From Burkholderiales bacterium PBB2 (GTDB taxonomy: Bacteria > Pseudomonadota > Gammaproteobacteria > Burkholderiales > Burkholderiaceae_C), in contig NKIM01000024.1 of NCBI GenBank assembly GCA_002255955.1, positions 1 through 35,714 on the forward strand: a stretch of 35,714 bases of DNA. The letters are read 5' to 3'. The position numbers were made by a program, and so were the translations under genes. Position 1 is the first letter of the stretch. Every line of letters starts with the position of its first letter. This document shows positions 1 to 35,714 of this stretch, in pieces. Below the pieces are notes generated by a model, which ran no database searches, was not told the DNA's origin, and saw nothing but the letters and a program-made list of their open reading frames with translations.

Positions 1-783
1 CTCGATCTGCACCTGCAGGCGTTCGCCGAAGCGGGCTTGCATGATGGCCAGATAGGGCCGCACCAGGGCCAGCTCGGCGGCCAGGGTGTGGCGGCTGCTT
101 TCCTGCGCCGTGAGCGCCTGGCGCAACAAGGTGGCCAGATCGCAGACGATGCGGTCGGCGCGCGGCACATCCTCGTACATGACCGAGGAAATCAGGTTCA
201 AGGTGTTGAACAAAAAGTGCGGCTGGATCTGCTCGGCCAGGCGGTTCAGGCGGGCCTCGGCCAGCTCGGTCTGCAGGCGCAGCAGGTCCTGCTCGCGCTG
301 ACGACTGGCTTCGTGCAGCTGCAGACCATGGCAGAGGCCGACGATGAAGCCATAGCTGACGAGGTCCTTGCCGGCCTCATAAAGCAAGATGTCCGCCGGG
401 TGGCCGGGCTCATAACTCACACCCGTCGCGGCATAGACGGCAAAGCGCAGGCCGAACATGCCCGTCACATGCAGCAAGGTGTAGCCCAGCGCACCGGCCA
501 GATGCAGGCCCAGGCTCGGCAACCAGCCGTGCTGCCGCCGGCTGCGCGCGTGCAGGCGATAGATCAAGGGCGCCAGCACGGCGGTCAGAAGGGTGGAGCT
601 GAGCTCCCAGAGAAAAGGCTCCCAGGGATGTTGGCCTCCGCCGGCCCGGTACTGCTGCAGCTCGGACATGCTGTGCAGCAAGCCCACGGCCAGCATCACC
701 GCGGCAAAGCCCCAGCTGAAACGCTGCCGGGCTGCGGCCGAAGCGGCCATGAATGGGGGCGCTGACCTCATCGAGTTCTCCAT
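1..783 (-). CDS. LytS/YehU-type sensor histidine kinase, C-terminally cut by window edge
   Basis: Reading the minus strand from an ATG at 783 gives 261 uninterrupted codons running off the left edge. The N-terminal ~150 residues contain about four hydrophobic segments (for example FAAVMLAVGLLHS and LVSYGFIVGLCHGL), so the sensor part is membrane embedded. A linker rich in Q, L and E (residues ~157-185) leads into QIQPHFLFNTLN with His189, the phospho-acceptor signature of the His_kinase family (PF06580) found in LytS/YehU/AlgZ kinases. The ATP-binding domain should lie beyond the edge. AAGGTG sits about 6 nt upstream of the ATG, which supports this start; a second ATG lies four codons in. In this family the kinase is usually followed by a LytTR response regulator, which would lie outside the window. 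The signal sensed is unknown. The family call is firm. Confidence 0.88.
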   Translation of the reverse strand, partial: MENSMRSAPPFMAASAAARQRFSWGFAAVMLAVGLLHSMSELQQYRAGGGQHPWEPFLWELSSTLLTAVLAPLIYRLHARSRRQHGWLPSLGLHLAGALGYTLLHVTGMFGLRFAVYAATGVSYEPGHPADILLYEAGKDLVSYGFIVGLCHGLQLHEASRQREQDLLRLQTELAEARLNRLAEQIQPHFLFNTLNLISSVMYEDVPRADRIVCDLATLLRQALTAQESSRHTLAAELALVRPYLAIMQARFGERLQVQIE

Positions 784-855
784 GGCCGCACCTTACCGCA
801 GCCGAAGCCAGGCCTTACCGCAGCGCGGGTCGGTTCACCCCAAGCCAGGCGCAAG

Positions 856-2103
856 TCACCCCAAATCGACCGGTGCCGCCTCGCCCTGCACGCCCAGCAC
901 GCCCTCCCTGACCAGGGCTTCGATGGCCGCATCGGCATAGCCCAGCTCGCGCAGCAGCGCGCGGCTGTGCTGCCCCAGGCGCGGCGGGTCGCGGCGCAGG
1001 CCCAGGCGCTCGCCGTCCAGGCTCAGCGGCAGCAAGGGCACGCGGGTGGCGCGGCCATCGGGCAGGGTCATGGGCGCCAGGCCGCCGGTGGCCCGCAGAT
1101 GCGGGTCATCCATCAGCTGATCGGGCCGGGTGATGGGGGCAAAGGGCAGGCCGGCGGCCTCGAACACGGCGGCGATCTCGGCGGCCGCGCGCGGCAGCAG
1201 GCGGCGACGCAGCTCAGGGATCAGCCACTCGCGCGCCAGCACGCGCAGATTGTTCGTCAGCAGGCGTGCATCCGCCTGCAAATCGCCAAAGTCAAAAGCC
1301 TGGCAGAAGGTGGCCCATTGGGTGTCGCCGACCACGGCCAGAAAAATCTGCTCACCACCGGCCACGGTGAAGACGTCGTAAATACCCCAGGGCGAGATGC
1401 GTTCGGGCATGGGCGCCGCCGGCTTGCCGGTGACGGCGAACTGCATCATGTGCTGGGCGACCAGGAAGATGTTGTTCTCGAATAGGCTGGACTGCACCTG
1501 CTGGCCACGCCCGGTCTGGTGGCGCTGCTGCAAGGCGGCCAGGGCACCGATGGCGCCGAACATGCCGCCCATGATGTCGTTGACGCTGCTGCCCGCGCGC
1601 AGCGGGTCGCCCGGGCGGCCGGTCATATAGGCCAGGCCGCCCATCATCTGCACCACCTCGTCGAGCGCCGTGCGGTGCTCGTAGGGCCCGGGCAGAAAGC
1701 CTTTGTGTGAGACGTAAATCAGGCGCTCATTCAGCCGGCTCAGAGCCTCATAACCCAGGCCCAGGCGATCCATGGTGCCGCTCTTGAAGTTCTCGCTGAA
1801 GACATCGGCGCCGGCCACCAGCTTGAGCACGATCTCCAGCCCGCGCGGGTCTTTCACATCGAGGCTGAGGCTGAGCTTGTTGCGGTTGAACAGCGGATAG
1901 AAGCCGGCACCCGAGCCGAGCAGCTGGCGCGTGCTGTCGCCGGCCAGAGGCTCGCCCTTGATCACCTCGGCCCCCAGGTCCGCCAGCACCATGCCGCAGG
2001 TCGGGCCCATGACCATGTGGGTGAACTCGATCACACGCAGGCCGGCCAGGGGAAGACGGGAGGTTTCAGGCCCCGAGGCCGCATTCTTCGTATGCATCAT
2101 CAT
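856..2103 (-). CDS. CaiB/BaiF family CoA-transferase
   Basis: Class III CoA-transferase, which moves CoA between carboxylic acids in the cytosol. The core opens with LAGLRVIEFTHMVMGPTCG, followed by LADLGAEVIK and RNKLSLSLDVKDPRG, all hallmark blocks of the family. The Asp in TALDEVVQMMGG matches the position of the catalytic aspartate that forms the acyl-enzyme anhydride. GRGQQVQSSLFENN is the usual later block. The reading frame stays open to 2229, but the extra 42 residues upstream (with WPAVLGMPIV) do not resemble the family, so I chose the ATG cluster at 2109-2097. No start in this stretch has a convincing Shine-Dalgarno, although GGGGCG precedes the 2229 ATG. The substrate cannot be told from sequence. 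The gene is divergent from the membrane protein at 2321 and lies 72 bp upstream of the kinase gene. Confidence 0.9.
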   Translation of the reverse strand: MMMHTKNAASGPETSRLPLAGLRVIEFTHMVMGPTCGMVLADLGAEVIKGEPLAGDSTRQLLGSGAGFYPLFNRNKLSLSLDVKDPRGLEIVLKLVAGADVFSENFKSGTMDRLGLGYEALSRLNERLIYVSHKGFLPGPYEHRTALDEVVQMMGGLAYMTGRPGDPLRAGSSVNDIMGGMFGAIGALAALQQRHQTGRGQQVQSSLFENNIFLVAQHMMQFAVTGKPAAPMPERISPWGIYDVFTVAGGEQIFLAVVGDTQWATFCQAFDFGDLQADARLLTNNLRVLAREWLIPELRRRLLPRAAAEIAAVFEAAGLPFAPITRPDQLMDDPHLRATGGLAPMTLPDGRATRVPLLPLSLDGERLGLRRDPPRLGQHSRALLRELGYADAAIEALVREGVLGVQGEAAPVDLG

Positions 2104-2320
2104 CGACATCACGATCGGCATGCCCAGCACTGCTGGCCATGCGGGAGAGACAAGAATGACGGCCATTGTCGCTGGCGCCCAGCTGCGGTCGGCCGCAGCC
2201 CGCGGCCAGTCATCGGCCCCATTGGCCATTCATCGCCCCGTGACGCGCGAACCCGCGTGAACTTTCTAGCATGCGGCCCATCACTGACAGCACCGACCGC
2301 CCCGACAGAGGGCCCATCAC

Positions 2321-2932
2321 ATGCACGCAAGCGCGCACACCATTTCAAGCGTCGACCCAAGCGCCAGCCAGAGTTCCAGCACCCTTCGCAGCCTCGAAGC
2401 CCAGCGCGACGAGTTCAGCCGCCGCCGCGGCCTGGCCATGCCGCTGGCTGGCACCCTGGCTTGGGGCCTGATCGGCCTGGTCGGCGCTTTCGGCACGCCG
2501 TTTCAGGCGGTGGTGACGCTCTACATCGCCACCGGCTCGATCTTCTATCTGGGCATGGGGCTGTCGCGCCTCACGGGCGAGAACTTCTTCGCCAAAGGCC
2601 GGCCCAAGAACGAGTTCGATCGCCTCTTCATGGCAGGCATGCTGATGAGCCTGCTGGTCTTCACCATCGCCCTGCCCTGGGCCTCGCAGAACTACGAATC
2701 CCTGCCTCTGAGTTTCGGCGTGCTGGCTGGCCTGATGTGGCTGCCCTACAGCTGGATCATCCAGCACTGGATCGGCGCCTTCCACGCCATCGCCCGGGCC
2801 CTGCTCTGCGTGAGCGCCTGGTATGCCTTCCCGGCTCAGCGCTTCGTGGCGATTCCGGCCGTGGTGGTGGCGGTCTACCTCATCACCATTGCCGTGCAGG
2901 AGCGGCGCTGGCGCGCCCTGCAGGCTCACTGA
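2321..2932 (+). CDS. DUF7010-like integral membrane protein
   Basis: A 203-residue protein with a polar N-terminus (~40 residues rich in Ser) followed by five to six hydrophobic stretches: GTLAWGLIGLVGAFG, AVVTLYIATGSIFYLGMGL, FMAGMLMSLLVFTIALPWA, LPLSFGVLAGLMWLPYSW, IARALLCVSAWYAFP and AVVVAVYLITIAV. The order, the short length and the W-LPYSW-like segment fit the DUF7010 family as I remember it, which has no assigned function. AGAGGG lies ~8 nt before the ATG. It is transcribed away from the CoA-transferase gene and followed 101 bp later by the ketopantoate reductase homologue. The membrane prediction is secure; the family name is less so. Confidence 0.75.
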   Translation: MHASAHTISSVDPSASQSSSTLRSLEAQRDEFSRRRGLAMPLAGTLAWGLIGLVGAFGTPFQAVVTLYIATGSIFYLGMGLSRLTGENFFAKGRPKNEFDRLFMAGMLMSLLVFTIALPWASQNYESLPLSFGVLAGLMWLPYSWIIQHWIGAFHAIARALLCVSAWYAFPAQRFVAIPAVVVAVYLITIAVQERRWRALQAH

Positions 2933-3033
2933 ACCTGAGCGGCGCCACGCAGGAATCCGGCGCCGCCCCTGTGCGAGACTGCCCACGGTCGTGGTTGAAG
3001 TACCGCCCTCGCAGGGCGGCTTGAGGTGGTTCT

Positions 3034-4023
3034 ATGAAGATTTGCATCGTCGGCGCGGGCGCCATCGGAGGTTGGTTCGCCGGCCATGTGGGGCAACATC
3101 TGGGTGCCGAGGTTGAACTCAGCGCCCTGGCCCGCGGCGCCACCCTGGCCGCCCTGCGTCAGCACGGTGGCCTGCGCATGGACCTGATCAGCGGCGAGCG
3201 CATCCAGGTGCCGCTGCGCGCCAGCGACAAGCCTGAGGAACTGGGTCAGCCCGACCTGATCGTGCTGGCCGTCAAAGGCCCGGCCCTGGCCAGCGTGGCG
3301 CCCGCGGTGAAGGCCTTGCTGGGCCCGCAGACGCGCGTGCTGGTGGCCATGAACGGCGTGCCCTGGTGGTTCTTCCAAGGTCTGCCCGGCGAGGCTGAGG
3401 GCTTGCGCCTGGAATCGGTGGACCCCGGCGGTGTGGTGGCCGGCCTGATCCCGGCCGATCGCGTGATCGGCTGCGTGGTGCACGCGAGCTGCGCCACGCC
3501 CGAGCCCGGCCGGGTCAAGCATGTGATGGGCATGGGGCTCATCCTCGGTGACCCGGCCGGCGGCCAGCCGGCCCACATCAGCGAGTTGGCGGCGCTGCTG
3601 GGCCGCGCGGGCTTCAACGCCACGGTGTCCGAGCGCATCCAGCGCGACATCTGGTTCAAGCTCTGGGGCAATATGACCATGAACCCGATCTCGGCCCTGA
3701 CCGGCGCCACCTGCGATCGCATCCTCGACGACGAGCTGGTGCGTGGCTTTGTGACGAATGTGATGTTGGAGGCCGCCGCCATCGGCGCGCGCATCGGCTG
3801 CGCCGTCGAGCAGACGCCCGAGCAGCGCCATGCCGTGACGCGCAAACTGGGCGCTTTCAAGACCTCGATGCTGCAGGATGTGGAAGCGGGCCGCCCGCTG
3901 GAGCTGGATGCGCTGGTCGGCGCCGTCAGCGAGATCGGCCGCCACCTGCAGCTACCCACGCCCTTCACCGATGGCATGCTGGGCCTGACGCGCTTGATGG
4001 CGCAGACGCGCGGCCTGGTCTGA
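3034..4023 (+). CDS. 2-dehydropantoate 2-reductase family oxidoreductase
   Basis: PanE/ApbA-type NADPH-dependent reductase of 329 residues, the usual family length. The N-terminal Rossmann fold begins immediately with MKICIVGAGAIGGWFAG (GxGxxG at residues 7-12). The C-terminal helical domain has DIWFKLWGNMTMNPI, which places Lys209 and Asn213 at the positions of the catalytic Lys and substrate-binding Asn of ketopantoate reductase. In pantothenate synthesis the enzyme reduces ketopantoate to pantoate. Many genomes carry several paralogues of unknown substrate, and no other pantothenate gene is nearby, so I do not assign panE. GAGGTGG lies about 5 nt upstream of the ATG and fixes the start. 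Confidence 0.9.
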   Translation: MKICIVGAGAIGGWFAGHVGQHLGAEVELSALARGATLAALRQHGGLRMDLISGERIQVPLRASDKPEELGQPDLIVLAVKGPALASVAPAVKALLGPQTRVLVAMNGVPWWFFQGLPGEAEGLRLESVDPGGVVAGLIPADRVIGCVVHASCATPEPGRVKHVMGMGLILGDPAGGQPAHISELAALLGRAGFNATVSERIQRDIWFKLWGNMTMNPISALTGATCDRILDDELVRGFVTNVMLEAAAIGARIGCAVEQTPEQRHAVTRKLGAFKTSMLQDVEAGRPLELDALVGAVSEIGRHLQLPTPFTDGMLGLTRLMAQTRGLV

Positions 4024-4131
4024 AGCAGGCCCGGCGGAGCCGAAATGAAAGGCTGCAGCCGGGCGGGCTGTCGCTTGCCCGGGTTTTGAACCGCAGAGCG
4101 CACGCGCACGACCCAGCAGTCAGTGATAACC

Positions 4132-4160
4132 CTCAAGTGATCCGGAAGCCGGGCCGATTC
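4132..4160 (+). promoter_or_regulatory. Putative sigma-28 (FliA) promoter for the first chemoreceptor
   Basis: CTCAAG (4132-4137), a 15-nt spacer, then GCCGATTC (4153-4160). This follows the FliA consensus TAAAG-N15-GCCGATAA closely in the -10 box and in spacing. It lies ~120 bp upstream of the chemoreceptor ATG, in the only sizeable non-coding gap before it. The same arrangement occurs upstream of the third chemoreceptor (26114-26142), which strengthens both calls. It would tie expression to the flagellar regulon. Confidence 0.65.
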
Positions 4161-4281
4161 CTGAAGGCTGAATGCGCTTCAGGCATGGCCTTGGTCGGCC
4201 CGAAGCGCTCGAGTGTTCGCAGGGAGCGAGCAGAAGACGAACCCGAGTAGTACGCAGCCCCGGCTGCGAAGGAGACACCCC

Positions 4282-5844
4282 ATGCTTGCTGTCGTGCAAT
4301 CGATGCGCCTGAAAGCGCGCGTCCTGACGGGCTTTGCCCTGGTGATGAGCTTGTTGCTGGCCGGATCGGCCCTGGGCATCTGGCGCATCCAGCAGCTCAA
4401 CGACCGGATCGACCGCCTGGTCAATGTCGACATGGAAGCCCTGGACCTGGCGCGCAGCTGGGCCGGGCTGACCGAATCGAACATCCAGCGCCGCATCATC
4501 ACCATCTGGTCGGACGATGCGGACTTCGTCAAGGCCTTCACCGCCAAGTCCAAGGAAGTCAGCGCCCGGGTCGACAAGATCCAGGACGCTCTGGGCGACC
4601 TGCCCAAATCCGCGGAAAGCGAACGCATCAAGGCCCAGATCGACCAGGCCCGCAAACGCTACCAGGAGCTGCGCGACGACATCGGCAAGCAAAAAGCCGC
4701 CGGCACCGATGTGCGTGCCCGTGTGGTGGGTGAGCTGATCCCGGCGATGGAGGCCTATCTGGAGCCCATCCACGGCTATGCCGAGCAAAGCCGCAAGGAG
4801 CTGCAACAGGCCCGCGATGTGGCCGAGGACCAGGCGCGATCGGCCTTCCGGCTGATCACCGGCCTGCTGATCGGTGCGGCCGCCTGCGGCATCTGGATCG
4901 CCCTGTCCATCACCCGCAGCATCACCGCGCCGCTGGACCAGGCGCGCGACATGGCCGCGCGCATCGCCGAGGGCGATCTGAGCCAGGCGGTCGTCGTGCA
5001 GGGCCGCGATGAGCTGGCCGAGCTGGCCGAATCGCTGGACCAGATGCGCGCCCAGCTGGGCGCCACGATTGCCGATGTGCGCCATGTGGCCGAGCAGGTG
5101 CAGATGGCCTCCAGCGAGATCGCCAGCGGCAATATGGACCTGTCCAACCGCACCGAGCAGGCCGCCAGCAGCCTGGAGCAAACGGGGGCGGCCATGATGC
5201 AGCTGCGCGAAGGCGTGCAGGCCAACGCCCAGGCCGCGCGCCAGGCCGACGAGCTGGCCAAATCGGCTGCGGCCGTGGCCGACCGCGGCGGCGCCATGGT
5301 GCAGCAGGTGGTGGACACCATGACCGACATCCAGCAGTCCTCGGCCCGCATTGCCGACATCACCAATGTCATCGACAGCATCGCCTTCCAGACCAACATC
5401 CTGGCCCTGAATGCGGCCGTGGAAGCGGCCCGTGCCGGCGAACAGGGGCGCGGCTTCGCCGTGGTGGCCAGCGAGGTGCGGGCCCTGGCCCAGCGCTGCG
5501 CGCAGGCGGCGCGTGAGATCAAGAGCCTGATCGGCGCCTCGGCCGAGAAGGTGGAGGCCGGTGGCAAGCTGGTCAGCGCCACCGGCGCCACCATTGCCGA
5601 TGCGGTGCAGAGCGTGCAACGCGTGACCCACATCGTGGCCGAGATCTCCAGTGCCACCAGCGCCCAGGCCAGCACCCTGGGCGAGATCGGCCAGGCCGTC
5701 GGCCATCTGGATCAGATGACGCAGCAGAACGCGTCGCTGGTCGAAGAATCAGCGGCCGCTGCCGAGGGCCTGAAGCAACAAGCGCAGACCCTGGTGAGCC
5801 ACATGGCCAAGTTCCGCCTCGCCGCAGCACGCCGAGGGGAATGA
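4282..5844 (+). CDS. Methyl-accepting chemotaxis protein (chemoreceptor 1)
   Basis: A 520-residue transmembrane chemoreceptor. TM1 is ~12-33 and TM2 ~190-211; between them lies a ~155-residue helical periplasmic region consistent with a four-helix-bundle sensor. HAMP follows at ~212-265 (ITRSITAPLDQARDMAARIAEGDL begins it), then the cytoplasmic signalling hairpin with the near-invariant tip around residues 366-400 ([16 protein letters not shown]). The receptor relays ligand state to CheA/CheW. No C-terminal NWETF-type pentapeptide is present. One oddity is Cys in QRCAQAAREI where the other two receptors here have Ser. The ATG at 4282 is chosen over an open frame extending to 4213 because AAGGAGA sits 7 nt upstream and TM1 is then correctly placed. 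Its stop overlaps the next gene's start (ATGA), implying translational coupling. Confidence 0.96.
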   Translation: MLAVVQSMRLKARVLTGFALVMSLLLAGSALGIWRIQQLNDRIDRLVNVDMEALDLARSWAGLTESNIQRRIITIWSDDADFVKAFTAKSKEVSARVDKIQDALGDLPKSAESERIKAQIDQARKRYQELRDDIGKQKAAGTDVRARVVGELIPAMEAYLEPIHGYAEQSRKELQQARDVAEDQARSAFRLITGLLIGAAACGIWIALSITRSITAPLDQARDMAARIAEGDLSQAVVVQGRDELAELAESLDQMRAQLGATIADVRHVAEQVQMASSEIASGNMDLSNRTEQAASSLEQTGAAMMQLREGVQANAQAARQADELAKSAAAVADRGGAMVQQVVDTMTDIQQSSARIADITNVIDSIAFQTNILALNAAVEAARAGEQGRGFAVVASEVRALAQRCAQAAREIKSLIGASAEKVEAGGKLVSATGATIADAVQSVQRVTHIVAEISSATSAQASTLGEIGQAVGHLDQMTQQNASLVEESAAAAEGLKQQAQTLVSHMAKFRLAAARRGE

Positions 5845-6743
5845 GGCCTATGGCGGCGGAAGACCGAGCATCGCCGCAAGCGCATGCGCGTGCGCGGCGA
5901 TGCGGCGGGCTTCGTCGGCTGGGTCTGCACACCCTGCTGGCCGCGCTGCTCACGGCGGCCGCGGGGCCTGCCACCTGGGCCGCGGCCAAGTCGGGCGCCG
6001 CCACCTTCACCCTGCGCACCGCCGCCGAGCATGGCGGCGCGCCGAAGTGGCTGCAACATGGCCCACACATGCACAGCGGTTTCTGCGCAGATGTGATCGC
6101 TGCGTTGAACCAGCGCGGCTCGGGCTTGAAGATCCAGCTGGTCGAGCAGGCCTTGCCGCAGAAACGCCTGCTGCAACAGGTCAAGAGCGGCGAGCTGGAC
6201 CTGCTGTGCGCGCTCACCCACACCGAGGAGCGCGACCAGGATTTCGTCTTCGTGCAGCCCGAGCTCTACAACATGCCCTATGTGCTGCTGGCGCGCGCCG
6301 ATGACCCGGTCGAGGTGCGCAGCTGGGATGCGCTGCGGGCGCTCGGTGAACAAGGCCTGGTGCTGCTCAACTACGACAGCTCTCGCCTGCCCCTGCTGCA
6401 GGCCAAGGGTGGCCTGCATCTGCATGCGCGCGGTCTGACGACCGAGGCCAATCTGCGCATGCTGCTGGCCGGGCGCGGGCGTTTTTTCTACTTTCCGCTC
6501 AGCAATGCCTGGTACGCGGTGCAACACATGGGCGTGCAGCATCAGGTCCGTGTGCTGCTGCCGGCGCTGCAAAGCGAGCCCTACCACCTGCTCGCCCGGC
6601 GCAATCTGCCCAAGCCCGCACTGGACCAGCTGAGCCAGGGCCTGCAGCAACTGCGCCAGCAGGGCGAGCTGGCACGCCTGGCCATGAAGTGGTTCGGCGC
6701 CGACTTGCCGGCCGAGCTGCGTCAGGCCCTGCCTCAGCCCTGA
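5841..6743 (+). CDS. Periplasmic solute-binding protein, SBP_bac_3 type
   Basis: A 300-residue protein. It starts with a basic N-terminus (~33 residues), a hydrophobic core LGLHTLLAALLTAAAG and a plausible signal peptidase site near AAAKS. The mature part looks like a family 3 solute-binding protein: FCADVIAALNQRG and PQKRLLQQVKSGELDLLCALTHTEERDQDF match the usual D-x-x-x-A-L and G-x-x-D motifs, and YVLLARADDP begins the second lobe. Such proteins bind amino acids or related small molecules, but no ABC permease or ATPase gene is adjacent. Instead the ATG overlaps the chemoreceptor stop (ATGA at 5841-5844), with GAGGGGA as ribosome-binding site inside the receptor gene. Inference: it may deliver ligand to that receptor. 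It could also be an orphan binding protein of the YhhE/GltI-like sort that only shares a transcript. Confidence 0.82.
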   Translation: MRPMAAEDRASPQAHARARRCGGLRRLGLHTLLAALLTAAAGPATWAAAKSGAATFTLRTAAEHGGAPKWLQHGPHMHSGFCADVIAALNQRGSGLKIQLVEQALPQKRLLQQVKSGELDLLCALTHTEERDQDFVFVQPELYNMPYVLLARADDPVEVRSWDALRALGEQGLVLLNYDSSRLPLLQAKGGLHLHARGLTTEANLRMLLAGRGRFFYFPLSNAWYAVQHMGVQHQVRVLLPALQSEPYHLLARRNLPKPALDQLSQGLQQLRQQGELARLAMKWFGADLPAELRQALPQP

Positions 6744-6746
6744 GAC

Positions 6747-6760
6747 AGGGCAGCTGCCCT
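6747..6760. terminator. Palindrome between convergent genes, possible bidirectional terminator
   Basis: AGGGCAGCTGCCCT is a perfect 14-bp palindrome filling the 16-bp gap between the convergent solute-binding protein and chemoreceptor 2 genes. There is no T-tract on either side, so a Rho-independent role is doubtful. It is recorded because of its position. Confidence 0.3.
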
Positions 6761-8340
6761 CAACGCAGGGTCTTGAACACCGACACCGACTGCACCAGGC
6801 TTTGCGCCTGGCTGCGCAGGCTTTCGGCCGCGGCGGCGCTTTCCTCAACCAGGGCGGCGTTCTGCTGGGTGGCCTGGTCCATCTGAGTGATGGCCTCGCC
6901 CACCTGCTGCACACCGCGGCTTTGCTCCGCACTGGCTTGCGCGATCTCGTGCACGATGGTGGTCACCTGCTGGATGGAGCTGACCACCTCTTGCATGGTC
7001 TGCCCGGCCCGGTCGACTTGGATGCCACCCGATTCGATCTGCTCGCCACTGGTGGTGATCAAGGACTTGATTTCCTTGGCCGCATTCGCCGAGCGCTGAG
7101 CGAGCGAGCGCACCTCGGCCGCCACCACCGCGAAGCCGCGCCCCTGCTCGCCGGCGCGGGCGGCTTCAACCGCCGCATTCAAGGCCAGGATGTTGGTTTG
7201 AAACGCGATGCCGTCGATCACGCCGGTGATGTCGGAGATGCGACGTGAGCTCTCGTTGATGCTGCGCATCAGAGACACCACTTCGCCCACGGCCGAGCCG
7301 CCCTTCTCCGCCACCAGGCTGGCCTGGCGGGCCATCTGGTTGGCCTGACGCGCGTTCTCGGCGTTCTGATTCACCGTCGAGCCCAGCTGGTCCATCGACG
7401 CCGCCGTCTGCTGCAAGGCGCTGGCCTGCAGCTCGGTGCGGCCGGAGAGGTCGCTGTTGCCCATGGCGATCTCGGAGCTGGCGGTGGCCACGCCCTCGGA
7501 GCCTTCACGCACGGCATTGACGACCCGCGCCAGGCCTTGCTGCATCTGATCGAGGCTGGCCATCAGGCTGTGGCTGTCGCCGGCCCGCAGCGGGATGCTG
7601 CAGGTGAGATCGCCGTCCGCGATGGCCTGCAGATAGCGGGCCGCCACCTTGGGCTCGCCCCCCAGCTGTCCGAGGATGTTGCGCGTCAGCAGCAAGGCCA
7701 GGGCCACCGCAGCAACCAAGGCCAGAACCAGCACGCCCAGCACGACGCGACGGCTGGCCACATAGGTGTTCTCGGCATGCGCCGCGACCTCGGCACTGCT
7801 GGCGAAGGATTCTTCTGAAAGCTTGTCGATGGCCAGCAAGCTGTCATCAAACTCGGATTTGCCGGCGCCCTCGCTGATGTCCTTGGCATCTTCCAGCTTG
7901 CCCTGCTGGCCCAGGGCCACGACCTTGGCATGCACGGTCAGGTAGGCCTGCCAACGCTCGGTGAACTTGCGCCGCAGCTCGCTGGCCGGCTCTGGCGCCA
8001 GATGCTGGTCGTAGGCCTGCATCTGCTCCAGCACCGCCTGCTGCTGAGGCTTGATCTTGTCGAGGTACTCGGCCAGATAGCTGCTGTCGGGTGCAGTGCT
8101 GTACTTGACCTCGAACTCGCGAGCTTCCAGCATGGCGGCGCGCGCGCGGGCCAGATTGCCCACTGCCGGCAGCCACTGGCTGGCCAAGGACGCCGAAGCG
8201 CCGTTGACATCGGCCAGCGAACTCAAGGCCACCACACCCAGCACGCCCGAGAGCAAGCTGGCCAGCAAAAAGCCGAAGAGCAGCTTGGCGCGCGTGGCCA
8301 TCCGGTCCAGGGCCTGGTCCACATACAACATGGCTCGCAT
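6760..8340 (-). CDS. Methyl-accepting chemotaxis protein (chemoreceptor 2)
   Basis: A 526-residue chemoreceptor with TM1 at ~19-40, a ~155-residue helical periplasmic sensor (4HB-like), TM2 at ~197-219, and the segment [20 protein letters not shown] leading into HAMP, a form common in Burkholderiales receptors. The signalling tip [16 protein letters not shown] is intact. Ends in VFKTLR with no CheR-docking pentapeptide. I choose the ATG at 8340 because AGGAG lies 6 nt upstream; a GTG directly before it would leave only 3 nt. The Cache-domain gene upstream ends 34 bp away on the same strand, so the two are probably one transcript, and the secreted Cache protein may serve this receptor. No sigma-28 promoter was found for this pair. 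Confidence 0.96.
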
Positions 8341-8374
8341 CACAGACTCCTGAAGTTACCGCGGCGACCTGCCG

Positions 8375-8866
8375 TCACTTCTTGAAACCGATGTAGGTCA
8401 CGGCCACGACCTGACCCTTGGCATCCTTGATCGGGTTGTAGCAAGCGCTGAACGCGGTGCCGAGCACATCGACATCGCCACAATAGCCTTGGCCCTTGAT
8501 CACCGCCTCGTAGGCCTTGGCACGGGCCAGATTGGTGCCCACACCGCGCTTGCCTTCGGGCGTCAGCACATTGGTCGAGATGCGGACGAACTCTTCACCG
8601 CTGCGCACAAAAATGGTGGCCGTGGCCCCGTGCTTCTTCTTGATCTCATCGACCACGTCGTAATTGCCATTCATGCGGCGCGGGCCGAAGAACAGCACTG
8701 GCAATTCCGCATCGCCCAGCTTGGCCGTGCCCTCGATGCGCGGGGCGCCGATGCCCGACAGACGGGTGTCCAACTCACCCAACACCTGTTTCGGGTCTGC
8801 GGCCTGAGCGGCGCTGGCCATCAAACACACACCCACTGCCAGACCGAAAGACTTGAGGGACATCAT
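8375..8866 (-). CDS. Secreted single-Cache-domain protein
   Basis: A 163-residue protein with a clean signal peptide (MMSLKSFGLAVGVCLMASAAQA, cleavage after AQA at ~22). The mature ~140 residues resemble the membrane-distal part of Cache_3-Cache_2 sensor domains: TIFVRSGEEFVRISTNVL, GYCGDVDVLGTAFSACYNPIKD and the closing VVAVTYIGFKK are the typical strands. There is no transmembrane segment or signalling domain after it, so it is a soluble periplasmic sensor module. GGAG lies 6-9 nt before the paired ATGs at 8866 and 8863. Located just upstream of chemoreceptor 2 and co-directional with it. Cache domains bind small organic ligands such as carboxylates and amino acids; the ligand here is unknown. 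Two cysteines in the CGDVDVLG...SACY region could form a disulfide. Confidence 0.85.
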   Translation of the reverse strand: MMSLKSFGLAVGVCLMASAAQAADPKQVLGELDTRLSGIGAPRIEGTAKLGDAELPVLFFGPRRMNGNYDVVDEIKKKHGATATIFVRSGEEFVRISTNVLTPEGKRGVGTNLARAKAYEAVIKGQGYCGDVDVLGTAFSACYNPIKDAKGQVVAVTYIGFKK

Positions 8867-8900
8867 GAGTTACTCCAGTGATTGAATGATTCCGAGCGAG

Positions 8901-8979
8901 CAATGCGTTAAGCAACGACATTGATCTAACGCAAGTGGAATCGATTTCAATCAGCCGGGCAAGCGCATAACTGTGCGCT
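8901..8979 (-). promoter_or_regulatory. AT-richer upstream region with stacked inverted repeats before the Cache gene
   Basis: The spacer upstream of the Cache gene has a GCGTTA/TAACGC inverted repeat (8905-8910 and 8927-8932, centres 22 bp apart, two helical turns). A nested CAATG/CATTG pair lies at 8901-8905 and 8919-8923, and a hairpin AGCGCA-TAACTG-TGCGCT at 8962-8979. It is locally less GC-rich than its surroundings. This is a plausible promoter and operator zone; no convincing -35/-10 pair can be named. Confidence 0.3.
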
Positions 8980-9068
8980 ATTGCACGCCTTTTCCTCGCG
9001 AACGAAAGCGCAAGGCAGAGCAGGCTTTGCATCGGGGCACACAGCGCACACCCGCCTGCGGGCGCAGG

Positions 9069-10841
<1,773 letters not shown>

Positions 10842-10883
10842 GGAGGATGGGCTTGAAAGAGGTCGAAAAAGAAAGTGGCCGCT

Positions 10884-11441
10884 TCAGACCTGGGTGGGTC
10901 GCAGATGCGGGCCCTCGCCGCTGCGCCATTCGAGCAGGATCTGGTCGTGCCATTCACCCTGGATGCACATGCTCTGCCGGCTGTGGCCGTACGGCGTGAA
11001 GCCGTTGCGCTCCAGCACGCGCAGCGAACCGAGGTTGCCGGCGCGCGCCACCGCCTCAATGCGCCAGAGGTCCAGTGTCTGCCTCGCATGCTGCAGCACC
11101 TGGGCCACAGCCCGCGTGGCCAGGCCGCGGCCCTGCCAGGGCTCGCCGATGCGGTAGCCCAGCTGGGCACGATTGAAATGCTGGCGCTCGACTGCGGTGA
11201 GGTTGATGCGACCCACAATCTCAGCGCCGAGCTGCAGCACAAAACCGTGGGCCCGATCGGCCGCACGCTGCTCGCGTGCTTCAAGCAAGGACGCCTGCAC
11301 CGCCTCCAGCCGGTAGTAGGAGGCCGCCCGCGCATTGATGCGCGCTTCGAAAAAGGCGCGGTGCTGCAGCTCAAAGTCCAGCAGGGCGGCTGCGTCCACG
11401 TCTTCGAGGAGGCAAAGGCTCAGGTCGTCGGTGCTCTTCAT
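10884..11441 (-). CDS. GNAT family N-acetyltransferase (RimJ/RimL-like)
   Basis: A 185-residue cytosolic acetyltransferase. The acetyl-CoA binding block reads LGYRIGEPWQGRGLATRAV (R/Q-x-x-G-x-G/A pattern), preceded by the FVLQLGAEIVGRINL strand and followed by RIEAVARAGNLGSLRVLERNGF, which is the typical Acetyltransf_3 (PF13302) C-terminal half as in RimJ/RimL. A ribosomal protein N-terminus or a small-molecule amine are both possible substrates. It is the first gene of a likely two-gene unit with the ABC exporter and is divergent from the PEP-CTERM phosphodiesterase, with a 129-bp intergenic region between them. Confidence 0.9.
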   Translation of the reverse strand: MKSTDDLSLCLLEDVDAAALLDFELQHRAFFEARINARAASYYRLEAVQASLLEAREQRAADRAHGFVLQLGAEIVGRINLTAVERQHFNRAQLGYRIGEPWQGRGLATRAVAQVLQHARQTLDLWRIEAVARAGNLGSLRVLERNGFTPYGHSRQSMCIQGEWHDQILLEWRSGEGPHLRPTQV

Positions 11442-11570
11442 GCGCGCACTCTAGCAAGCAGCAGGCCTGAGCCGTTCGGATCAGGCTCGGCGGTCGGGCG
11501 ATTCATGGCCGCGTCATGGCCGGCTTTCATGCTGCCGGCTTTGTCGACACCACACGCTGGAGCACTCCCC

Positions 11571-12812
11571 ATGAAAGCCACCGTCCTGAGCCTTGCCGTC
11601 CTGCTGAGTCTGGGCACCGCCCTGCCCGCCCAGGCCTGGAACACCTTGAGCGGCGACGCCCCCGTCGTCATCGGCCACCGCGGCGCCTCGGGCTATCGCC
11701 CCGAGCACACGCTGGAGGCCTACAGCCTGGCCATCGCCCAGGGCGCCAATTTCATTGAGCCCGATCTGGTCATGACCAAGGACGGCGAACTGCTGGCCCG
11801 CCACGAGCCCCTGCTGGCCCGTGTGGACCTGAATGCCGATGGCAGCATCAAGCTCGTCAACGGTGCGCCGGTGCTGAACCGCACCGACAGCAGCACCAAT
11901 GTCTGGGAGCTGAGCAAGTACGCCAACCGCCTGACCGTCAAGACCGTGGACGGCCAGAAGGTCGGCGGCTGGTTCGCCGAAGATTTCACCGCCGCCGAAA
12001 TCCGCAGCGACATCCGCGCCCAGGAACGCCTGCGCGATCTGCGTACCGGCAACAACAGCTACAACAACCAGTTCGTGATCCCGACCCTGCAGGAAGTGAT
12101 CAACCTGGCCAAGGCCAAGTCCATCGAGACCGGTCGCACCATCGGCATCTATCCCGAGACCAAGCACCCGACCTACTTCAAGAGCTTCACCGATGCCAAC
12201 GGACTGAAGCGCATGGAAGACAAGCTGGTCGAGACCCTGCACGCCAACTACGGCAACGACCGCAACGCGCCGGTGTTCATCCAGTCCTTCGAAGTCGGCA
12301 ATCTGCAGTACATCAACGGCAAGACCGACATCCGCATCGCCCAGCTGCTCAACGGCAGCGGCAACCCCTTTGACGACAACCGCAGCTACGCCGAACTGGC
12401 TTCGGCCGCCGGCCTCGATTTCATCAAGACCTACGCCGACGGCGTGGGCTCCAACACCAACTTGATGATCCCCCTGGTGGGCGGCCGCCTGGGCACCCCG
12501 ACCCAACTGATCGCCAACGCCCACCAGCGTGGCCTGATCGTTCACGGCTGGACCTTCCGCGCCGAAAACACCTTCCTGCCCAATGAGTTCGACAGCAGCG
12601 CCGACCCGGCCGCCTTCGGTGACCTGACCGGCCAGATCAAGGCTTTTGTGGATCTGGGCCTGGACGGCTTCTTCACCGACCAACCCGACCTCGGCGTCGC
12701 CGCCGTGGCCGCCATCGCCGCCGTGCCGGAACCGCAAAGCTACGCCCTGATGCTCGCCGGCCTGGCCGGCATGGGCGCCCTGGTGCGCCGCCGCAAGCAG
12801 CAAGCCACTTGA
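11571..12812 (+). CDS. Glycerophosphodiester phosphodiesterase with PEP-CTERM sorting signal
   Basis: A 413-residue secreted GDPD (PF03009), similar in layout to periplasmic GlpQ, hydrolysing glycerophosphodiesters to glycerol-3-phosphate and an alcohol. A signal peptide ends at about AQA22. The catalytic region has GHRGASGYRPEHT (His36, Arg37, Glu45), IEPDL (Glu63, Asp65) and LLARHEP with His78. The last ~29 residues are a textbook PEP-CTERM tail: VPEP, a hydrophobic span ALMLAGLAGMGALV and the basic end RRRK. Such tails are cut by an exosortase in the inner membrane, which is not in the window. The start is fixed by GGAG 8 nt upstream of the ATG and by the signal peptide; the frame is open far upstream but that part overlaps the GNAT gene antisense. 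A strong terminator follows. Confidence 0.94.
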   Translation: MKATVLSLAVLLSLGTALPAQAWNTLSGDAPVVIGHRGASGYRPEHTLEAYSLAIAQGANFIEPDLVMTKDGELLARHEPLLARVDLNADGSIKLVNGAPVLNRTDSSTNVWELSKYANRLTVKTVDGQKVGGWFAEDFTAAEIRSDIRAQERLRDLRTGNNSYNNQFVIPTLQEVINLAKAKSIETGRTIGIYPETKHPTYFKSFTDANGLKRMEDKLVETLHANYGNDRNAPVFIQSFEVGNLQYINGKTDIRIAQLLNGSGNPFDDNRSYAELASAAGLDFIKTYADGVGSNTNLMIPLVGGRLGTPTQLIANAHQRGLIVHGWTFRAENTFLPNEFDSSADPAAFGDLTGQIKAFVDLGLDGFFTDQPDLGVAAVAAIAAVPEPQSYALMLAGLAGMGALVRRRKQQAT

Positions 12813-12839
12813 ACAGGCTTCCTTTCAAGCCGTGAACAC

Positions 12840-12862
12840 AAGGGGCCTTGAGGCCCCTTTTT
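12840..12862 (+). terminator. Rho-independent terminator after the phosphodiesterase gene
   Basis: Stem AAGGGGCC / GGCCCCTT with a TTGA loop, followed by a run of T to 12862. It lies 28 bp after the stop codon and has a perfect 8-bp GC-rich stem. It separates the gene from the repeat-rich spacer that follows. Confidence 0.88.
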
Positions 12863-12897
12863 CATGGGCGTGTCCCGCTCCATGTCAGGTCGGCGGT

Positions 12898-12914
12898 CGG
12901 CACATAGCGGACCT
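12898..12914 (-). repeat. 17-nt motif AGGTCCGCTATGTGCCG beside structured unit A
   Basis: Read on the minus strand the motif is AGGTCCGCTATGTGCCG, lying 25 nt past the 3' end of structured unit A. The same motif with one base changed (AGGTCCGCAATGTGCCG) occurs at 17181-17197, 13 nt past the 3' end of the unit in the other locus. A GGCGGT-like stretch follows in both. Nothing known explains it; it may mark the boundary of the composite element. Confidence 0.6.
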
Positions 12915-12939
12915 CCGCTGTATCGATCCTTCTCGCTGC

Positions 12940-13169
12940 GGTGTCTCGGCCCGCCGCCAGGCTCATGGTTCGCGGGTCGGCTCTTCGAGCCGACTGCCCT
13001 CGGTGCTCACTGCGCGGCTCAGCGGCGCCAAACTCCCTCCGTTCGCTGCGCTCACTGCGGTCAAACAGTGGCGCCGAGTCAGCGCTTGAAGCGCGTGAGT
13101 ACACGCGCCTGAGCCGCTCCGCTGCGCTCTCGGCCGCGCACAAATCGCCCGTCGGCGGGCCGAGCCACC
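12940..13169 (-). repeat. Structured intergenic unit A, with nested insertion
   Basis: The unit reads 5' to 3' on the minus strand. The outer stem pairs 12940-12956 with 13153-13169 (17 bp, one mismatch). Inside, the 5' strand carries GGGCGATTTGTG and GGCCGAG, shared with unit B. The inner hairpin GTCGGCTC-TTC-GAGCCGAC lies at 12976-12994, and the 3' strand carries GAACCATGAGCC, also shared with unit B. Compared with unit B it is 113 nt longer. The extra part is bounded by CGGCTCAG/CTGAGCCG (13015-13022, 13109-13116) and holds two more hairpins (13023-13030 with 13069-13076, and 13091-13097 with 13102-13108). No ORF in it looks coding. Confidence 0.7.
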
Positions 13170-13222
13170 TTCGGATGTGGCGTGTTCCACCGTTGATGGG
13201 GCACATCGATCGCGATGCAAGC

Positions 13223-13339
13223 GCCCTGCAGCCCGTGCCGCTGCGGGGCGATTTGTGAAGGGCCGAGCAGCGCAGGGTAGTCGGCCCGACAGGGTCGACC
13301 CCGGAACCATGAGCCCGGTGGCGGCGCGGGCTGCAGGGC
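13223..13339 (+). repeat. Structured intergenic unit B
   Basis: The outer stem pairs 13223-13242 with 13320-13339: 20 bp, the two non-Watson-Crick positions being T opposite G (wobble in RNA). The 5' strand carries GGGCGATTTGTG (13245-13257 region), GGCCGAG and AGCGCAG. The inner hairpin GTCGGCCC-GACA-GGGTCGAC is at 13280-13299 with one G-T pair, and the 3' strand carries GGAACCATGAGCC. It faces unit A head to head, with 53 nt (13170-13222) between their 5' ends. The remaining 43 nt to the stop codon of the NnrU gene show nothing further. Confidence 0.7.
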
Positions 13340-13382
13340 CTCACGAAAAAACCAGCAGCTGCTCTGTGCCGAGAGCGACCTA

Positions 13383-13961
13383 TCAGCCTAAGGGCCGCAC
13401 ACCAATCCAGGCGGCGTGGGCCCAGAAGGCAAAGCCGGCCCATGCAGCGGCGCCGATCAATACGGTCAGTGCCGTGCCTGCAGCCGAGCTGGGCAGGGCC
13501 GCTGGGGGCTGGGCGCGGTCGCGCTGGCGCGCGGCGCGAAAGCAGAGCACCGCCCAGACCAGAAAGCCACCGAACAGCAGCAGCTCGGCCAGCGTGTTGT
13601 TGGCCACCAGATGGGCCAGAGCCCAGACCTTGACGCTCAGAATCATCGGGTGGCGCAGCTTGGCCTTGATCGCATTGCCCGGCACGTAGGCGGCGGCCAG
13701 CAGGACGAAGGCCAGCAGCGTCAGCAAGGCGGCCAGGTGGTTCATGCCCTTGGGCACGGCCCAGAGCGCCACGGGCGTTTGCCGGGCCAGGCCAAAGCCC
13801 CAAACGATGAGGCCGAAGCCCAGCAGCGACAGCAGGGTGTAGACCAGCTTCCAGCGCTGCGGGCCCATGCGAGCGATTTGGGCGCTGCGCCAGCCCTCGG
13901 CCACGATGCGCAGGGAATGGACGCCCAGAAAAATCACCAGGCCCAGGATCAGTTCAAGCAT
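13383..13961 (-). CDS. NnrU family membrane protein
   Basis: A 192-residue protein with about five hydrophobic spans. The opening LELILGLVIFLGVHSLRIVAEGWR, the RMGPQRWKLVYTLLSLLGFGLIVWGF block and HPMILSVKVWALAHLVANN are the conserved signature of NnrU (PF07298), a family first named from denitrification clusters and related to isoprenylcysteine-methyltransferase-fold membrane proteins. There are no denitrification genes here, which is common for this family. The His in RHPMI and the WALAHL segment are the most conserved parts. The gene converges on the structured unit B and is divergent from the M24 peptidase gene, with an AT-rich palindrome between them. Confidence 0.9.
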   Translation of the reverse strand: MLELILGLVIFLGVHSLRIVAEGWRSAQIARMGPQRWKLVYTLLSLLGFGLIVWGFGLARQTPVALWAVPKGMNHLAALLTLLAFVLLAAAYVPGNAIKAKLRHPMILSVKVWALAHLVANNTLAELLLFGGFLVWAVLCFRAARQRDRAQPPAALPSSAAGTALTVLIGAAAWAGFAFWAHAAWIGVRPLG

Positions 13962-14052
13962 GAATCTCCGCCTCTCGATGTTGGATGGTTGGGTTGCCTC
14001 GGCCCGCTTTGTACGCGATGCGCCGCAAGCCTGCTGGCTCCATGCGGTATTC

Positions 14053-14068
14053 TTTAAATATATTTAAA
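14053..14068. promoter_or_regulatory. 16-bp perfect AT-only palindrome, candidate operator
   Basis: TTTAAATATATTTAAA reads the same on both strands and has no G or C, in DNA that is otherwise very GC-rich. It lies between the divergent NnrU and M24 peptidase genes, 42 bp upstream of the peptidase ATG and ~90 bp from the NnrU start. Such sites often overlap promoters and bind dimeric GntR- or MarR-type regulators; which one is unknown, as no regulator gene is adjacent. Confidence 0.5.
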
Positions 14069-14110
14069 CGGCCGCAAGGCCCAATCCCCTGCACACGGAG
14101 AGCACAGAAC

Positions 14111-15331
14111 ATGACACGAGGCGTGGGCGGCAGCACCGCATCCGAGGCCCTGGCCCATCTGGCCCGGCAGTTCCAGAACCGCACGCCGGTCGCCCCAATT
14201 GGCCTGGCTGAGTACCGCCAGCGGGTGGCCGCGGCACAAGCGCTGCTGAAGCAGCAAGGCCTGTCGGCGCTCTACGCCCATGCCGGCACGAATATGCGTT
14301 ACTTCAGCGGCACGGTCTGGCACCCGAGCGAACGCCTGGTCGGCCTGATCATTCCGGCGGAAGGCGAGCCGCAGTACATCGCCCCGGCATTTGAAGAAGG
14401 CACGCTGCGCGAATACATGGTGCTGCCCGGTGCCCTGCATGTCTGGGAAGAGCACGAGAGCCCCTACGCGCTGTGCCGGCGCGTGCTGGCCGAGCTGGGC
14501 CTGGGCGCCAGCGCCAGCCGCCTGGCCATCAGCGAAGACACACCGCTGTTCGTGGTGGACGGCCTGCAGCGCGAGGGCCTGGCCTGGGTCAATGCCAAGC
14601 CGGTGACAGCGCCGCTGCGCATGCGCAAATCGAGCGCCGAGCTGGCCCTGATGCAGCGCGCGCACGACATGACCCTGGCGGTGCAGCAGGCCGCCGCCAG
14701 CATCCTGCATGAGGGCATCAGCACCCGCGAGGTCGAGGCATTCATCGCCGAGGGCCACCGCGCGGTCGGCGCGCGCGGCTCCTACTTCTGCATCGTGCTC
14801 TTCGGCCCGGCCACGGCCTTCCCGCATGGGGTGAAAGAAGCACAGCGCCTGCGCCCGGGCGATATGGTGCTGATCGACACCGGCTGCCTGGTCGAGGGCT
14901 ATATGTCCGACATCACACGCAGCTATGTCTTCGGCACACCGACCGCTCGGCAGCGCGAGATCTGGAACCTGGAGCAAGCCGCGCAGGCCGCGGCCTTTGC
15001 GGCGGCGCAGATCGGCACGCCCTGCTGCGAGGTGGATCGCGCCGCGCGCCGCGTCATTGCTGCCGCCGGCCTGGGGCCGCGCTACGAGCTGCCAGGCCTG
15101 CCCCACCGCACCGGCCACGGATGCGGCCTGGACATCCACGAATGGCCTTATCTGGTCGACAACGACAGCACGCCACTGGCCGCCGGCATGTGCTTCAGCA
15201 ACGAGCCCATGATTTGCGTGCCCGGCGAATTCGGCGTGCGCCACGAGGACCATGTCTACATGACCGAAGCCGGCCCGCGCTGGTTCAGCCAGCCGGCGCA
15301 TTCGATCGACAACCCTTTCGGCCTGGACTGA
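14111..15331 (+). CDS. M24 family metallopeptidase (Xaa-Pro peptidase-like)
   Basis: A 406-residue protein with the two-domain layout of M24B enzymes: an N-terminal creatinase-like domain (residues ~30-165; NMRYFSGTVWHPSERLVGL) and a C-terminal pita-bread fold. The five metal ligands are visible: Asp in MVLIDTG, Asp in YMSDITR, His in RTGHGCG, Glu in FSNEPMI and Glu in RHEDHVYM. The enzyme should be an active dinuclear metallohydrolase of the cytosol. Relatives include prolidases, Xaa-Pro aminopeptidases and the ectoine hydrolase DoeA; none can be chosen from sequence. The frame is open to 13985, but GGAG 10 nt before the ATG at 14111 and the domain start support the shorter form. AT-rich palindromic DNA lies just upstream. 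Confidence 0.93.
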   Translation: MTRGVGGSTASEALAHLARQFQNRTPVAPIGLAEYRQRVAAAQALLKQQGLSALYAHAGTNMRYFSGTVWHPSERLVGLIIPAEGEPQYIAPAFEEGTLREYMVLPGALHVWEEHESPYALCRRVLAELGLGASASRLAISEDTPLFVVDGLQREGLAWVNAKPVTAPLRMRKSSAELALMQRAHDMTLAVQQAAASILHEGISTREVEAFIAEGHRAVGARGSYFCIVLFGPATAFPHGVKEAQRLRPGDMVLIDTGCLVEGYMSDITRSYVFGTPTARQREIWNLEQAAQAAAFAAAQIGTPCCEVDRAARRVIAAAGLGPRYELPGLPHRTGHGCGLDIHEWPYLVDNDSTPLAAGMCFSNEPMICVPGEFGVRHEDHVYMTEAGPRWFSQPAHSIDNPFGLD

Positions 15332-15382
15332 ACGGGGCGGAGCAGCCGCCCGACTGCAGCCATCAGGCCATCACTCAGGCGG

Positions 15383-15973
15383 TCACTCAGGCCACTTGAG
15401 CTCCAGCAGTTCGCGCAGCAAGGTATTGAGATTGCTGCGGATCGCGCCCTCGCTGGCCATGCGCATGCGCTCGTTGGGGTCGAGGATGGCGGAGCCGAAC
15501 TCGGCCGTGTGCTGGGTGCGCAGCTTGCGCTCGTAAATGGTGCGGCCGGTGCGAGATTCCATCAGGGTGTAGCTCAGCGTCACCGCCACCTTGGCGTCCA
15601 GCACGGCCACCATGGGCTGGTCCAGCTGCATCAGGGTCACGCGCAGCTCGTAGCGCGCCTCGGCCGGGCGCGGCGCATGCAGGCCGGTGTCGCGCAGCGA
15701 TTCTTCCAGGGCCTCTTGCAGCGAGGCATTGCTGATCTTGGCGCCCCAGAATCGCCCGGTCGGCTGCCCGCCCGACACCGGCATCAGCTGCACTTGCGCG
15801 CGCAAGCCGGGCGGCACCCAGCTGCGCAGCTGCAGGCTCTCGGCCAGGCTCAGGCGCATGGCGGGCGCATCGGCCGGCGTGCCGCAGCCGCTCAAGCCCA
15901 CCGCCGCAAGGGCCAGCGGCAGCATCAGCAAGGCACGGCGGCGCGGCATGGGGTGATCGGGCATGGCAGGCAT
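15383..15973 (-). CDS. Small outer-membrane-type lipoprotein, function unknown
   Basis: A 196-residue protein with a twin-Arg-like basic start (PRRR), a hydrophobic core LLMLPLALAAVGL and a lipobox LSGC with Cys30, so it should be lipidated. The mature part is a ~165-residue domain with alternating strands (ARYELRVTLMQLDQ, AKVAVTLSYTLMESRTGRTIYERKL) and a helical C-terminus (EGAIRSNLNTLLRELLEL). This pattern is seen in YajG-like and other periplasmic assembly lipoproteins, but I do not recognise a specific family. The residue after Cys is Gly, not Asp, which favours outer-membrane sorting. ATGs at 15973, 15964 and 15949 are all possible and no Shine-Dalgarno decides. It follows the nitrilase gene by 45 bp on the same strand. 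Confidence 0.75.
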   Translation of the reverse strand: MPAMPDHPMPRRRALLMLPLALAAVGLSGCGTPADAPAMRLSLAESLQLRSWVPPGLRAQVQLMPVSGGQPTGRFWGAKISNASLQEALEESLRDTGLHAPRPAEARYELRVTLMQLDQPMVAVLDAKVAVTLSYTLMESRTGRTIYERKLRTQHTAEFGSAILDPNERMRMASEGAIRSNLNTLLRELLELKWPE

Positions 15974-16018
15974 GAGGCGCGAAGCGGCAGAGTGGAGATG
16001 AAAACAGAGCCCAGACCC

Positions 16019-16837
16019 TCAGAGCCGGCGATGCTGCAGCGCCGGCAACTGGCTGCGCACCGCGGCCAGGCGCGCGGTGTCCAGCTCGGCCAGCACCAGG
16101 CCCTCGCCTTCCGGCAGGCAGCCCAGCACCTCGCCCCAGGGGTCGACGATCATGGTGTGGCCCCAGGTCCTGCGGCCATTTTCATGCCGGCCACCCTGGG
16201 CCGGTGCCACGATATAGGCCTGGTTTTCGACCGCTCGGGCGCGCAGCAGCAGCTCCCAATGCGCCTGGCCCGTGGTGTAGGTGAAGGCCGAGGGCACGCA
16301 GAACAGATCGCAATGCGGCCGGCCCGCCTGAAAACTCATGGCCCGGTAGAGCTCGGGGAAACGCAGGTCGTAGCAGACGCTCAGGCCGATGTTCAGCCCC
16401 TCGGCCTGCAGCATGACCGGCGTCGCGCCGGCTTCCAGCACCCGCCCCTCGTCGTAGGCCTCGCGGCCGTTGTCGTAGCGGAAGAGATGGATCTTGTCGT
16501 AGCGCGCCGCCAGCCGGCCATCGGGCGCGTAGACACAGCTGGCATTGCGCACGCGCTCGGGGTCGGGGGTGCGCAGCGGCAGGGTGCCGCCCACCAGCCA
16601 CAGGCCCAGCTCCGCCGCGGCCTCGCGCAGCGCGCGCTGGATCGGAGCACTCGGGTCGCCTTCGGTCTCCGCTACCGCCAGCTTGTCGCGGTCCTGCAAA
16701 CCCATCAGGCAGAAGTACTCGGGCAAGGCCGCCAGCTGGGCTCCTTGCGCCGCAGCCTCGGCCAGCCAGTGGCGCGCCCGCGCGAGGTTGGCCGCCACAT
16801 CGGGACCGGACACCATCTGAATCGCTGCGATCTTCAT
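16019..16837 (-). CDS. Carbon-nitrogen hydrolase, Nit1/Nit2-like (putative deaminated-glutathione amidase)
   Basis: A 272-residue cytosolic amidase of the nitrilase superfamily. The catalytic triad is complete: Glu40 in LAALPEYF, Lys115 in RYDKIHLF and Cys155 in SVCYDLRFPELYR. The last block and the KIHLFRYD segment are typical of the Nit1/Nit2 branch, whose bacterial members repair deaminated glutathione. In many gammaproteobacteria and betaproteobacteria such a gene sits next to yhdP and tldD. Here yhdP is upstream but 371 bp away, the gap being filled by two structured repeat units, and no tldD is seen downstream. The assignment to the superfamily is certain; the substrate is inferred. Confidence 0.93.
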   Translation of the reverse strand: MKIAAIQMVSGPDVAANLARARHWLAEAAAQGAQLAALPEYFCLMGLQDRDKLAVAETEGDPSAPIQRALREAAAELGLWLVGGTLPLRTPDPERVRNASCVYAPDGRLAARYDKIHLFRYDNGREAYDEGRVLEAGATPVMLQAEGLNIGLSVCYDLRFPELYRAMSFQAGRPHCDLFCVPSAFTYTTGQAHWELLLRARAVENQAYIVAPAQGGRHENGRRTWGHTMIVDPWGEVLGCLPEGEGLVLAELDTARLAAVRSQLPALQHRRL

Positions 16838-16912
16838 CGGTTCACCTTCGTTCTACGGACATTCAACAACTGGCTGCAATCGGCACTTGGCCGCCGTTGA
16901 GGTTTGGACTGG

Positions 16913-17018
16913 TGCCAAGGGGCGTCGGGCGAGTGCTTCCACTCATGTCCCCCGGTCCGCGCTTCGCGCGGACCTCCTCCTTTACTTCGCTTCAGCACTC
17001 ACCCGACACCCCTTGGCA
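16913..17018 (-). repeat. Structured intergenic unit U1
   Basis: This 106-nt unit reads on the minus strand. Its outer stem pairs 16913-16937 with 16994-17018: 25 positions, 23 Watson-Crick and two that become G-U pairs in a minus-strand RNA. Inside are the conserved 5' strand (GAAGCGAAGTAAAGGAGGAG), an inner hairpin GGTCCGCGC-TTC-GCGCGGACC at 16954-16974, and the conserved 3' strand CGGGGGACATGAGTGGA. The seven stem pairs next to the core differ from those in U2 at nearly every position while staying complementary. It lies between the start of the nitrilase gene and yhdP. Confidence 0.72.
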
Positions 17019-17061
17019 GATCCACCATGGGTGTTTTCTTCGAGGGGCCAGGGAGGCGCGG

Positions 17062-17167
17062 GATCGGGACGACCGGGTGCTCTGCGAAGTGAAGTCAAGG
17101 AGGAGGCGCCCGACGCAGTCGGGCGACGGGGGACATGAACGGAGCAGAGCGCCCGGTCGGCCCGATC
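17062..17167 (+). repeat. Structured intergenic unit U2
   Basis: Also 106 nt, on the plus strand. The outer stem pairs 17062-17085 with 17144-17167 (24 positions, 22 paired, one of the others a T-G wobble). The 5' strand GAAGTGAAGTCAAGGAGGAG differs from that of U1 at two bases. The inner hairpin is GCCCGAC-GCA-GTCGGGC at 17108-17124, and the 3' strand is CGGGGGACATGAACGGA. Its 5' end faces that of U1 across 43 nt (17019-17061), which show no ORF or promoter I can support. It is opposite in sense to the genes on either side. Confidence 0.72.
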
Positions 17168-17180
17168 GTCACCCAAGCCA

Positions 17181-17197
17181 AGGTCCGCAATGTGCCG
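17181..17197 (+). repeat. 17-nt motif AGGTCCGCAATGTGCCG beside unit U2
   Basis: Second copy of the motif found at 12898-12914 (one base different, opposite strand). It lies 13 nt past the 3' end of unit U2 and 12 bp before the yhdP stop codon. Its placement relative to a structured unit is the same in both loci. Confidence 0.6.
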
Positions 17198-17208
17198 CTT
17201 ACCGCCGC

Positions 17209-20200
17209 TCACGGCTGACGCTCCGCAGCGCTGGCGGGTGTCGATGCCTCCTCGGCCTTGTGCTCCACCTTCTCCACCTTGGGATCCACCCAGGTGCCGG
17301 TGATGTGGAACTCGCGCGTACTGGCCGCGGCCAAGGGGCGGCTGAGCAGCAGCTGGGCCAGGAAGGTGCCCAGGCCGATGGCCGGATTTACGGCGGCATA
17401 GGCCAGCGAGGCGCCGCCCGCGTTCAGCTCGGGCACCACCAGCACGCGCAGGTTCTGCGTCTCGGCGGCCAAGTCGGCGCGCCCCTCCAGCAGCACGGCC
17501 GCCTGCACGCCGCGGGTGCGCAAATTCTGGCTGCTGGCCACGCCGCGCTCGATCTTCACATCGCCCTGGATGCCGTCGAAGGTGAAGCCTTCCGAGAAGA
17601 CATCGCGGAAATCGAACAGAAAGCGCCGCGGCAACGACTGCAGGCTCAACACCCCGAGCAGGCGGCCCACACCGGGCTCCACGGTCAGGAACTGGCCCGA
17701 CTCCAGCGCCACATGCAGCTGGCCGCTCATGCTGGCGTAATCGGGCGAAAGCGGCGAACCGGCCCAGCCGATCTGGCCGGTCAGCTCACCGCGGCCGCCC
17801 CGCAAGACCCGACCCTGGCCCATGCGCTCGAGCAGGCTGCCCGCGTCCAGCAGCTCCAGCTTCCAGTCCAGCTCGCTGCGGCGCTGCGCCTGGCCGGGCT
17901 CATTGATCCAGCGGCCGGTGCCGTTGAGCACGGCGTCGGCCGCCCTGAGCTGCAGCTTGTTGAGATGCCAGTCGCGCTGCGGGCCGGTGGCGCGGGCCTG
18001 CACTTCCAGGCGGCCCAGATGCTTGTCGCGCAGCTCGAAGTCATCGACCACGATGTCCAGATCGGGCACGCTGCGGGTTTCGCTGCTGCTCGTGTCCGCC
18101 TGCGGCTTGCCGGCCAGCAGCTGGCTGACCGACTCCACCTCCTGCTTGGGCAGGGAGAGCCGCCCCAGGCGCGCAAACACCAGGCCGTTGCCGGCATTGC
18201 GATGCTCCACATAGCCGCTCAGCTGATCGGCATCGAGGCTGAAGCGCCAGCTGCGCAGATCGCCGCCGGGCAGGCGGCTGGCGCCCAGCACCAAGCGGTT
18301 CAGGGTTCGGCCGGCCAGATGCAGGCTGCTGGCGCGCAGGGCGATCTGCTGGGGCAGATAGCTGAGCTCGGCACCCTCGCCCTCTGCGGAAGGGGTCGCA
18401 GCGGCAGCAGCCGTGCCCGCCGCGCTGCTGCTGCTCTGCCAACGGCCCAGGGTCTGGCGCCAGGCATCGAGATTGAGGCTGTCGAGATTGGCGTGCAGCT
18501 GCACGCCGCTGGTCGGCAGCGGCGGCAGATTGTCCTGCACGCTCAGGGCGCCGCGCAGCACCCGCGCGGGCTCCACCGTCAGGTCGCGCTGGTAATGGGC
18601 CAGCACCGTGTTGCCCAGTTCCAGGCGCAGCTCATCGCGCGCCGCCTGGCTGGCACCGGCGGCCAGCGGCGCCAGCACGGTCTGCACGCGCAGGGGCAGG
18701 ATGCTGTCGGCCTCCTTGCGCAGCGGCGCCGGCAGATCCAGGGCCAGGCCTTGCAGATTGCTGCTGAGCTGGAACTCGGGCTGGCCGTGGCTGAGCCCCA
18801 GCTGCAGGCGATAAGCCGCCTGGCCGCTGGCGGCCTGGGCCAGGGGCGCCACAGCGCTGAACTCGGGCGTGCGGCGCAAGGCCTCGGCCGTGGTCACGCC
18901 CTGGGCCACGAAACGCAGGCTGCCGTCGGGCAGGCTGCCGCCCTCGATGGCGGCGTCGCCACCGGCCACGCGCGCCTGGGCTCCGACGATCCGGACGCTG
19001 CCCTGGTCGAACTCGATGCGGCCGCGGGCATTGCCCAGCAAGGGCACGCCGGGGCGGATGCGCAGCTCGTTGCCGCCCAGCTGCACGGCGCCGCGCACCT
19101 TGCTGTGGACGATGTCATGCAGGGGCAGGCTGAGGTGCAGCTTGAGGGCGGCCGGTCCGCTGGCCGAGGTCTGGGCCAGCATGCCATTGGTCCAGCCATT
19201 GACCGGTGAGCTGCGCACATAACGCAGCAGCTCCTGGGCCGGGCCGCTGCCGCTGCCATCGATGTCCAGCACCTGGTCGTGCAAGAGGCTCTTGATCCCG
19301 CCGCTGATGCCATTCAGCTCGTAGCCGAACACCCGCGCCTGGCCGCGGCGGATCGTCATGCTGCCCCGCTCGAACACCAGCTCGGCATTGACGCGCTCGA
19401 GCGCCGGCCAGTTCAGGGCCTGGCCCGGTTCGACCGGCACGTAGGCCAGATCGATGTCACGCGCCTGGGTGCTGATGCGGAACTGGCCCGCGCGTTCGCT
19501 GCTCTCGAAGGGAAACTCGTGCAGCGGGCCGCGCACTTTGAAATTGATGGCGCGCGCCTCGCCGCCGCGGATGGCTTCGCGCACATAGTGCAGCGCATGC
19601 TCGCCCACGGCCAGGGGCAGGTAGGCCACCACCCGGCGCGCGTCGATGCGCTCGATCTTGCCGTTCAGATCCATCCAGCCGAAAGGCTGGGTGTCTGAGC
19701 CGGCGCGCCAGACGGCGTCGAACTCGCCGCGCAGATCGGCATTGGCCAGCTGCAGGTCCTTAACGCGCAGCTCCAGGCGGTGGCCGGGCTTGGCAGCGGG
19801 GTCCAGGCGCCAATCGAGCCGGGCGCTCAAGTGCTTGAAGGGCGGCAAGGGGTTCTGGAACACGCCCGGGACATCCAGCCGCCCACCCTCGGCCAGGCTG
19901 AGCTTGGCCTGGCCGCCGCGCTCGCTGGCCTCCAGCTGCAGGCGCAGGCCGTCGAAGCCGGGCCGGCCCACAGCAGCATGCGAGGCCGGATCGGCCGGTG
20001 GCAGCGCAGGCCGCGCCGCCATGCGCAAGCCGTCGATCTGGGCCTTGATCTGGTAGCTGCGCGGCGCCTCCAGCGGGCCGTCCCAGCGCGCGTTCAGGTC
20101 GCTCAGCACCCCTTGGGGCGCCAGATCGGCCAGGCGCGCGCGCGCGGCCTCACCGACCGGCAGGCGTTGCAGCAGCTGGGCCAGCAAGGCCATGTCCAGG

Positions 20201-21408
20201 CGTTGCACCTGCAAATCACCACCGAGCAGGGGCGGCAGCCCGGCGGCTGAAGCGCCCGCCGAGACGGTCGAGCTTGCCCCCGCCGCCTTGCCCAGGCGCA
20301 GGCGCAAGCCCCAGTCCGAGCGCGGCCACACCGTGCCGTCGCCGCTGACAAAGCCCAGCTGCTTGGCCTGCAGCGAGAGCTGTTGCGGCTCGTTGAGCAG
20401 CTGCAGCCGGCCTTCGATGCGGGCCAGGTCCAGGGGTTCAGCCTGCGGGTCCAGGCGCAGCTTGACCGAGCGCAGGCCCAGGTCCACGGTCACGCCCTGG
20501 GATTCGCCTTTTTTGTAATCCAGCCAGGCACGCAGGGCGCCATCGCCCTCGCTGAGCTCGAAGGGCAAGTCCACATGGCGGCGCAGCTGGTGCAGGTCGG
20601 CGCGCGGCAGGTCGGCATAGAGCTGGCCGCTCCAGCTGCGCAGCTCGGAAGGGCGCTTGAGCAGCTGTTGGCGGAACTGGCCCTGCAGGCTGAAGCGCTG
20701 GCCCCAGTCGGGCGGCGGGCTGGCATCGAGGCGGAAGCCATGCTCGCGCAAGCCGTTGCGCATGACCAGGTTCAGATCGGACAGCTCCAGCGGCGGCGCG
20801 TCGCGGCGCTCGTCCACCCAGCGGATGCGGCCCTGGAGGATGACGAACTCATGCTGGCTCAGCAGCCAGTCGGCCCAGGCCTCGGCCATATCGGCCGTCT
20901 GCACCTGGGGCGCGGCATCGACGTTGAGGCCGGCGACAAAGATATGGCCCTGGCGGTCGCGGCGGATCTCCAACTGCGGCGCATCGATCAGCAGCTGCTC
21001 GAAGCGCAGCTGCCAGGCCAGCACCGAGCGGGCCGACAGAGCGGCGGCCACACGCGGCAGGCGCAGGGCCTCGCGGCCTTGCGGGTCGAGCAGGCGCACA
21101 TCGCGCAGCTCCAGGGCCGGCACCCAGCCGCCCGAGGTGACGGTGATGCTGCCGATGCGCAGCGGCACGCCCAGGGCGGACGAGGCGCGCTGCTCCAGCT
21201 GCGGGCGCCAGTCGTCGATGCGCGGCAGCACCAGCCAGTGCAGGGCCAGCCAGGCCAGCAAGACCACGCCCCAGGCCAGCAGCAGCAGGCCTAGCAACCA
21301 GCGCCCGCCCACACGCAGCCAGCGCAAAGGGCGACGCCAGCCGATCAAGCCGGCGGGGCCTGAGGCGGGGCTGGGGGCGGCAGCGGGGTCTCGGCTGAGC
21401 TCGGGCAT
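17209..21408 (-). CDS. yhdP: YhdP family AsmA-like envelope protein
   Basis: A 1399-residue protein anchored by one N-terminal transmembrane helix (~37-61, LLGLLLLAWGVVLLAWLALHW) with the rest in the periplasm. The segment after the helix (LVLPRIDDWRPQLEQRASSALGVPLRIGSI) and the C-terminal block (GRADLAAETQNLRVLVVPELNAGGASLAYAAVNPAIGLGTFLAQLL, given here only as its start RADLAAETQNLRVLVVPELN) are typical of YhdP (TIGR02099, DUF3971 and AsmA_2). Family members form long beta-groove bridges thought to carry phospholipids from the inner to the outer membrane. Length is close to that of E. coli YhdP (~1266) with some extra Ala-rich linker around residues 1000-1010. It is divergent from glnE across 264 bp. 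The nitrilase gene lies downstream beyond the paired repeat units. Confidence 0.92.
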   Translation of the reverse strand: MPELSRDPAAAPSPASGPAGLIGWRRPLRWLRVGGRWLLGLLLLAWGVVLLAWLALHWLVLPRIDDWRPQLEQRASSALGVPLRIGSITVTSGGWVPALELRDVRLLDPQGREALRLPRVAAALSARSVLAWQLRFEQLLIDAPQLEIRRDRQGHIFVAGLNVDAAPQVQTADMAEAWADWLLSQHEFVILQGRIRWVDERRDAPPLELSDLNLVMRNGLREHGFRLDASPPPDWGQRFSLQGQFRQQLLKRPSELRSWSGQLYADLPRADLHQLRRHVDLPFELSEGDGALRAWLDYKKGESQGVTVDLGLRSVKLRLDPQAEPLDLARIEGRLQLLNEPQQLSLQAKQLGFVSGDGTVWPRSDWGLRLRLGKAAGASSTVSAGASAAGLPPLLGGDLQVQRLDMALLAQLLQRLPVGEAARARLADLAPQGVLSDLNARWDGPLEAPRSYQIKAQIDGLRMAARPALPPADPASHAAVGRPGFDGLRLQLEASERGGQAKLSLAEGGRLDVPGVFQNPLPPFKHLSARLDWRLDPAAKPGHRLELRVKDLQLANADLRGEFDAVWRAGSDTQPFGWMDLNGKIERIDARRVVAYLPLAVGEHALHYVREAIRGGEARAINFKVRGPLHEFPFESSERAGQFRISTQARDIDLAYVPVEPGQALNWPALERVNAELVFERGSMTIRRGQARVFGYELNGISGGIKSLLHDQVLDIDGSGSGPAQELLRYVRSSPVNGWTNGMLAQTSASGPAALKLHLSLPLHDIVHSKVRGAVQLGGNELRIRPGVPLLGNARGRIEFDQGSVRIVGAQARVAGGDAAIEGGSLPDGSLRFVAQGVTTAEALRRTPEFSAVAPLAQAASGQAAYRLQLGLSHGQPEFQLSSNLQGLALDLPAPLRKEADSILPLRVQTVLAPLAAGASQAARDELRLELGNTVLAHYQRDLTVEPARVLRGALSVQDNLPPLPTSGVQLHANLDSLNLDAWRQTLGRWQSSSSAAGTAAAAATPSAEGEGAELSYLPQQIALRASSLHLAGRTLNRLVLGASRLPGGDLRSWRFSLDADQLSGYVEHRNAGNGLVFARLGRLSLPKQEVESVSQLLAGKPQADTSSSETRSVPDLDIVVDDFELRDKHLGRLEVQARATGPQRDWHLNKLQLRAADAVLNGTGRWINEPGQAQRRSELDWKLELLDAGSLLERMGQGRVLRGGRGELTGQIGWAGSPLSPDYASMSGQLHVALESGQFLTVEPGVGRLLGVLSLQSLPRRFLFDFRDVFSEGFTFDGIQGDVKIERGVASSQNLRTRGVQAAVLLEGRADLAAETQNLRVLVVPELNAGGASLAYAAVNPAIGLGTFLAQLLLSRPLAAASTREFHITGTWVDPKVEKVEHKAEEASTPASAAERQP

Positions 21409-21672
21409 GAAGAAGGTGAATGGCGGCTCAGCGGTACGGCAAAGCGTTGAACGTGGCGGTCAGCGGGACGTCAGCGGGACACGAGGCACAAACTGCCCGC
21501 ACGCGCCTGAGCCCCAGCGGGGCGCGAGCTCGCGCGGCATGACTTTAAGCGCTTGCTTTCCGCGGGCTTTGAAGTTTCTGCATACTTCAGCCCTTCTCGC
21601 CTGCGGAACGCCTGCCCTGGCTCCGCCGAATCTAGCACAGCACTCTTTCGCTCCTTTCTGTCGTCCCCGCCC
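21409..21672. promoter_or_regulatory. Divergent yhdP/glnE intergenic region
   Basis: A 264-bp spacer between two divergent starts, so promoters for both must be in or near it. The right half (21540-21600) is locally less GC-rich and includes TTTGAAG and GCATACTT about 20 bp apart, a weak candidate sigma-70 pair toward glnE. I see no strong inverted repeat or known operator. Confidence 0.35.
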
Positions 21673-24441
21673 ATGACCGAGCCTCAAACCGACCTGGTGG
21701 CAGCGCCTTCCGCCCGCGCCGAACACAGCCGCTTTGTGCAACGCGTGCGGCGCCGTTACGAGAAAGAGCTGCCCCTGCTGCCCGCCGGCCTGCCCTCGCG
21801 CGCAGCCATGCAGACCCTGGTCGAGGCACTGCAGGCCCAGGGCCGCAGCCTGGCCAGCGCCCTGCGGGTGGCGCGCCATCTGGTGCTGGAGCGCCTGGCG
21901 GTGTTCGATGTCGAGCAAGGCGCGGCCATGCACGAGATCACCGAGGCCATGACCCACCTGGCCGAGGTCAGCCTCTGCCTGGCCCTGGCCGCCGCCCGAG
22001 CCGAGCAGGACCAGGTGGCCGGCGCGCCGCGCAATGAAGCTGGCGAGGTGATCGATTTCTGGGTGCTGGGCATGGGCAAGCTGGGCGCCCGCGAACTCAA
22101 TGTCTCCTCCGACATCGACCTGATCTACGTCTACGAAGACGAAGGCCAGACCGACGGCCCGCGCCCGGTCTCGGCCCACGAGTACTTTGCCGGCGTGGCC
22201 AAGAAGCTCTACGCCCTGATCGGCGAGGTGACGGACGACGGCCAGGTCTTCCGCGTCGACCTGGCCCTGCGGCCCAATGGCAACTCGGGCCCGGCCGCCG
22301 TCAGCATGGCCATGCTGGAAGAGTATTTCCTGGTGCAAGGGCGCGAGTGGGAACGCTTTGCCTGGCTGAAGAGCCGCGTCGTGGCGCCGCTGGAATCGGT
22401 GCAGAACGGCCGCGCCCTGGCCCTGCGCTCGCTGGTGACGCCATTTGTCTACCGCCGCTATCTCGATTACGGCGTGTTCGAAGGCTTGCGGCAACTGCAC
22501 CGCAAGATCCGCGACGAGGCGCAGCGCCGCGCCGTGGGCCGGCCCGAGCGGGCCAACGATGTGAAGCTCTCGCGCGGCGGCATCCGCGAGATCGAGTTCA
22601 TCGTCCAGCTGCTGCAGGTGGTGCGCGGCGGGCATTTCCCCGAGATCCGCACCCGCTCCACGGTCAAGGCCTTGAGCCGGCTGGCCAGCCTGGGCCTGAT
22701 GAAGCCGGACACGGCCGAGAAGCTCAGCGAGTGCTACGAGTTCCTGCGCCGGGTCGAGCACCGCATCCAGTTCCTGGACGACCAGCAAACCCATTGCCTG
22801 CCCTCGGCCGACGAAGACCTGCTCTGGATCGCCCACAGCCTGGGCATGGTGTGCCGGCCCGAGGGTTGTGAGCTGCTGGAGCAACTCTGCGAGGTGCGTG
22901 AGACCGTCGCCAACGAATTCGACGCCCTGCTGCACGACAGCCAAGCCCCCGGTCCCTCCAGCGGCCCCAAGGGCTGCCGCACCTGCAACGGCCCGGCCCT
23001 GCCGGTCGACGCCGAGGAATTCCTGGCCAAGCTGCAGCCCGAGCTGGCCACGGCTGTGCGCCGCTGGGCCAGCCAGCCGCGGGTGCAGAACCTGCGCGAA
23101 GACTCGCGCCTGCGCCTGGCCAAGCTGGTCGGCCGCGCCGCCATGGCGGTGCGCGACGAGGGCTGCAGCCTGGACGCCGCCCTGCGCTTTGTCGATTGGA
23201 TGGAGCCGCTGCTGCGGCGCGAAAGCTATCTGGCCCTGCTGGTCGAACGCCCCTCGGTGCAGACTCGGCTGCTGCGCCTGCTGGGCCTGGCGCGCTGGCC
23301 CATGCGCTATCTGATGCAGCACCCGGGCGTGATCGACGAGCTGGCCGACAACCGCCTGCTCAACGAACGCTTCGACGGCCCCGGCTTCCTCAGCGATCTG
23401 CAGGCCCGCCACGAGGCCTGGGAGCGCAGCGGCGAGGCCCATGAAGAAGCCCTGCTCGACACCTTGCGCCGCGCCCACCATGCCGAGGTCTTCCGCACCC
23501 TGGTGCGTGACATTGAAGGCCAGATCACGGTCGAGCAGGCCGCCGACGAGCTCTCGGCCCTGGCCGACGCGGTGCTGCAGTGCACGATAGCCTGGACCTG
23601 GGCTCGCCTCAAGCAGGCGCACCGGCCCCAGCCCCGTTTCGCCGTCATCGCCTACGGCAAGCTCGGCGGCAAGGAGCTGGGCTATGGCGGCGACCTGGAC
23701 GTGGTCTTCCTTTTTGACGACGAAGACGAGGCCGACAAAGACCTGGTGCCCGAGGTCTACGGCGCCTTTGTGCGCAAGCTCATCACCTGGCTGACGGTGC
23801 GCACCGCCGCCGGCGAGCTCTTCGACATCGACACCGCCCTGCGGCCCAACGGCAACTCGGGCATGTTGGTCACCTCCCTGGCCTCGTTCGAGAAGTACCA
23901 GACCGGCCGCGGCAGCAACACCGCCTGGACCTGGGAACACCAGGCCATCACCCGCGCCCGCTTCTGCGCCGGTGACGCCAGCCTGGCGGCCCGCTTCGAG
24001 GCGGTGCGCAGCCATGTGCTGACCGCGCCGCGCGACCACGCCGCCCTGCGCGAGGAAGTGAAGGCCATGCGCGAGAAGGTGCGCGCGGCCAAGCCGGTGC
24101 GCGCCGGCTGGTACGACCTCAAGCACAGCGCCGGCGGCATGATGGATGCCGAATTCGCGCTGCAATACCTGGTGCTGGCCCATTCCGGTGCTCACCCCGA
24201 GCTGATCCCCAACCTCGGCGTCATCGCCCTGCTGCAGCGGGCCGAAGCGGCCGGCTTGTTGCCGGCCGGCGTGGGCCGCGCCGCGGCCGATGCCTACCGC
24301 GAGCTGCGCCGCGCCCAGCACCGCGCCCGCCTGGACGAGCAGGCCACCACGTTTGACGAGGCGCGCCTGGACGAGCTGGGCTTGCGCGCCCAACGCGATG
24401 CCATGCTGGCGCTTTGGCGCGCGGTGTTCGAGGCCGCTTGA
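21673..24441 (+). CDS. glnE: Bifunctional glutamine synthetase adenylyltransferase/adenylyl-removing enzyme
   Basis: A 922-residue protein with two nucleotidyltransferase domains. The N-terminal deadenylylase half has GMGKLGARELN (from residue 133) followed by SDIDLIYVYEDE. The C-terminal adenylyltransferase half has AYGKLGGKELGYGGDLDVVF (from residue 660), with the acidic metal ligands D-x-D in place. LALRPNGNSGP and TALRPNGNSGM are the matching later blocks in each half, and FEKYQ, AWTWEHQAITRAR and KHSAGGMMDAEF are as in E. coli GlnE. It adds AMP to glutamine synthetase when nitrogen is plentiful and removes it when nitrogen is limiting, under PII control. The frame is open to 21553, but MTEPQT at 21673 matches the usual N-terminus. 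Its stop overlaps the rhombosortase start. Confidence 0.96.
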   Translation: MTEPQTDLVAAPSARAEHSRFVQRVRRRYEKELPLLPAGLPSRAAMQTLVEALQAQGRSLASALRVARHLVLERLAVFDVEQGAAMHEITEAMTHLAEVSLCLALAAARAEQDQVAGAPRNEAGEVIDFWVLGMGKLGARELNVSSDIDLIYVYEDEGQTDGPRPVSAHEYFAGVAKKLYALIGEVTDDGQVFRVDLALRPNGNSGPAAVSMAMLEEYFLVQGREWERFAWLKSRVVAPLESVQNGRALALRSLVTPFVYRRYLDYGVFEGLRQLHRKIRDEAQRRAVGRPERANDVKLSRGGIREIEFIVQLLQVVRGGHFPEIRTRSTVKALSRLASLGLMKPDTAEKLSECYEFLRRVEHRIQFLDDQQTHCLPSADEDLLWIAHSLGMVCRPEGCELLEQLCEVRETVANEFDALLHDSQAPGPSSGPKGCRTCNGPALPVDAEEFLAKLQPELATAVRRWASQPRVQNLREDSRLRLAKLVGRAAMAVRDEGCSLDAALRFVDWMEPLLRRESYLALLVERPSVQTRLLRLLGLARWPMRYLMQHPGVIDELADNRLLNERFDGPGFLSDLQARHEAWERSGEAHEEALLDTLRRAHHAEVFRTLVRDIEGQITVEQAADELSALADAVLQCTIAWTWARLKQAHRPQPRFAVIAYGKLGGKELGYGGDLDVVFLFDDEDEADKDLVPEVYGAFVRKLITWLTVRTAAGELFDIDTALRPNGNSGMLVTSLASFEKYQTGRGSNTAWTWEHQAITRARFCAGDASLAARFEAVRSHVLTAPRDHAALREEVKAMREKVRAAKPVRAGWYDLKHSAGGMMDAEFALQYLVLAHSGAHPELIPNLGVIALLQRAEAAGLLPAGVGRAAADAYRELRRAQHRARLDEQATTFDEARLDELGLRAQRDAMLALWRAVFEAA

Positions 24442-25049
24442 GCTCGGCGTTCGCTGCGGCCCGCCTCTGGTGGGGCCTGTGCGTCCTGCTGGCGGCCGGC
24501 GCTCTGCTGGCCGGCGCGGTTCCCAGCGCCAGGCTCGACTGGCAGCCCGGCCTGGCGGCGAGCGAACCCTGGCGCGCCTGGAGCGCGGCCTGGGTGCACT
24601 GGAGTCCTCTGCATCTGGCCGCCAATCTGGCCGGCTGCGCCGTGCTCGGTGCCCTGGGACTGAGCGCCCGCCTCGGCACGCCCTGGGCACTGGCTTGGTT
24701 CGCCGCCTGGCCGCTGACGCAGTGGGGGCTGCTGCTGCAGCCCGCTTCGGCCGGCCCCTTGCTTCATTTCGGCGGCCTCTCGGGCGTGCTGCACGCCGGC
24801 GTGGCCGTGGCCACCGTCGCCTTGCTGCTGCGCCCTAGCCGCGAACGCCACATCGGCCTGGCCATCGCCGCCGGCCTGATCGCCAAGCTCTGGCTCGAAC
24901 AGGCCTGGACCGGCCCCGCCTTGCGCGACGTGCCCGGCTGGGACATCGCCGTGGTGCCGTTTTCGCATTTCAGCGGGGCGGTGGCAGGCGGCGTGTGCGG
25001 CACAGTGGCGGCCACCTGGCAACGGCTTTGCGGACCGGCGCCGCAATGA
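24438..25049 (+). CDS. rrtA: Rhombosortase (rhomboid-type intramembrane serine protease)
   Basis: A ~203-residue membrane protein with about six hydrophobic spans. Catalytic Ser115 lies in FGGLSGVLHAG and His177 in VVPFSHFSGAVAG. HWSPLHLAANLAG near residue 54 and the WTGPALRD...WDIAVVP stretch are typical of rhombosortases (TIGR03902), which cut the GlyGly-CTERM tail of secreted proteins. No ATG is available. A TTG at 24438 overlaps the glnE stop (TTGA), with GAGG a few nt upstream, and a TTG at 24414 is the alternative. The overlap implies coupling to glnE translation. No GlyGly-CTERM substrate is in the window; the only sorted protein seen here has a PEP-CTERM tail, which belongs to a different system. 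Confidence 0.87.
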   Translation: MSSAFAAARLWWGLCVLLAAGALLAGAVPSARLDWQPGLAASEPWRAWSAAWVHWSPLHLAANLAGCAVLGALGLSARLGTPWALAWFAAWPLTQWGLLLQPASAGPLLHFGGLSGVLHAGVAVATVALLLRPSRERHIGLAIAAGLIAKLWLEQAWTGPALRDVPGWDIAVVPFSHFSGAVAGGVCGTVAATWQRLCGPAPQ

Positions 25050-25098
25050 AAGAAGCAAGCCACACTCGCTCTCGCCCACTGCTTCAAAGTTCCCCTTC

Positions 25099-26007
25099 AT
25101 GCCCACCCGCCACAGCCACCTCGACCCCCGCGCCATCGTCCTGCTGCTGATCTGCTGCGTCATGTGGGGCCTGAACCAGGTGGCGGTGAAGGCGGCGATG
25201 AGCGAGATGGGGCCGCTCTGGCAGGCGGGGCTGCGCTCGCTGGTGGCGGCGGGGCTGGTGGCCCTGTGGGCGAAGTGGCGCGGCATCGCGCTCTTCCAGC
25301 GCGATGGCACGCTGCGCGGCGGCCTGCTGGCGGGTGTGCTGTTCGGACTGGAGTTCGCCTGCATCTTCATCGGCCTGCAGTACACCAGCGCTTCGCGCAT
25401 GGTCGTCTTCATCTACCTGAGCCCTTTTGTCGTGGCCCTGGGCATGCCCTTCATCTCGGCCAGCGAGCGCCTGGCGCCGCGCCAGATCGCCGGCCTGGTG
25501 ATGGCCTTTGCAGCAGTGGCCTGGGCCTTCTCGGAAGGTTTCCATCAAGAAGAGGCCAGCCGCCCCTTGCAATGGCTGGGTGACAGCCTGGGCGTGCTGG
25601 CGGCCCTGCTCTGGGGCGGCACCACCCTGGCCATCCGCGGCAGCCGCCTGTCCAGCGCCAGCGCCGAGAAGACCCTGCTCTACCAGCTGGGCATCTCCGG
25701 CCTGGGCCTGAGCCTGGCGGCGCTCTGGGTCGGCGAGCCGCTGCCGGCCGAATGGACGCTGCGCCTGAGTGGCCTGTTCTTCTTCCAGGCGGTGATCGTC
25801 AGCTTTGCCAGCTACCTGCTCTGGTTCTGGATGATCCGCCACTACCCGGCCACGCGCCTGGCCAGCTTCACCCTGGCCACGCCGCTGTTCGGCCTGCTGG
25901 CCGGCGCGGCGCTGCTGGATGAGGCCATCAGCCCGCGCCTGGGCCTGGCCTTGCTGGCCCTGGCGGCGGGCGTGGCCCTGGTGAACCGCAAGCCCCAGGC
26001 ACGTTGA
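25099..26007 (+). CDS. EamA/DMT family transporter
   Basis: A 302-residue inner-membrane protein with ten predicted spans in two EamA repeats. The first starts at residue ~13 (IVLLLICCVMWGLNQVAVKAA) and the second at ~165 (LGDSLGVLAALLWGGTTLAIRG). The ends of both repeats carry the usual glycine-rich helices (TPLFGLLAGAALLDEAISPRLG). Such proteins export or exchange amino acids, nucleotides or other metabolites; specificity cannot be read from sequence. The ATG at 25099 starts 49 bp after the rhombosortase gene on the same strand, without a clear Shine-Dalgarno, so it may belong to the same transcript. A stem-loop without T-tract (ACGCCGC/GCGGCGT, 26026-26046) follows the stop. Confidence 0.92.
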   Translation: MPTRHSHLDPRAIVLLLICCVMWGLNQVAVKAAMSEMGPLWQAGLRSLVAAGLVALWAKWRGIALFQRDGTLRGGLLAGVLFGLEFACIFIGLQYTSASRMVVFIYLSPFVVALGMPFISASERLAPRQIAGLVMAFAAVAWAFSEGFHQEEASRPLQWLGDSLGVLAALLWGGTTLAIRGSRLSSASAEKTLLYQLGISGLGLSLAALWVGEPLPAEWTLRLSGLFFFQAVIVSFASYLLWFWMIRHYPATRLASFTLATPLFGLLAGAALLDEAISPRLGLALLALAAGVALVNRKPQAR

Positions 26008-26113
26008 AGCGCCGGCACTGGCCCGACGCCGCGCCGCCCGCGGCGTGGATGGCAGCCCACATTCGCCGCGTCAGGAAGGCGGGAGATCGGTAGTTTTTCC
26101 GGCTTGTCTTGCG

Positions 26114-26142
26114 TTCAAGCAAAGGCCTGCAGCGGCCGATAC
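26114..26142 (+). promoter_or_regulatory. Putative sigma-28 (FliA) promoter for the third chemoreceptor
   Basis: TTCAAG (26114-26119), a 15-nt spacer and GCCGATAC (26135-26142): seven of eight -10 bases match GCCGATAA. It lies in the 342-bp gap upstream of the chemoreceptor gene, ~208 bp before the ATG, which implies a long leader. Same spacing and core as 4132-4160. Confidence 0.72.
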
Positions 26143-26148
26143 TGCGGT

Positions 26149-26176
26149 TTGCAATCCATTGCAATACCATGCATGG
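26149..26176. promoter_or_regulatory. Two adjacent palindromes at the expected transcription start of chemoreceptor 3
   Basis: TTGCAAT-CC-ATTGCAA (26149-26164) is followed by CCATGCATGG (26167-26176). They begin 7 bp after the -10 box and so would cover the start site of the sigma-28-type promoter, a good place for a repressor. No such regulator is known to me for these sequences. The rest of the gap (26177-26349) holds no further feature I can support. Confidence 0.4.
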
Positions 26177-26349
26177 ATGACCCCGAAGCGGTCGGTCAGG
26201 CGCCTGGAGGCGCAGACCGCCGCGCGATGGAATGAAGCGCCAAAGCGGAAGTACGGCTCTGGACTGAGGTTCGATCGTTTCTGGCGAGCGCCGCAGCCCG
26301 CGGCCTCGTCGCCCCCTGCACCACTTTTTTCTACGGACAAGTTGCCGAC

Positions 26350-28317
26350 ATGCGCCCATCTACGCCTTCCGCATCGGTGCCCAGCACCCCCGCCTGGGCC
26401 CGCCCGGGTGTGACCTGGTTCCGCAAGATGATGTTCCCGGCCAAGGCCGCGGTGATTCTGGTCTTGCTGATCCTGCCCATGGCGATGACGCTGGGCGTGC
26501 TGATCTCGGACCGCAAGGCCAGCTGGGATGCCACCGAAGCCGAGCGCACAGGCTTGGCCGCCATCCAGGCCATCCTGCCCGCCACCGAAGCCACCCAGCA
26601 GCTGCGCCGCGGCCTGGTGGACCAGGCCCAGGGCGTCGAGCGCAGCGATCTGCCGGCCCTGCAAGAGAAGTTCAAGAAAGCCTTCGAGCTGCTGCACAAG
26701 GAAGCCAAGCCGCGCCTGGACAGCTTTGCCGACAAGGGCGACGAACACTGGAAGCCCCTGATGGCCGCGCATGAGCGTGCCATCCACCAATCGCCCCAAG
26801 GCATGAGTGCGGCCGAGGTGCGCAAGCCCTATGTCGAGATCAGCACGCAACTGGGCGAGCTGGTCAAGCATGTGAGCGATGCCAGCGGCCTGGCCCTGGA
26901 CCCGGAAGGCGACACCTACTATCTGATGCTGATGTCAGCCGTCAGCCTGCCCCAGCTGATGGAAAACATGGGGCTGACCCGCGGCGCCCTGGTCAGCCAT
27001 GTGAAGGAACCCAAAAGCAGCACCCTGGCCGACGCAGCGGCCCGCGTGGCGCTGGACAAAGAGTTCTTGCGCAATATCGCGGAAGACCTGGCTCATGCCC
27101 TGGAGTTCAACCCCGAGCTCAAGCGCAGCAAGCTGGATGCCCATATGGGGAGCGCCGTGGCCTTTGTCGAACGCAGCGAGGCCATGCTGCGGCAAGACGA
27201 CGTCAGCGGCGTCAAGACGGCCGAGATCGTTCAGCAAGCCAGCACCAGCTTGAGCGATCTGGCCCAGATGCAGCGCGCCGTGGCCGCGCAGCTGGACCAA
27301 CTGCTGAAAGCGCGCCAGGACCGCCTGGTGCAGCGCACGGTCTTGGGTACCAGCGTCACCTTGATCCTGCTGGCCGCGGGCCTCTACTTCTTCTACTGCT
27401 TTTACCGGGTGATGAACTCGGGCATCCGCACCCTGATGCAGCGCATGCACGCCATGGCCGGCGGCGACCTGACCGACACCCTCACCCCCAAGGGCAAGGA
27501 CGAAACCGCGATGCTGATGGGCGCCCTGGCCGAGATGCAGCTGGCCCTGCGCAGCACCGTGCGCGAGGTGCGCGAGGCGGCCGATGTGATCAAGCTCTCG
27601 GCCGAGGAAGTGGCCACCGGCAGCATGGACCTGTCACAGCGCACCGAGCAGGCGGCCGCCAATCTGGAGGAAACCGCCTCGGCCATGGAGCAGATCAGCT
27701 CCACCGTGACGCAGACCACCGAAGGCTCCTCGCAAGCCGCCGGCGTGGCCAGCCAGAACGTCAAACTGGCCGATCAGGGCGGGCAGGTGATCGAGCAGGT
27801 GGTCAACACCATGTCCGAGATCCAGGACTCCAGCCGCCGCATCGGCGAGATCATCGGCGTGATCGACAGCATCGCCTTCCAGACCAACATCCTCGCGCTG
27901 AACGCCGCCGTGGAAGCCGCCCGGGCCGGCGAACAAGGCCGCGGCTTTGCCGTGGTGGCCAGCGAGGTGCGGGCCCTGGCCCAGCGCAGTGCCGAGGCCG
28001 CGCGCGAAATCAAGCAGCTGATCGTGGCCAGCGGTGAGCGGGTAGAGTTGGGCAACCGCATCGTCAGCGAGGCCGGCACCACCATGCGCGCCATCGTCGA
28101 AAGCACCAGCAAGGTGGGCAGCCTGCTGCAAGGCATCTCCAGCGGTGCGCGTGAACAGGCCCTGGGCATCGAGCAGGTCGGCAAGGCCATCCACGAACTG
28201 GACCAGATGACGCAGCAGAACGCCGCCCTGGTCGAGGAAACTGCCGCCGCCTCCAGCGGCATGCGCCAGCAGGCCGAGCAACTGGCCCGCGCGGTGGACG
28301 CCTTCAAGCTGCCCTGA
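26350..28317 (+). CDS. Methyl-accepting chemotaxis protein (chemoreceptor 3)
   Basis: A 655-residue chemoreceptor with a larger sensor than its two neighbours. TM1 is ~33-53 (AVILVLLILPMAMTLGVLIS) and TM2 ~330-355. Between them lie ~275 mostly helical residues, a size that fits a double helical bundle (HBM- or nitrate/TarH-like) rather than the short 4HB; the block SDASGLALDPEGDTYYLMLM is characteristic of this type of periplasmic domain in Burkholderiales. HAMP follows (GGDLTDTLTPKGKDE), then the signalling domain with tip [16 protein letters not shown]. There is no C-terminal pentapeptide. Methylation-type Q/E pairs flank the tip. No strong Shine-Dalgarno precedes the ATG at 26350; ATGs at residues 27-28 would leave TM1 close to the N-terminus and are possible. 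Preceded by a sigma-28-type promoter. Confidence 0.95.
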   Translation: MRPSTPSASVPSTPAWARPGVTWFRKMMFPAKAAVILVLLILPMAMTLGVLISDRKASWDATEAERTGLAAIQAILPATEATQQLRRGLVDQAQGVERSDLPALQEKFKKAFELLHKEAKPRLDSFADKGDEHWKPLMAAHERAIHQSPQGMSAAEVRKPYVEISTQLGELVKHVSDASGLALDPEGDTYYLMLMSAVSLPQLMENMGLTRGALVSHVKEPKSSTLADAAARVALDKEFLRNIAEDLAHALEFNPELKRSKLDAHMGSAVAFVERSEAMLRQDDVSGVKTAEIVQQASTSLSDLAQMQRAVAAQLDQLLKARQDRLVQRTVLGTSVTLILLAAGLYFFYCFYRVMNSGIRTLMQRMHAMAGGDLTDTLTPKGKDETAMLMGALAEMQLALRSTVREVREAADVIKLSAEEVATGSMDLSQRTEQAAANLEETASAMEQISSTVTQTTEGSSQAAGVASQNVKLADQGGQVIEQVVNTMSEIQDSSRRIGEIIGVIDSIAFQTNILALNAAVEAARAGEQGRGFAVVASEVRALAQRSAEAAREIKQLIVASGERVELGNRIVSEAGTTMRAIVESTSKVGSLLQGISSGAREQALGIEQVGKAIHELDQMTQQNAALVEETAAASSGMRQQAEQLARAVDAFKLP

Positions 28318-28322
28318 ACCTG

Positions 28323-28354
28323 CGACCGCACGACCGCACGACCGCACGACCGCG
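28323..28354. repeat. 8-bp tandem repeat, four copies
   Basis: CGACCGCA is repeated three times exactly and once with a final G, between the convergent chemoreceptor 3 and serine hydrolase genes. It lies outside both reading frames, so length changes would not alter a protein. Confidence 0.85.
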
Positions 28355-28362
28355 CTATCGCT

Positions 28363-29538
28363 CTACCGCGAAGCCGCGGCCGCCGGCCCTGGCTGTGGCG
28401 ATGGCGGCGGCGCCCGCCGCGCCGCGTGCATCAGCCGGATCACCTGCACCAGATCGCGCGGCGTGAAGCGGCTGCCGGCCTCGGTGTCCACCCGGTGCAC
28501 CATGACCAGGCGCTGCAGCGGATAGACGCCCAGCATGTGCACATCGACGCCGGTGTGGAAGAAGGCCGGCGGGTCCTCGGGCCGGGCCGGCAACAGCACA
28601 TCCCAGAGCCGGCCGTAGGCCAGGCCCCATTGCGGCTGCACCACCGACACGGGCTGGGTGCTTTGCTCGATCCAGTCGCGTGGCAACAGCTGGTGGCCGC
28701 GCCAGCGGCCGCCTTGCAGATAGAGCTGGCCGTAGAGGGCCAGGTCATGCGCACTGAGCCGGAAGTGCTGGGCGGGGAAGCGCGAGCGCGAGGGCTCCTG
28801 CTGCACAAAGCCATCCAGCCTGGCCAGCCAGGCCGCATCGGGCTCCGGATCGCCCTCGCTCCAGCGGCCGATGCGGGCCTGCCAGTCCAGCATGCCAAGC
28901 GTCTTGGCAATGTCCCGATCGAAAACCTCGAACACCGGCCCGCAGGCACGCTCCAGCACGGCGGCCGCGGCGTTGAAATCCCAGTTGTTGTAGTGCCAGT
29001 GCGTGCCCGGCGCATGGCTGCCGCGCGGCGGCTTGGCGGCCTGCATGGCGGCGCTCTCGGCTGCGGCCGGGTGGTAGATGCCCGAGCGCGACTGCAGCAG
29101 CTGCAGCACGGTGGCGCGGCGCTCCTCGGCCGTGAGCGCGGGCGCGTTGTCGTCGATGCCCAGCTCGGCCAGCGTGGTCTCCAGCCGCAGCCGGCCTCGC
29201 GCCACGCATTGCCCAACCAGGGCGTTCAACACCGCCTTGCGCATGGAATGCAGCAGCAAGGGCTTGCGCACATCGCCCCACTCGAAGAACACCCGTCCCT
29301 CGTGCAGCAAAAGCATCGATTGCGAGCCGGCCTGGGCCAGAAAAGCCGCCAGCGCCTGCAGGCGCTCGGCGTCGTAGCCCGCTTCGGCAGGGCTGATGCG
29401 CTCGAAGCGATCGGGGGCTGCGGCGGCTTGCACCGCCTGTGTTTCCTGCACGAGCAGCAGCAGCAGCAGCAAGCCAAACGCCAGGATTCCACGGCGCAGG
29501 GCGGAAGCAAGCGAGGGCATGTCCAGGCGGCAGCACAT
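28363..29538 (-). CDS. Secreted serine hydrolase of the beta-lactamase/penicillin-binding fold
   Basis: A ~391-residue protein (or 385 from the internal ATG at 29520, which gives a more usual N-terminus). A signal peptide or anchor has the run GLLLLLLLV, encoded by a CTG repeat. The catalytic set of the class C/EstB-like fold is present: Ser98-x-x-Lys101 in HSMRKAVL, Tyr183-Asn-Asn185 in HWHYNNWDF and His328-Thr-Gly in FFHTGVDV, which takes the place of KTG. Beta-lactamase (PF00144) relatives include esterases, D-aminopeptidases and 6-aminohexanoate-dimer hydrolases, the last being close in general layout. Substrate unknown. The photolyase gene ends 27 bp upstream on the same strand. The C-terminus is a Pro/Ala tail. 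Confidence 0.88.
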   Translation of the reverse strand: MCCRLDMPSLASALRRGILAFGLLLLLLLVQETQAVQAAAAPDRFERISPAEAGYDAERLQALAAFLAQAGSQSMLLLHEGRVFFEWGDVRKPLLLHSMRKAVLNALVGQCVARGRLRLETTLAELGIDDNAPALTAEERRATVLQLLQSRSGIYHPAAAESAAMQAAKPPRGSHAPGTHWHYNNWDFNAAAAVLERACGPVFEVFDRDIAKTLGMLDWQARIGRWSEGDPEPDAAWLARLDGFVQQEPSRSRFPAQHFRLSAHDLALYGQLYLQGGRWRGHQLLPRDWIEQSTQPVSVVQPQWGLAYGRLWDVLLPARPEDPPAFFHTGVDVHMLGVYPLQRLVMVHRVDTEAGSRFTPRDLVQVIRLMHAARRAPPPSPQPGPAAAASR

Positions 29539-29565
29539 GGCCGCAGTCTCGCACGGGCCGATCGC

Positions 29566-31086
29566 TCAGAACAGGCTTTGCTGGGCCTGCTCGGCGGCCG
29601 AAGGCGCTTCACGCCGGGCCGAGGCCCTGCTGGGCCGCGCTGTCGACGGCAGGCCGCTCTTGCGCGAACCATGCTTGTCCTGGATGCGCTCGGCCTCGGC
29701 CTGCGCCTCGGGGCTGCGGCGCTGGCCGTAGAGCGCCTCCTTGGCGCGGGCCAGAGCGGCGCGCTCGTCGACGATGGGCGCGGGGTAGGCCGCCGTGCCC
29801 AGCTCGGGCAGCCAGCGGCGCTGGTACTCGCCCAGCGGGTCGTGCTCGCGCGCCTGCTTGGCGGGCGAGTAGATGCGCAAGGTGTTGATGCCGGTGGTGC
29901 CCGATTGCATCTGCATCTGGCTCCAGTGGATGCCGGGCTCGAAGTCCAGAAACTGCCGGGCCAGGAAGAGGCCCGGCTCGCGCCAGTGCAGCCACAGGTG
30001 ATAGGCGGCAAAGCTGACCAGCATGGCCCGCATGCGAAAGTTCAGCCAGCCGGTGGCACGCAGCTGGCGCATGCATGCGTCCACCATGGGATAACCCGTC
30101 CGCCCCTCGCACCAGGCCTGGAAGCGCTCGCGGTCGGCGCCCTCCAGCAGCGCGCTTTCGCCGGGGCGCAAGCCATCGACAGCGCGGGCCAAGTTGCGCC
30201 ACTCCAGGGCCGGCTCGTCCTCCAGCTTTTGCATGAAATGGCAGTGCCAGCGCAGCCGGCTGGAAAAGCCGCGCAGGCCGTAGGCCAGGCTGCGGTCCTC
30301 CGTGCTGGCGATGCGGCGCTCGGTGGCCTGGTGCAGCAGGCGCATGGAGATGGTGCCGAAGGCGAGGTGGGCGCTGAGCCGGCTGCAGCCCTCGGCGGCG
30401 GTGAGCGGGCTGGACAGGGCGCTGCGGTAGTCGCGCCCGCGGCCTTCGAGAAAGCTGCCCAAGGTCTGCCAGGCGGCACGCTCGCCGGCCGGCGTGGCCG
30501 GCACGGTGCTGGGCGCGAAGCCCAGGTCCTGCAGCCCGGGCAGCGGCACGGGCCGCGGATCCAGCCAGGGCTTGAAGCCAAGGGGCCGCGGCAGCGGCGC
30601 CGCATCCATGCGCTGGGCCCAGAGCGCGGCCCAGCCGCTGCGCGACTTCAGGCGCCGCACCACCCCGGTCTGCGGCCACTCCTGCCAGGCCACGCCGCAG
30701 GCGCGGCACCAGCGGGAGACCTCGATGTCACGAACATAACTCCAGCCTGTGCCGGTTTCCTCGTGGCTGAGCAGATGGCTGAACCCCAGCTCCTGGCGCA
30801 GCTGTTCCAGCACCGCCACGGCTGAGCCCACGCGCACGATCAGGGGCAGGCCGATGCGGGCCAGGTCTTGCTGCAGCGCCTCGGCACAGGCCAACAGGAA
30901 CTCGACATGCCGGGCCTCGCACTCGGGGCTCTGCAGCCACTCGGGCTCGATCAGCAGCAGGGCCGCCGCGCGCTCGAACTGCGTAGATTCCACCAGCGGC
31001 GCATGGTCGAGCAAACGCAAGTCGCGCTTGAACCAGACCAGGGCGGTAGGGGTGAAAGGGTGGGAGGATGCGGTCAGGGGCCTCAT
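29566..31086 (-). CDS. Cryptochrome/deoxyribodipyrimidine photolyase family protein
   Basis: A 506-residue flavoprotein. The N-terminal photolyase domain begins ALVWFKRDLRLLDHAPL; the C-terminal FAD-binding domain has GRTGYPMVDACMRQLRATGWLNFRMR, DFEPGIHWSQMQMQSGTTG and RIYSPAKQ, the last two being core FAD-contact blocks. The family repairs UV-made pyrimidine dimers using light, or acts as a blue-light sensor. The Trp in IHWSQ and the whole GTTGIN run point to the branch that NCBI names cryptochrome/photolyase rather than to E. coli PhrB, so repair activity is likely but not proven. The last ~55 residues are a low-complexity basic/Ala tail. No Shine-Dalgarno is visible before the ATG at 31086. 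It lies between the AbgT and serine hydrolase genes on one strand. Confidence 0.93.
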   Translation of the reverse strand: MRPLTASSHPFTPTALVWFKRDLRLLDHAPLVESTQFERAAALLLIEPEWLQSPECEARHVEFLLACAEALQQDLARIGLPLIVRVGSAVAVLEQLRQELGFSHLLSHEETGTGWSYVRDIEVSRWCRACGVAWQEWPQTGVVRRLKSRSGWAALWAQRMDAAPLPRPLGFKPWLDPRPVPLPGLQDLGFAPSTVPATPAGERAAWQTLGSFLEGRGRDYRSALSSPLTAAEGCSRLSAHLAFGTISMRLLHQATERRIASTEDRSLAYGLRGFSSRLRWHCHFMQKLEDEPALEWRNLARAVDGLRPGESALLEGADRERFQAWCEGRTGYPMVDACMRQLRATGWLNFRMRAMLVSFAAYHLWLHWREPGLFLARQFLDFEPGIHWSQMQMQSGTTGINTLRIYSPAKQAREHDPLGEYQRRWLPELGTAAYPAPIVDERAALARAKEALYGQRRSPEAQAEAERIQDKHGSRKSGLPSTARPSRASARREAPSAAEQAQQSLF

Positions 31087-31187
31087 GCGGGGCTGGGGGG
31101 CGGCCTTCGTGCCACCCCCACAGCGGCCCGCAGACTAGCGCGAAAGCCAAGGCCTCGGGGCCAGCGGGGCTTCCGCGGCGCCTGCCA

Positions 31188-32780
31188 TCAAGGCACAGGG
31201 TAGACGTAGCTGGCGCCCACACCCAGGGGGAAGCCCAGGGCCCAGAAACCCAGCAGGAAGGCCGTCCAGCCGACCAGCAGGGCCAGCGAATAGGGCAGCA
31301 TCAGCGCGATCAGCGTGCCAATGCCGGCGCCTTTTACATACTTCTGGCAGAACACCACGATCAAGGGGAAGTAAGGCATCAAGGGCGTGATGATGTTGGT
31401 GGAACTGTCACCGACGCGGTAGGCCGCTTGGGTCAGATCGGGCGAGATGCCCAGCTGCATCAGCATCGGCACCATGATGGCGCCGATCAGCGCCCACTTG
31501 GCCGAGGCGGAGCCGATCAGCAGATTGACCACGCTGGTCAACAGCACCATGCCGATCAAGGTGATGCCCGTCGGGAAGGCCATGTCCTTGAGCCAGCTGG
31601 CGCCCTTGATGGCCAGCAAGGCCCCTAGGTTCGACTGGCCAAAGGCGTAGATGAACTGCGCGCAGAAGAAGGCCATGACGATGTAGTAGCCCATGCCGCT
31701 CATGGCCTTGCTCATGCCCTTGACGATGTCAGCATGGCTCTGGATGCTGCCCGAGGCATAGCCGTAGACCACGCCCGGGATCAGGAAGAACACAAAGATC
31801 AGCGCGACGATGGATTTCATCAACGGGGCCGCGGCCGCCGCCAGCTCGCCTGCCGGGCTGCGCCAGGCCGAATCCGCCGGCAGCACCGCCGCCACGAACA
31901 GGCCCGCGGCCACCAGCGTGGCCAGGCCGGCCATCAGCAGGCCGCGTTTTTCCTTGGCGCTCAGGGGCTCGATCTTGGGCAGCTCGGCCGGGTCACCATC
32001 CACCGCCGTGCTCTTGCGCAGGCGCGGTTCGATCAGCAGATCGGTCACCGCCCAGCCCAGCAGCACGATCATCAGGGCCGAAGCGGAGGTGAAGTAGAAG
32101 TTGTTGAGCGGGTTGATGACGATGGCCGCCGCGGCCGGGTCGGCCGACAGGCGGGCCGCCACCTGGGTCAGGCCGGCGAGCAAGGGGTCCAGGCTGGACG
32201 GGATGAAGAAGGTGGCCGAGAAACCGCCCGACACCCCGGCAAAGGCCGCCGAAATACCGGCCAAGGGGTGGCGACCGGCGGCATAGAACATCACCGCGCC
32301 GAGCGGGATGACCAGCACATAACCCGCATCCACCGCGACATGGCTGAGGATGCCCACCGCGATCAGCACCGGCGTCAGCAAGGCGCGTGCAGTGACGGCC
32401 AGGATGGCCCGCAGGCCGGCGTTGATGAAGCCGGTGTGCTCCGCCACACCCAGGCCCAGCATGGCCACCAGCACCACACCCAGCGGCGCGAAGCCGGTGA
32501 AGTTGGTGACCAAGCCCGAAGCAAAGGCGGCCAGGGCCGCACCCGAGAGCAGGTTCTTGATAGCGATGGGCTGCTGGCTGCGCGGGTCGATGTCGGTGAA
32601 CTGCATGCTCGACATCCACCAGGACAGCAGCCAGACCAGCACCATCAGCAAGGCAAACAGAATGGCCGGATCGGGCAGTTTGTTGCCCAGGCGCTCGACG
32701 GCGTTGAGCGCGCGTGCCAGCGGCGACAAGGGAGGGTTGGCCGCAGTCGCGGGCGCTGCGGGCGGAGTGGGTGAGGTCAT
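31188..32780 (-). CDS. AbgT family transporter
   Basis: A 530-residue inner-membrane protein with about 11-13 hydrophobic spans. The start of the core (ERLGNKLPDPAILFALLMVLV), the ALAAFASGLVTNFTGFAPLG block, VAEHTGFINAGLRA and LLIGSASAKWALIGAIMVPM are diagnostic of AbgT (PF03806). Family members take up p-aminobenzoyl-glutamate for folate salvage or, in MtrF and YdaH, export sulfonamide-like compounds. No abgA/abgB peptidase gene is adjacent, so direction and substrate are open. No clear Shine-Dalgarno precedes the ATG; instead a perfect hairpin AGGGCT/AGCCCT (32788-32802) ends 8 nt before it and could limit ribosome access. Confidence 0.94.
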   Translation of the reverse strand: MTSPTPPAAPATAANPPLSPLARALNAVERLGNKLPDPAILFALLMVLVWLLSWWMSSMQFTDIDPRSQQPIAIKNLLSGAALAAFASGLVTNFTGFAPLGVVLVAMLGLGVAEHTGFINAGLRAILAVTARALLTPVLIAVGILSHVAVDAGYVLVIPLGAVMFYAAGRHPLAGISAAFAGVSGGFSATFFIPSSLDPLLAGLTQVAARLSADPAAAAIVINPLNNFYFTSASALMIVLLGWAVTDLLIEPRLRKSTAVDGDPAELPKIEPLSAKEKRGLLMAGLATLVAAGLFVAAVLPADSAWRSPAGELAAAAAPLMKSIVALIFVFFLIPGVVYGYASGSIQSHADIVKGMSKAMSGMGYYIVMAFFCAQFIYAFGQSNLGALLAIKGASWLKDMAFPTGITLIGMVLLTSVVNLLIGSASAKWALIGAIMVPMLMQLGISPDLTQAAYRVGDSSTNIITPLMPYFPLIVVFCQKYVKGAGIGTLIALMLPYSLALLVGWTAFLLGFWALGFPLGVGASYVYPVP

Positions 32781-32871
32781 GATGTGGAGGGCTCAAAGCC
32801 CTTGAGGTTCAAGAAATTCAGCAGCTCGCCCTGCGGGCCTGTCTGACCGAGCACGCTCTGGCAGCCAGCCA

Positions 32872-33708
32872 TCAGCCCAAAGCATCGGCCCACAGGGTGG
32901 CCAGCTTTTTCCAGCCGCGCGCATTGGGGTGGATTTCATTCTTCCAGTCGCCGCTGCTGCCGGTGCTGCCTTCCGCGGCGGGAGTCAGGATGCCGGTGGT
33001 GGGCACGGCCGTCACGCCGCCATGCGCCGAGGCCCAGCCCTGCACCACCGCCTGGATGTCCTTGAACAAGCCTCGGGTCAGCGCCGGCCAGAGCACTGGG
33101 TCGATGTGGTTCTTGACATAGGCCTGGTAAAGCCATGGCCCGATCACGCCCTCCAGCGCGGGCGCATTGCGCGCGGTGGGGGTGTCGTAGCCGTTCAGGA
33201 ACATCGGCGTGTCGGCATTGAGCGGGCTGTCGCGCAAGGCCTGCACCATGGCGCTGAAATTGACGTCCAGGTAATGCCGCAGCAGGCTCAAGGCCTCGGG
33301 CCGAACGCAGGCATAGCCATCGCTCGGCAAGGGCTGGCCGGCCATCTCGCGCAGCAAGCCTTGGCCCGGCTTGGGGTCGCGTGCGGCGTCGATGAAATCA
33401 TTGCCCCCGGCGCTGAAGAGCACGCCGTCAAAGCGCTGCTGGCGCAACCACCAGACGTAATCGCCTTGCATGGTCTGCTCGATGCGCTGCAGGGTCTGGC
33501 CCGAAGTGGAGATGTTGATGATCAGGCAGCTCTGATCGCGCCGATTGAACTCCTGCACCAGGTAGTAGGGCAGCGAGCCCTGGGCCAAGGCGCTGGCGTC
33601 CATCCAGGAATCGCCCTCGGCCAGGTAGGTGCGCTGGAAGGGGCCTTTGCGATCGACGCGCTCAGGGTGGGCCAGGTACTGCGCGCCGCTGATGAGAACG
33701 GAACTCAT
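32872..33708 (-). CDS. SGNH/GDSL-type hydrolase
   Basis: A 278-residue hydrolase without signal peptide. Block I is EGDSWMD with Ser34, block III SAGGNDF (Gly101-Asn103), and block V NEIHPN with His260; the usual Asp three residues before His is Asn here, as in several SGNH branches. These residues make an esterase/lipase-like or carbohydrate-esterase active site. The frame is open to 33777, but a strong GAGGAGG lies 7 nt before the ATG at 33708 and settles the start. It follows the MoaD-like gene by 113 bp on the same strand and precedes abgT-like by 91 bp. Substrate unknown. Confidence 0.9.
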   Translation of the reverse strand: MSSVLISGAQYLAHPERVDRKGPFQRTYLAEGDSWMDASALAQGSLPYYLVQEFNRRDQSCLIINISTSGQTLQRIEQTMQGDYVWWLRQQRFDGVLFSAGGNDFIDAARDPKPGQGLLREMAGQPLPSDGYACVRPEALSLLRHYLDVNFSAMVQALRDSPLNADTPMFLNGYDTPTARNAPALEGVIGPWLYQAYVKNHIDPVLWPALTRGLFKDIQAVVQGWASAHGGVTAVPTTGILTPAAEGSTGSSGDWKNEIHPNARGWKKLATLWADALG

Positions 33709-33821
33709 GGATACGCCTCCTCGTCGGGCCGCAGGGGCCCGGTTTGTTCGGAGCGCACAGCCTCCAGCAAGCGCCATGGCAGCGCCAGACGGGCTTTCCC
33801 GAGGTCAGCTCAGCAGCGTCC

Positions 33822-34106
33822 TCAGCCGCCACTGAGCGCCAGCACCACGGCCACGAGATCTTCGGCCGCGAGAGCGTGCTGCAGATCGCGCACGCCCAGG
33901 CCATTGACGAAGATGCGTAGATTGGCGCGCAGCAGCCCCTGCTCATCCACCACCCGAAAGCGCAGGCCCGGATGGCGCCGGTCGAGCGCATCGAAGAGCG
34001 AGTCCAGCGTGCACACGCCCTGCGCGTTCAGCGCCTCGGCATGCGGCAGCTCGAACTGCAGCTGCGGCGCATAACTGCGCAGGGCGCCGGGCAGCATGAG
34101 CTTCAT
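33822..34106 (-). CDS. MoaD/ThiS-like ubiquitin-fold protein
   Basis: A 94-residue protein of beta-grasp type. The N-terminal strand MKLMLPGALRSYA, helix LDSLFDALDRRHPGLRFRV, strand LRIFVNG and the end DLVAVVLALSGG match MoaD/ThiS (PF02597). The chain ends exactly in Gly-Gly, the feature that MoaD and ThiS need for adenylation and thiocarboxylate formation. No moaE, moeB, thiF or thiG gene is in the window. The ATG overlaps the stop of the propeller gene upstream (ATGA at 34103-34106), so the two are translated together. MoaD-like genes next to BNR-propeller genes are something I recall from other genomes, but I know of no worked-out function. Confidence 0.86.
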   Translation of the reverse strand: MKLMLPGALRSYAPQLQFELPHAEALNAQGVCTLDSLFDALDRRHPGLRFRVVDEQGLLRANLRIFVNGLGVRDLQHALAAEDLVAVVLALSGG

Positions 34107-35344
34107 GCCGGATCGTCCAGCTCGGCCACCTCGACGGCGTAGATCTCGGGCAGATGGCGGGCGATGTTCTGCCACTTCGCGCCCTCATCGCGGCCGATCC
34201 AGAGCTCGCCGCTGGTGGTGCCCAGGTAGAGCGCCGGTTTCGCCTGCGCATCCACCGTCATGGCCTGGCGCTTGATGGTCCACCAGGCCTGGCTCTCGGG
34301 GAGGCCCTCATCCAGGCGCTGCCAGGTCTTGCCGGCGTTGCGAGTGATGTAGGCGGCGGGCTGGCCGCCCGGGGCGGTGCGCGGCCAGACGTCTTGCCCG
34401 TCCATGGGGAAGACCCAGGCCGTGTCCGGGTCGCGCGGATGCACCACCATGGGAAAGCCGATGTCACCCACGCGCTTGGGCATCTTGCGGCCGATGCGCT
34501 GCCAGACAGCGTCCTCGGCCCGGCCTGTGCGGTCCAGGCGGTAGATGCCGCAGTGGTTCTGCTGGTAGAGCCGATCCGGCTGCGTGGGGCAGATGCGCAG
34601 GCAATGCGGGTCGTGGAAGGTGATGGTGTTGGGGTCGAAGCCGCCCACCACCTCCATGCCCTGGATCAGAGGGCTCCAGCTGGCGCCCCCGTCGCGCGAT
34701 TCATGCACGCCGCCGCCCGACATGCCGAAGTAGAGATGCTGGGGGTCACGCGGGTCGACGATCACCGAATGCAGCTTGGGGCCGTCCGGCGTGCCGTCCT
34801 GGGCCGAGCCCATCCATTCACGGAACTGCGCGCTGTCGTTGACTGCAGGCAGGGGCTGCCAGCGCTCTCCACCATCGTCCGAGCGGAACAGGCCTTGCGG
34901 CGAGGTGCCCACATACCAGCGGCCTGGCTCGCTGGCATGGCCCGGCGTGAGCCAGAAGCTGTGGTCCACCGAGCGGGCGGGCAGCGTGCTGCCGGCCTGC
35001 GGCGCGGCAAAGGCGGGCGGCTGGGCCGCTTCCTTCCAGCTGCGCCCCAGATTGCTGGAGCGAAAAATCGTCGGGCCCAGATGCCCGGTCTTGGCCGCGG
35101 CCAGCAGGGTGCGGCCATCGCGCGGGTCCAGCACCAGATGGCTGATGGTGTGGCCCAGGAAATGCGGGCCGTCCACCGTCCAGCTGCGGCGCTTGGCATC
35201 GCTGTGGAACAGCCAGGCACCCTTGCGCGTGGCCACCAGCACAACGATGCGGCGCGCGGGGCGACTGGACGCCGACCGACTGGGGGCCGACCGGGCAGAG
35301 GCCGGGCGGGATGCGGGGGCGCGGACGGTGCGACTGGGGCTCAT
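34103..35344 (-). CDS. BNR/Asp-box repeat beta-propeller protein (sialidase-like fold)
   Basis: A 413-residue protein. After a ~30-residue Ser/Arg/Ala-rich start (no clear signal peptide) come repeated Asp-box motifs of the form S-x-D-x-G-x-x-W: SSNLGRSW, RSDDGGERW, SRDGGASW, TRNAGKTW and GRDEGAKW, spaced through the protein and predicting a propeller of five to seven blades. The family is labelled exo-alpha-sialidase or WD40/YVTN/BNR-like, but the catalytic Arg triad, Tyr and Asp of true sialidases cannot be recognised, so enzymatic activity is doubtful. AAGGAG 8 nt before the ATG at 35344 supports the start. The stop overlaps the start of the MoaD-like gene, implying that the two proteins act together. 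Confidence 0.87.
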   Translation of the reverse strand: MSPSRTVRAPASRPASARSAPSRSASSRPARRIVVLVATRKGAWLFHSDAKRRSWTVDGPHFLGHTISHLVLDPRDGRTLLAAAKTGHLGPTIFRSSNLGRSWKEAAQPPAFAAPQAGSTLPARSVDHSFWLTPGHASEPGRWYVGTSPQGLFRSDDGGERWQPLPAVNDSAQFREWMGSAQDGTPDGPKLHSVIVDPRDPQHLYFGMSGGGVHESRDGGASWSPLIQGMEVVGGFDPNTITFHDPHCLRICPTQPDRLYQQNHCGIYRLDRTGRAEDAVWQRIGRKMPKRVGDIGFPMVVHPRDPDTAWVFPMDGQDVWPRTAPGGQPAAYITRNAGKTWQRLDEGLPESQAWWTIKRQAMTVDAQAKPALYLGTTSGELWIGRDEGAKWQNIARHLPEIYAVEVAELDDPA

Positions 35345-35680
35345 GGCGGGGGCTCCTTGACTCTGGGTGACTTTGCGATGAATGGGGCGCTGCGGGCCAA
35401 GGACCTAGCGGCCACGCAGCGTTCAGAATGAACAAAAAGCACGACGAACGCGGGCGCACCGCTTCGACACGCCCCAGCAAAAAAATGAACGGGAACGCCG
35501 CGCGGGCAACCGCCCCGCACGGCCATCACCCCATTCTGTGCGCCGCCCACCGGCACCGTCATGCGCGTTTGTGCCAGGGCAGCGCCGGGCCGAAGCACGG
35601 AGACTCAGGCCAGCCGGCGCAGAGCTGATGAGAAGCGATGCGATGTAGCGGCAGCGCCTTGTCGCTTTGCGGCGCGCCGC
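35345..35680. other. Gene-free leader of the propeller/MoaD-like operon
   Basis: No credible gene is seen. A small open frame on the minus strand overlaps the propeller gene start and has no ribosome-binding site or recognisable protein. GTTCA-GAA-TGAAC (35421-35433) is a short inverted repeat ~80 bp upstream of the propeller ATG, next to an A-rich stretch; it could be an operator. The promoter of the operon is probably here. Confidence 0.4.
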
Positions 35681-35714
35681 GGGGGGGGGGGGGGGGGGGG
35701 GGGGGGCGGGGGGT
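35681..35714. other. Homopolymer G run at the window end, probable assembly artefact
   Basis: A run of 26 G (35681-35706), one C, six G and a final T. Runs of this length are rare in bacterial chromosomes and common at the ends of contigs from two-colour sequencing, where no signal is read as G. Treat the last ~35 bases as unreliable. Confidence 0.8.

Follow-up and report, generated by a model that had tools for sequence, protein, structure and literature searches.

The locus and its two stem-loop units

The window analysed here is the 35,714-nucleotide stretch of contig NKIM01000024.1 from Burkholderiales bacterium PBB2, read on the forward strand. Between the genes yhdP and that of a nitrilase-family carbon-nitrogen hydrolase, both of which lie on the minus strand, the window contains an intergenic element built from two stem-loop units, U1 and U2, that are placed head to head and flanked by inverted arms (Table 1). 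The initial annotation of this DNA had described two units of equal length (106 nt) in head-to-head order across a 43-nt spacer, and its coordinates, lengths, spacer and order are all as claimed. The extent it gave was too small, however, as the inverted arms enclose a larger element of positions 16872-17206. Neither a promoter nor a terminator match was obtained at this site.

Table 1. Features of the element and its neighbouring genes, in window coordinates
Feature	Positions	Strand	Pfam
Unit U1: 106-nt stem-loop with 25-pair outer stem, conserved core and 9-pair inner hairpin	16913..17018	-	
Unit U2: 106-nt stem-loop, homologue of U1, head to head with U1	17062..17167	+	
Spacer separating the outer stems of U1 and U2, 43 nt	17019..17061		
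U1 core, 5' strand GAAGCGAAGTAAAGGAGGAG	16974..16993	-	
U1 core, 3' strand CGGGGGACATGA	16943..16954	-	
U1 inner hairpin	16955..16973	-	
U2 core, 5' strand GAAGTGAAGTCAAGGAGGAG	17086..17105	+	
U2 core, 3' strand CGGGGGACATGA	17127..17138	+	
U2 inner hairpin	17106..17126	+	
Left flanking segment with end arm (GGCTGNNNNCGGCAC...), common to other own-genome copies	16872..16912	+	
Right flanking segment; end arm GGCGGNNNNCGGCAC on the minus strand is the inverted match of the left arm	17168..17206	-	
yhdP gene, 5' of the element in the direction of transcription	17209..21408	-	PF13116
Gene for a carbon-nitrogen hydrolase of the nitrilase family, downstream of the element	16019..16837	-	PF00795

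The details claimed for the two units are likewise found in the letters. The 20-nt 5' core strands GAAGCGAAGTAAAGGAGGAG and GAAGTGAAGTCAAGGAGGAG agree at 18 of 20 positions and face the same 3' strand, CGGGGGACATGA. The seven pairs of the outer stem that adjoin the core, GAGTGCT/AGCACTC in U1 and GCTCTGC/GCAGAGC in U2, differ between the units and are paired in both, and a T stands opposite a G within the GGGTG/CGCCC part of each. When the purine strands are folded as RNA, U1 reaches -74.2 kcal/mol (z -11.5) and U2 -67.7 kcal/mol (z -7.8), energies that none of 200 shuffles equalled. Their complements fold at -63.1 and -60.2 kcal/mol, so that the purine strands are better by 7.5-11.1 kcal/mol. 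Folding of the purine strands as DNA also beats shuffled sequences, with z-scores of -8.9 for U1 and -7.4 for U2.

Conservation of the fold

Each unit is conserved as a fold far more than as a sequence, which bears out the earlier claim of selection on a folded structure. In a fixed register, with no pairing condition imposed, pairing at k7-28 reaches 90% of positions or more in 204 of 223 units. A covariance-model alignment was made from 88 of at least 119 unit-bearing stretches, in which 150 of 155 matches could be aligned; being fitted to the model, it leans towards structure. In these 150 units 92.4% of cells pair, compared with 60.2% when shuffled, and 1683 cells are altered on both sides, compared with 466. 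Both-side change occurs in 36 of the 39 pairs (shuffled mean 33.2). The alignment has a covariation score of 0.763, against 0.178 for shuffled and at most 0.136 for slid alignments. Such strong covariation is unusual for an interspersed family that is apparently undescribed.

Relatedness among units was handled solely by clustering: the 213 of 223 units in which 70% or more of positions k7-28 pair were kept and gave 117 clusters with less than 75% flank identity, referred to below as distinct units. Of these 117, 88 possess an outer stem of 22-26 pairs. The core itself covaries, with one pair of columns reading A-T or G-C in 103 and 13 distinct units (and C-G in 1), a second reading A.G or G.A in 95 and 16 (and A.A in 6), and a third reading G.G or A.T in 114 and 3; all units were found by patterns demanding the core with few substitutions, so its variation is under-sampled. 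This covariation, which includes the A.G/G.A and G.G/A.T columns, indicates that the purine loop acts as a structure that is paired, in part by non-canonical pairs. Of a proposed GTC/GAC helix the third pair fails in 109 of the 150 aligned units, which makes this helix weak. GGAG precedes the inner hairpin in most units, as counted among those pairing at k7-20 and with a search pattern that itself required GGAG.

Order and spacing of the units

The head-to-head order is nearly invariant. Among the matches listed by the pattern search, units lying no more than 400 nt apart form 65 head-to-head pairs and 1 pair of other order, and 59 units are single. The covariance model, applied to 88 of at least 119 stretches, places all 58 neighbouring pairs head to head and leaves 34 single units, 11 of which lie less than 300 nt from the end of a stretch. 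The spacer between the outer stems of these 58 doublets measures 40-47 nt in 32 and exactly 44 nt in 12. The sequence of the twelve 44-nt spacers is weakly conserved, at 36% identity against 27% when shuffled. The preference for 44 nt hints that both units act together, a property that RNA read-through would not need.

Which strand folds

A G.T pair on one strand reads as A.C on the opposite strand, and the ratio of the two mismatches thus carries information on which strand is kept foldable. Across the 117 distinct units G.T outnumbers A.C by 207 to 20. The excess is seven- to tenfold in both members of the pair: among 55 doublets, a set that omits those with similar left units or short flanks, G.T and A.C number 93 and 13 in left members and 103 and 12 in right members. 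In 31 of the 55 G.T exceeds A.C in both members, and in 4 one member is richer in A.C. Within the own genome (PBB2) the ratio is 42:3 for U1 types and 28:0 for U2 types, these being related copies. Given that G.T on one strand is A.C on the other, this excess means that the purine strand of each unit is the one preserved in foldable form, and each unit seems to be selected to fold there. A cruciform was considered as the selected state and rejected by reasoning, as it forms the hairpins of both strands and would not favour G.T over A.C.

The intergenic region between pccB and pccA offers a view of the element evolving in place, since five MAGs carry a doublet there (L098, L127, L137, L142 and L195). 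The unit antisense to the two genes shows 42 both-side changes (permuted mean 16.4, maximum 26) and the sense unit 26 (permuted mean 13.8, maximum 23), each count being a sum over ten non-independent sequence pairs. The antisense unit retains its fold and a G.T bias of 8:1, which a single sense mRNA fails to explain. In L195 pccA begins about 2 kb farther away, and a third unit lies in between. A sixth pccB-pccA locus, L171, has unrelated stems; it was left out of the permutation test and included in the G.T tally. We infer that a single transcript is not the sole selected form, which leaves RNA from both strands or single-stranded DNA. The mismatch spectrum, compared for RNA and single-stranded DNA, is not decisive.

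Copies and distribution of the family

A BLAST search of the PBB2 genome with the doublet returned 39 matches. The exact core pattern occurs 19 times in this genome and its reversed control pattern 0 times, and a covariance model made from ten own-genome units also gives 39 matches, made up of 32 distinct places and 7 opposite-strand readings of those units. Taken together, the pattern counts and the model matches show that the family is not a product of chance in this genome. The model unit comprises 106 positions, and most matches span all of them (1-106).

Outside the own genome the family is patchy, as a stricter form of the core was found in just 3 genomes of a 300-genome sample of Burkholderiales, namely the own genome and two from a different family. 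Among named genomes, a scan found at least 119 unit-bearing stretches beyond PBB2, several of them from single genomes. Among the matches listed, the hosts are mostly Betaproteobacteria, with some Luteimonas, Lysobacter and Pseudoxanthomonas; further genera listed are Rubrivivax, Hydrogenophaga, Rhodoferax, Ideonella, Methylibium, Rhizobacter, Variovorax, Paucibacter, Roseateles, Caldimonas, Aquabacterium, Sulfuritalea and Sulfurisoma. The range spans two classes, Luteimonas belonging to the Gammaproteobacteria and Sulfurisoma to the Betaproteobacteria. The covariance model detects the family in all 15 unit-bearing genomes on which it was run, with 2 to 109 matches each among the matches listed; at most 150 candidates were scored per genome, and some matches may be opposite-strand readings. 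In Luteimonas terricola, the stretch L122 holds two oppositely oriented doublets (576-790 and 4246-4461) about 3.5 kb apart.

Phage records contained no unit match, and two viral contigs carry one. A plasmid of Burkholderia anthina, conjugative by prediction, also carries a unit, which lies between annotated genes of a catabolic cluster. In NZ_CP071828.1 (L423, about 2480-2600), a unit with no recognisable intact partner lies in a catechol-pathway cluster on a predicted conjugative plasmid.

Arms, target duplications and mobility

The initial annotation had suggested that the family may be mobile, and the dispersed copies in the own genome, together with inverted arms and target duplications in Luteimonas, substantiate this. 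Luteimonas terricola has 45 matches to the arm GGYTCWTCTCCC and 0 to a control. The model-selected loci there contain 17 doublets, of which 7 are flanked by arms on both sides, 8 on a single side and 2 on neither; a separate set of 20 Luteimonas loci was selected by its arms, so that the arm count in that set is biased. Direct repeats of 8 bp lie at the flanks, such as TTTTTCGT on both sides in L385 and TTTTTCTT in L375. The flanking 8-mers agree at 7-8 of 8 positions in 8 of 30 delimited intervals, compared with 3.3% of 870 swapped pairs, and an A/T run of at least 5 adjoins the left arm in 15 of the 30, compared with 0.12% of background windows; the 30 intervals include some with a chance arm match as inner end. 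By eye, several Luteimonas terricola elements directly follow GC hairpins typical of terminators.

Other lineages have different arms or none. The own-genome arms GGCKGNNNNCGGCAC are found at 11 of 20 loci, those of Rubrivivax Ww161 (CGGCCCGTTGCGGCCGTTC, up to 3 substitutions) at 9 of 10, and ATGAAACTCGACGT-like arms at 5 of 30 loci of Sulfurisoma and Nitricoxidireducens. Flank pairs from different doublets that share a 12-mer number 161 of 544 for Luteimonas terricola, 6 of 24 for Caldimonas, 10 of 112 for Rubrivivax Ww161, 3 of 144 for Sulfurisoma and 1 of 60 for Hydrogenophaga pseudoflava (6 doublets), for which no arm is therefore shown. By eye, no target duplications were seen in the own genus.

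The window's site was also compared in 16 relatives in which it could be resolved, 2 of which have another palindrome there and 14 a spacer too short for a doublet. In the relative G310 a different palindrome lies inside related arms, and in G309 yet another. Arms and payload look modular in the own genus.

Search for a mover

According to the initial annotation, the units could be REP-like elements served by RAYT transposases, and this reading is not supported. The own genome does contain three Y1 genes, two of which exceed the RAYT cut-off and the third of which falls just short of it. Two RAYT-like genes of this genome are flanked by a different repeat, built on GGGGTCAG (AATTGGGGTCAGATCCCAATT in L021; positions about 640-670 and 1430-1460 in L021, about 1115-1130 and 1890-1910 in L022). 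Across 28 unit-bearing genomes, reached from 30 of at least 119 stretches, a RAYT match at E≤0.001 was present in 19, above the curated cut-off in 5, and absent from 9. The wider Y1 family (PF01797) gave nothing in 8 of these nine genomes and a single 27-position fragment in the ninth, which sits at a contig start and may be a cut gene. The nine nevertheless hold 2-109 model matches among the matches listed, five of them with 37-109 and no Y1 match. Several are titled as MAGs, and Luteimonas terricola (84 among the matches listed) is titled as a strain. Conversely, the 32 RAYT/Y1 loci contain no real unit, only two loose pattern hits without an outer stem, and three RAYT seeds used in tblastn against unit-bearing loci gave no hit. 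A RAYT as the required mover was rejected on the grounds of these unit-rich genomes with no Y1 match and the loci with no unit. The family thereby provides a counter-example to reading all GGAG-tagged inverted hairpin doublets as RAYT-driven REPINs.

Other transposases were sought as well. The Luteimonas arms resemble what we take to be ISL3 ends. An ISL3 transposase as their source was rejected, there being no ISL3-type match in Luteimonas terricola; the ISL3-type genes of two relatives (three loci) have no arm pair, with one single arm match that falls inside a gene. No inverted arm pair at insertion-sequence spacing was found in Luteimonas terricola, and open-frame clusters near units, judged from their first letters, include no recognisable transposase.

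Comparison with known families

At gathering score none of 4227 Rfam families matches the window, and a lax search gave sub-threshold matches only; the Rfam comparison proposed in the initial annotation thus yields no named family. Like the units here, attC sites are conserved more in their single-strand fold than in sequence, and their R-box follows the consensus RYYYAAC / GTTRRRY. Integron attC sites were rejected as an identity for the units: an R-box pair of this consensus occurs in 1 of 213 units, and the units are ordered head to head, not as direct repeats. We know of no ERIC/RU element with the doublet architecture or the core described here. By size alone, ERIC/RU are similar to the 106-nt units, being intergenic repeat units of 103-168 bp in the accessible text of PMC2759123.

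A likeness in layout exists to the RAYT-associated REPINs and REP-BIMEs, which also consist of two inverted homologous units at a preferred spacing, are dispersed, and have GGAG before the hairpin. They differ in that REPs measure 20-40 bp (accessible portions of PMC3733652) against 106 nt here, and in that the units here have two nested stems around a covarying purine core and reach high copy number in genomes with no Y1 match. NEMIS/Correia elements, the MITEs of Neisseria, resemble the family in their miniature size, in having inverted repeats at their termini and in a long stem that transcripts can form, and their processing by RNase III is reported in the parts consulted of PMC2229807 and PMC10969869. 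Here, however, the interior fold is kept across classes while the ends vary by lineage, and there are two head-to-head units. Prokaryotic MITEs in general, of which a Polaromonas example is cited in the available part of PMC10969869, resemble the family in their inverted arms and, in Luteimonas terricola only, in 8-bp target duplications in A/T runs; unlike them it conserves its interior doublet rather than its ends, the transposase searches described above yielded no parental transposon, and no shared arms were found in Hydrogenophaga pseudoflava. No description of the family was found in the literature searched, which included accessible parts of PMC3116915, PMC3733652, PMC2267715, PMC4666352 and PMC7967276 and outside which most subscription papers lie. 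The doublet family is apparently undescribed.

Interpretation and alternatives

We favour, at a probability of roughly 0.55, the reading that this is a small, non-autonomous, mobile intergenic element of MITE-like kind with a conserved, strand-symmetric folded interior. Its two homologous units of about 106 nt are head to head and conserved as folds, and its arms would be moved in trans by lineage-specific cut-and-paste transposases, in the manner of MITEs, rather than by RAYTs. The head-to-head pair might represent a strand-neutral design, in which whichever strand is transcribed or exposed would show one correct fold. In a read-through transcript, for example from yhdP towards the nitrilase gene, the element may present a stable hairpin that recruits a processing or stabilising factor, and RNase III would be a candidate by analogy with NEMIS/Correia elements.

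The strongest competitor, which we regard as possible though clearly less probable, is that the doublet serves as a single-stranded DNA substrate for recombination or transposition, with the hairpin recognised by a putative non-Y1 nuclease or recombinase and the pair giving a correct hairpin on the exposed strand in replication or transfer. A foldable unit kept on both strands, a spacer held near 44 nt despite weak sequence conservation, the GGAG and following hairpin as in REPs (although the search pattern required GGAG), the occurrence on a predicted conjugative plasmid and the DNA folding of both units all agree with it. The missing arms in Hydrogenophaga pseudoflava, along with weak arms in two other genomes, slightly lower the weight of the MITE-like reading and of the folded-module extension proposed below, and slightly raise that of the single-stranded substrate. 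Outer inverted repeats with 8-bp duplications are, on the other hand, the mark of a double-strand cut-and-paste transposase, and it is with these, not with hairpin cleavage, that the Luteimonas terricola elements end; in addition, no candidate enzyme was found near the units. Those same duplications show transposition and count against a host regulatory RNA or mRNA-processing element, for instance an RNase III site in operons, whose mobility would be only historical. The compensatory changes in the pccB-pccA doublets of five MAGs, the codirectional sites at yhdP/nitrilase and in the plasmid catabolic cluster, and an outer stem of 22-26 pairs in most distinct units (88 of 117) would all suit an RNA of this sort, but 2 to 109 model matches per genome (among the matches listed) would not, nor would a site that in the relatives of PBB2 holds another palindrome (2 of 16) or a spacer too short (14 of 16). 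We consider it unlikely. Lowest of all we place a classical REPIN, that is, two inverted REPs served by a RAYT (TnpA-REP), which appears very improbable. The inverted doublet, preferred spacing, dispersed copies and GGAG before the inner hairpin recall one, and three own-genome Y1 genes and RAYT matches in 19 of 28 unit-bearing genomes are in keeping with it; it is contradicted by the 9 of 28 genomes with no RAYT yet 2-109 model matches (five of them at least 37, among the matches listed), by 0 of 32 RAYT/Y1 loci with a real unit, by the other repeat adjoining two own RAYT-like genes, and by a unit length far from that given for REPs in the accessible part of their description.

Going beyond the MITE-like reading, we put forward tentatively, as a doubtful rather than a probable extension, that the doublet is a transferable folded module with a function of its own. 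It might be carried by unrelated miniature-transposon shells across lineages of Beta- and Gammaproteobacteria, and a putative conserved factor might read it in single-stranded form, as RNA or DNA, by recognising the purine-purine core at a fixed distance from the end of the two-turn stem. If true, this would constitute a new class of strand-symmetric structured element. Two testable questions follow from the family, namely why the interior of a mobile element stays conserved while its ends do not, and whether pairing the units head to head serves to show one correct hairpin on either strand.

Elements with related arms or distinctive ends

Several further elements were observed in the course of the analysis. 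In G310 (L211/L245, at the window's site) and G309 (L256, L265), arms of the own-genus type also enclose the palindrome ACCACAGAGGCACGGAGACACAGAG and its inverse. Related arms also occur in a third type of element, which measures about 600 nt in L269, has cores of the form AGCGCAGGGAAG-hairpin-CCGGAACCATGAGC and is present in the own genome (L240, L249), in G309 (L241, L250, L268) and in G310 (L269); it is possibly a distant relative of the doublet family. Finally, elements in Nitricoxidireducens (L351, L362-L364) and Sulfurisoma (L388, L393, L395) have GGAGCMACTGAMATG-like ends whose ATG looks like the initiation codon of the following gene, as though a ribosome-binding site were provided by the element.
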